From NCBI GenBank assembly GCA_029338835.1, contig JAQYBD010000015.1, forward strand, positions 1 to 42,358: DNA of 42,358 nt. Reading direction: 5' to 3'. Of this stretch, positions 1 through 42,358 are shown in pieces. The stretch is from Selenomonadaceae bacterium (GTDB taxonomy: Bacteria; Bacillota; Negativicutes; Selenomonadales; Selenomonadaceae). Position 1 is the first letter of the stretch. The number at the start of each line of letters is the position of its first letter. The notes below the pieces were generated by a model. It ran no database searches. It saw only the letters and a program-made list of their open reading frames with translations, and was not told the origin of the DNA. A program made the translations under genes and the position numbers.

Positions 1-210
1 GTGGTCCTTGTCCTTGCGGAAGGAGTAGTTCTGGCGCGTGGCGAGCCACTCTGTGATCATCTCGATGTTCTGGAAGGAGGCATTCTTGTTGTAGTCCTTG
101 TAGACATCCGCGGCGATGGAGGCCGCGCGCTTCTTGTCTTCGGACGCTCCGATGATGGAGAAGGCTTTCTGCTGGCCCTCTGTGACGAGTTTTGTGACGA
201 TGTAGAGCAT
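1..210 (-). CDS. Hypothetical protein, C-terminus cut by window edge
   Basis: An open frame of 70 codons runs off the left edge. It starts at the ATG at 208-210, preceded by an AAAGGA ribosome binding site about 7 bases upstream. The visible protein begins MLYIVTKLVTEGQQKAF and is soluble-looking, charged and without a signal peptide or membrane segment. I do not recognise the family. It lies directly downstream of the tRNA operon terminator, only about 30 bases from it, and I see no separate promoter in that gap, so it may depend on read-through or on a promoter overlapping the terminator. Confidence 0.7.
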   Translation of the reverse strand, partial: MLYIVTKLVTEGQQKAFSIIGASEDKKRAASIAADVYKDYNKNASFQNIEMITEWLATRQNYSFRKDKDH

Positions 211-239
211 GAAATCATCCTTTCCGATGGCTGGTACGA

Positions 240-270
240 AAAAAGCACTTGCCGAGGCAAGTGCTTTTTG
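240..270 (-). terminator. Terminator of the Gly-Gly-Met-Arg tRNA operon
   Basis: Perfect inverted repeat AAAAGCACTTGCC / GGCAAGTGCTTTT with a 2-base loop, ending in a T run when read on the minus strand. It sits 10 bases past the tRNA-Arg CCA end. Confidence 0.9.
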
Positions 271-279
271 ATTTCAAAT

Positions 280-357
280 GGTGACCCAGGAGGGACTCGA
301 ACCCCCGACCCTTTGATTCGTAGTCAAATACTCTAATCCAGCTGAGCTACTGAGTCA
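280..357 (-). tRNA. tRNA-Arg (ACG)
   Basis: Full cloverleaf on the minus strand with acceptor GACTCAG, loop CTACGAA giving anticodon ACG, T-loop GGTTCGAGTCC and an encoded CCA end (280-282). Last gene of the four-tRNA operon. Confidence 0.95.
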
Positions 358-381
358 TGTTGTGTTGGCTATGAAATTGTT

Positions 382-458
382 TGGTGGGCCCACTTGGACT
401 CGAACCAAGGACCGACCGGTTATGAGCCGGTTGCTCTAACCAACTGAGCTATAGGCCC
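382..458 (-). tRNA. tRNA-Met (CAU), elongator type, or Ile2
   Basis: Cloverleaf with acceptor GGGCCTA, anticodon loop CTCATAA (anticodon CAU), T-loop GGTTCGAGTCC and encoded CCA. It lacks the mismatched first pair and triple GC stem of initiator tRNA, so it is an elongator Met or the lysidine-modified Ile2. I cannot separate these by eye. Confidence 0.9.
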
Positions 459-495
459 ATGAATATATTGAACCGCCAGAGCGGCATCAAACAAA

Positions 496-570
496 TGGAG
501 CGGAAAACGAGGCTCGAACTCGCGACCCCCACCTTGGCAAGGTGGTGCTCTACCACTGAGCTATTTCCGC
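496..570 (-). tRNA. tRNA-Gly (GCC), copy 2
   Basis: Cloverleaf with acceptor GCGGAAA, anticodon loop TTGCCAA (GCC) and encoded CCA. Identical in sequence to the tRNA at 575-649, separated by only 4 bases: a recent tandem duplication or one kept identical by conversion. Confidence 0.95.
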
Positions 571-574
571 AATA

Positions 575-649
575 TGGAGCGGAAAACGAGGCTCGAACTC
601 GCGACCCCCACCTTGGCAAGGTGGTGCTCTACCACTGAGCTATTTCCGC
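575..649 (-). tRNA. tRNA-Gly (GCC), copy 1
   Basis: Same sequence as 496-570. It is the first gene of the minus-strand operon, about 55 bases downstream of the promoter at 708-736. Confidence 0.95.
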
Positions 650-707
650 ATCTTATATCAGCTTTCCGAGAATCATCTGCCGTGCCTCTCGCTGACTGAC
701 AAAAACT

Positions 708-736
708 ATTTTACTCATTTTCCTCTCGTTTGTCAA
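708..736 (-). promoter_or_regulatory. Promoter of the tRNA operon
   Basis: Minus strand -35 TTGACA (731-736), 17-base spacer, -10 TAAAAT (708-713). Near-consensus sigma-A promoter, as expected for stable RNA. Confidence 0.88.
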
Positions 737-803
737 CCATTTTTTTATTTTTTTACGAAAATCCAGGACTTTTTTTGCTAACCAGCAAAAATATAAAAAT
801 AGA

Positions 804-823
804 GCGAGGATTTCGCTCCTCGC
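804..823 (-). terminator. Terminator of the TRIC/UPF0126 gene
   Basis: Hairpin GCGAGGA / TCCTCGC followed on the minus strand by a T-rich tract. It ends the M20 peptidase-TRIC operon. Confidence 0.8.
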
Positions 824-844
824 CCTACTCAAGATACGGCCCCA

Positions 845-1522
845 TCAAAGCTCTCTGCCTTGATGCTGCTTGGCCCGATGCTGGAAAAGCCGTCCTCCCG
901 GGTGCGGATGGTAAAGCTGCCAGCCGAAGTGCAGTGCGCAGCCACGCAGCAGCAAGACCACCAGGAAACAAAGCCAGGAAGATATCTCCGCTCCCCAGAG
1001 GGGCCAGCTCCAGCACATGACAATCCCGCCGATCAGCGAAGCCACAGCATAGACATCCATGCGCAGGACTACGGGGACACGCTGAGCCATAAGATCGCGC
1101 AGCATGCCACCGCCCACAGCCGTTACGACGCCCAGTGTGACGGGAAAGACGTACGGCGCTCCCGTCCCTTGCGAGAGACCGGTCAGAGCGCCCGTAACCG
1201 TAAAAGAAGCCAGGCCGATGGTATCGGAAAGATTATAGAGGAAAGTCATGCTCCTGCGTCGCCGACTGTCAAAATGCATGACCGAGTAGGCTGCAGATAC
1301 CAGCACTGCCGTCACGATGGACATCAGCAAATCCGTCGGTTTCGTCATGGCCATAGGCGGCGTGATGCCGGCCAGCACATCGCGGACCATGCCGCCGCCC
1401 ACAGCCGTCAGCAATGCCAGGACGATGACGCCAAAGATATCCATGCGGCGTGAAAGCCCTACCATAGCACCAGAAACGGCAAAAGCAATGGTTCCGGCCC
1501 AGTCAAATAAAACCCAGGTCAC
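845..1522 (-). CDS. TRIC / UPF0126 family membrane protein (YicG-like)
   Basis: The 225-residue protein has two repeats of the UPF0126 domain: an N-terminal one with FDWAGTIAFAVSGAMVG and AVGGGMVRDVL, and a second with GLASFTVTGALTG and AVGGGMLRDLM. This glycine-rich GGGMxRD signature with about seven membrane segments defines the bacterial TRIC cation channel/YicG family; some members have been implicated in amino acid (glycine) transport, so the substrate is open. The start is GTG at 1522, supported by a very strong GGAGGGAGGGAG site. It begins 24 bases after the M20 peptidase stop and is probably cotranscribed with it. The C-terminal 30 residues are hydrophilic and His/Gln-rich. Confidence 0.9.
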   Translation of the reverse strand: MTWVLFDWAGTIAFAVSGAMVGLSRRMDIFGVIVLALLTAVGGGMVRDVLAGITPPMAMTKPTDLLMSIVTAVLVSAAYSVMHFDSRRRRSMTFLYNLSDTIGLASFTVTGALTGLSQGTGAPYVFPVTLGVVTAVGGGMLRDLMAQRVPVVLRMDVYAVASLIGGIVMCWSWPLWGAEISSWLCFLVVLLLRGCALHFGWQLYHPHPGGRLFQHRAKQHQGREL

Positions 1523-1546
1523 GATCTCCCTCCCTCCAAATCAGAC

Positions 1547-2674
1547 TTAACGCTTGCACGCAGCGGCCTGCTTGACAATCTCAAGCGCCCACTCTGCAGC
1601 ATCGTAAAGGTCTTTTTCTTCAATATACTCTTCTTTCGTATGGCAATTCGTCATGCCTACGGCCAAAACTACCGTCGGCACACCATACGTGTTGAAATGG
1701 TTGGCGTCCGAACCGCCGCCCGATTCCTCGAGTTCCACCGGGAAGCCCAGCTTCTCCGCCGCACACTTGGCCACCTGGATGGCCGGGCTGTCCTGCGGGA
1801 TCTCATAAGGGCCATAGTCCGGGCTGACTTCCGCCTGGATCTGGCAGCCGGTTTTCCCGGCGCCCTGCTCGAAATGATCGACAATGCGCTGCGTGATCGC
1901 ATCGAGTTTCTTCTTGTCGCGGCTGCGCGACTCATAGAAGACATCGCAGGTATCTGCTACGACATTCGTGGCACTGCCGCCCTGGATGCGTCCGACATTG
2001 CAGGTCGTTTCTTCATCGATGCGCCCCTGCGGAGCATCCGCGAGCAGGATGCCGGCAGCCTGGATGGCATTGATGCCCTTCTCCGGCTCCACCCCGGCAT
2101 GTGCAGCCTTGCCCTTGATGGCGATATGGATCTGGTTCTTGCCCGGGGCCTTGTAGCTCATGACGCCCGGATGGCCGTGCGTATCGAGCGTGAAGCCGAA
2201 ATCCGCATGCAGCAGGCTGCTGTCAAGATTCTGCGAGCCATGCACGCCGTTTTCCTCAGCAATCGTGAATACGACCTGCAGCGGTCCGTGCGGGATTTCC
2301 TGTTCCTTGAGCTGGCGCAGCGTCTCGAGGATAGCTGTGACGCCAGCCTTATCATCCGAACCCAGCACGGTCGTGCCATCGGAACGGATGATGCCGTTCT
2401 CGATCTGCGGATGGATGTCTCCACAGGGCTCGACACAGTCCATATGAGCCGTCAGCATGACGGTCGGCGCATCAATCGTGCCCGAAAAATCCGCCACGAG
2501 ATTGCCGCAATTGCCACCGAGCTTGACCCCAGCCTGATCTTCATGGACCGTGCCACCGAGTTCCTCAAGGCGTTTGGTCAAGAGATCGCCCACCTCGCGC
2601 TCCTGGCGCGTGGAGCAGCGGATCTGCACCAATTCGAGAAATTCCTGCAAAACACGCTCGCGATTAATCATCAT
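1547..2674 (-). CDS. M20 family metallopeptidase, PepT-like
   Basis: A 375-residue cytoplasmic peptidase of the M20 (tripeptidase T/YqjE-like) group. Zinc-site motifs are visible: H77-x-D79 in TAHMD, D107 in GSDDKAG, catalytic E140-E141 in AEENG, and a late His in the SGGGSDANHF stretch. The central lid/dimerisation domain begins near KAPGKNQIHIAIKGKAAHAG. It likely trims short peptides to free amino acids. Start ATG 2674 follows AAAGGAAG; a second ATG at 2671 is also usable. First gene of a two-gene operon with the TRIC-like protein; an extended -10 element lies just upstream. Exact substrate cannot be told from sequence. Confidence 0.92.
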   Translation of the reverse strand: MMINRERVLQEFLELVQIRCSTRQEREVGDLLTKRLEELGGTVHEDQAGVKLGGNCGNLVADFSGTIDAPTVMLTAHMDCVEPCGDIHPQIENGIIRSDGTTVLGSDDKAGVTAILETLRQLKEQEIPHGPLQVVFTIAEENGVHGSQNLDSSLLHADFGFTLDTHGHPGVMSYKAPGKNQIHIAIKGKAAHAGVEPEKGINAIQAAGILLADAPQGRIDEETTCNVGRIQGGSATNVVADTCDVFYESRSRDKKKLDAITQRIVDHFEQGAGKTGCQIQAEVSPDYGPYEIPQDSPAIQVAKCAAEKLGFPVELEESGGGSDANHFNTYGVPTVVLAVGMTNCHTKEEYIEEKDLYDAAEWALEIVKQAAACKR

Positions 2675-2695
2675 AAAGACTTCCTTTCATCGTTC

Positions 2696-2704
2696 ATTAT
2701 AGCA
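2696..2704 (-). promoter_or_regulatory. Extended -10 promoter of the M20 peptidase operon
   Basis: Minus strand TG-C-TATAAT (TATAAT at 2696-2701). No good -35 is seen, which the TGn extension can compensate. Confidence 0.6.
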
Positions 2705-2739
2705 TAAGACGAGATTCCCTAGAAAATTTCCTATCCGGC

Positions 2740-4011
2740 TCAGAGCATGATCATCAACACAAGAGCTGCGACAAAGCACGGCAGGGCATTGCGTTTCGAG
2801 ACTTCAATCGGGCTGACTTTTGCCAGGCCTGCACAGATGATGGCAGCACCGGCGACCGGTGAGATGGAACGACCCATCGCACCGGCAATCTGGGCGAGAG
2901 AACCGAGATCCATGATGCTCATGCCGAACTGCTCGGCAAACGGCGTCACGGCACCATTGAAAGCAAAAGCAGCGGCATCACCGGAACCCGAGATGACAGC
3001 GATGAGGAACGGGCCAAACGTACCGGCAGCAGCGGCTGCGGACTGCGACCCCTTCATGAGATCCGTCAATGCGCCCGTGAGACCGATGGCCGTCATGCCG
3101 GCCGTGAAGACACTGGCACAGACGATAAGACCGATGACATCCGCATAAGCATTGCCCATGCCCTGGAAGAACTTGCGGCAGACTTCCTGGATATCCGTGA
3201 GCGTGACAAGGAAGCCGAGAGCGACACCAATGAGCATCGAGAGCGGTACGCTGACTTCGGGGAGGAGACCGACCTGCTTCGAGCTGGCGATCAGGAGAAG
3301 CAGTGGTACGAGCGGCACAATGGCACGCAGCGGATTGACATGGAAGGATTCCATTTGCTTCTTATCTTCCCCGAGCGAAGCCATATAGGCGACACGGCGT
3401 TCTTCCGTCGCACCTTCACGGCGTATCACGGCATAAGCCGTCATGACGGCCACGCAGGCCAGCGAAGCGATAATGGAAGCCGGCGTTTCATTGATGATGA
3501 CCGTCATCATATCTGTACCAGCCAGATCGGCGACAAACGGATTATGTGCGTTGCCCGGGCTGATGGCACTGCCCCAGGTGCCAGCAAGAACAGTTGCTGC
3601 CGCCATGGCCGGATGAACACCTGCTGCGATGAGCGTCGGGATGAGGATACTGCCGACAGCAGCCGAGCAGCCCGAAGCCGAAGGAATGGCCAGGCTGATC
3701 CACCAGGTCAAAAGGAACGAAAGCGGCACAAGTACGGCGCGTCCTTTCCTGAGCAATCCCGAGATCGACTGGACGAGATGCTGATCACATTCCGTCAGGC
3801 GCATGACATACGAGAAACCCATGACGGTACAGATTGTCGGCACCAGCGAATTGTTGACCATTGCTTTCGTGAATGCCTTCATGACGTCCCCCGGCAGGCC
3901 ACCGATCAGGCACATCAAAAGACCTGCTAAAAATAATACCAGACGTGCCTCGTATTTCTTGACGATCAGCACGAAGGTCAGGATGACAATAAGTCCTCCA
4001 ACAATCAACAT
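2740..4011 (-). CDS. dcuC: C4-dicarboxylate carrier, DcuC family
   Basis: Integral membrane protein of 423 residues with about 12 hydrophobic segments. The C-terminal block GRSISPVAGAAIICAGLAKV followed by SPIEVSKR corresponds to the conserved DcuC end, and the SASGCSAAVGS and WGSAISPGNAHNPF stretches are typical inner-loop motifs. The family exchanges or exports succinate and other C4-dicarboxylates during anaerobic growth. The start chosen is the ATG at 4011, eight bases after GGAGG; an in-frame ATG at 4032 has no site. Monocistronic, with its own promoter at 4066-4094 and a cre-like site further upstream. Substrate and direction are inferred. Confidence 0.88.
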   Translation of the reverse strand: MLIVGGLIVILTFVLIVKKYEARLVLFLAGLLMCLIGGLPGDVMKAFTKAMVNNSLVPTICTVMGFSYVMRLTECDQHLVQSISGLLRKGRAVLVPLSFLLTWWISLAIPSASGCSAAVGSILIPTLIAAGVHPAMAAATVLAGTWGSAISPGNAHNPFVADLAGTDMMTVIINETPASIIASLACVAVMTAYAVIRREGATEERRVAYMASLGEDKKQMESFHVNPLRAIVPLVPLLLLIASSKQVGLLPEVSVPLSMLIGVALGFLVTLTDIQEVCRKFFQGMGNAYADVIGLIVCASVFTAGMTAIGLTGALTDLMKGSQSAAAAAGTFGPFLIAVISGSGDAAAFAFNGAVTPFAEQFGMSIMDLGSLAQIAGAMGRSISPVAGAAIICAGLAKVSPIEVSKRNALPCFVAALVLMIML

Positions 4012-4065
4012 GATAAAAACCTCCATTCGCATTTTATGATTTTTCTGTTGATTCCCCCTGCTATT

Positions 4066-4094
4066 ATTTTATATAGATTTCATTTATCTTTCAA
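4066..4094 (-). promoter_or_regulatory. Promoter of dcuC
   Basis: Minus strand TTGAAA (4089-4094), 17-base spacer, TAAAAT (4066-4071), about 50 bases before the chosen start codon. Confidence 0.7.
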
Positions 4095-4162
4095 TAGGTT
4101 TTGATAATTTTATTGTATGTACACAGGATACACACAAAACGGTCAACTTGTAACAGTGTATG

Positions 4163-4176
4163 TGTAAACGATTACC
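4163..4176 (+). promoter_or_regulatory. cre-like site between dcuC and the phosphatase gene
   Basis: TGTAAACGATTACC matches the cre consensus TGWAANCGNTNWCA at all but the last base. It is upstream of both divergent promoters, so it could mark CcpA-type carbon control of either gene. Assignment rests on consensus match only. Confidence 0.45.
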
Positions 4177-4198
4177 TCATGAATACAGCTGCACCAAT

Positions 4199-4226
4199 AT
4201 GACAGAACCAGCATACATGATATAAT
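4199..4226 (+). promoter_or_regulatory. Promoter of the low-MW phosphatase gene
   Basis: ATGACA (4199-4204), 16-base spacer, TATAAT (4221-4226), 32 bases before the ATG. Confidence 0.72.
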
Positions 4227-4257
4227 AAGTACATCAACGCATAGAAAGGAACGCGTC

Positions 4258-4731
4258 ATGAAACACATTCTTTTTGTCTGCCACGGTAATATATGCCGCT
4301 CAACGATGGCAGAATTCGTCATGAAGGATCTCGTACGGAAAGCCGGGCTCGCCGATGCTTTCACGATTGCCTCAGCAGCCTGCCGGCGCGATGAGATTGG
4401 CTCCGATACCCACTGGGGCACGAAACAGAAGCTCCGCGAGATGGGCATCCCCTTCACGCCGCGTCATGCACGCCAGATCACAGATGCCGACTACGAGAAA
4501 TACGACTGGATCATCGCCATGGACCAGGAAAACATGCACGACCTCAAGCACCTGACGCATGGCGATCCCGACCACAAGACCCATCTGCTGCTCTCCTTCG
4601 CCGGCGAGCAGCGCGAAGTCGCCGACCCCTGGTACACGAATGATTTTTCGGCAACATATGATGATGTATTCAAGGGTTGTCAGTCCCTGCTGCAGCATCT
4701 GACAGAAAAGAAAGAAGTCCTGTCGGATTGA
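4258..4731 (+). CDS. Low-molecular-weight protein-tyrosine phosphatase
   Basis: The 157-residue protein opens with the P-loop C8-HGNIC-R14-S, the CX5R(S/T) signature that forms the phosphocysteine intermediate, and has the general-acid motif DPWYT near residue 122. Length is that of the whole family. Bacterial relatives dephosphorylate tyrosine kinases of polysaccharide export or act on stress pathways; no kinase or capsule gene is in view, so the partner is unknown. ATG at 4258 follows AGAAAGGA. Single gene with its own promoter and a shared bidirectional terminator against the convergent rubrerythrin gene. Confidence 0.95.
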   Translation: MKHILFVCHGNICRSTMAEFVMKDLVRKAGLADAFTIASAACRRDEIGSDTHWGTKQKLREMGIPFTPRHARQITDADYEKYDWIIAMDQENMHDLKHLTHGDPDHKTHLLLSFAGEQREVADPWYTNDFSATYDDVFKGCQSLLQHLTEKKEVLSD

Positions 4732-4754
4732 TCTGGAGACAAAAGCACAAAAAA

Positions 4755-4780
4755 ATCAGGAGGATACTTGTCCTCCTGAT
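4755..4780. terminator. Bidirectional terminator, phosphatase / rubrerythrin
   Basis: ATCAGGAGGA / TCCTCCTGAT stem, flanked by seven A on the left and seven T on the right, so it works on both strands between two convergent genes. Confidence 0.92.
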
Positions 4781-4812
4781 TTTTTTGCCATGAATAAAGA
4801 TATACAAATGGC

Positions 4813-5364
4813 TTAATAATTCTCAGCGTTGACCTCGAAGAAGCTCTGCGGATGAGCGCAGACCGGGCAAATTTCCGGTGCTTTGGTACCGACAACGATA
4901 TGACCGCAGTTGCGGCACTCCCAGATCTTGACTTCACTCTTCTCGAAGACCTGCGACGTCTCGATGTTCTTGAGCAGCGCACGATAACGCTCCTCATGAT
5001 GCTTCTCGATGGCAGCGACCATGCGGAATTTCTGAGCCAGGACCTTGAAGCCTTCTTTCTCTGCCGTCTTGGCAAAGCCATCGTACATATCCGTCCACTC
5101 GTAATTCTCACCAGCAGCGGCATCTTCCAGGTTGGCCGGCGTATCACCGATGCCTGCAAGCTCCTTGAACCAGATCTTGGCATGTTCCCGTTCGTTGTTC
5201 GCCGTCTTCAGGAACAGAGCTGCCATCTGCTCATAGCCGTCTTTCTTGGCACGCGATGCGAAATACGTATATTTGTTCGTCGCCTGGCTTTCACCGGCAA
5301 AAGCAGCCCACAAATTCTTTTCCGTCTGAGTTCCTGCATACTGAGTTTTCTTTTCTTCAGCCAT
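4813..5364 (-). CDS. rbr: Rubrerythrin
   Basis: A 183-residue peroxide-scavenging diiron protein. The N-terminal four-helix domain shows [11 protein letters not shown] and NNEREHAK (first E and ExxH pair) and later [11 protein letters not shown] (second ExxH). The C-terminal rubredoxin-like knuckles are CRNCG and [13 protein letters not shown]. It reduces hydrogen peroxide to water with electrons from rubredoxin/NADH in anaerobes. ATG at 5364 follows TAGGAGG. A promoter (5412-5440) and a PerR-like box (5448-5462) precede it, fitting peroxide control. Confidence 0.97.
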
Positions 5365-5411
5365 TTCATTTCCTCCTAAAGATAATACGTAATAACATCT
5401 CTTATGACTCT

Positions 5412-5440
5412 ATTATATCAGCCTTCTGCCAATATATCCA
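5412..5440 (-). promoter_or_regulatory. Promoter of rubrerythrin gene
   Basis: Minus strand TATAAT (5412-5417) with a weak -35 TGGATA (5435-5440) at 17-base spacing. Confidence 0.6.
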
Positions 5441-5447
5441 TAGTAAT

Positions 5448-5462
5448 TTGTAATTATTATTT
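5448..5462 (-). promoter_or_regulatory. Candidate PerR box
   Basis: Minus strand AAATAATAATTACAA agrees with the PerR palindrome TTATAATnATTATAA at 11 of 14 fixed positions and lies just upstream of the rubrerythrin -35. The region is AT-rich, so chance similarity is possible. Confidence 0.4.
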
Positions 5463-5488
5463 GTTAGTCTAGTAAAATTAATCTTGTT

Positions 5489-5908
5489 CTAATCATCAAC
5501 ACGTCCCAGCACATAGAAAGTCCCATGTGCTTTGGCATAGAGCTTGCCGTCACGATCTGTAATAGTGCATTCGAGCGTCATGTTGTGCCGTCCATCATGC
5601 AGGACTTGTCCTTGTGCGTAGATATGCGTCGTCAACGGAACGGAATGCATGAAATCCATGCCGAGTTCAATGGTGACCACACGCTTATTGTGCATGAGAG
5701 CTGCTGCGCCCATGGCCGTATCGGCAAGTGTCATGAGTACTCCGCCGTGGATGATGCCGTAAAGATTCGTATGCTCCTCTTCGACATCGAGTTCCAGGCG
5801 GATCTCGCCATCCGGCGTTGGCACCACCTGTGCGTGGATATATTCGACAAATGGATTCTGGTGGTAAAAATCGACGATTTTCTGCTGCAGTTCCGTCATC
5901 TGCTTCAT
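5489..5908 (-). CDS. PaaI-family hotdog thioesterase
   Basis: A 139-residue single hotdog domain. The motif GIIHGGVLMTLADTAMG (about residues 50-67) carries the HGG and catalytic acidic residue of the PaaI/YbgC-type acyl-CoA thioesterases; the second half has the expected strand pattern ending in AKAHGTFYVL. It probably hydrolyses a short-chain or aryl acyl-CoA in the cytoplasm. ATG at 5908 has AAAGGGA upstream. It starts 40 bases after the CARF-like gene and is probably cotranscribed with it. A link to the aryl-CoA genes at 28-32 kb is possible but unproven. Confidence 0.9.
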   Translation of the reverse strand: MKQMTELQQKIVDFYHQNPFVEYIHAQVVPTPDGEIRLELDVEEEHTNLYGIIHGGVLMTLADTAMGAAALMHNKRVVTIELGMDFMHSVPLTTHIYAQGQVLHDGRHNMTLECTITDRDGKLYAKAHGTFYVLGRVDD

Positions 5909-5948
5909 ATTGCCATCCCTTTCCTGCTGGATTCCGTTTCATCCTGCC

Positions 5949-6530
5949 TCAAAGCAGGACGGATTGCACTGACGGGAGCTTCTGCATGCGCTCAGAGCCC
6001 GGCTCATAACGGTGGTACCTCGGCATGTAATGGCTCTCCAGCCGATACACATCAATGTCAAGATAGGCAGCGGCCATAGCAGCCGCTGTACGCATCAGAG
6101 GCGAGCCGCCCGTGATATCAATGGCACTCCTCCCCATGGAATCCCAGATGTCATGCTGCTTGCGGATGACGCGATACAGAGCCGCGGCATCTCCCTCCTG
6201 GATGGTCGTGACACAGAAGCTTCCTTCATCCAGGCCCAGATTATTGCAGAGCAGCGAAAGCTGGATATCGTGATCGCGGCCGCAAAGTACATGGACATTC
6301 TGCGGAACCAGCAATTTGACATTGAACGCTACCTGCTCCCAAGAGGAGCCGAGCATCAGGAACATGCCGTAATAAGACGTTTTCTTCTCCGTCGCATAAT
6401 GCCCGACGAAACGCTCCTGAGCCATGGGAACCAGCTCGGCATCGTAATAATTATCAGCCCAGACCTGCTGCTCCGGTGTATCCTGCGGCAAGCCGAGCCA
6501 GATTTCCTTTTTATCCTCTAACCCGATCAT
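5949..6530 (-). CDS. Stand-alone CARF-like domain protein
   Basis: The 193-residue protein resembles the ligand-binding CARF domain of CRISPR ancillary nucleases. A Rossmann-like start is seen at FLMLGSSWEQVAFNVKLLVP (57-76), and the hallmark DITGGSPLMRTAAAMAAAYL spans 138-157, followed by a strand and a linker of the type RYEPGSE. In relatives this binds cyclic oligoadenylate. Unusually the chain ends soon after, with no HEPN, PD-(D/E)XK or other effector part. ATG at 6530 follows GGGAGAAG; an in-frame GTG at 6563 has no site. It shares a probable operon with a PaaI thioesterase. No cas gene or CRISPR array is in the window. Assignment is by motif only. Confidence 0.6.
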   Translation of the reverse strand: MIGLEDKKEIWLGLPQDTPEQQVWADNYYDAELVPMAQERFVGHYATEKKTSYYGMFLMLGSSWEQVAFNVKLLVPQNVHVLCGRDHDIQLSLLCNNLGLDEGSFCVTTIQEGDAAALYRVIRKQHDIWDSMGRSAIDITGGSPLMRTAAAMAAAYLDIDVYRLESHYMPRYHRYEPGSERMQKLPSVQSVLL

Positions 6531-6584
6531 AGCACTTCTCCCTAATGAATCTTTATCAATCACTTTCTGTAGGCACTTACTTTT

Positions 6585-6613
6585 ACTATAATCTTTCTAT
6601 CCTGACGGCGCAA
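6585..6613 (-). promoter_or_regulatory. Promoter of the CARF-like / PaaI operon
   Basis: Minus strand TTGCGC (6608-6613), 17-base spacer, TATAGT (6585-6590). Moderate match. Confidence 0.5.
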
Positions 6614-6664
6614 TTCCCTGCTTCTTTTGTCAAAACAAAATGGGAATAAAAGGCAAAAGAAAAA

Positions 6665-6686
6665 CGGGACGGCCGGAACCGCCCCG
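6665..6686 (-). terminator. Terminator of asparaginase gene
   Basis: Minus strand CGGGGCGG / CCGTCCCG stem with a 6-base loop, followed by TTTTTC. Confidence 0.85.
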
Positions 6687-6717
6687 CAGGGGGAAGGAAA
6701 GATCATGAAAGATAGAA

Positions 6718-7785
6718 TCAATACTTGTGGAACATGGCCTGGATCTCACCAAGATCATGCGTCTTGGTCAAAGCCAGCTGCAGCAGGATGCGTGCTTTCT
6801 GCGGATTCAGGGAATCGCCATCGAGGAATCCTTCTTTGGCATACTCCGGCTCCGGTACGACCATGCCGCTGCCGGTACGCGAGCTGCGCACGACGACAAC
6901 ACCGGCTTTGGCGGCCTTGATGAGCGCTTCCTTATCCTGCTGATGGATGCTGCCATTGCCCGTGCCGGCATAGACGATGCCCTTTGCACCAGCCTTGACT
7001 GCAGCATCTACGATCTTGCCATCCGAACCTGCCGTACCATAAATGACATATACCTTTGGCAGCGAAGTCAGGTTGCGGACATCAAACGGGGTCTTGGTCG
7101 TATGCAGGCGCAGCGGCTTGTTGTAGAAATCCGGCACACCATCATTCATGAAGCCCAGCGGGCCGTTATGCGATTTGAACGTATCGACCGAGGTCGTATT
7201 TGTTTTCGTGACATCGCGCGCATTGTCGATTTCGTCATTCAAGAGGACCATGACACCATTGCCCGAAGCTTTCTTGTCAGCAGCAAGACGCACGGAATTC
7301 AGCAGATTCATCGGGCCATCGGCACTGATGGCCGTTGCGGGGCGCATGGCGCCCGTGATGACTACGGGCTTATCGCTCTTGACCGTCAAATCGAGGAAAT
7401 ATGCTGTTTCCTCCAGTGTATCCGTGCCGTGTGTCACGACAATGCCACCGACATCTTTCTGCGCAGCCAGTTCATTGATGCGCTTGGAAAGCTTGAGCCA
7501 CAGCTCATCCGTCATATTGTTGCTGGAGATATTGCAGACCTGTTCGCCGGATACCTGGGCATAATCCTTGATTTCCGGCACTGCTTCCATCAGCACATCG
7601 ATGCCGAGCGAGCCGGCCTTATATCCGGAAGTCGCCGTCTTGGAAGCGGCACTGCCGGCAATCGTGCCGCCCGTAGCCAAGATTTTCACGCCGGGTTTCT
7701 GATCAGCCGGAGCCGCAAAACCGCATTGCGTACCTAAGATCATTGCCGAGAGCATGACCGCTGCAATAGAAAGTTTCGATTTCAA
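6718..7785 (-). CDS. ansB: Exported type II L-asparaginase
   Basis: A 355-residue protein hydrolysing L-asparagine to aspartate and ammonia outside the cytoplasm. Both signature threonines are present: T41 in ATGGTIAGS and T118 in THGTDTLEE with D122. The N-terminus is a signal peptide (KSK then a hydrophobic stretch to CGFAA, cleavage near residue 25). The start is a TTG at 7783-7785, 6 bases after AAGGAGAGG; the frame stays open 51 codons further upstream, but that segment lacks a site and would precede the signal peptide. Single gene. Aspartate produced could feed the dicarboxylate pathway served by dcuC and the SLC13 carrier (inference). Confidence 0.95.
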   Translation of the reverse strand: MKSKLSIAAVMLSAMILGTQCGFAAPADQKPGVKILATGGTIAGSAASKTATSGYKAGSLGIDVLMEAVPEIKDYAQVSGEQVCNISSNNMTDELWLKLSKRINELAAQKDVGGIVVTHGTDTLEETAYFLDLTVKSDKPVVITGAMRPATAISADGPMNLLNSVRLAADKKASGNGVMVLLNDEIDNARDVTKTNTTSVDTFKSHNGPLGFMNDGVPDFYNKPLRLHTTKTPFDVRNLTSLPKVYVIYGTAGSDGKIVDAAVKAGAKGIVYAGTGNGSIHQQDKEALIKAAKAGVVVVRSSRTGSGMVVPEPEYAKEGFLDGDSLNPQKARILLQLALTKTHDLGEIQAMFHKY

Positions 7786-7947
7786 ATAAATCCTCTCCTT
7801 TACCAGGCACTTGATTTGTCTCCCATCGATGGATAAAACATGTCTATGTACACATAATGCAGTATATCCTATAAAATCCGACAAAATCCGACACCACCGT
7901 ATTTTATATTTTCTAAATTTTCTGTTACATATTAACAAAATAAAAAT

Positions 7948-8006
7948 GTGCCGACAGAGAAAAATAACGGCTCAATGGACACCTGTCCGAATCTCTCTGC
8001 CGGCAC
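7948..8006 (-). terminator. Terminator of the LysR gene at 8030
   Basis: Long inverted repeat: arms 7948-7960 and 7994-8006 (GTGCCGACAGAGA type, one mismatch), with an inner GGACA/TGTCC hairpin, followed on the minus strand by ATTTTTATTTTG. Confidence 0.75.
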
Positions 8007-8029
8007 TGCCGAAAAGACCTTCTCCGCAC

Positions 8030-8968
8030 TCAAAGAAGAGCAGATTCCCCTCCGTTTCCTGCAGACCCGCAAGAAGCTGCACACGCACAAGCAGCCAGTT
8101 CTTTACTGAACGCCTGGTACTGCTCCGTATAAATACTGCCTTTCTCCCAAATGAAATCGAAATCATGCTGCATGGAAAAATCGCGCAGGGGTATTTCCCG
8201 CAAGACATGACGAGCCAGCTCCTGCTCCACTGCGGTCTTGTAGAGGAACGAGATGCCGCAGTCCCGGCACAGGAGACCGATGATCGTATGCATATTGCCA
8301 ACTTCTGTAAAATGTATGAAGTGTTCGATCTTCATGCCACGCAAGGAAAGATTGCGTTCCAGGATATTGCGTGTCCCAGAGCCTTCCTCCCGCACGAGCA
8401 GGCGCTCTCCCAAGAGGTCGCTGAAGGTACGCGGCTCCCCATGGGCAAACGTATGCGAAGCCGCGCAGACACCGATGAAATCTTCCGTGCTGTAATGGCG
8501 ATGCCCATACTGTTCTTTGGGATAATATCCTTCGACGAGCGCCATCTGGATCGTGCCTTCTGCCAGCATCTGCAAAAGCTGTGTCGTATTGCCGAACCGC
8601 AGCTTCACATTGCGCTCAGGATGACGGCGCAGCATCACAGAGAGCGGCTCTATGATGGCGTATTCACCGACCGTCATCGTCACGCCCAGAGAAATTTCCT
8701 CGATTTCCGTCACCCGGCTGCGAAGTTCTGCAAGCAGAGCCTGCTCGTCGTTCTTGAGTGCAGTCAGCCGCTTGTAGAGGATGCAGCCGGCCGCCGTCAA
8801 TGAGAGTCTCTTGTTCTCATAGTGAAAGAGGCGCACCTGATAGGCTTCCTCCAGGAAACGGATATGTTGCGACACAGCTGGCTGCGTGATATTCAAATTC
8901 TTCGCTGCCTGGGTGAAATTCATAGTCTGGCAGACGCAAAGAAACGTTGCCACACGAAAATCCAACAT
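8030..8968 (-). CDS. LysR-family regulator of the divergent yeiH-like gene
   Basis: A 312-residue LysR-type protein: winged helix-turn-helix in the first 60 residues (NFTQAAKNLNITQPAVSQHI) and a periplasmic-binding-like effector domain with LLVREEGSGTRNILE typical of the CysB/CbbR/YeiE branch. Start at ATG 8968 follows AGGGGG; the frame extends to 9022 without a site. It is divergent from a YeiH/UPF0324 transporter, an arrangement found widely, and the 186-base gap holds a perfect palindrome (9033-9059). It probably activates the transporter and represses itself. The last 20 residues are Cys/Ala/Gly-rich and atypical. Confidence 0.93.
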   Translation of the reverse strand: MLDFRVATFLCVCQTMNFTQAAKNLNITQPAVSQHIRFLEEAYQVRLFHYENKRLSLTAAGCILYKRLTALKNDEQALLAELRSRVTEIEEISLGVTMTVGEYAIIEPLSVMLRRHPERNVKLRFGNTTQLLQMLAEGTIQMALVEGYYPKEQYGHRHYSTEDFIGVCAASHTFAHGEPRTFSDLLGERLLVREEGSGTRNILERNLSLRGMKIEHFIHFTEVGNMHTIIGLLCRDCGISFLYKTAVEQELARHVLREIPLRDFSMQHDFDFIWEKGSIYTEQYQAFSKELAACACAASCGSAGNGGESALL

Positions 8969-9020
8969 ACAAACAAAACCCCCTAAAAACTTCCCAGTGA
9001 GAAATTCTGCTTTTTTTTGC

Positions 9021-9026
9021 ATTATA
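9021..9026 (-). promoter_or_regulatory. -10 element of the LysR gene
   Basis: Minus strand TATAAT at 9021-9026; its -35 position falls inside the palindrome 9033-9059, which would allow autorepression. Confidence 0.5.
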
Positions 9027-9032
9027 ACAGAA

Positions 9033-9059
9033 ATATCGATAATATTTTATAATCGATAT
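9033..9059. promoter_or_regulatory. LysR operator palindrome
   Basis: Perfect inverted repeat ATATCGAT / ATCGATAT with an 11-base spacer. It ends 15 bases before the yeiH-like -35, the usual place of a LysR activator site, and overlaps the divergent lysR promoter. Confidence 0.8.
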
Positions 9060-9074
9060 ATTATAATACATAAT

Positions 9075-9103
9075 TTTACATATTGGCTAATCCCACCTAT
9101 AAT
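9075..9103 (+). promoter_or_regulatory. Promoter of the YeiH-like gene
   Basis: TTTACA (9075-9080), 17-base spacer, TATAAT (9098-9103). Confidence 0.8.
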
Positions 9104-9154
9104 CAGTACGTCAGCTGATTTCCCGTTATACATTTCTCGATATAGGAGATTGTC

Positions 9155-10171
9155 ATGAATATCCGCAATTATAGTCTTTACTGGCGGCGCGCCAGCGTCG
9201 GCCTGCTCGTCACCTTGGCCTGCTCGTTTGCCGGGCAGGCACTTGCCAAACTTCCAGGGCTCACGCTCATCGGCCATCTGGTCCTGGCTCTGATCCTTGG
9301 CATGTGCCTGCAGCTGCTGCGGCCCGTGGCACTTTCTGCTCAGCAAAGCACACCGTTCATCGCCAACAAATTCCTGCGTGCCGGTATCATCCTGCTGGGC
9401 TTCAAGCTCAATCTCGTCATACTCATGAGTGCCGGTCTCAAGAGCCTGGAAGCTGCCATCTTCATTGTTGCCGTCATGATCCCGCTCAATTATTTCGTGG
9501 CTCGTTTCTTCAAGGTCGAACACACGCTTTCGCTGCTCACGGCCTGCGGCTGCAGCATCTGCGGCGCCGCGGCCGTCATGGGCATCTCCGGAGCGGTCAA
9601 AGCCAAGACGGATCAGTCGGTATTGGCCGTCGCCATCGTTGCCATCCTCGGCACGGTATTCACACTCATCGAAGTCACGCTGCAGCCCTTCCTCGGATTC
9701 AGTGATACGCAATTCGGTGTCATGGCTGGCCTGAGCCTCCACGAGATTGCCCACGCCGTGGCAGCCGGCGGCGCAGCGGGTCCCGCCGGCACCGACAGCG
9801 CCATCATCGCCAAGCTTTCCCGCGTCCTGCTGCTTGCTCCCGTCGCCATCATCGTCGGCATCCTGGAGGCACGCCGCACGCGCAGGCAGGGCGACGGCGA
9901 CGACAGCAAGATGTCCGTCCCCATCCCCTGGTTCATGGGCGGGTTCATCCTCGCCAGTGCCGTCGGTTCCTACGTACCGGCCATCGATTCCTTCGTGCCA
10001 TCCTTCGTTCAGCTCGCTTACCTGCTGCTCGGCATGGCCATGGCTGCACTCGGCCTCAACGTGAACTTCAGCGTCATCCTGCAGAAAGGATTTCGCCCGA
10101 TGATCGGTGCATTCCTCTGTTCTATCGTCATCATGAGCCTGGCTATCGCCATCGTGCATACCTGGTTCTGA
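9155..10171 (+). CDS. YeiH / UPF0324 family membrane transporter
   Basis: A 338-residue polytopic protein with about 10 membrane segments. Conserved blocks of the UPF0324/YeiH (putative sulfate exporter) family are visible: LRAGIILLGFKLNL, ACGCSICGAAAVMG and GLSLHEIAHAVAAGGAAG. The transported solute is not settled for the family; sulfonate/sulfite-related roles and YeiE-type LysR control are described for relatives. ATG at 9155 follows ATAGGAGA. Single gene with promoter, upstream LysR palindrome and a strong terminator. Confidence 0.92.
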   Translation: MNIRNYSLYWRRASVGLLVTLACSFAGQALAKLPGLTLIGHLVLALILGMCLQLLRPVALSAQQSTPFIANKFLRAGIILLGFKLNLVILMSAGLKSLEAAIFIVAVMIPLNYFVARFFKVEHTLSLLTACGCSICGAAAVMGISGAVKAKTDQSVLAVAIVAILGTVFTLIEVTLQPFLGFSDTQFGVMAGLSLHEIAHAVAAGGAAGPAGTDSAIIAKLSRVLLLAPVAIIVGILEARRTRRQGDGDDSKMSVPIPWFMGGFILASAVGSYVPAIDSFVPSFVQLAYLLLGMAMAALGLNVNFSVILQKGFRPMIGAFLCSIVIMSLAIAIVHTWF

Positions 10172-10195
10172 CCAAATTCTAATCTTCCTTCCCCT

Positions 10196-10237
10196 CCCTT
10201 TCTGTCATCTGTTCTGTTATACTGATGGCAGGAAGGG
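10196..10237 (+). terminator. Terminator of the YeiH-like gene
   Basis: Thirteen-pair stem CCCTTTCTGTCAT / ATGGCAGGAAGGG (two G-T pairs), followed by TTTTT. Confidence 0.85.
10215..10223 (+). promoter_or_regulatory. Possible extended -10 for the Cys-rich peptide gene
   Basis: TG-T-TATACT lies in the loop of the preceding terminator; no good -35. It is the only promoter-like element in the short space before the gene. Confidence 0.4.
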
Positions 10238-10276
10238 TTTTTGCCTTTCCACGTCTACCACGAGGAGGGATAAGCC

Positions 10277-10528
10277 ATGAAAAAAATCAGCCTTGCATTC
10301 ATCGTTGGTTTGCTGCTGGCCATTGCCGCACCGGCATTCGCTGCTGCCAGCAAAGATGCAAACACCTGTCCTGTTGAGTCCTGCTGGTCCAACAATGCAG
10401 CTTGCAACAACGGTGCTTATTGCCAGGGTGACCGCTCCGCCTGCTATGACAGCCAGGCTTACTGCGGCGGTAACGGCCAGCGCGGCCATTATCGCGGTGG
10501 CTGCGGCTACAATGGCGGCTGCTGGTAA
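10277..10528 (+). CDS. Small exported cysteine-rich protein
   Basis: An 83-residue protein with a clear signal peptide (MKKISLAFIVGLLLAIAAPAFA, cleavage about residue 22-24). The mature part has eight cysteines in about 60 residues, in pairs C-x4-C, C-x5-C, C-x6-C and C-x5-C, with a repeated ACxxxxAYCxG-like unit and a Gly/Asn/Tyr-rich tail. No known family recognised. It could be disulfide-knit or metal-binding in the periplasm or outer surface. ATG at 10277 follows a strong GAGGAGGG site. It has a shared bidirectional terminator downstream; no modification or export genes are adjacent. Confidence 0.8.
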   Translation: MKKISLAFIVGLLLAIAAPAFAAASKDANTCPVESCWSNNAACNNGAYCQGDRSACYDSQAYCGGNGQRGHYRGGCGYNGGCW

Positions 10529-10553
10529 GGAGTATTTCACCTCATAACGCAAA

Positions 10554-10601
10554 ACGGAGTTATCCATCGCGAGCCCTGCGGCTCGCTGCGGACAACTCCG
10601 T
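10554..10601. terminator. Bidirectional terminator, Cys-rich peptide / M48 peptidase
   Basis: Outer arms ACGGAGTT / AACTCCGT enclose an inner hairpin GCGAGCC / GGCTCGC; AAAA on the left and TTTTT on the right let it act both ways. Confidence 0.85.
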
Positions 10602-10610
10602 TTTTCCATT

Positions 10611-12422
10611 TCAGTTCTTGGCTTTTTTCGCTTTGGCCCTGGCCTCCGCTTTCTTCTTGTCCTGCTCGGCTTTCTCCTTCTGCCAGGTCTTGTAATCCTT
10701 AGCCGAGATTTTCTGCAGGTATTCCGGCGGGATCCTGCGGAACGCTGCAGGGCGCAGCTCATAGAATCTCTGGTATTCCTTGAGGGCTGCGTCTTTATTG
10801 CCCTGCTCGTCTTCAATCTCTGCGCTGATCAGATAGCTGAACGGATTCTCTGCATCGACCTTCTTGGCGCTGGCACAGTCCGAAAGCGCGGCTTCCCGAT
10901 TGCCCGCCATGCGGTAGATGTCTGCACGATTGAGGAAGTTATAGGCATTCTTGCTATCGAGCGCCACGCCCTTGTCTGCATCAGACAGCGCTCCCGCATA
11001 ATCGCCCGCAACGGCCTTGGCCCGGCCGCGCATGACGTAGCTTGCCGCTTTGTCATCCACGTTCCTGGCGGTAAAAACGCGCGAAAACTCCCAGAGAGCC
11101 TGGTTGCCCATACCGTAATCGCTGTAGGCATCGCCATTTTCCCGCATCTTCCTGATGGCTTTGGCATCTGCATCCTGTACTTCCTGCTGTACGGCCTGCC
11201 AGGACGCCTCGCGCTCTGCCTGCGCTTTCTCCATGGCCGCACGGGCTCCGGACTGTGCTTCTGCCGCATAGGCTGCACGGACCAGCTGCTCCAGCTTCGC
11301 TCCCAGGCCGCGGCTCCTGACAGCTTCCCGCAAGACCGCATAGACACGGCTGTCATCGAGGAAATCCACACCGCCTTTACCATCAGAGCGGAAATTCCAG
11401 GCTTCCGGCGAGTCATGATCATGGAAGGCTTTCGCTAAGCCGCCGGCAGTATAATACGCATTCTCCGCGGTATTGTCAAAATCGTCGCGTGTCCAGTCTG
11501 CCGTCAGGAGTTCCTGTCCATCGATATAGACGGTCTTCCTGTCTTTGACGGTCACATGACCACAACCATAATCCGTCATCATTTGCGCGAGCCGCTGCTC
11601 ACGCAATTCCGTCTCCGGATGATCAGAGAAGTTCTCCTGATCCTTATTCTTACCATCAAGATCCTGATATTCGAGGACATCCTTCGTCTCATACGTCAGG
11701 TAGTACGCCATGCGGTACATCGCCGCAGCCGGGCCGCCAGGATTGAAGCCAGCACTCGTCATGATGTAGAAGCCGCCTTCATCGGCGTCATACTCCGTAG
11801 GCAAGGTCACGTTCTTCGCGATGGAATAGTTTGCCAGAGCATTGAGCTTATTCCAATCCATGAGTCCTGCATCCATGTTGAGAAAGCTCATGCCGTAATA
11901 CTGTGCAACGGCCTTGGCATAATTCCTGGCACTGTGCTGCTCAATACCATGCGTCATCTCATGGCCGAGTACGGCCGCCAGTTCATCTTCATCACACTCA
12001 AGCCCACGCACGAGAGCCCGGTTGATGCTGATGTAATCCGTGGGGAAACACGAAGCATTGAACGTATTGCTGTTGTTGACACCCCAGATGAACGGCAGGG
12101 AATTCGCTTTAAGCACATACTTCCCCTGTGTGACCAGTTGCTGCATGACACGGTTCACGACCTGTACATCATGCTCATTGTCGTCCAGGCCGTTCTCCTG
12201 GCGGTCCTGACGGGCACTGGCGACTTGTGCATGGACATCATTGCCCAGCGCCAGGATACTCGAAAGGCTCGATTTATAAGCAGCCAGCACGCCAAGGGAT
12301 TGCGCTGCCACTGCCCAGGCATCAACGGCTTCCGCGCGCCCGGCCGGCATCACCAGCAGGCTTGTCCCCAAGAGGACGCTGCCCAGCACCATACTGGCCT
12401 GCTTCTTCCAACTTTTCATCAT
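10611..12422 (-). CDS. Exported M48 metallopeptidase with TPR region
   Basis: A 603-residue protein with an N-terminal signal peptide (hydrophobic stretch 10-27, cleavage after GRAEA). The zinc peptidase signature is H154-EMT-H158, with the third ligand in E210-YDAD. This is the Ste24/BepA-like M48 family. After a middle linker, tetratricopeptide-like repeats run from about residue 430 to 560, and the tail is a Lys/Ala-rich charged helix. By analogy with BepA it may handle misfolded envelope proteins. ATG at 12422 or 12419 follows GGGGGAAG. Single gene, divergent from the ThrE-type exporter, with an extended -10 at 12451-12459. Confidence 0.9.
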   Translation of the reverse strand: MMKSWKKQASMVLGSVLLGTSLLVMPAGRAEAVDAWAVAAQSLGVLAAYKSSLSSILALGNDVHAQVASARQDRQENGLDDNEHDVQVVNRVMQQLVTQGKYVLKANSLPFIWGVNNSNTFNASCFPTDYISINRALVRGLECDEDELAAVLGHEMTHGIEQHSARNYAKAVAQYYGMSFLNMDAGLMDWNKLNALANYSIAKNVTLPTEYDADEGGFYIMTSAGFNPGGPAAAMYRMAYYLTYETKDVLEYQDLDGKNKDQENFSDHPETELREQRLAQMMTDYGCGHVTVKDRKTVYIDGQELLTADWTRDDFDNTAENAYYTAGGLAKAFHDHDSPEAWNFRSDGKGGVDFLDDSRVYAVLREAVRSRGLGAKLEQLVRAAYAAEAQSGARAAMEKAQAEREASWQAVQQEVQDADAKAIRKMRENGDAYSDYGMGNQALWEFSRVFTARNVDDKAASYVMRGRAKAVAGDYAGALSDADKGVALDSKNAYNFLNRADIYRMAGNREAALSDCASAKKVDAENPFSYLISAEIEDEQGNKDAALKEYQRFYELRPAAFRRIPPEYLQKISAKDYKTWQKEKAEQDKKKAEARAKAKKAKN

Positions 12423-12450
12423 CTCTTCCCCCTTTGATCCAATCTATATC

Positions 12451-12459
12451 ATCATACCA
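12451..12459 (-). promoter_or_regulatory. Extended -10 of M48 peptidase gene
   Basis: Minus strand TG-G-TATGAT; TATGAT at 12451-12456. No clear -35. Confidence 0.45.
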
Positions 12460-12548
12460 CACGCCTCTGAAAATTCAGCGAGAACACCTGGAGAAATCAG
12501 CACTGCTCTTTCAGCAGATGCGATGCCGCCTGGCAGCCAGGCCCTCTC

Positions 12549-12577
12549 TTGAAAGAACCATGCCTTCAAGTTATAAT
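12549..12577 (+). promoter_or_regulatory. Promoter of the ThrE-type exporter gene
   Basis: TTGAAA (12549-12554), 17-base spacer, TATAAT (12572-12577), 45 bases before the ATG. Confidence 0.8.
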
Positions 12578-12622
12578 GATAGCTGAGAGCCATCTAGAAT
12601 TTCCTGAAAGAAGGGTAAGCCA

Positions 12623-13978
12623 ATGGTATCCGATGAAAAATCGCAAGTACAACGAGCCACGGATCCGGACACAACCGTCCTGACAAAACCGTTTGCCGAG
12701 ATCAGTGCCAAACTGCATTTGCTGCTGCACACGGGGCAGCTGCTGATGGAAAGCGGCGCGGACAGTGACCGGACGGTCCGCGATATGATGCGCACTGCTG
12801 CCTACATGGGCATCCCGGAGGACCGCATCCATCAGCACGTCATGTACACGACCCTGATGCTCAATGTCAATGACGAAACACACTCCTATACGGAATTCCG
12901 CAAATGCAAGAAGCACGGCATCAATATGACAGCGCTTTCTGCCGTCAGCAAATTGACCTGGCGAGCCCTCGCCAAGAATTACACCCTCGAAGAATTCGAA
13001 CAGCAGCTCATGGCCATCAGGGAGCGCCCCCGGAATTACCCGTTCTGGCTCACGGCACTCGGCGCAGGCGCTGCCTGCGGCGGCTTCTGCAAGCTCTTTG
13101 GCGGCAGCTGGCTCGATTTCCTGCTGACTGCCATCTGTGCCTTCCTCGGCTTCTACGTCAAGCGCATCTGCACAAGCTATGGCTTCAACATCTATGCCGT
13201 CATCGCCATCACCTCATTTGTCACGACCATGCTGGCCTGGAGTACGCAATTCCTCACGGGAACCATGAACTGGTATCCGCTGATTGCCTGCACCCTGTTT
13301 CTCGTGCCCGGCATCCCGCTCATCAATGCCGTCGATGACCTGCTGAACAACTTCATCGTCTCCGGCATGACGCGAGCCATGAATACGCTGCTCGTCGTCG
13401 GCAGCATGACGTTCGGCATCGTCATCGCCATCCGTCTCGGCAATGTCGCAGACTTCACGAGCGTAAGCCTGCAGCCTGACACCATCTACTTTTCCCAGGC
13501 CATCGCCGCCGCCATTTCTGCCACAGGTTTCTCCATCATCTTCAATGTCCCGCGTCGGCTGCTGCCCGTCGTGGCAGTCGGCGGCATCATCACCGTCCTG
13601 CTGCGCAATATCTGCGTCATGCAGTTCGGTCTCTCGCCGGCAGCCGGCTCCTTCCTTGGTGCCGCTGTGGTCGGACTCCTTGCCCTCAAGGCCATCCACT
13701 GGTTCCATACCCCGAATATCGTCCTGACGATCCCGTCGGCCATCCCGATGATCCCCGGGGTCCTGCTCTATCGCCTGCTCTTCGCCATCCTCAACATCCA
13801 GACCATCACGCCTGCGATGCTGCTTGACGGACTGCGCAGCGGCATTCTCGCCATCATCATCATCATCGGCATCGCCATCGGCGTGGCCATCCCGAACATC
13901 TTCCTGCATCGTTATATCGAACACAACAGGCAGCGCACCGTAGAAGACTTGCTGGCCAAGCGCTACACCAACGAATGA
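12623..13978 (+). CDS. ThrE-family threonine/serine exporter
   Basis: A 451-residue protein joining the two ThrE parts that many Firmicutes carry as separate proteins. Residues about 25-270 form the DUF1212-type domain (LLHTGQLLMESGADSDRTVRDM start and five membrane segments, including FLVPGIPLINAVDDL). Residues about 285-435 form the DUF3815-type domain with SAIPMIPGVLLYR. The family exports threonine and serine by proton motive force. ATG at 12623 follows AGAAGGG. Single gene with a clear promoter and a downstream hairpin terminator. Confidence 0.92.
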   Translation: MVSDEKSQVQRATDPDTTVLTKPFAEISAKLHLLLHTGQLLMESGADSDRTVRDMMRTAAYMGIPEDRIHQHVMYTTLMLNVNDETHSYTEFRKCKKHGINMTALSAVSKLTWRALAKNYTLEEFEQQLMAIRERPRNYPFWLTALGAGAACGGFCKLFGGSWLDFLLTAICAFLGFYVKRICTSYGFNIYAVIAITSFVTTMLAWSTQFLTGTMNWYPLIACTLFLVPGIPLINAVDDLLNNFIVSGMTRAMNTLLVVGSMTFGIVIAIRLGNVADFTSVSLQPDTIYFSQAIAAAISATGFSIIFNVPRRLLPVVAVGGIITVLLRNICVMQFGLSPAAGSFLGAAVVGLLALKAIHWFHTPNIVLTIPSAIPMIPGVLLYRLLFAILNIQTITPAMLLDGLRSGILAIIIIIGIAIGVAIPNIFLHRYIEHNRQRTVEDLLAKRYTNE

Positions 13979-14004
13979 TGGCCGCCTTGACGGCCAAAGA
14001 GTTC

Positions 14005-14047
14005 ATGCTATCTGAATGATTCAAAAAAAGAATCATTAAGATAGCAT
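14005..14047 (+). terminator. Terminator of ThrE-type exporter gene
   Basis: ATGCTATCT-x-AATGATTC and GAATCATT-x-AGATAGCAT arms around seven A, followed by TTTTTC. Confidence 0.9.
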
Positions 14048-14054
14048 TTTTCTA

Positions 14055-14083
14055 TTGATAAATTTCTGAGTTTTCTTTATCAT
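14055..14083 (+). promoter_or_regulatory. Promoter of SLC13 carrier gene
   Basis: TTGATA (14055-14060), 17-base spacer, TATCAT (14078-14083). Leader of about 60 bases. Confidence 0.68.
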
Positions 14084-14151
14084 AAAACCATAAGACCTGC
14101 GCAGTCTGCTCATTTTTACACCAGGAATCACAGAAACAGGAGGGAATCTTT

Positions 14152-15696
14152 ATGGACAAGATGAGTCAAGAAGCACTAGCCGTAAAACGAGCAGAACAAG
14201 CCTTTGACCGCAAGCGTCGCACCATCGGACTCTTCGGCGGCCCCATCCTCGCCCTGCTCGTATTCTTCACTCCCATCGCCGGGCTGACGCTGGAAGCACA
14301 CAAACTCCTGGCCATCATGGTACTCGTCGCCATCTGGTGGATCACCGAGCCCGTCCCAATCCCCGTCACCTCCCTGATTGGTCCGACGCTGGCCGTCGTA
14401 ACGGGTGTCGTGCCCGCCGGCACAGCTTTTGCCGCCTTTGCCAACCCGATGATCTTCCTCTTCATGGGCGGCTTCATACTGGCAAAGGCCATGATGACCC
14501 ACGGCATCGACAAGCGCTTTGCCTACTGGCTGCTCTCACGCTCCTGGGTCGGCTCGAATCCGCGGCGCATCTTCCTGGCCGTAGGTCTCGCTGCAGCCCT
14601 CTGCTCCGGCTGGGTCAGCAACACAGCCACTGCTGCCATGATGTTCCCGATCTGCCTGGGCCTGCTCTCCTCCATCAAGGAGATGTTCGCCGCCAACGGG
14701 CGTGAGATCGATCTGCACGAATACAAATACGCCACGGGCCTCATGCTGATGACAGCTTACTCCTGCTCCATAGGCGGCGTCCTTACGCCGATTGGCACCC
14801 CGCCCAACCTCATCATGCTGGGCTTCCTCGACCAGATGTGCAATATCCATGTCTCCTTCTTCCAATGGATGACCTGGGGCTTCATCGCCATGGTCTTATA
14901 CTTCATCATCGCTTATATCGTGCTGATCCGCATGTTCCCCGCTGATGTCAAGCGCATCGACGGCGCAGAAGAATTTGTCCGGAGCAAGATCGAAGAACTC
15001 GGAGAATGGACCCGTGCGCAGAAGAACACCGTCTTCTGCTTCGGTGTTGCCGTCCTGCTATGGATCCTGCCAGGCTTCCTTTCCATCGCGCTCGGCGGCA
15101 CTTCGCCGGTCCTCAAGATGTACAACCGGCTCTTTCCGGAAGCCGTTGCCGCTATGGCCGGCGCCCTGCTGCTCTTCCTCATGCCCATCAATTTCGAGCG
15201 CCGTCAGTTCACACTGGCCTGGAAAGATGCCAAGGAAGGTATCGAATGGGGTACGCTGATCCTCTTTGGCGGCGGACTTGCCATGGGTGGCATGATGTAT
15301 AAGACCGGCCTTTCACAATGGGTCGGCGATGCCATCATCGGCATGATGGGCGGCAATCCCCCGGCCATCGCCATGATTGCCATTTTCTCCGTCATGGCCC
15401 TGCTGCTCTCCGAACTCACGAGCCATACGGCCGCTACGAACATGATTGGCCCGCTGGCCATCACGGCTGCAATTTCTGCCGGCATGGATCCCATCCCGGT
15501 CTCCGTTGCCATTGCGCTCTCCGCATCGCTCGGCTTCATGCTGCCGGTCTCTACGCCCCCCAATGCCATCGTCTATGCATCAGGATACATCCCTATCACC
15601 AAGATGATCCGCACCGGTGTCTATATCGATTTCATCGGCATCGCCTGCGTCACGATCCCTCTGGCCATCTATTTCGTCAGCTGGATTGTCCACTGA
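14152..15696 (+). CDS. SLC13/DASS family dicarboxylate symporter
   Basis: A 514-residue membrane protein of the divalent anion:Na+ symporter family. The two SNT motifs of the family are recognisable: VSNTATAAMM in the first half and ELTSHTAATNM in the second, with the conserved proline-rich GTPPNLI and STPPNAIVYASGYI segments after them. It likely imports a dicarboxylate such as succinate, malate or fumarate, or a tricarboxylate, with sodium. ATG at 14152 follows AACAGGAGGG. Single gene with own promoter and terminator. Substrate is inferred. Confidence 0.93.
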   Translation: MDKMSQEALAVKRAEQAFDRKRRTIGLFGGPILALLVFFTPIAGLTLEAHKLLAIMVLVAIWWITEPVPIPVTSLIGPTLAVVTGVVPAGTAFAAFANPMIFLFMGGFILAKAMMTHGIDKRFAYWLLSRSWVGSNPRRIFLAVGLAAALCSGWVSNTATAAMMFPICLGLLSSIKEMFAANGREIDLHEYKYATGLMLMTAYSCSIGGVLTPIGTPPNLIMLGFLDQMCNIHVSFFQWMTWGFIAMVLYFIIAYIVLIRMFPADVKRIDGAEEFVRSKIEELGEWTRAQKNTVFCFGVAVLLWILPGFLSIALGGTSPVLKMYNRLFPEAVAAMAGALLLFLMPINFERRQFTLAWKDAKEGIEWGTLILFGGGLAMGGMMYKTGLSQWVGDAIIGMMGGNPPAIAMIAIFSVMALLLSELTSHTAATNMIGPLAITAAISAGMDPIPVSVAIALSASLGFMLPVSTPPNAIVYASGYIPITKMIRTGVYIDFIGIACVTIPLAIYFVSWIVH

Positions 15697-15736
15697 CCCG
15701 GTATCCGTTGCAAGAATCAAGCAAGCCTCAACATAT

Positions 15737-15779
15737 AAAGGCGGCCTGTCGGCTCACAAGAGCCGGCAGACCGCCTTTT
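15737..15779 (+). terminator. Terminator of SLC13 carrier gene
   Basis: AAAGGCGG-CTG-CGGCTC / GAGCCG-CAG-CCGCCTTTT hairpin with a short loop, then TTTTGCTTTG. Confidence 0.9.
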
Positions 15780-15847
15780 GCTTTGCTTCACGTGGGTACG
15801 CATCCCAGTCAGCAGCAGTTGCTGCAAACGCTCCCGAAAAGCCGCTC

Positions 15848-16486
15848 TCAATTGTTGATGCGATAATCCTCAAAGGAAGTAATCATGCCCGAATCGAGGC
15901 CAAGGATCAGCTCATGGAACACTCCTGGCGAAGTATAATCGAGCGGCAGGAAACAGCGCGTTGCCTCGTTGTAGAACGTGCGAAGCTGATTCTCCGTCAT
16001 ACGGATGTCGAGTTCCGTCTTCGCTTTGTGCGCAACGTACGCGCGCCAGGAACGCTGATACCCAGCATAGGAAATCACGCCCCAGAGGAGGAAGAACAGC
16101 ACGATGACCCCGGCAGGGAAATGGATACCAATGAGGAGGTACAAGAGCAGAGCCAGGAGGCCGCCGCCAGCAAGCCAATGCGAGCGGGACGGCTGGCGCC
16201 AGCGCGACCCCATGAGCCAGAGATCCTCCAGCACGGCGTATTTCTCATCCATAGCGGAAAAATACTGCCGGAGGCGCCGCAATTCCGCGAGGGTTTCCTC
16301 CCGCGTCCCCGGCACCGGCGCCAACTCTTTGAGCGGCACGAGTTCGGGCATATCGCCCTTTTCCATGGCCTGATCATCCTGTTTCTCCAAGCGGCGGCCC
16401 GTTTCGTCAAAAACAACCGGTTCGCCGCAGAAGGGACAGATCCGCGTCCCTTTATCCAGCATGCAGCCACATCTTCTGCAGATCAT
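15848..16486 (-). CDS. Zinc-ribbon membrane protein of unknown function
   Basis: A 212-residue protein. Residues 3-20 form a zinc ribbon with two CxxC knuckles (CRRCGCML and CPFCGEPV). A charged, helical stretch follows, then two close membrane segments around residues 110-150 (GGGLLALLLYLLIGI and AGVIVLFFLLWGVISY), and a C-terminal soluble part with many charged residues. No known function. The start used is ATG 16486 with AGAAGGGA upstream; the frame is open to 16561 but that part has no site. A plausible promoter sits at 16557-16585. Stands alone between the SLC13 carrier and dinB. Confidence 0.75.
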   Translation of the reverse strand: MICRRCGCMLDKGTRICPFCGEPVVFDETGRRLEKQDDQAMEKGDMPELVPLKELAPVPGTREETLAELRRLRQYFSAMDEKYAVLEDLWLMGSRWRQPSRSHWLAGGGLLALLLYLLIGIHFPAGVIVLFFLLWGVISYAGYQRSWRAYVAHKAKTELDIRMTENQLRTFYNEATRCFLPLDYTSPGVFHELILGLDSGMITSFEDYRINN

Positions 16487-16556
16487 ACAGATCCCTTCTT
16501 TCTTTGCAATGACATCGTCAGATAAAATGGCGCTGGCATCACACGACAAATCACAA

Positions 16557-16585
16557 ATCATAACCTATAGATAATATTTCGACAA
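16557..16585 (-). promoter_or_regulatory. Promoter of zinc-ribbon protein gene
   Basis: Minus strand TTGTCG (16580-16585), 17-base spacer, TATGAT (16557-16562). Confidence 0.5.
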
Positions 16586-16615
16586 AAAAAGGAAAACTCC
16601 TGCTCCTGCATTGCT

Positions 16616-17773
16616 TCATTTATTTTTCCGCAACAACTGCGCTTTGGTGATTCCCCGTTCGCCAAACTTGTCCTTGATCCGGTCAATCGCCGCATAAAGC
16701 CGTTCCTTTTTCTGCGTCTGCTCGGCAAAGAGCGACAGCTCCGCATCACAATCAAAGCTCGAGACCGATATGCCGAGCAGACGGATGCCCTGACAGATGC
16801 CAAGAGACCGATAGAGTGCCTGCGCCACGTGATAGATTTCCTCATCGTAACACGTCGCCTCCGGCAGCGTCCTGCTCCGCGTATACGTCTTGAAATTCCC
16901 CAGCCGGAGTTTCAGCTGCACCGTACGCCCTTTCACGCCTTCCCTGCGCAGACGATAGCCGACTTTCTCAGCCAGTTCCAGCAGCACTTGCTCGGCTTCT
17001 GCCTGAGACTGCAGATCCACAGGGAACGTGACTTCCTTGCCGATGGACTTGGCTGGCTCGCGTGGAGCCACAGGCCTGTCATCCTGCCCGTCAGCCAGTG
17101 CCAGGAGATGGGTAGCCATATGCTCGCCCATGGCTGCAGCCAGTTTCTCACGAGGAGTGCCGCGCAGCTCTTGGATATGACGGATGCCCAGCCGTTGCAG
17201 CACCTGTTCTGTCTTCCTGCCCACGCCCCAGATACGCCCGACCGGCAGCGGATCGAGTATCGCCCGCATATTCTCGGGTGTCACGATGACAAGCCCGTCC
17301 GGTTTCCGGAGATCCGAAGCCAGCTTGGCGAGGAACTTGTTCGGCGCCAGCCCGACCGAAGCCACGAGTCCCGTTTTCTCACGGATCTCAGCCTTGAGCT
17401 TCCTGGCATAAGCGAGCGGCGTCCCCATGAGATGTTCCATGCCCGTCAGATCAAGGAAAGCTTCATCGATGGAAAGCGGCTCCACCACCGGCGCATAGCG
17501 GGCAAAAATCGCAAAAATCTCCCGGGATACGGCACGATAGCGTTCAAAACGCCCGGGTAAAAAAATCCCCTGCGGACAGAGCCTGCGTGCGCGCACCATC
17601 GGCATGGCCGAATGCACACCGAAACGCCTCGCTTCATACGAACATGTCGAGACGACGCCGCGCCCGGAAAGTCCGCCCACGATTACCGGCTGCCCACGGT
17701 ATCCCTCATGGTCACGCTGCTCAATCGCGGCAAAGAACGCATCCATATCCACATGCATCACCAGACGACCCAT
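16616..17773 (-). CDS. dinB: DNA polymerase IV (Y family)
   Basis: A 385-residue translesion polymerase. The catalytic acids are visible: D9 in HVDMDAFFAAIE and D103-E104 in SIDEAFLD. YEARRFGVHSAMP (fingers), VGLAPNKFLAKLASDLRKPDG (palm) and the helix-hairpin-helix IWGVGRKTEQVLQRLGI follow, with the little-finger domain in the last 120 residues. It copies damaged DNA without proofreading. Start at ATG 17773 follows GGGAGGG; the upstream in-frame TTG at 17791 would overlap that site. The C-terminus lacks an obvious beta-clamp QxxLF motif, though ELSLF is present near residue 356. I see no LexA box by eye. Confidence 0.97.
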   Translation of the reverse strand: MGRLVMHVDMDAFFAAIEQRDHEGYRGQPVIVGGLSGRGVVSTCSYEARRFGVHSAMPMVRARRLCPQGIFLPGRFERYRAVSREIFAIFARYAPVVEPLSIDEAFLDLTGMEHLMGTPLAYARKLKAEIREKTGLVASVGLAPNKFLAKLASDLRKPDGLVIVTPENMRAILDPLPVGRIWGVGRKTEQVLQRLGIRHIQELRGTPREKLAAAMGEHMATHLLALADGQDDRPVAPREPAKSIGKEVTFPVDLQSQAEAEQVLLELAEKVGYRLRREGVKGRTVQLKLRLGNFKTYTRSRTLPEATCYDEEIYHVAQALYRSLGICQGIRLLGISVSSFDCDAELSLFAEQTQKKERLYAAIDRIKDKFGERGITKAQLLRKNK

Positions 17774-17941
17774 ACGTGTCCCTCCCTTCAATCCTGCACT
17801 TATTGTAGCGCAAGACCCCGGCCAGCGGCAACCGCTTCCTCAAGCGGTCTTTTACCGGCTCCCCAGAAAAAAATCAAGCAAAACATGGCAAAAGAACGTT
17901 ATAATGAGAAGAACAATACTTTTGTGAGGCAATGAAACATT

Positions 17942-19117
17942 ATGGAAATATGGAAACGCAACCTTTTCATCTGCTGCCTGGCTTCTTTCATCGTGTCGGT
18001 CGGCATGAGCCAGATGGCCCCGATCCTGCCGATCTACATCGAGGAACTCGGTGTCTCAGACCCGCGGGATGTTGCCCGTTGGGCTGGTATCGTCTTCGGC
18101 TGCAATTTCATCAGTCTGGCAATCTTTTCGCCCATCTGGGGTCGCCTCGCGGATCGTTATGGCCGCAAGCCCATGATCCTCCGCGCCTCTGGCTGGCTCG
18201 GCCTCATCATGATCGGCATGTCTTTTGCGACGTCCGTCTGGCATCTCGTCATCCTGCGCCTCATGCAGGGCTGCCTGTCAGGCTTCCAGGCAGCCGTCGT
18301 ACCACTTATCGCACAGGAAACGCCAAAGGATCATTCTGGCTGGGCCATGGGCATGTTCTTCACGGCACAGGTCACGGGCGGGCTCATGGGGCCGCTGCTC
18401 GGCGGCTTTCTGTCGGAGATCATCGGCATCCGCCACACGTTCCTGCTCATCGGCTGCTGCTGCCTGCTCGGCTTCCTCGCGCTGACCCGGGTCCATGAAA
18501 CCATGCGCCCGGCAGCCCAAAAAGCTGCGCTCGGAATGAAAACGGCCTTTTCTTCCCTGCCCCACCGCGGCGCAATCCTCGGTCTTTTCCTGACCACGCT
18601 CATCATGCATTTTTCCCTGACCTGCATCCAGCCCATCCTCACGGTCTACGTGAAAGAACTCTCCCTCACGGATGACCATCTCGCTCTGATCTCCGGCGCC
18701 ATTTTCTCAAGCGCCGGCTTTGCCAGCATGCTCTTTGCCTCCCGCATCGGTCATCTGGCCGATACCATCGGCTCACATAAAGTCCTCTTTGCCTCCCTGG
18801 CACTCGCAGGCTTTGTCTCCATCCCTCAGGGTCTCGTTACAGCGCCCTGGCAGCTCGCGCTGCTGCGCTTCATCCACGGCATTGCCATCGCAGGACTCAT
18901 GCCCTCGATCAACAACCTCATCCGCCAGCTGGCACCAGCTGCCTGCCTGGGGCGCATCTACGGCTTCAACCAGTCGTTCCAATTCATCGGCATGTTCACC
19001 GGCGCTTTCCTCGGCGGGCATCTTGCCGCTTTCTTCGGCATCCGCCATATGTTCTTCTTCGTCGCCTGCCTGCTGCTTTTCGATGCCCTCTGGTATCATA
19101 AAGCCAGCCAATCCTAA
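17942..19117 (+). CDS. MFS drug-efflux type transporter
   Basis: A 391-residue, 12-segment major facilitator protein of the DHA1 drug:H+ antiporter type (MdtG-like). The loop 2-3 signature GRLADRYGRKPMIL (about residues 62-75) and the segment-5 motif C region (AQVTGGLMGPLLGG) are present. It probably exports a hydrophobic drug or metabolite. ATG at 17942 has only a weak upstream site (GTGAGG 13 bases away), but no better start exists in frame. A TATAAT at 17900-17905 may be its -10. Divergent from dinB. Confidence 0.9.
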   Translation: MEIWKRNLFICCLASFIVSVGMSQMAPILPIYIEELGVSDPRDVARWAGIVFGCNFISLAIFSPIWGRLADRYGRKPMILRASGWLGLIMIGMSFATSVWHLVILRLMQGCLSGFQAAVVPLIAQETPKDHSGWAMGMFFTAQVTGGLMGPLLGGFLSEIIGIRHTFLLIGCCCLLGFLALTRVHETMRPAAQKAALGMKTAFSSLPHRGAILGLFLTTLIMHFSLTCIQPILTVYVKELSLTDDHLALISGAIFSSAGFASMLFASRIGHLADTIGSHKVLFASLALAGFVSIPQGLVTAPWQLALLRFIHGIAIAGLMPSINNLIRQLAPAACLGRIYGFNQSFQFIGMFTGAFLGGHLAAFFGIRHMFFFVACLLLFDALWYHKASQS

Positions 19118-19144
19118 AAAAAGAGCTGCCCGCATGGACAGCTC
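19117..19144 (-). terminator. Terminator of the fucose operon
   Basis: Minus strand GAGCTG-x-CC / GG-x-CAGCTC hairpin followed by seven T, 30 bases past fucP. Confidence 0.82.
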
Positions 19145-19177
19145 AGAAGGGGAATGCATATCTGGGAAATGTCAGCT

Positions 19178-20518
19178 TCAGTCCTTCACATTGTGGAAGG
19201 CCAGGGAGTAGGCCAGGACCACGGCGAAACAGAGGACCGGCAGATAGAAGGCCGAACGGATGGCCGTCTGTTCTGGAGTGAACCCGCTGACCAGGAATGC
19301 CAACGTACTGTTGTCGACCAGTGCGCCCATGAGCGGCGTGATGATGGCACCGCCGAGGATGGCCATGATGAGGCCAGCAGCGCCAAACTTGACCTCAGCA
19401 CCGAGCCCGCGCAGCGCAATACCGTAAATCGTCGGGAACATCAGCGACATGCAGCCCGAGATACCGATCAGGCAGTAAATCGAGACATCAATCGGCAGGT
19501 AAATCGTACCGAGGCAGCAGAGGATGCCGCCCAGTGCAAATACCGCCATCATTTTTGCCGGCGTAATGTACTTCATGAGCCACGTGCAGATCCAGCGGCA
19601 GCCGATGAAGAGGAAAATCGAATAGATGTAGAAATTGGCAGCTTCTGCCTCAATGACATGCAGGTTTGCCATGGCATATTTGATTGTCCAGGTCCAGACG
19701 GCAATCTGTACACCAACGTAGAAGAACTGCGTCACGACGCCAAAGGCATAACGAGGCAGATGGATGAGACGCGAAAGTGCTTCTTTGACCGTAATCTCTT
19801 CGCCGGCATCCTTATCGTTGAGTTTGCTGCGGAAGAATGCACACCAGATGACAAATGCGATGAGGATCAGGCCGACATACGGCACACAGACCCAGAAGAG
19901 TTCGACATCGCGCACAGCTGCGAGCTGATCCGGCGCCATGGCCAGGCGATCCTCAAGCGTAGCTGGATTCAGATGCGAGAGAATGACGTATTTCGCGAGG
20001 AACAGACCGGCCATCGAACCGAGCGGATTGAATGCCTGCGCAAAGTTCAAGCGGCGGACACTCGTGGATTCGGCACCAAGAGAGAGTACAAAAGGATTAC
20101 AGGTCGTCTCCAGGACCGACAGCCCGCCGGCCAGGATGAAAATCGAAACCAGGAACAGATTATAGCTCTGCAGGATGGCCGCCGGGATGTAGCCAAAGGC
20201 ACCGATCATATAGAACCCCAAGCCCACGAGGACACCCACGCGATAGGAATATCGCTTGATGATAAAGGCCGCCGGCAGAGCCAGCACGGCATAGGCTCCA
20301 TAAAAGGCCACCTGTACCAGGGACGAATCCACCGCTTTTATCATGAATATCTTGGCAAATGACGGCACAAGATTATCGGTCATATTGTTGAGCAGGCCCC
20401 AAAGTGCAAAGCACGTGACGAGCAGTCCGAAATAGAATCGGTATTCCTTCGGCACGACGGGTGCGGAAGCTTCCTGCATCTCTGGCTGCACAACAGCTGC
20501 TAACCCTTCTTCTTTCAT
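19178..20518 (-). CDS. fucP: L-fucose:H+ symporter
   Basis: A 446-residue 12-segment transporter of the FucP family (FHS branch of MFS). The N-terminal block FALWGLLNNMTDNLVPSFAK and the stretch FAQAFNPLGSMAGLFLAKYV match the FucP pattern, including the acidic residue in segment 1 that binds the sugar and proton in the E. coli protein. It imports L-fucose with a proton. Last gene of the fuc operon, 83 bases after fucA, with an AAGGAGGGC site. The location next to fucA-fucU-kinase-fucI makes the substrate assignment firm. Confidence 0.95.
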   Translation of the reverse strand: MKEEGLAAVVQPEMQEASAPVVPKEYRFYFGLLVTCFALWGLLNNMTDNLVPSFAKIFMIKAVDSSLVQVAFYGAYAVLALPAAFIIKRYSYRVGVLVGLGFYMIGAFGYIPAAILQSYNLFLVSIFILAGGLSVLETTCNPFVLSLGAESTSVRRLNFAQAFNPLGSMAGLFLAKYVILSHLNPATLEDRLAMAPDQLAAVRDVELFWVCVPYVGLILIAFVIWCAFFRSKLNDKDAGEEITVKEALSRLIHLPRYAFGVVTQFFYVGVQIAVWTWTIKYAMANLHVIEAEAANFYIYSIFLFIGCRWICTWLMKYITPAKMMAVFALGGILCCLGTIYLPIDVSIYCLIGISGCMSLMFPTIYGIALRGLGAEVKFGAAGLIMAILGGAIITPLMGALVDNSTLAFLVSGFTPEQTAIRSAFYLPVLCFAVVLAYSLAFHNVKD

Positions 20519-20601
20519 ACTAGCCCTCCTTCGGGAAACGGCCCGCCGAAAATGGGCGAGCGCCCTTTCCTGTTTCGCTCTATCGCTCTATCTTCAATCG
20601 G

Positions 20602-21303
20602 TCACTTATCATCGAGCTTTCCGTCTTCCGCATAATGACGATAGCCGGGATGGCGTCCCGTCACACCATAATAGCTGCGGAGCTTGATGAGCTTATCGAT
20701 ATTCTCCCTGGAGATCTCCTTGGGCCCGCCAAGCTGGTATGCTACAAGATTGATCTTGGCGAAAAGCTCCAGGGTCTCCATCTTGTAATAGGCACTGATC
20801 AAATCTGCGCCCACGGTCAATGCACCGTGGTTCTCGAGCAGCACGGCATCGTGTTCCTGGATGTACGGGGCAATGGCCTCCGGCACCTCATACGTAGACG
20901 GAGTGCCATACGGCGTGATGGGTATGGAGCCAAGCGATACCACCGTCTCAATCATATCGTAACGATCCAGCGGGATATGCGCCACAGCAAACCCCGTAGC
21001 CGTAGGCGGGTGAGCGTGCAGCACCGCCCCGACATCCTCACGGTCCTTGTAGCAGCGCAAATGCATCTTGATTTCCGAGGATGGACGATAGCCATCATTG
21101 GCTTCAAGGACCTTGCCTTCTGCATCGATGCGCACGAGTTTTTCCGGCGTAATGAAACTCTTGCTGATGCCGGTCGGCGTCGCGAAAAACGTCCCGTCAT
21201 CAAGCTTGACGGTCACATTGCCGTCATTGGCCGCCACCCAGCCCAGCTGCCACATCTTATGGCAGACATCACAGATTCCTACTTTGATTTCTTCGTAACT
21301 CAC
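20602..21303 (-). CDS. fucA: L-fuculose-1-phosphate aldolase
   Basis: A 233-residue class II aldolase of the FucA/AraD family, cleaving L-fuculose-1-phosphate to dihydroxyacetone phosphate and L-lactaldehyde. Zinc ligands are in place: H96 and H98 in HAHPPTAT and H159 in LENHGALTVG; E77 in PSSEIKMH is the catalytic acid. The phosphate-binding GNVTVK segment is near residue 28. ATG at 21303 follows GAGGAAATTACG. It starts 12 bases after fucU. Confidence 0.93.
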   Translation of the reverse strand: MSYEEIKVGICDVCHKMWQLGWVAANDGNVTVKLDDGTFFATPTGISKSFITPEKLVRIDAEGKVLEANDGYRPSSEIKMHLRCYKDREDVGAVLHAHPPTATGFAVAHIPLDRYDMIETVVSLGSIPITPYGTPSTYEVPEAIAPYIQEHDAVLLENHGALTVGADLISAYYKMETLELFAKINLVAYQLGGPKEISRENIDKLIKLRSYYGVTGRHPGYRHYAEDGKLDDK

Positions 21304-21315
21304 GTAATTTCCTCC

Positions 21316-21756
21316 TCAATCCTGCACGACACCTTTTTGCAGCATGACATTCGCATAGACAGCACGCTCGCCCGTCGTCACGATGGCATAAGCCGTACTG
21401 GCTTCCTGATAGAACGCGAAGCGCTCGATTGTCCCCACAGCGTCTTTGCCACGTGCATCATGGTGCGCAATGATCTCCTTGTACGTATCCCAGATCGGCG
21501 TCTTGACGGGATCGCCCTTCATGACCTCCATGAGGCTGACCGGCTTCTCGACATAAGCATCGAGCGGCATGACCTGCAGGATGGCATCCAGGAGTTCCGG
21601 CACACCATGCCCATCGCAGCGCACGACCTTGCAGTTCTTGCCCACCGACTCTGCCGGGAAATTGCCATCGCCGATGACGATGCGGTCGCTGTGTCCCATC
21701 TCGCAGAGTATCTTGAGTAATTCCGGGGATAAAATATGGGGAATGCCCTTTAACAT
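21316..21756 (-). CDS. fucU: L-fucose mutarotase
   Basis: A 146-residue RbsD/FucU-family protein converting alpha- and beta-L-fucopyranose. It has EMGHSDRIVIGDGNFPAES with the catalytic His, and the C-terminal FAFYQEASTAYAIVTTGERA ending in YxNxxLxKGV, both typical of FucU. The chosen ATG at 21756 overlaps the kinase stop by 7 bases and uses GGGAGG; an in-frame ATG at 21774 overlaps that site. The overlap indicates translational coupling within the fuc operon. Confidence 0.94.
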   Translation of the reverse strand: MLKGIPHILSPELLKILCEMGHSDRIVIGDGNFPAESVGKNCKVVRCDGHGVPELLDAILQVMPLDAYVEKPVSLMEVMKGDPVKTPIWDTYKEIIAHHDARGKDAVGTIERFAFYQEASTAYAIVTTGERAVYANVMLQKGVVQD

Positions 21757-23225
21757 GATGTGATTTCCTCCCATCTCTGATATTCAGCCTGCCAGCGTTC
21801 CGCCTGCTCTGGCTGATACGTCCGGATACCTTCCGAAGCTTTGATGATCTGCCGCGCCTCGCGCAGACTGCCAATGGCACCTGTCGAAAGCAGCTGCAGA
21901 GTGATATTGCCGAGTACCGTGGCCTCAACGGGACCAGCCAGCACGGGCCTTGCGCAGGCATCTGACGTCATCTGGCAAAGCAGCTGGCTCTGTATGCCGC
22001 CGCCTATCATGTGCAGGCATGGATACGCGCGGCCAAGGCAGGCCTCCAGCTCCAACGCAGCCTGGCGATAACGCATGGCCAGGCTCTCATCGATACAGCG
22101 GACGACAGCACCTATAGAATCCGGCACAGGCTGCCCGGTTCTCCGGCAATACGCACGGATCCGTTCCGGCATGTTGCCGCTCGGCACGAATTCTGGTGCA
22201 TCGGGATGGATAAAGGAACGGAACGGCTCTGCAGCTTTTGCCAGCTGCTCGAGTTCGCCAAAGGAATATTCCCTGCCTTCCCGCTGCCACTGACGGCGGC
22301 ATTCCTGGATCAGCCAGAGGCCGATGATGTTCTTGAGGAAGGATGCCTTGCCGCCATAGCCGCCTTCATTCGTGATATTCGCCTGCGCCGAAGCTTCGTT
22401 GATGACGGGTTCGGAAAGTTCTGTGCCGAGCAGCGACCAAGTCCCGCACGAGAGGAACAGGAAATTTTCCTGCTCAGTCGGTACGGCTGCCATAGCACTC
22501 TGCGTATCGTGTCCGGCGACCGCGACCACCGAGGCAGTCTCAAGTCCCAGCTCCTTACAAAGTGCAGCATCGAGCTTGCCGATACGCGTTGCTGTCGGCA
22601 CGAGTTCCGGCAGGATGTCCACGGGCAGCCCCAATGCCTCCAGGACACGCCTGGACCAGCTCTTTTCCCTGGCGTCAAGCATCTGGCTTGTCGTAGCGAT
22701 GGAATACTCTGCCTTGCGGACTCCTGACAGGAAATAATTCATGAGATCCGGCATGAACAACAGTGTCCTTGCCCTTGCCAGCATCTCCGGGCGCTGCTGT
22801 TTCAGCGAGAGCAGCTGAAAGAGCGTATTGATGGGCATGATCTGATTGCCGGTAAGGTGATAAAGCTCCTCCCGTGAGATGCAATGCAGGGCTTCTTCAA
22901 CCATGCCGGAAGTACGCGCATCCCGATAATGAACGGGATTCTCCAGCAGATACCCTTGCTCATCCAAAAGGCCAAAATCCACGCCCCAGGTATCAATGCC
23001 AACACTCGTGAAGGAACCAGCAAGATGTGCCTTGATCATCCCCTGCTTGATCTCATGGAACAAACGCAGGATATCCCAATACATCGTCCCGCGTACCATG
23101 ACGGGATCATTGGCAAAACGGTGGACCTCTTCCATGTGGATGCTGCGGCCATCGAACCTGCCGATGACCGCCCTGCCACTCGAGGCACCGAAGTCAAAGG
23201 CGAGTACGCGTTTTTCTTCGGTCAT
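21750..23225 (-). CDS. Rhamnulokinase-type (FGGY) kinase acting as L-fuculokinase
   Basis: A 491-residue FGGY sugar kinase. It matches RhaB rather than E. coli FucK: FDFGASSGRAVIG at the start, GIDTWGVDFGLLDEQG, NTLFQLLSL, ANITNEGGYGGK, LKNIIGLWLIQ, and GPVEATVLGNI near the end. Because it sits between fucI and fucU, the natural inference is phosphorylation of L-fuculose at O1; L-rhamnulose activity is possible too. ATG at 23225 follows AGGAGATAGG and starts 27 bases after fucI. Its stop overlaps fucU. Confidence 0.9.
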   Translation of the reverse strand: MTEEKRVLAFDFGASSGRAVIGRFDGRSIHMEEVHRFANDPVMVRGTMYWDILRLFHEIKQGMIKAHLAGSFTSVGIDTWGVDFGLLDEQGYLLENPVHYRDARTSGMVEEALHCISREELYHLTGNQIMPINTLFQLLSLKQQRPEMLARARTLLFMPDLMNYFLSGVRKAEYSIATTSQMLDAREKSWSRRVLEALGLPVDILPELVPTATRIGKLDAALCKELGLETASVVAVAGHDTQSAMAAVPTEQENFLFLSCGTWSLLGTELSEPVINEASAQANITNEGGYGGKASFLKNIIGLWLIQECRRQWQREGREYSFGELEQLAKAAEPFRSFIHPDAPEFVPSGNMPERIRAYCRRTGQPVPDSIGAVVRCIDESLAMRYRQAALELEACLGRAYPCLHMIGGGIQSQLLCQMTSDACARPVLAGPVEATVLGNITLQLLSTGAIGSLREARQIIKASEGIRTYQPEQAERWQAEYQRWEEITSC

Positions 23226-23252
23226 CCTATCTCCTCCAACTCAAGTATTGCC

Positions 23253-25046
23253 TCATTTGTACATGGGGCCATAGGCCTTGCAAGCACGATAATCCTGCCC
23301 CTCTTTATCCATGCCGAAAGCATTCCAGGCGGCCGGGCGGAAAATATCCGTCTCCGGCACGTTGTGCATGCAGACCGGGATGCGCAAGATGGAGCAGAGC
23401 GTGATGAGATCCGCGCCGATGTGGCCATACGTGATGGCACCATGGTTGGCCCCCCAGTTGTTCATGACATCGTAAGCCGATGCAAAGGCACCTTTTCCCG
23501 TAAGACGCGGCGTGAACCACGTGCAAGGCCAGGTGTAATCCGTGCGTTTCCAGAGCTTATCGGAAACCTCATCCGGCAGATTGACCGTATAGCCTTCCAC
23601 AAGCTGCAGGACAGGGCCGACCCCTTTGACGATATTGACGCGTACCATCGTAGCCGGCATCTCACCACGCGTCAGGTAACGGGACGAGAAGCCGCCGCCG
23701 CGGAAATATCCATTGTCAGCCGGACACCACTCAGTAGCCTCCAGGCAAGCATCCTGGTCGCTCTCCGTCATCTCCCAGAACGGCTTGATGACCGAATTGC
23801 CCGCGTCATCCTTGACTTCACCGCAGGCATCGAGGCAGGCTGCCCCCGAATTGATGAGATGCAGGAAGCCTTTGCCGTCCCTGGCCTTGCCCTCCAGCTC
23901 ATAGCCCGTCGCCTTCTTGACAGCCTCCGGGCTCCAATACGTGCGGACATCGGCAAAGATCTGCGCACGATTCGTCAGCAGCTTGTTGAAAAGCATGGCG
24001 ACACCGTTGAGCGTATCATTCTCCGTCGCAAGGATATAGCTCTCACGCGCACCTTCCCAGTCGAACGAGGAGTTCATGAGTGCTTCGGCAAAATCACCAT
24101 TGGGATAGAAATCCGTCCACTGGCGCTGTCCCTGGAAACCGCCGGCAATCGCATTATGGCCAACGGCCTCTTCCTCACAGCCTTTTGGCAGGTTCGGATT
24201 GCCGTTGTAGAGATCCTTCATGATGCACATCATCTTGACGACAAATTCCCAAGCCTCTTTCTTCTGCTCATCCGTCTTGCGCGCAAAGTCCGGGTTCTTG
24301 TCGAAGCCTTCCTTGCAATGCGCTTTCGTCCAGGCCAGAGCTTTCTCATATTCTTCCTGGTCATAGATGCCTTCCGTCATGCGGCGGATGATCTCTACCT
24401 CGTCAACTGATTCAATGCGCATGCCGAGGTATTCCTCGAAGAACTCCGGGTTGATGATGGAGCCGGCAATACCCATCGTGATGGAGCCGATCTGCAGGTA
24501 AGACTTGCCGCGCATCGTCGCTGCCGCTACCGCAGCACGTCCAAAACGGAGCAGCTTGACCTTGACATCTTCCGGGATTTCCGTTGCATCCGCTTCCTGC
24601 ACATCATGGCCGTAAATGCCGAAAGCCGGCAGGCCCTTCTGCGCATGGCTCGCGAGTACAGAAGCCAGATAGACAGCGCCTGGGCGCTCCGTACCGTTGA
24701 AGCCCCAGACCCCTTTGATCGTCATCGGATCCATGTCCATCGTCTCAGAACCATAGCACCAGCACGGCGTGACCGTCAGCGTGATATCGACACCGGCTTT
24801 CTTGAACTGGTCGGCACAGGCAGCAGCCTCTGCCACGCGGCCAATCGTCGTATTGGCAATGACGACTTTCACGGGTTCACCATTCGTATAGCAGAGATTC
24901 TCCTCAAAAAGCTTCTTGGCAGCCTGTGCCATACCCATAGTCTGCGCTTCCAGCGAGCCGCGCACATTGAGGACACCGCGCCGTCCGTCAATCGTCGGAC
25001 GGATGCCAATCACCGGATAATCACCAATCAATCTGCTCTTTGCCAT
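23253..25046 (-). CDS. fucI: L-fucose isomerase
   Basis: A 597-residue protein (E. coli FucI is 591) that interconverts L-fucose and L-fuculose using Mn2+. Family blocks: [20 protein letters not shown] at the start, [20 protein letters not shown]-type region (near 90-110), [20 protein letters not shown] (about 300-320), [16 protein letters not shown] and [20 protein letters not shown] near the end. First gene of the fuc operon; ATG at 25046 follows GGGAGGAAA. Its promoter region holds cre-like sites, and a divergent AraC regulator lies 255 bases away. Confidence 0.97.
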
Positions 25047-25086
25047 GCCTGTTTCCTCCCTATTATTATCTGAAGATTCCTTAACT

Positions 25087-25100
25087 TGATTACGCTTTCA
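25087..25100 (-). promoter_or_regulatory. cre-like site at the fucI start region
   Basis: Minus strand TGAAAGCGTAATCA fits the cre consensus TGWAANCGNTNWCA at every fixed position but one. It directly follows the fucI -10, where a bound CcpA-like protein would block transcription. Confidence 0.6.
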
Positions 25101-25108
25101 GTATAGCA
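25100..25108 (-). promoter_or_regulatory. Extended -10 promoter of the fuc operon
   Basis: Minus strand TG-C-TATACT, with TATACT at 25100-25105. No clear -35, consistent with need for an activator such as the AraC protein. Confidence 0.65.
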
Positions 25109-25301
25109 TTGGAAGCGTCTTCTTTCTCGTTGTATCTTATGGTAAAATAGGACTATATTATCTTTTATGTATTTTATATATTCTGAAATCAATTCCATCA
25201 TAAATGATAAATTGTAAAATAAAAATATATATCAGATAAAATAGCACGATAATGGCGATTTTTATGATGATATTATCTTTTTGAAAGAAGGCATACTTTT
25301 T

Positions 25302-26177
25302 ATGAAACATGACGGATATAACGAATTTCGTCAACGCGGGCGTTTTGATTTCCCAATAGAGTTCCACCATGTCGACCAGCATCACCCGCGCTTCTACATG
25401 CCGTATCACTGGCATATGGAATATGAGATCGACCTCATCGTTCAAGGGTCTTTGACGCTTACGCTCAATGAATCCCAGGTGCATGCTGAAGCTGGCGACA
25501 TCATTTTCATCCGCGACGGCGTCGTTCACGGCGGACATCCCGACAGTGCAGACACGATTTACGACTGTATCGTCTTTGACATGAAGAAGATGCTGGCCGG
25601 CAGCCACACCTTCCAGGCCCAGATTGAAGATGTCCTCAAGCATATCACCCTCATCAACAAACACATCTCAGCCGCCACGCCTGATATCTCGCCGCTCATA
25701 CAGCAGCTTTTCCGCAGCATGAAAGCAGGACACCCCGGTTATGAACTCATCGTCACAGGGCTGCTCTACGCTTTTTTAGGCTTCATCTTCCAGCACGGTC
25801 TGTATCACGAAGCCGCAGCACTTGCCCTGCGGGAACATCGCCGCAAACGCATCACACAACTCAAGCAGATCTTCCAGCTCATCGACTCAAGATACCAGCA
25901 GCCTCTGAGTCTTGCAGACCTTGCCCAGGCCGCGAATCTCTCGCCCAATTACTTCTGCCGCTTTTTCCAGAAGCTCACACACCACAGCCCCATCGATTAC
26001 CTCAACCGCTACCGCATCGAGATGGCCTGCCTCAAACTTGCCCACACCAATGACTCCATCACAGAGATCGCCCTCTCCTGCGGCTTCAATGATGTGAGTT
26101 ATTTCATCAAGCTCTTTCACCGCTACAAAGAGACTTCTCCGCGCAAATACAAGCAACTCATGAAGGAGAGCAAATAA
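25302..26177 (+). CDS. AraC-family regulator, probably of the fuc operon
   Basis: A 291-residue protein with an N-terminal cupin sensor domain (HYHW-like PYHWHMEYEIDLIVQG and HAEAGDIIFIRDGVVH, about residues 30-80) and a C-terminal pair of helix-turn-helices (LSLADLAQAANLSPNYFCRF and SITEIALSCGFNDVSYFIKL, then HRYKETSPRKYK). It likely senses fucose or a breakdown product and activates fucI from the shared intergenic region. Start at ATG 25302 with GAAAGAAGG upstream; the frame is open to a TTG at 25281. Ligand is inferred from position. Confidence 0.9.
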   Translation: MKHDGYNEFRQRGRFDFPIEFHHVDQHHPRFYMPYHWHMEYEIDLIVQGSLTLTLNESQVHAEAGDIIFIRDGVVHGGHPDSADTIYDCIVFDMKKMLAGSHTFQAQIEDVLKHITLINKHISAATPDISPLIQQLFRSMKAGHPGYELIVTGLLYAFLGFIFQHGLYHEAAALALREHRRKRITQLKQIFQLIDSRYQQPLSLADLAQAANLSPNYFCRFFQKLTHHSPIDYLNRYRIEMACLKLAHTNDSITEIALSCGFNDVSYFIKLFHRYKETSPRKYKQLMKESK

Positions 26178-26179
26178 AA

Positions 26180-26203
26180 AAAGCCATCGCCTAAGCGATG
26201 GCT
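26180..26203 (-). terminator. Terminator of the 72-residue membrane protein gene
   Basis: AAGCCATCGC / GCGATGGCTT hairpin with a T run on the minus strand. It may also end the convergent araC transcript, though no T run follows on that side. Confidence 0.8.
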
Positions 26204-26229
26204 TCCTGGATCTCACGATTTCCCTGCTC

Positions 26230-26448
26230 TCAACGATCCGTACCGTCCTGCTCGAGGACGATATCGGGGTAATCCGGGCTATGCAGACTCACATAGCTCG
26301 TCGTACCCGTCTGTACAGCATACCGATCCACCGGCGTGTCCGGATTCGCCTTTTCCAGTCTGGCATCAGCGGCCGCGATATTCATGAAAACAACCATGAT
26401 CCAGATGGCAGCAATGGCCGCACAGGCCAGCAGTTTCCTCTTCGTCAT
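26230..26448 (-). CDS. Small membrane-anchored or exported hypothetical protein
   Basis: A 72-residue protein: MTKRKLLACAAIAAIWIMVV start forms a signal peptide or membrane anchor (residues 5-26), followed by about 45 hydrophilic residues with no cysteines after the anchor. ATG at 26448 has GGAG 10 bases upstream; a GTG at 26457 is an alternative. No family recognised. Lies between araC (convergent) and a LysR gene (divergent), with its own terminator, which supports expression. Confidence 0.65.
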   Translation of the reverse strand: MTKRKLLACAAIAAIWIMVVFMNIAAADARLEKANPDTPVDRYAVQTGTTSYVSLHSPDYPDIVLEQDGTDR

Positions 26449-26547
26449 GACAATCACACTCCATTCTTCCTATTCTCTATGAACTATCTCGGCGCCGTTC
26501 CTTTCGACACCTTTATTATCGCACAGGCTCGCCCGCTTGAAAAACGG

Positions 26548-26579
26548 ATAAATCTGATTTATGTATCGGAAAAACCGAT
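26548..26579. promoter_or_regulatory. Operator region of the LysR gene at 26639
   Basis: Two adjacent perfect inverted repeats: ATAAAT-ctg-ATTTAT (26548-26562) and ATCGG-aaaaa-CCGAT (26565-26579). The second fits the T-N11-A LysR rule and abuts the -35. Confidence 0.6.
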
Positions 26580-26607
26580 TGATTCAAGCAGGGTGCTGCG
26601 CTACAAT
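26579..26607 (+). promoter_or_regulatory. Promoter of the LysR gene at 26639
   Basis: TTGATT (26579-26584), 17-base spacer, TACAAT (26602-26607). The implied transcript start near 26614 supports the start codon at 26639. Confidence 0.7.
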
Positions 26608-26638
26608 AAGCCTAAGAGAACAAGAAGGGATGGATAGG

Positions 26639-27529
26639 ATGACTCTTTTGCAAATGCGTTACTTCCTGGCTGTCTGCCGCTACCAGAACATCACCCATGC
26701 GGCTGGCGAACTCCACATCGCCCAGTCCACGCTGAGCCAGTCGATGCAGGCACTCGAGGACGAAACGGGACTCAATCTTTTCCTGCGCACCGGACGCACA
26801 ATCATGATCAGCCAGGCCGGCCAGCAGCTCGCGCAAAAGCTCGCACGTCTTCTGCAACAGGTCGATCAGGTAGAAAGTGAGATCCATGACATGGCTCTGC
26901 GCCACAGCAAGGTCCGCATCGCCATCCCTCAGCAGCAAGCCTCTTATCTCATGCCATATTTGCTCAGCGAATTCCATCAGCAGCACCCCGAGATCCAGCT
27001 TGACATCACGGAGCCGTACGGTCTCGAAGCCGTACGGCTCGTGCATGATGAAAAAGTTGACCTGGCCGTCATCAACTCCGACGACAGCAACCAGCCGGAC
27101 ATCCACTACCGCCGCCTCGCCTCACGTCCCATCGGCTTTGTCGTCTGGGAGGATCATCCACTCGCCAGCCGCACAAGCATAACGCTCGAAGAAGCCGCCA
27201 GCATGCCAGTCGCGATGCTCTCCGAAGAATTTTACGTGACACGCGTCGTCCTGCGCGCCATGCATCAGCATGACCTTACGCCAAAAGTACGCTATTTCTC
27301 GCCGCATCTCTCCACACTCTACAGCCTGCTGCGCCATCACACGCTGCCTGCCATCCTCTTTGAACGTTCCCTGGTCGAGATGCCGGGACTCGTTACGATT
27401 CCCTTTGCCGAAGGCCTGAGACTCACCGGTGCCATCCTGACAAAAAAGAACCGCCAGTCATCAAAAGACCAGCGGCTCGTCATGAAATTCATCTTCGAAA
27501 AATTATCAGCCATTCCCAGTCAGGAATGA
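26639..27529 (+). CDS. LysR-family transcriptional regulator
   Basis: A 296-residue LysR protein: helix-turn-helix NITHAAGELHIAQSTLSQSM in the first 45 residues and a substrate-binding domain of the CynR/CysL type, with QQQASYLMPYLLSEFHQQHP and VDLAVINSDD. Start ATG 26639 has AGAAGGG nine bases upstream; the frame is open to 26561 but that would place the start upstream of the promoter. Its 3' end overlaps the convergent fliB-like gene by 24 bases. Target unknown: either the small divergent protein or the aryl-CoA operon (both inference). Confidence 0.9.
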   Translation: MTLLQMRYFLAVCRYQNITHAAGELHIAQSTLSQSMQALEDETGLNLFLRTGRTIMISQAGQQLAQKLARLLQQVDQVESEIHDMALRHSKVRIAIPQQQASYLMPYLLSEFHQQHPEIQLDITEPYGLEAVRLVHDEKVDLAVINSDDSNQPDIHYRRLASRPIGFVVWEDHPLASRTSITLEEAASMPVAMLSEEFYVTRVVLRAMHQHDLTPKVRYFSPHLSTLYSLLRHHTLPAILFERSLVEMPGLVTIPFAEGLRLTGAILTKKNRQSSKDQRLVMKFIFEKLSAIPSQE

Positions 27530-28411
27530 CGAGGACTCTTTGCCGCACGCCTCGATGAGGTGTGCGGTATTTTCTTCGTCGTATTCAATCTGCTCCGACC
27601 AGCGGCGCACCGCCTCGGGCAGATCCTGCAGCAAGACAGCCATGAGATAAATGAACGCCGCATTACAGCGCGCATAAGAGGCAAGCGCCCTGGTGCCATA
27701 CCGGGGAAGCTTATCGAGCTGGCGATAGAGGATATACGAGATCAGATGGTTGCCCACCTCCCCGCCCTGTGCTGCCAAAAGCTGCTCATATTGTGAAAGC
27801 AGCGATCCGCCAGCCGCCCGCAGGGCTGCGAGCTGCTGCGTCCAGGCAGAGTCGATGGGCTCCGTCTCCTCCATCTGTGCCAGCAGGAACGACATCTGCA
27901 ACCCGGTCAGCCGTGCAGGCGGCTGCAGCCAGGTCTCCGGCACCGGATGCCCCAGGAACGCCAGCAAGGCTGGAAAATCAAAGGACGGATATCCCCCTTC
28001 TGCATGGAAGCGCAATTCCTTCGCCGCGAGCAACAGCTCCGTGGCCTTCTCGCAGGCCAGGCCGAAGCCAGCAAGCTCCACCTTGCCGCAGAGCGCAAAA
28101 AAGCGCGGATGCATCGTGCAGATCTCGCAGAGATTTTCTTCCCCCAGGCTGAGGATCAGACGGCAAAGTCCGTCTGAGCGCAGGAAGGGGCAGCGTTCGT
28201 CTGCCATGAGCCGGAAGGAATACGTCCCGTCATCGTATTGGATCTTCCGCCTCAGTTCATCGCCCAAGGGACCGTCAAGCGAGAGATACCACTGCGCCGT
28301 ATCACTGTCGATATCGATTTCCCAGCCACGGCAGCAGGTATGGCGGCAGTCACCAGCCTTGCAGGCAAAGCCAGGGGCAAAATCCGGCCAGATCGTGACA
28401 ATCCTTTCCAT
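27506..28411 (-). CDS. fliB: FliB-family lysine-N-methylase-like protein
   Basis: A 301-residue protein with the Cys-rich FliB/YkgJ-type signature: FACKAGDCRHTCCRGWEIDID near residue 16-36, then CPFLRSDGLCRLI and LCEICTMHPRFF. These cysteines are thought to hold a metal centre. FliB methylates flagellin lysines in Salmonella. No flagellar gene is in this window, and this one closes the iorA-iorB-paaK operon, 7 bases past paaK. ATG at 28411 with GAGG five bases before; the ATG at 28426 lies inside paaK without a site. The substrate here could be another protein. Confidence 0.85.
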   Translation of the reverse strand: MERIVTIWPDFAPGFACKAGDCRHTCCRGWEIDIDSDTAQWYLSLDGPLGDELRRKIQYDDGTYSFRLMADERCPFLRSDGLCRLILSLGEENLCEICTMHPRFFALCGKVELAGFGLACEKATELLLAAKELRFHAEGGYPSFDFPALLAFLGHPVPETWLQPPARLTGLQMSFLLAQMEETEPIDSAWTQQLAALRAAGGSLLSQYEQLLAAQGGEVGNHLISYILYRQLDKLPRYGTRALASYARCNAAFIYLMAVLLQDLPEAVRRWSEQIEYDEENTAHLIEACGKESSSFLTGNG

Positions 28412-28418
28412 CTCATCC

Positions 28419-29654
28419 TCATTCATAACGCGTATCGATCACGCGCTTCGTCTTCTTCTCGGAGCGCGGCAGTACGCCAATCTCGACGACCTTGACGAGC
28501 GGCGTGAAGCCGATGCGGCTCTTGACGCGCTCGGCGATGCGCTTCGCGAGATCCAGGAAGTCCACGCTGCCATTTGTCTCGACATAGAGACGCATCGTAT
28601 CCTTGCCGTCGAGATGCGAGATATGGATCTGATCCTCGCTCGAAACCTCGGGGAACGTCCTGAGGATTTCCTCGATCTGTGCCGGGAAGAGGTTGACACC
28701 TTTGATCTTGACCATATCATCCGTGCGGCCCTGAATCGTATCGAGGCGCGGGAACTTGCTGCCGCACGGGCAGTCGCCCGGCAGGATGCGCGAAAGGTCG
28801 TGCGTGCGGAAACGGATGAGCGGCGCCCCCTCTTTGCGCAGCGTCGTGATGACGATCTCCCCCCATTCGCCGTCCGGCAACGGCTCTCCCGTCTGCGGGT
28901 CGATGATTTCGATATAGATATAATCATCCCAGTAATGGATGCCATCGTGCGCCTCACAGCTGATGCCGATACCCGGCCCGTAGATTTCCGTCAAGCCGTA
29001 GATGTCGTATGCCTCGATGCCGAGTTTCTCGCAGATGGATTTCCGCATCTTGTCACTCCAGCGCTCTGAGCCGATGATGCCCTTGCGCAGATGGATCTTA
29101 TCCTCGATGCCGCGCTTCTCGATCTCTTCGGCGAGCAGCAGTGCATAAGAAGAAGTCGCGCAGAGTACCGTACTCTCCATGTCCATCATCATCTGCAGCT
29201 GCTTTTCCGTATTGCCGGGTCCCATCGGCACAGCCATGGCACCGAGCTTCTCGCAGCCAGCCTGGAAGCCGATACCGGCCGTCCAAAGCCCGTAGCCCGG
29301 CGTGATCTGCACGCGATCGCGCTTCGTCACACCTGCCATCTCATAGCAGCGTGCAAAGAGCAGCGCCCAGTCTTCCACATCCTTTTTCGTATAAGGGATG
29401 ATGACAGGTTTGCCCGTCGTACCCGAAGACGAATGGATGCGTACGATTTCTTCCTCCGGCACCGACATGAGGCCGAGCGGATACGCATCACGCAAATCCT
29501 TCTTCTCCGAAAACGGCAGCTTCTTGAAATCCGCCGCGCTGTCCACATGGTCTATACCATGCTCTTCCAGGCGTTTGCCATAGAAACTGTCCGCCTTGCG
29601 CAGTGCCTTGATGCGGCTGTTGACCAGTGCCAGTTGTTCATTCGTGATTTCCAT
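28419..29654 (-). CDS. paaK: Phenylacetate-CoA ligase (AMP-forming)
   Basis: A 411-residue adenylate-forming enzyme of the PaaK family. The phosphate loop SSSGTTGKPVIIPYT is near residue 74-88, followed by YDIYGLTEIYGPG and the hinge-region GRTDDMVKIKGVNLFPAQIE. It activates aryl acetates to aryl-acetyl-CoA with ATP, or runs in reverse to make ATP. It follows iorB by 14 bases. Together with IorAB it fits fermentation of phenylalanine, tyrosine or tryptophan to aryl acetates. ATG at 29654 follows GAGAGGGAG. Confidence 0.94.
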   Translation of the reverse strand: MEITNEQLALVNSRIKALRKADSFYGKRLEEHGIDHVDSAADFKKLPFSEKKDLRDAYPLGLMSVPEEEIVRIHSSSGTTGKPVIIPYTKKDVEDWALLFARCYEMAGVTKRDRVQITPGYGLWTAGIGFQAGCEKLGAMAVPMGPGNTEKQLQMMMDMESTVLCATSSYALLLAEEIEKRGIEDKIHLRKGIIGSERWSDKMRKSICEKLGIEAYDIYGLTEIYGPGIGISCEAHDGIHYWDDYIYIEIIDPQTGEPLPDGEWGEIVITTLRKEGAPLIRFRTHDLSRILPGDCPCGSKFPRLDTIQGRTDDMVKIKGVNLFPAQIEEILRTFPEVSSEDQIHISHLDGKDTMRLYVETNGSVDFLDLAKRIAERVKSRIGFTPLVKVVEIGVLPRSEKKTKRVIDTRYE

Positions 29655-29668
29655 AAAGACTCCCTCTC

Positions 29669-30262
29669 TTACTGTCTCTCTTCCTCGGCATAATAGGCCA
29701 GCGCTTTCTCATTGAGGGCGACAAAACGCGGCTTGACCTTGGCGCGGATAGCCTCGAGGAGATCCTCCTCCGTCAGGAAATCCAGTGCGCCGCTCTTCAG
29801 TGCTGCCCCGAGCATGACGACATTGAGTACCTTCGGGTTCCCGAGTTCCTGCATAGCCTGCCAACCATCGATGACGAGAAGATCCGGAACCGTCTCTTGC
29901 AGATACGCAATCATTTCCCGGCCAGTATAATCCGTCCCCTTGAGTGCAGCCGTTACCGGCATCACGGGATGAGAATTGACTACGACCGTGCCGCCTTCCT
30001 TCAGATATGGCAGCATGCGCACAGCCTCGGCAGGCTCAAAGGCCAGCAGGAGGTCTGCCGTACCGCGGCGGATCATCGGACTCATGACGCCTGCACCGAT
30101 GCGCAGATGGCTGAACACCGAGCCCCCTTTCTGAGCCATGCCAATGGTCTCAGCACTCATGACTGGCAGCCCCTTCTGCATGGCAGCTGCCGCGATGAGC
30201 TTCGACGCGAGTACCGTTCCCTGGCCGCCCACGCCCGTCAAAAGGATATTCTTCTGCATCAT
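29669..30262 (-). CDS. iorB: Indolepyruvate:ferredoxin oxidoreductase, beta subunit
   Basis: A 197-residue gamma-type POR domain protein: NILLTGVGGQGTVLASKLIA at the start and AETIGMAQKGGSVFSHLRIG near residue 37. It pairs with IorA to oxidise aryl pyruvates to aryl-acetyl-CoA and CO2 with ferredoxin. The start ATG overlaps the iorA stop (ATGATG), a coupled arrangement. Confidence 0.95.
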   Translation of the reverse strand: MMQKNILLTGVGGQGTVLASKLIAAAAMQKGLPVMSAETIGMAQKGGSVFSHLRIGAGVMSPMIRRGTADLLLAFEPAEAVRMLPYLKEGGTVVVNSHPVMPVTAALKGTDYTGREMIAYLQETVPDLLVIDGWQAMQELGNPKVLNVVMLGAALKSGALDFLTEEDLLEAIRAKVKPRFVALNEKALAYYAEEERQ

Positions 30263-32112
30263 GCCTTGCCCCCTTCCGGCTTTCTCTCTGCTCCAAACGC
30301 TTCCACGCGGATGGCATCAAACGGACAGACTTCACGGCAGAGGCCGCAGCCTGTACACTGCGAAGCATCAATCGTCACGCGGCCATCCTCGATGACTATG
30401 CCGGGACAGCCGATCTCACGGATGCATTTCTTGCACTTCCGGCATTTGTCCTGCAGGATTCCTGCCATGCCCAGCGGCTTGACGATGGCAATGCAGGGGG
30501 AACGGAAAATGATTGCTTTCAGTCCAGGTTCTGCTGCCACTTCCCTGACAACAGCAATGGCCTTCGGCAGATCCAGCGGATCCACGGTACGCACCGTTTG
30601 AACGCCGACACCGCGCAGACTATCCTCAATCGATACCCTATCGACAACCTGCCCCATCATCGTATGACCGGTGCCTGGATGCGGCTGATGCCCCGTCATC
30701 GCTGTGGTCGAATTATCGAGTACGACAAGCGTCATATCCGCCTGATTGTAGACACCGTTGACGACGCCCGTCAGCGCTGAGGCAAAGAATGTCGAATCGC
30801 CGACAAAGGCAAAGCACTTCATGCCAGGCGTCACCGCACCGATGCCCTGCGCGATGTTGACGCCGGCACCCATGCAGAGACAAGTATCCACCATGTCGAG
30901 CGGCATGGCATTGCCGAGCGTATAGCAGCCGATATCGCCGCAGAAGACGCTCTTCTGGCCTTTCATCGCGAGTTTCACAGCATAGAACGAGGCACGGTGC
31001 GGACACCCTGCGCAGAGTACCGGCGGACGCACGACCCCGCAGGGAGCTGGTGGCAATTCCCGCTGCTGTGCCTGCGGCCAGCCCATGAAACGTGCCACAT
31101 CATCATAAACGGAATCACGCGTATTCTCACCGGCCGTATGGACATCCCCCGTGAGCTTGCCGCGGATCTTCACCGGCAGCTGATACTTGCCGCAGACATA
31201 CGTGAGTTCCCGCTCGATGACCGGATCGAGTTCTTCAAGGCAAAGCACTTCATCAAGCCCCTGCAGGAATTCCACGGCCTTCTGCTCCGGGAACGGGAAC
31301 GGCGTCGACACCTTGAAGACACGCGGCGCGCTTTCCCCGCGCTCCTGCAGCGTCTCCACGACATACGGATAGCTGACGCCATGCGTCGCGATGCCCCGGC
31401 GGCAGCCTTTGTCCGCAGAGGGCAGCACCTCATTGCGCGGATATGCCGAAAACGTTGCGGAAAGTTTCGCATTACGCGCTTCGATCTCTTGATGCGCACG
31501 GTACGAGAGTTTCGGGAAGATGACCCAGCGCGCCGGGTCGCGCACAAACCCCTCCACCGCATGCTGCACGTATTCCCCGGGATCCTTGACCTGAAGCGAT
31601 GCGTAGCCGTGGTCGATACGCGTCGTCGGGCGCAGGAACACAGGCGTATGATACTGCTCCGAGAAGTCAAAAGCCTCCTGGATCATCTCATACGCTTCCT
31701 GCACGCTTGAGGGGTCAAAGCACGGCAGTTTGGCAAACGCTGCAAAATGGCGCGTATCCTGCTCTGTCTGCGAAGAAATCGGCCCCGGATCATCGGCCAC
31801 CAGCACGACCATGCCGCCTTTAACGCCCAGATACGCCAGGCTCATCAAAGGGTCGGCCGCCACATTGAGCCCCACCTGCTTCATTGTCACGAGTGCCCGC
31901 GCTCCGGAATACGCCGCGCCAGCCGCGACTTCCATGCCGGCCTTTTCATTCGTTGACCACTCCACATGGACGTTCCCGTCCGGATTATGCCGGGCAATCG
32001 TCTCCAGCACCTCCGTCGACGGCGTCCCCGGGTAGCCCGCCACCACATTGACACCGGCGGCCAGCGCCCCCATGCCGATGGCTTCATTGCCCATCCAATA
32101 CTCTGTATGCAT
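30259..32112 (-). CDS. iorA: Indolepyruvate:ferredoxin oxidoreductase, alpha subunit
   Basis: A 617-residue subunit with an N-terminal pyrimidine-binding domain (GNEAIGMGALAAGVNVVAGYPGTPSTEV region), a thiamine diphosphate domain (CAGCPHRASFY and GDIGCYTLG, then VGDSTFFASALTG with the Mg/ThDP motif) and a C-terminal double 4Fe-4S ferredoxin domain (CRKCKKCIREIGCPG and CTGCGLCREVCPFDAI). It oxidises indole-, phenyl- and hydroxyphenyl-pyruvate made by transamination. Start chosen at ATG 32112, nearest the conserved GNEAI; the open frame extends to 32238 without a site. First gene of iorA-iorB-paaK-fliB. Confidence 0.96.
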   Translation of the reverse strand: MHTEYWMGNEAIGMGALAAGVNVVAGYPGTPSTEVLETIARHNPDGNVHVEWSTNEKAGMEVAAGAAYSGARALVTMKQVGLNVAADPLMSLAYLGVKGGMVVLVADDPGPISSQTEQDTRHFAAFAKLPCFDPSSVQEAYEMIQEAFDFSEQYHTPVFLRPTTRIDHGYASLQVKDPGEYVQHAVEGFVRDPARWVIFPKLSYRAHQEIEARNAKLSATFSAYPRNEVLPSADKGCRRGIATHGVSYPYVVETLQERGESAPRVFKVSTPFPFPEQKAVEFLQGLDEVLCLEELDPVIERELTYVCGKYQLPVKIRGKLTGDVHTAGENTRDSVYDDVARFMGWPQAQQRELPPAPCGVVRPPVLCAGCPHRASFYAVKLAMKGQKSVFCGDIGCYTLGNAMPLDMVDTCLCMGAGVNIAQGIGAVTPGMKCFAFVGDSTFFASALTGVVNGVYNQADMTLVVLDNSTTAMTGHQPHPGTGHTMMGQVVDRVSIEDSLRGVGVQTVRTVDPLDLPKAIAVVREVAAEPGLKAIIFRSPCIAIVKPLGMAGILQDKCRKCKKCIREIGCPGIVIEDGRVTIDASQCTGCGLCREVCPFDAIRVEAFGAERKPEGGKA

Positions 32113-32158
32113 CTCCTGATCCCGTCCTTCAATCGTTAAAATACACAGATACCCTTTC

Positions 32159-32164
32159 ATTATA
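32159..32164 (-). promoter_or_regulatory. -10 of the ior operon
   Basis: Minus strand TATAAT at 32159-32164; no convincing -35. About 45 bases before the iorA start. Confidence 0.45.
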
Positions 32165-32225
32165 CTATAATTTTCCACTTTGAGTAGACAAAACTTACAA
32201 TGTATATAAAAATACAAACAAAAAA

Positions 32226-32244
32226 TCCTCCCCGTCAAGGAGGA
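32226..32244 (-). terminator. Terminator of the marR-hlyD-permease-usp operon
   Basis: Minus strand TCCTCC / GGAGGA hairpin followed by TTTTTTG, 20 bases past usp. Confidence 0.8.
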
Positions 32245-32263
32245 GGATGTTTCAGCTGCGTTC

Positions 32264-32788
32264 TTAGTTCGTCAAATAATCATCTTCGCTATCCCAGTCG
32301 TCGGGCATCCCCTTGACGATGAGTACGGGACACGGCGCGCACTGCAGCACATAATGGGAGACCGAGCCGACGAGCATGCTGCGGAACGTGCCGAAGCCGC
32401 GCGAGCCCATGACGATGAGGTCGCTCTGCAGTTCTTCGGCCACATCACAGATCACCTCGCCGGGGTTGCCGATCTCGACGCGCGTGCGCGCCTTGATCTC
32501 CGGCGGGATGATGTGCATGAGGTCAGCCAGGAATTGATAGGCCGTACTCTTGAGTTCCGCCGGCACATAACCGCTGAGACTGACCTGCTCAAAGGCTGCC
32601 ACATGCTTATTGAGGTCGATGGCCATGAGGAGCGTCAGCTCTGCGCCCGTCATCGCGGCCATTTGGATGGCCTCATTCACGGCTTTGAACGCTTGCCCCG
32701 AACCATCCGTCGGCACGAGGATACGGTCGCAGTGGATGTGCTGCGGCTCCCGGGTCTGGATTTCTTCCATCAGCGTTTTTGTTTCCAT
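32264..32788 (-). CDS. Universal stress protein (UspA family)
   Basis: A 174-residue Usp domain protein with a 20-residue N-terminal extension. The ATP-binding motif MGSRGFGTFRSMLVGSVS (G-x2-G-x9-G-S) is intact, and RILVPTDGSGQAFKAV opens the fold. ATP-binding Usps act in stress survival. It starts 12 bases after the ABC-2 permease gene with an AAGGAGGG site, so it belongs to the marR efflux operon. Confidence 0.95.
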   Translation of the reverse strand: METKTLMEEIQTREPQHIHCDRILVPTDGSGQAFKAVNEAIQMAAMTGAELTLLMAIDLNKHVAAFEQVSLSGYVPAELKSTAYQFLADLMHIIPPEIKARTRVEIGNPGEVICDVAEELQSDLIVMGSRGFGTFRSMLVGSVSHYVLQCAPCPVLIVKGMPDDWDSEDDYLTN

Positions 32789-32800
32789 CAGGATCCCTCC

Positions 32801-34003
32801 TTATTCCGTCTGTCCCATCGTCGTGCCATCGGTCAAGCTCAGCTGCTGCAGATCCCGGCGATGCTTCTCGTCCTGTGCCCTGTGCTTCAAGAGAGCGCGC
32901 CGCGCTGAGAAGAACTTTGCGCAGAACAGGATGAGGATGGCGGCCATGTAAATAAGGAAGGCGCCAAACTCCTTCGAGATATCCGCAAAGCCAGCGCCGC
33001 GCTCGATGATGTCGCGCACGAAGTGGTATTCCCAGGTCAGCGGGAAGAGATGCGATATGGCGATGACCCAGTCCGGATAAAAGGAGAGCGGTCCCGTCGG
33101 CCCGCCCAAGATGAATCCGCCCGGGATGAACAGGATCATGCGCGACGAGGCGATGCCTGGATTCGCGGCCGTCCAGCCGAACAACGTACTCAGCGTGCCG
33201 ACCGTCATGACGTAGAAGAGCTGGATGGCGAGGAAGAGCAGCAGGCTGCCCGAAAACGTCATATCGCCCAAGAGGCGCAGGATGGTCATGCCGAAGACGA
33301 AGGAGACAATGAGGCAGCCGCCATACGGCACGAGGCGCACGAGGATGTCCCAGGGCGTGCCTTCCAGCAGGATCTTGTCGAGCTGATGCGCGAGGCGCAG
33401 CCGCGGCACCATACCGATCGTCGCGAACGTGAAGAACATCGAGCCGAAAAAGAATAGGAAGCCCTGCACCTCAACATTATAGTTCGAGCCACTCGGGTTG
33501 AAGAGATTGCGATCTGCAAGGCCCACGGATCCGCTCAGGCTGTCGTTCGTGCTGCCTGTATCGCCCTGTGCCGCCGCATTGTCGAGGCCGATGAGTTCAT
33601 TGAGCGCGACCTTGATATCCGAACTCTGCGCCGTATTCGTATTGTCGTAGAACACGCCGATGTTGCTCGCTGTACCCGTGTAGCGATCCTTCTCTAGACC
33701 GCGCGGGAAGTAGACGACGGCGACGGCCTGGTCGCGGTAGAAGAGTGTCGTAGGGTCGACTGGCGTGTTGAGTACCGTCGTGACCTCCATGTACTCTGAA
33801 GCGTCGATGCGGCTCGTGAGCTCATGGCTGTAGGCCGAGTTGTCGAGGTCGATAACCGCTACCTTCGCATCATGCGAGATATTGCTGCTGAGCATCGTGC
33901 CGAGTACAATGCAGACGACGGCGGCGACCATCAGGCAAACCTTCTCGTACGGCATGCCCTGTCCCGAAAACAGGAAGCGGATCTCATCTCTTAGTGAATT
34001 CAC
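32801..34003 (-). CDS. ABC-2 type permease
   Basis: A 400-residue membrane protein: one N-terminal membrane segment (CLMVAAVVCIVLGTML), a large external domain of about 140 residues (VIDLDNSAYSHELTSRI region), then five or six segments including FFFGSMFFTFATIGMVP and LFIPGGFILGGPTGPLSFYP. This is the ABC2_membrane_3 (YhhJ/YbhR-like) type. No ATPase domain or gene is present in this operon. Start is GTG at 34003 with GGAGTG upstream, overlapping hlyD by 20 bases. The last 35 residues are charged and cytoplasmic. Confidence 0.9.
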   Translation of the reverse strand: MNSLRDEIRFLFSGQGMPYEKVCLMVAAVVCIVLGTMLSSNISHDAKVAVIDLDNSAYSHELTSRIDASEYMEVTTVLNTPVDPTTLFYRDQAVAVVYFPRGLEKDRYTGTASNIGVFYDNTNTAQSSDIKVALNELIGLDNAAAQGDTGSTNDSLSGSVGLADRNLFNPSGSNYNVEVQGFLFFFGSMFFTFATIGMVPRLRLAHQLDKILLEGTPWDILVRLVPYGGCLIVSFVFGMTILRLLGDMTFSGSLLLFLAIQLFYVMTVGTLSTLFGWTAANPGIASSRMILFIPGGFILGGPTGPLSFYPDWVIAISHLFPLTWEYHFVRDIIERGAGFADISKEFGAFLIYMAAILILFCAKFFSARRALLKHRAQDEKHRRDLQQLSLTDGTTMGQTE

Positions 34004-35096
34004 GTTCGTTCACTCCAATCGTCATGCCTGGCATCACGCCGTCCTGCGGCTCCACGTAGATGCGGACCTGGAAAGCCGTGAGGTCGGCCTGCCCCTTCTC
34101 ACGCGACTGCTTGAGGTCGGCAAAGCCCGGCGCTTTCGTCAGGAGACGGATCGTGCCCGGCACAGCCTTGTCGCCCGCGACCGTGCGGCCCGTAATCGTA
34201 TCGCCCTCAGAGAGTCCCTGTGCCTGCTTCTCGCTGATGTAGATATCATAGTAGCTGCGGTCGCTCTCCAAAAGCACGACAGGCGTACCCGCGGCAACCA
34301 TCTCGCCCTCTTTTGCGAGAACCTTGATGACGCGTCCGCCCTCCGGTGCGCGCAATGTCAGGCGCTCCTTCTGGACTTCGAGCTGCTTGAGCTGCACGAC
34401 GAGTGCCTGCTTCTGCTGTGTGAGCGCATCGATATCATTGCTCATGTTGCCCGCCGCTTCACGCTGCTGCGCAATGGTAGGCAGATTGATGGAATCCGTA
34501 TTGCCTGTGTCGCGCGCACCCGACAGCAGCTTGTCGAGGAGCTGCTGCTGCTGCGTGACGTTGGCCTCAGCGACATTCAAGGCCATCTCTGCATCATCGA
34601 GCTGCGACTTCGCGATGGCACCGGCATCAAGCAAGGCCGACTTGCGTTTGTAGTCAATCTGGCTGTTCTTGAGTGTGGCCTGCGCCGCCGAGACGGCCGC
34701 GCGCTGCTGGTCGATCTGACGGAAGCTCTGCTGCTCATCCGAATCGGCTTTCTGGTAGTTGACCGCCTGCGTGCCGCCCGTCGAGCGGATCTGCGCGTCG
34801 AGCTGCGCGATCTGTGCCTTCGTGCGCTCAATCGAGAGATCCGTATCCGTCGAATCCAGCTCCATGATGACATCGCCGGCCTTGACCGCATCGCCTTCCT
34901 TGACCGCCTCCTTGATCAGGCGGCCGCTCACGCTGTCGAACGACATCTTGACCTGCTCCGCCGTCAAGATGCCCTCTTTCTTCTCCATGCCGATTGCCAC
35001 GGCATCATTGCCCTTGTAGAGCAGCAGCAGCCCCGCCACGATGAGTACCGCGATAAAGATAGCTCCCGTGCGCAGAGCCTTTTGTCTCGTATTCAT
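33984..35096 (-). CDS. HlyD-family periplasmic adaptor
   Basis: A 370-residue membrane fusion protein: one N-terminal membrane segment (residues 10-27), split lipoyl/biotinyl motifs (GRLIKEAVKEGDAVKAGDVI at about 58 and GGRVIKVLAKEGEMVAAGTP at about 255), and between them a long Gln/Ala-rich coiled-coil hairpin for reaching an outer-membrane channel. It should couple the ABC-2 permease to export across the envelope, supporting a two-membrane organism. ATG at 35096 follows GCGAGGA; 29 bases after marR. Confidence 0.93.
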   Translation of the reverse strand: MNTRQKALRTGAIFIAVLIVAGLLLLYKGNDAVAIGMEKKEGILTAEQVKMSFDSVSGRLIKEAVKEGDAVKAGDVIMELDSTDTDLSIERTKAQIAQLDAQIRSTGGTQAVNYQKADSDEQQSFRQIDQQRAAVSAAQATLKNSQIDYKRKSALLDAGAIAKSQLDDAEMALNVAEANVTQQQQLLDKLLSGARDTGNTDSINLPTIAQQREAAGNMSNDIDALTQQKQALVVQLKQLEVQKERLTLRAPEGGRVIKVLAKEGEMVAAGTPVVLLESDRSYYDIYISEKQAQGLSEGDTITGRTVAGDKAVPGTIRLLTKAPGFADLKQSREKGQADLTAFQVRIYVEPQDGVMPGMTIGVNEREFTKR

Positions 35097-35125
35097 ATCT
35101 CAAATCCTCGCTTTCGTCGTCTCTC

Positions 35126-35620
35126 TCATACATGTCCCCGATCCGACATCTTCTTGAGCAGGTGGATGAGTTCTTTCTGCTCCGCTTCACTCAAGCGTTC
35201 CATGAGCTTCGTGACGCGCAGATAATGCGGCGGCAGGATCTCATCCATGAAGTCCTGCCCCTTCGGCGTCAGGCAGATGAGCTTGGCTCTGGCATCGTCT
35301 GGCGACGGCTTCGCCACGATCAGGCTGTCGCGTTCCATGCGCATGAGCATGTTGCTGATCGTCGCCTTCGACACGCCGATCTTCGCAGCGATCTCCGATG
35401 GTGCAATGCCCTGCGGATTCTGATGCAGGACAATGAGCAGGCAGAACTTCCCCTCCGACAGATGGTACTCCTTCTGCAGGACATCGAGGATGCTCGCCTG
35501 GACTTCCTCACTGGCCTGCTTGATCTCGAGCATGGCGATGACGGCCGCCGGATTGATCTCCGGCACGCTTTTCTTATGCGCTTCGAGTTCTTCCCAACTC
35601 GGCAGCATTTCCCGTTTCAT
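35126..35620 (-). CDS. MarR-family regulator
   Basis: A 164-residue winged-helix repressor: APSEIAAKIGVSKATISNML recognition helix region (about 85-105) and the wing DSLIVAKPSPDDARAKLICLTPKG. It heads the operon marR-hlyD-permease-usp and most likely represses it until a toxic compound binds. ATG at 35620 sits eight bases after GGAGG; the in-frame TTG at 35635 overlaps that site. Operator and promoter are visible just upstream. Confidence 0.94.
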   Translation of the reverse strand: MKREMLPSWEELEAHKKSVPEINPAAVIAMLEIKQASEEVQASILDVLQKEYHLSEGKFCLLIVLHQNPQGIAPSEIAAKIGVSKATISNMLMRMERDSLIVAKPSPDDARAKLICLTPKGQDFMDEILPPHYLRVTKLMERLSEAEQKELIHLLKKMSDRGHV

Positions 35621-35637
35621 GAATCGTTCCTCCAAAA

Positions 35638-35657
35638 TTAGTTAGCTTACTAACTAA
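35638..35657. promoter_or_regulatory. MarR operator
   Basis: Perfect palindrome TTAGTTAG-ctta-CTAACTAA, immediately downstream of the -10 and covering the transcription start, ideal for autorepression. Confidence 0.85.
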
Positions 35658-35658
35658 T

Positions 35659-35687
35659 AGTATAAGAAAAACGTCCCATTTTGTCAA
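35659..35687 (-). promoter_or_regulatory. Promoter of the marR operon
   Basis: Minus strand TTGACA (35682-35687), 17-base spacer, TATACT (35659-35664). The -35 lies in the loop of the preceding gene's terminator. Confidence 0.88.
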
Positions 35688-35695
35688 ACGGGACG
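35672..35695 (-). terminator. Terminator of the EAL protein gene
   Basis: Minus strand CGTCCC / GGGACG stem, extended by TTT/AAA pairs, followed by TTTTTC. Confidence 0.8.
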
Positions 35696-35708
35696 AAAAT
35701 CTGTACCA

Positions 35709-38240
35709 TCACTTCAGATGACGGATGACCTTTGCGTAAAAATCGCCTTCCTCGCTTGGATACTCCGCTTCCAAGCGGGCAAACAGCGTGCAGGTATACG
35801 GGCCAAAACGATGAATGGCCTCTACGGCCTCACGCACGGCATGGCTGAGCGTCTCTGCCTCCGTCTGCTGATCATAACGGCATAAAACGATAAACGTATC
35901 CGTATCCAGACGGCCGACCACGCCGCACTGCTTAACGACACCAACAATGGCCCTGGCTATCTCAACCAGCAAGGTTTTGCAAGATTCCTCCCCATAGGTG
36001 CGCTGCAAACGCACGAGTTCAGGGATGTGGCAGAAAAGCATGACGAACGGATGATCATAAAGCCTGTATTCATCCAGATAACGCTCCATCAGGCAGATAA
36101 TCCCGCGCATATCCGGCAGCTTTGTCACCGTATCGGTAAAAGAATGTCCAGCTTCCACCTGTTTCTCAGCTGCTTTGCTGCATTCAGCCGGCACAAAATA
36201 TCCCATCAGGCCCACATTGCGCCCGGCATCATCATAAAGCGGCCATTTCGTTGCCAGGATATCGTGCAGTACACCACGCGCAATGCAGGAGCCCTGCATT
36301 TGGTGATAGGATTTATCTTCCTGGATGACACTGAGTTCATGGCGACGGAAATCCTCCCCTTGGACATGCCAGTGCATATCTTCATCATCCTGGGCAAGAA
36401 GCTCCTGCGCAGAATCAAAGCCATAGAAATCCAGGAATGCCTGATTGACGCCGACAAACTGCCGATCCTTGTTCTTCCAGAACACGGGCAAAGGGAAATT
36501 CTCCACAAAATTATCCCAGAGCATCAACCGTTGACTGGAGCCTTCCGTCTGTTCAGCCCGGGCACTGCCGACAATGCCGGGCGTCATCACTGGCGCCTTA
36601 TCATACCGCATGGTCTCGCACGCCACGGGATCATCCTCAAGCTGCTGCACATCGGCATTGCGGATCAAGCAGAGATATACTTCATCCTTCAAATGCGGGA
36701 CGCGCATGATCGTATGACTTTTCCAGACCAGCGAATGCCCGCGCCATTTTACGCGGAATATACTGCAGAGGATGCCATTTTCTGACGCGTCAAGGCGTGC
36801 TGCCAGATCATCCCAGGCAAAAAATGTATCGCAACGCTGCTGGTCAGCCTCATAGACATATTCTTTCTTATAGAACGCAAGGGCATCCGCAAACGCAAAA
36901 CAGCAATGATTCGATTTGCTGCTCGGACTCGAAAGCAGAAGGATTTGCCTGCTCTTTACATTCAAGGTCATGATGGCATCATAACGATAAAAGATTGCCT
37001 TCTGGATAAGCTCCGGCCGCATCTGTTCTTCTTCCCGGAACTTGAGCTTGCTGCGGCAACGCACTTCAAACAATGCACGTTGTTCCCGCTTGACAACCAG
37101 GCTGACTTCCAGGCGGATGATGGTATTGTCCCGGGCATAAGAAAAGTCCTCCGGCTCGCCGATCTGCGCGATACGAAGCAAACCATTCTGCAGATAATGC
37201 AAATCGAGATCGTGCGCGCGATTGAACGCCTGGGCCCATCGTGCAGCCCCATCCGGAGCAGAATCCCAGAGCATCTTCGCGCAGCGTTCATTCGCAAACA
37301 GCAGCTGATAACTGCCCTCTCGGTATTCCAGCAGCATCAGCGGCTGCTCCGCCAGGAAATCCACCCGGGCGATGGCATCGTAATACGATTTCCAGTTGCG
37401 TTCCTCTATCCCGATGCCCTGCGTCAAGCATTCCTCGACGCTCTTGTCATACGGCATGGGGCGGCCGAGATAATAGCCCTGTACCTTCTCACAGCCGCTT
37501 TCCCGCAGGAAATGGAACTGCTCCTCCGTCTCCACACCTTCAGCCAGTGTGCGGTTGCCGATGCGCTTGTCCATCGCGATGATGGACAGGATGATATCGC
37601 GTGCCCGCTGCGTATCGCTCTTGAGGAACGCCATATCCATCTTGAGTACATCAAAACGTTGATCTTTAAGGAAATTCAGCGTAGAATAACCGCTGCCGAA
37701 ATCATCCATCCAGATCTCATAGCCGGCATTGCGGAATTTATCGAGTGACGTGCCGATGACCTTGACGCGATCCGTCAAGATGCTCTCGACGACTTCCAGA
37801 TGCAGCATATCACGCGGCACATCAAAACGGCGCAGGGTTTCTTCCACCACAGCGAAGATATCACAAGTGATGAAGTCGAGACGTGAGAGGTTCAAGGATA
37901 TCGGCACGGCCTGACGGCCAGCCTTGCGCAACCGGGCAAAATTGCGACAGACTGCCTCAATCATATAGCGGTCGAGTTTATCGATGAGATTGTGCTGCTC
38001 CAGTACGCCGATGAACTGCGGAGGTGTCAAGAACCCGTATGTCGGGTCATCCCAGCGAGCCAGCGCTTCCATCGCGCAGAGTTCACGCGATATCGTCCGC
38101 ACAATGGGCTGGTAATATACCTTGATCCACTTTTTCTCGATGGCTTCATCCAAGTGGCGTACGATATACCCTCGCGGCATGCTGCTGCGCTTCTGGGCTT
38201 TCTTTTTCTGCTGTGGCTGCTCCGGCACTGCTTTCACCAT
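35709..38240 (-). CDS. EAL - PAS - degenerate GGDEF signalling protein
   Basis: An 843-residue soluble protein. EAL phosphodiesterase residues are complete: E58-A-L, N117, E149/E152 in LEVVES, D179-D180 in MDDFGSGYS, K200, E234-GVE237 and Q254 in QGYYLGRP, so c-di-GMP hydrolysis is expected. A middle region of unknown fold (about 290-560) is followed by a PAS domain (FPLPVFWKNKDRQFVGVNQA, about 580-690) and a C-terminal GGDEF fold whose active loop reads GRLDTDTF, so it is probably inactive as cyclase and may sense GTP. No membrane segment. ATG at 38240 follows AAAGAGG; 24 bases after the DUF362 gene. Confidence 0.92.
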   Translation of the reverse strand: MVKAVPEQPQQKKKAQKRSSMPRGYIVRHLDEAIEKKWIKVYYQPIVRTISRELCAMEALARWDDPTYGFLTPPQFIGVLEQHNLIDKLDRYMIEAVCRNFARLRKAGRQAVPISLNLSRLDFITCDIFAVVEETLRRFDVPRDMLHLEVVESILTDRVKVIGTSLDKFRNAGYEIWMDDFGSGYSTLNFLKDQRFDVLKMDMAFLKSDTQRARDIILSIIAMDKRIGNRTLAEGVETEEQFHFLRESGCEKVQGYYLGRPMPYDKSVEECLTQGIGIEERNWKSYYDAIARVDFLAEQPLMLLEYREGSYQLLFANERCAKMLWDSAPDGAARWAQAFNRAHDLDLHYLQNGLLRIAQIGEPEDFSYARDNTIIRLEVSLVVKREQRALFEVRCRSKLKFREEEQMRPELIQKAIFYRYDAIMTLNVKSRQILLLSSPSSKSNHCCFAFADALAFYKKEYVYEADQQRCDTFFAWDDLAARLDASENGILCSIFRVKWRGHSLVWKSHTIMRVPHLKDEVYLCLIRNADVQQLEDDPVACETMRYDKAPVMTPGIVGSARAEQTEGSSQRLMLWDNFVENFPLPVFWKNKDRQFVGVNQAFLDFYGFDSAQELLAQDDEDMHWHVQGEDFRRHELSVIQEDKSYHQMQGSCIARGVLHDILATKWPLYDDAGRNVGLMGYFVPAECSKAAEKQVEAGHSFTDTVTKLPDMRGIICLMERYLDEYRLYDHPFVMLFCHIPELVRLQRTYGEESCKTLLVEIARAIVGVVKQCGVVGRLDTDTFIVLCRYDQQTEAETLSHAVREAVEAIHRFGPYTCTLFARLEAEYPSEEGDFYAKVIRHLK

Positions 38241-38264
38241 ACCATACGCCTCTTTCTAAAAAAA

Positions 38265-39389
38265 TCACTTCAGCTTCACGAGTTCATATTCCCGCGTTCC
38301 CAGACCGATCTTTTCCGCGTGTTCCAGCGTTTCACGCCAATGCACATTGGGATTATTGTCGAGGAAATGATCGTGGTGATGATGCCAATCCGGTTTTGCC
38401 AGGTTATCCGCCAGCTGGCTGTTCGGCAGCGGCGTGGCTTTCAAGCAGGCATCGACGCACGCCTGGTCGAGAGCCACCGGATCAAACGAAGCAAACATGC
38501 CGATATTCGGCAGGATCGGTGCATCATTTTCGCCATGGCAGTCACAATTCGGTGAGATATCCATGACCATGTTGATATGGAAGCAAGGACGATCCTGGCA
38601 GACTGCCTGTGCATACTCCGCCATCTTGCGGTCAAGCTTGTCACCGGCATCCCACTGCTCATTGCTGATGGCGCTGAAAGAGCAGGCACCGATGCAGCGA
38701 CCACAGCCTTTGCAGAGTTCTTGATCGATGACGGCCTTGTTGTCGACATAATGGATGGCATCCGAACCGCATTCCTTGGCACACTGGCGGCAGCCGCGGC
38801 AGAGTTCCGGATCCACGATGCACTTGCCGGACGAATGCTGCTCCATCTTGCCGGCCCGGCTGCCGCAGCCCATGCCGATATTCTTGATGGCACCACCGAA
38901 GCCCGTAGCCTCATGACCCTTGAAATGCGACAAGCTGATGAAGACATCGGCATCCATGACGGCACGGCCAATCTTTGCTGCCTTGACAAATTCACCATTC
39001 TTGACCGGTACTTCCACATCATCCGTACCTTTGAGGCCATCACCGATGATGATCTGGCAACCGGTCGTCGTCGGATTGAAGCCATTGAGATTTGCACAGT
39101 CCATATGCTCAAGGGCATGCTTGCGGCTGCCCGGATAGAGTGTATTGCAGTCGGTCAGGAACGGGCGGCCGCCTTGCTCTTTGACGAGATCCGCCACGAC
39201 TTTCGCATACTGCGGGCGCAGGAATGCCATGTTGCCTAGTTCTCCGAAATGCATCTTGATGGCAACGAACTTGCCGTCCATATCCATATTCTTGATTCCA
39301 GCTGCCACGCAAAGTGTCTTCAATTTCTGCAAGAGATTGCGTCCTACGGGCACACGAAAATCCGTAAAATATACTTTCGCTTTTTCCAT
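38265..39389 (-). CDS. DUF362 protein with 2x4Fe-4S ferredoxin domain
   Basis: A 374-residue protein: DUF362 core (KVYFTDFRVPVG start, HFGELGNMAFLRP, SHFKGHEATGFGGAIKNIGM) with an inserted double ferredoxin module at about 190-245 (CRGCRQCAKECGSDAI and CKGCGRCIGACSFSAI). Such proteins occur in anaerobes and are suspected of electron transfer, but function is unknown. A His-rich stretch HHHHDH is near residue 335. ATG at 39389 follows GGAGG; the frame is open to 39479 without a site. It is preceded by a structured leader or independent small RNA and followed by the EAL gene. Confidence 0.88.
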   Translation of the reverse strand: MEKAKVYFTDFRVPVGRNLLQKLKTLCVAAGIKNMDMDGKFVAIKMHFGELGNMAFLRPQYAKVVADLVKEQGGRPFLTDCNTLYPGSRKHALEHMDCANLNGFNPTTTGCQIIIGDGLKGTDDVEVPVKNGEFVKAAKIGRAVMDADVFISLSHFKGHEATGFGGAIKNIGMGCGSRAGKMEQHSSGKCIVDPELCRGCRQCAKECGSDAIHYVDNKAVIDQELCKGCGRCIGACSFSAISNEQWDAGDKLDRKMAEYAQAVCQDRPCFHINMVMDISPNCDCHGENDAPILPNIGMFASFDPVALDQACVDACLKATPLPNSQLADNLAKPDWHHHHDHFLDNNPNVHWRETLEHAEKIGLGTREYELVKLK

Positions 39390-39446
39390 GATAGTCCTCC
39401 AGATTGTATATACACTAAACTTAATTCTTTTATTCGACGCAACTCT

Positions 39447-39460
39447 GACAATTCCTTGTC
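39447..39460. repeat. Palindrome in the leader of the DUF362 gene
   Basis: GACAA-ttcc-TTGTC inside a longer imperfect hairpin closed by ACTCTG / CAGAGT (39443-39468). Could be a protein-binding site or an RNA hairpin. Confidence 0.5.
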
Positions 39461-39479
39461 GTACAGAGTAAAAAAACAT

Positions 39480-39655
39480 ATAAAATAACCATCAGCGGCT
39501 TTCTCGTCACCACTGATGGTTATCTGTGAGATAGGAACCTTTCGATCATTGAGTTTTTCCCTTTGGACTCGTTAACTAGCCCATCGGAATTACCTCCCAT
39601 CCTGAGTAAGTTGGTCGGCTGTCGGGAAAGGTGAACCCTGCCTTTCCTTTGGCTT
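39480..39655 (-). ncRNA. Unidentified structured RNA or riboswitch-like leader
   Basis: A stretch of about 175 bases without coding potential, preceded by a near-consensus promoter and ended by a hairpin with a T-rich tail. From 5' to 3' it can form GGAAAGG / CCTTTCC, a GGGCT / AGTCC hairpin with an 8-base loop, and the final CCATCAG / CTGATGG stem. I do not recognise it as 6S RNA, SRP RNA, tmRNA, RNase P or one of the common riboswitches I know. It may be an independent small RNA or a leader that attenuates the DUF362 gene. Transcript start is inferred from the promoter. Confidence 0.6.
39487..39521 (-). terminator. Terminator of the structured RNA
   Basis: AACCATCAG-x-GG / CC-x-CTGATGGTT stem; on the minus strand followed by TTATTTTAT and later TTTTTT. 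Confidence 0.72.
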
Positions 39656-39661
39656 GATTTT

Positions 39662-39690
39662 ATTATACCGGAAGGAAGGTCAAAAGTCAA
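39662..39690 (-). promoter_or_regulatory. Promoter of the structured RNA
   Basis: Minus strand TTGACT (39685-39690), 17-base spacer, TATAAT (39662-39667). Confidence 0.82.
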
Positions 39691-39738
39691 TATAATTATA
39701 AGAATATTTTATGTATTATGTATTCTACTGCTATCCCC

Positions 39739-41196
39739 TCAAGAATGACCGGAACCGGTCAGTCCCAGAGCCCGGTCACGCCCCTCGCGGCCGAGGAACT
39801 GCAGGCAGCTTGCGGCCTCAAGCGGCGTGACATCATGTGTTGTCATGCTGTGTGACTGCATCATCAGCAAATGTCCCGCCAGGTCATAAAGCTCTTCAGC
39901 AAGGATCAACCGATACGCCCCAGCCTGAGTCCTGCTGGCCTCGGCACGCAGATGTGTCAGCAGGACCGTCTGGCAGTCAGCTGCACGAGCCGCAGCGATG
40001 AGCAGGGGCAGTGCCGTATCCGCATCCTGCTGCGCAAGAAGCACAGGGGTATACTGCATGACCAGGGATTCCATCAAGGCACGGCGAAGATATGCCTCAT
40101 CGCTCGTCAAACGATCATCGAGCGCAAGCACCGGACTGGCAAGATAGAGTCCGCTTGGCAAGACCTTGGCTTTATGAGCCATCAAAGGAGTGGGCGTTCC
40201 CTCAGGTGTCGCATCGTAATAAAGTCGCAGCGCATCGTCGAGATACACCACCATCTGGTGCGCGAAGCGGTCACTGTTGCGATTGGGACGCCAGCGCACT
40301 TTTTCACCGAACTGCACAAAACGTCTCGAAAGGGATTGCAGGGCACTGGCCACAGGATCCCCCTCCATGACGACACGCGTAAGCTGGAACCGCGTCTCAT
40401 ACCGGCGGGCAAATGCTTCATCCCCCACAGCCGGGGCACCAAAGGTGATGACCTGGAGCTGTTCCCGCGGTACGCCCATATCTGCCAGCCTGGCTGCTGC
40501 CAGAGTAGCCGCCGCACCGCCGAGGCTGTGTCCCGTCAGGCAAAGGCGTTCCTGAGGATTTGCCAGCAGCTCTGCCGCCAGATCCTCTCCTGCCGTCTTG
40601 CCCGATAAAGCCGCTGAGGGCTCCGTGAAAAGCGCCGTCATCGTATAATCATCAAAACCTTTGTGGACCATGGGCAGTCCTTGTCCCTTGCCAGCTGCTG
40701 CAATCGCGAATTCCTGTGGATTCCTGCCGCCAAACGGCACACGGCGTGTCTTGAAGTCTACCTCGATATCTTTCCTGCGCTCCGTTCCCGGAAACGACAG
40801 GAGCATGAGCTGCTTGCCATCCGCCAGTACCTTGCGCACCAGATGGAAGCGTCCTTCCGCAACGGAAGATACCGTCTCCTGCCCACTCAGCGACCAGCCT
40901 GCATCTTTCAGCCATTCCCGGGCCAGGAGACTGCGGTCATCACCATACGATGCCAGCGAAACCACCGCTGCCGTCAGATAAGAAGCGTCCTTTTCGCTTG
41001 ACACAGGTGATTTATCTTCAGCAGCCAGGGACTGTGAAACAGGTTTTCCCGGCTCAGCAGCCGCACCCTGCGCCTGTATGGCTACAGCAGGAGAAGCGGC
41101 AGCCGCCACAGAGAATTTCCCCGCTAAGATGCCCATGCCCAGCATAAGCCCTAGCCAAAGCGCAAAATCCCATCGTTTCCATTCCCACCGGCCCAT
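39739..41196 (-). CDS. Exported class 3 lipase family protein
   Basis: A 485-residue alpha/beta-hydrolase. The N-terminus has a hydrophobic signal or anchor (residues 10-33), then an Ala/Pro/Gln-rich linker to about 65. The class 3 lipase pattern follows: LSFPGTERRKD (oxyanion region, near 133), VHKGFDDY (178-184), and the nucleophile elbow TGHSLGG with S224, then VITFGAPAVGDEAFARRY. The catalytic Asp is probably in VVMEGDPV and the His in RFAHQMV. It likely cleaves acyl esters outside the cytoplasm. ATG at 41196 follows GGAGGG. Last 130 residues are helical with no known domain. Confidence 0.88.
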   Translation of the reverse strand: MGRWEWKRWDFALWLGLMLGMGILAGKFSVAAAASPAVAIQAQGAAAEPGKPVSQSLAAEDKSPVSSEKDASYLTAAVVSLASYGDDRSLLAREWLKDAGWSLSGQETVSSVAEGRFHLVRKVLADGKQLMLLSFPGTERRKDIEVDFKTRRVPFGGRNPQEFAIAAAGKGQGLPMVHKGFDDYTMTALFTEPSAALSGKTAGEDLAAELLANPQERLCLTGHSLGGAAATLAAARLADMGVPREQLQVITFGAPAVGDEAFARRYETRFQLTRVVMEGDPVASALQSLSRRFVQFGEKVRWRPNRNSDRFAHQMVVYLDDALRLYYDATPEGTPTPLMAHKAKVLPSGLYLASPVLALDDRLTSDEAYLRRALMESLVMQYTPVLLAQQDADTALPLLIAAARAADCQTVLLTHLRAEASRTQAGAYRLILAEELYDLAGHLLMMQSHSMTTHDVTPLEAASCLQFLGREGRDRALGLTGSGHS

Positions 41197-41235
41197 AGCA
41201 GCATTCCCTCCAGATTCCTATGCATATACAGAAAA

Positions 41236-41256
41236 AGCCCAGATAAAATCTGAGCT
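41236..41256 (-). terminator. Terminator of the eleven-tRNA array
   Basis: Minus strand AGCTCAGAT / ATCTGGGCT hairpin followed by TTTTTC, just past the last tRNA-Leu. Confidence 0.88.
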
Positions 41257-41267
41257 TGCCTTTCAAA

Positions 41268-41353
41268 TGGTGCGGTCGATGGGACTTGAACCCATACGTC
41301 TTGTGAACACTACCCCCTCAAAGTAGCGCGTCTGCCAATTCCGCCACGACCGC
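41268..41353 (-). tRNA. tRNA-Leu (GAG), copy 2
   Basis: Class II tRNA with long variable arm, acceptor GCGGTCG, anticodon loop TTGAGGG (GAG), encoded CCA. Same sequence as 41492-41577. Confidence 0.93.
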
Positions 41354-41358
41354 ATAAA

Positions 41359-41445
41359 TGGTGCGGTCAAGAGGACTTGAACCTCCAAGGTGTTGCCACC
41401 ACTAGCGCCTGAAGCTAGCGCGTCTGCCAATTCCGCCATAACCGC
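41359..41445 (-). tRNA. tRNA-Leu (CAG), copy 2
   Basis: Class II tRNA, acceptor GCGGTTA, anticodon loop TTCAGGC (CAG), encoded CCA. Close to but not identical with 41602-41687. Confidence 0.93.
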
Positions 41446-41491
41446 ATGATATAAAATTGTAAGAACAGCACCATGTACTGTTTTAAGCAAA

Positions 41492-41577
41492 TGGTGCGGT
41501 CGATGGGACTTGAACCCATACGTCTTGTGAACACTACCCCCTCAAAGTAGCGCGTCTGCCAATTCCGCCACGACCGC
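41492..41577 (-). tRNA. tRNA-Leu (GAG), copy 1
   Basis: Class II tRNA with anticodon loop TTGAGGG and encoded CCA; identical to 41268-41353. Confidence 0.93.
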
Positions 41578-41601
41578 ATGATACAATATGAAGATTTTTG
41601 A

Positions 41602-41687
41602 TGGTGCGGTCGAGAGGACTTGAACCTCCATGATGTTGCCATCACTAGCGCCTGAAGCTAGCGCGTCTGCCATTCCGCCACGACCGC
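41602..41687 (-). tRNA. tRNA-Leu (CAG), copy 1
   Basis: Class II tRNA, acceptor GCGGTCG, anticodon loop TTCAGGC (CAG), encoded CCA. Differs from copy 2 in the acceptor stem, variable arm and D-loop. Confidence 0.93.
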
Positions 41688-41721
41688 GTAATATAAAAAT
41701 GAGAGGTATTGATACAATTGG

Positions 41722-41810
41722 TGGTGCCGAGGACCGGAATCGAACCGGTACGGTTGTTTCCAACCGACGGATTTTAAGTCCGTTGCGTCTGCCAGTTCCG
41801 CCACCCCGGC
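41722..41810 (-). tRNA. tRNA-Leu (UAA)
   Basis: Class II tRNA, acceptor GCCGGGG, anticodon loop CTTAAAA (UAA), long variable arm, encoded CCA. Confidence 0.95.
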
Positions 41811-41830
41811 AGTATCAAATTGCTGACTAA

Positions 41831-41904
<74 letters not shown>

Positions 41905-41915
41905 ATAATGCAAAG

Positions 41916-41991
41916 TGGAGCTGGCGAGAGGAATTGAACCCCCAACCTGCTGATTACAAGTCAGCTGCTCTACCAATTGAGCTACACCAGC
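41916..41991 (-). tRNA. tRNA-Thr (UGU)
   Basis: Acceptor GCTGGTG, anticodon loop CTTGTAA (UGU), encoded CCA. Confidence 0.95.
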
Positions 41992-41999
41992 TTGAAAAA

Positions 42000-42075
42000 T
42001 GGTGCCTCAGAGCGGAATCGAACCACTGACACGGGGATTTTCAGTCCCCTGCTCTACCGACTGAGCTACCGAGGC
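42000..42075 (-). tRNA. tRNA-Phe (GAA)
   Basis: Acceptor GCCTCGG, anticodon loop CTGAAAA (GAA), encoded CCA. Confidence 0.95.
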
Positions 42076-42093
42076 ATTTACAAGTTAGATAAT

Positions 42094-42122
42094 ATTATAA
42101 CACATTGCTGTGTAATAAACAA
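42094..42122 (-). promoter_or_regulatory. Internal promoter of the tRNA array
   Basis: Minus strand TTGTTT (42117-42122), 17-base spacer, TG-T-TATAAT extended -10 (TATAAT 42094-42099), between tRNA-Asp and tRNA-Phe. This is the widest gap in the upstream part of the array. Confidence 0.65.
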
Positions 42123-42123
42123 G

Positions 42124-42200
42124 TGGCGACCCGAATGGGACTTGAACCCATGACCTCCGCCGTGACAGGGCGGCATTCTAACCAACTAAACTACCGGGCC
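42124..42200 (-). tRNA. tRNA-Asp (GUC)
   Basis: Acceptor GGCCCGG, anticodon loop CTGTCAC (GUC), encoded CCA. Confidence 0.95.
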
Positions 42201-42219
42201 GTATAAAATTAGGTTTTAA

Positions 42220-42295
42220 TGGTGGGCGATAACAGGATCGAACTGCTGACATCTTGCTTGTAAGGCAAGCGCTCTCCCAGCTGAGCTAATCGCCC
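42220..42295 (-). tRNA. tRNA-Val (UAC)
   Basis: Acceptor GGGCGAT, anticodon loop CTTACAA (UAC), encoded CCA. Confidence 0.95.
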
Positions 42296-42301
42296 ATAAA
42301 A

Positions 42302-42358
<57 letters not shown>

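Follow-up and report, generated by a model that had tools for sequence, protein, structure and literature searches.

The minus strand of the stretch of DNA that we analyzed as a whole (the window, 42,358 nucleotides from a Selenomonadaceae genome) carries an element which, judged by its sequence, is an undescribed, conserved and structured small RNA that has a promoter and a terminator of its own and falls outside the families of Rfam. The core of the RNA is a long Shine–Dalgarno sequence followed by a start codon and an almost immediate stop codon, and we propose with moderate confidence that the RNA is independently transcribed and would function by engaging ribosomes via this start–stop minicistron. 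The locus comprises the following features.

39662–39690, minus strand: sigma-70-type promoter TTGACT-17-TATAAT, with 11 of 12 consensus matches
39484–39655, minus strand: RNA body of about 172 nt, matched by covariance model R1 with E = 3.4e-39 (the window sequence is among the 18 used to build R1)
39625–39647, minus strand: P1, 5' hairpin GGAAAGG/CCTTTCC, indicated by covarying pairs and the predicted fold
39586–39597, minus strand: extended Shine–Dalgarno sequence GGAGGTAATTCC, a near-complement of the 16S rRNA tail, with a duplex energy of −17.7 kcal/mol
39576–39584, minus strand: start–stop minicistron ATG GGC TAG (Met-Gly-stop), with an early in-frame stop in 61 of 62 copies
39565–39582, minus strand: possible hairpin GGGCT...AGTCC over the minicistron, from the predicted fold
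39485–39523, minus strand: intrinsic terminator hairpin with the conserved loop GG-UGACGAGAAAG-CC and a T-rich tail, from fold and covariation
38265–39389, minus strand: gene of a DUF362 and 4Fe-4S ferredoxin protein, a neighbor outside the RNA

The −35 box TTGACT (39690–39685) and the −10 box TATAAT (39667–39662) are separated by a 17 nt spacer on the minus strand. Directly upstream of the −35 box (upstream of 39690 in the window), the type-1 copies of Mitsuokella and Selenomonas share a conserved box, CAGAATACATAAAA..TCTGAAAA; a UP element or an operator is suggested. The calculated minimum free energy of the body (39655–39484) was −59.8 kcal/mol compared to −43.4 ± 4.3 kcal/mol after shuffling (z = −3.83), and none of the 200 shuffles was equally stable. 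About 95 nt separate the terminator of the window from the start of the DUF362 gene (39389). The promoter, the structured body and the terminator hairpin with its T-rich tail ahead of DUF362, which a sequence-only reading had described, are all present on the minus strand, as is the GATGG motif occurring twice in the body. The same reading saw no open frame here, which is true of long frames and not of the conserved core, a two-codon ORF (ATG GGC TAG, 39584–39576). Both ends of the contig carry clusters of minus-strand tRNA genes (window positions 282–649 and 41271–42358).

No Rfam 15 family reached the gathering score in the window, in agreement with the sequence-only reading, which had recognized no known RNA family; a permissive scan returned chance-level matches only. 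The same search with 20 relatives, including second copies and the larger RNAs of the oral group, also gave no family at the gathering score. The open-access literature on Selenomonas and Negativicutes yielded no description of such an RNA.

A plain DNA search detected the element in 25 of the 189 genomes of Selenomonadaceae. Model R1, built from 18 sequences of this set including the window, found the RNA in 65 of the 189 genomes and in 15 of the 30 genera of the family, while a class-wide search outside the family gave weak matches only. Matches to R1 in other genomes reach E of about 1e-50 and a promoter with at least 10 of 12 consensus positions precedes 61 of 68 copies; the RNA is therefore more than a chance pattern. 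Its main carriers are Mitsuokella, Selenomonas ruminantium with its kin, and the oral Selenomonas/Centipeda group. In the latter, the RNA is larger, with the promoter about 190 nt before the core and a type-1 terminator about 350 nt after it. Several genomes contain a second, divergent copy (G000:C4:5032-5202 in the genome of the window, which is from a gut Mitsuokella), and these divergent second copies are devoid of the type-1 terminator loop. Two further Mitsuokella matches (L027, L029) were rejected as promoter-like only; there, another gene is preceded by a promoter that contains the palindrome TGACATGTCA and by a transcript start resembling this RNA.

The collected homologues demonstrate conservation within the family, and both P1 and the terminator stem covary. 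Across 34 type-1 sequences, 95.3% of the cells of these two stems were paired as compared to 23–49% with the partners slid, in an alignment that was fitted to the tested structure and thus favors it. Changes on both sides were found in 16 of the 30 pairs of P1 and the terminator, and in 8 of the 15 pairs of the terminator stem alone. The short helices around the Shine–Dalgarno sequence, P2 (GCC/GGC) and P3 (GGA/UCC), are near-invariant, so covariation speaks neither for nor against them, and the conservation of GGA...UCC could reflect structure as well as pairing with 16S rRNA. The AUGGG at the start codon and a downstream CCCAU can pair in most relatives, leaving the stop codon in the loop: at least 4 pairs from the AUG were found in 71% of copies and in 42% of shuffles. 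This start-codon hairpin, P4, is weak or absent in some genera. The terminator loop is essentially invariant among type-1 copies; ribosome binding does not account for such ultraconservation.

The best-conserved stretch of the RNA is GGAGGNGANTCC-R-ATGGG. Its first part, GGAGGNGANTCC, is complementary to nearly the entire 16S rRNA tail and is followed by ATG-GGN-(one codon)-stop. Since the draft assembly of the window's genome contained no exact GGATCACCTCCTTT match, relatives supplied the 16S tail, namely G041 (M. multacida), G146 and G025, in which the 16S rRNA ends in GGATCACCTCCTTTC. The median duplex energy of the Shine–Dalgarno sequence with 16S rRNA was −17.1 kcal/mol among the copies, a value reached by 2% of 205 long ORFs even with the best start of each ORF chosen. 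GGAGG and AUG are spaced by 8 nt, a proper distance for a strong Shine–Dalgarno sequence. The second codon is a glycine codon (GGC, GGT or GGA), which is partly a product of the searches because they required ATGGG, and the stop codon follows directly or one codon later.

Stop codons were counted in 62 distinct copies from searches made without a stop requirement, the copies being interrelated and the counts ignoring kinship; the named-genome scan required a stop codon and was therefore excluded. An in-frame stop was present in 61 of the 62 copies, at codon 3 (12 copies), codon 4 (48) or codon 6 (1), compared to early stops in 4 copies in frame +1 and in 9 in frame +2. The single exception, L080, carries a small duplication, and a second ATG GGC AGG TAA follows. 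The stopping copies use all three stop codons (TAA, TAG, TGA) and 17 distinct codon words. Close relatives swap the position of the stop, such as ATG GGC TAG for ATG GGC CAC TAA, and three Mitsuokella encode MGH-TAA, MGH-TGA and MGQ-TAA. Because stops change type and position among close relatives while the other frames rarely stop early, the early in-frame stop is, on sequence grounds, maintained by selection, for which RNA structure alone would be insufficient. A longer conserved peptide from another start was rejected, as the 24-aa frame seen in L013/L015 did not persist. Matches to the core pattern outside the family in G197, G259 and G260 were ordinary gene starts. Among viral contigs, the pattern occurred in one only.

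The extended Shine–Dalgarno sequence together with a short ORF, two codons long in the window (AUG GGC UAG) and two to three codons long in almost every copy, would form a ribosome-loading site. A ribosome would bind there with very high affinity, synthesize fMet-Gly, terminate immediately, and then stay or restart. The ends of the RNA would be closed by the 5' hairpin and the terminator. The start codon would lie in weak hairpins that the ribosome must open, so that occupancy and fold would be mutually exclusive. We infer from these patterns that ribosomes probably initiate and terminate at the minicistron and, with less certainty, that engaging them may be the function of the RNA beyond its own stabilization, by acting in trans as a decoy for initiating ribosomes or as a sensor of them.

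The main competing explanation places the RNA in cis, as a leader in which occupancy of the minicistron would decide between termination and read-through into the next gene, similar to antibiotic-responsive uORF attenuators. We regard it as possible, though rather unlikely. A short uORF with a terminator is a known attenuator layout, and a gene on the same strand usually follows the RNA, sometimes 33–60 nt after the terminator, which a leader would fit. DUF362 is downstream in Mitsuokella, most of the S. ruminantium group and three more lineages, 41–150 nt after the terminator. The downstream genes are, however, unrelated: besides DUF362 they include a PotA-like ABC protein, a Bcr/CflA transporter of the drug-efflux type, guaB (after second copies), an OPT transporter and others (identities other than DUF362 being read from the sequence without a profile search), and the RNA is intact next to a convergent neighbor in L004/L005. 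The gene guaB (IMP dehydrogenase) follows the divergent second copy in L067, L069, L071, L072, L075, L077 and L078, which belong to the S. ruminantium group and to a sister genus; MGP-stop and a conserved GGTAATAGCTAGCC-like motif are present in most of these second copies. Some of the gaps may contain a promoter of their own, e.g., TGGTATAAT in L006/L007, which also speaks against a leader. No conserved antiterminator was found: pairing of the left terminator arm with upstream sequence did not exceed chance either in the window (p = 0.335) or in 34 relatives (mean z = −0.29). The GATGG/CCATC antiterminator put forward in the sequence-only reading was thus at chance level, its partner site moving between relatives, and the switch of DUF362 and an EAL gene that the reading envisaged is not supported as a function of the family, given the varying downstream genes and the convergent neighbor in L004/L005. 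A riboswitch-like DUF362 attenuator would be expected always to precede the same or functionally related genes, and those found vary. Of the two options offered by that reading, a new small RNA or a riboswitch-like attenuator, the first holds as a new conserved structured RNA and the second was not borne out for the family. Within the DUF362 lineages a role in cis is possible, because in several Selenomonas DUF362 begins only 41–57 nt after the terminator.

The other alternatives act in trans. In a trans-acting antisense RNA, the terminator loop UGACGAGAAAG (or GCCGACAUG) would pair with mRNAs, and the minicistron would only protect the RNA from nucleases. The near-invariance of the loop in type-1 copies would suit this, and strong Shine–Dalgarno minigenes do stabilize RNAs (PMC8708949); but the own genome contains the loop complement CTTTCTCGTC 14 times and a reversed control just as often, the divergent second copies do without the loop, and several minicistrons would be unneeded for stabilization alone. 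We consider the antisense explanation improbable. Still far less probable is a protein sponge of the CsrA/RsmE type, with repeated GGA motifs as binding sites and an accidental short ORF. Several GGA motifs are indeed present, some of them in hairpins, but CsrA is absent from three Mitsuokella (G000, G040 and G041, of which G000 is the genome of the window and 100% complete) and from G125 with its three units; it is present in most genera without the RNA, and the in-frame stops would be left unexplained. For Mitsuokella, a CsrA sponge was rejected as contradicted by a host without CsrA. We therefore favor ribosome engagement, followed by the cis leader and then by a ribosome-stabilized antisense RNA.

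Some copies contain several minicistrons. Two start–stop units in one stretch were found in G182 and G183 and three in G125, the stretch ending with a type-1 terminator or an equivalent. By locus, three minicistrons per RNA stretch are present in L079/L125 (RUG11126) and two in L065 and L074 (RUG072, RUG179). The named-genome scan for the core with a stop also gave contigs of Lachnospiraceae and related bacteria with a promoter just upstream. One of them (L111:6804-7500, contig JAAVZI010000025.1 of a Lachnospiraceae MAG) carries about nine tandem units of Shine–Dalgarno, AUG and short ORF in an apparent RNA; its unit type is GGAGGTACAGACCRATGTACACATAA (Shine–Dalgarno, Met-Tyr-Thr-stop) and its first unit is GGAGGAGATTCCAATGGGAACGTAA. 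In the same contig, 1.2 kb further upstream, there is another RNA of this type. The core occurred in 6 of 295 genomes of this order, and several of these matches were ordinary gene starts; because the core is this rare, the Lachnospiraceae arrays may be convergent rather than homologous. We tentatively suggest, as something short of probable, that an RNA class with a dedicated start–stop minicistron may serve, free-standing, as a decoy for ribosomes or a sensor of initiation, with repeated loading and release, and with 2, 3 or about 9 units in some lineages.

Three Lachnospiraceae contigs (L112, L138 and L156) contain what appear to be free-standing RNAs, about 230 nt long, with a promoter, the same minicistron core, the motif GAGGTACGGACCACC and a terminator; a sugar-kinase-like gene lies downstream in L112 and L156. 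L138 also contains two tandem Clostridiales-1 RNAs (RF01699, function unknown) at 6784-7109. In three contigs of Lachnospirales (L179, L180 and L181), the core motif leads into a real ORF whose start resembles a signal peptide; thus, the ribosome site also serves ordinary genes there.

Ultra-short start–stop ORFs are known as isolated elements in mRNA leaders, the lambda bar minigenes being an example with two codons. The tiny ORF, structured leader and intrinsic terminator of antibiotic-responsive uORF attenuators resemble the Selenomonadaceae RNA, which differs from them in having neither a conserved antiterminator nor a common downstream gene. CsrB/RsmY sponge RNAs are likewise free-standing and at times built of repeated units, whereas CsrA is missing in Mitsuokella and the repeated unit here is a translation start with a stop. 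In the axe-txe leader, active translation of the minigene mg2 (ATG ACT TAA) increases expression of the gene that follows, possibly via mRNA protection, and the two-codon minigene of EHEC LEE1 has been discussed alongside it (PMC8708949). These two-codon leader minigenes share with the Selenomonadaceae RNA a strong Shine–Dalgarno sequence and an AUG, one sense codon and a stop, and their effect is ascribed to ribosome binding, RNA protection or drop-off and not to the peptide. However, the axe-txe, LEE1 and lambda bar minigenes act in cis a few nucleotides upstream of a gene, while the Selenomonadaceae RNA is a separate conserved unit with its own terminator, varied neighbors and sometimes several minigenes. 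Extended Shine–Dalgarno sites of Firmicutes are similar in their long pairing with the 16S tail almost to the start codon, as described near the start codons of S. aureus (PMC13009471); the S. aureus sites start real proteins, whereas a ribosome on the Selenomonadaceae RNA would reach a stop after two or three codons. What is new here is a family of free-standing RNAs with a start–stop minigene at its heart. Such RNAs escape both protein and RNA annotation. If the proposed function is true, a gene can exist for the sake of making a ribosome start and stop.
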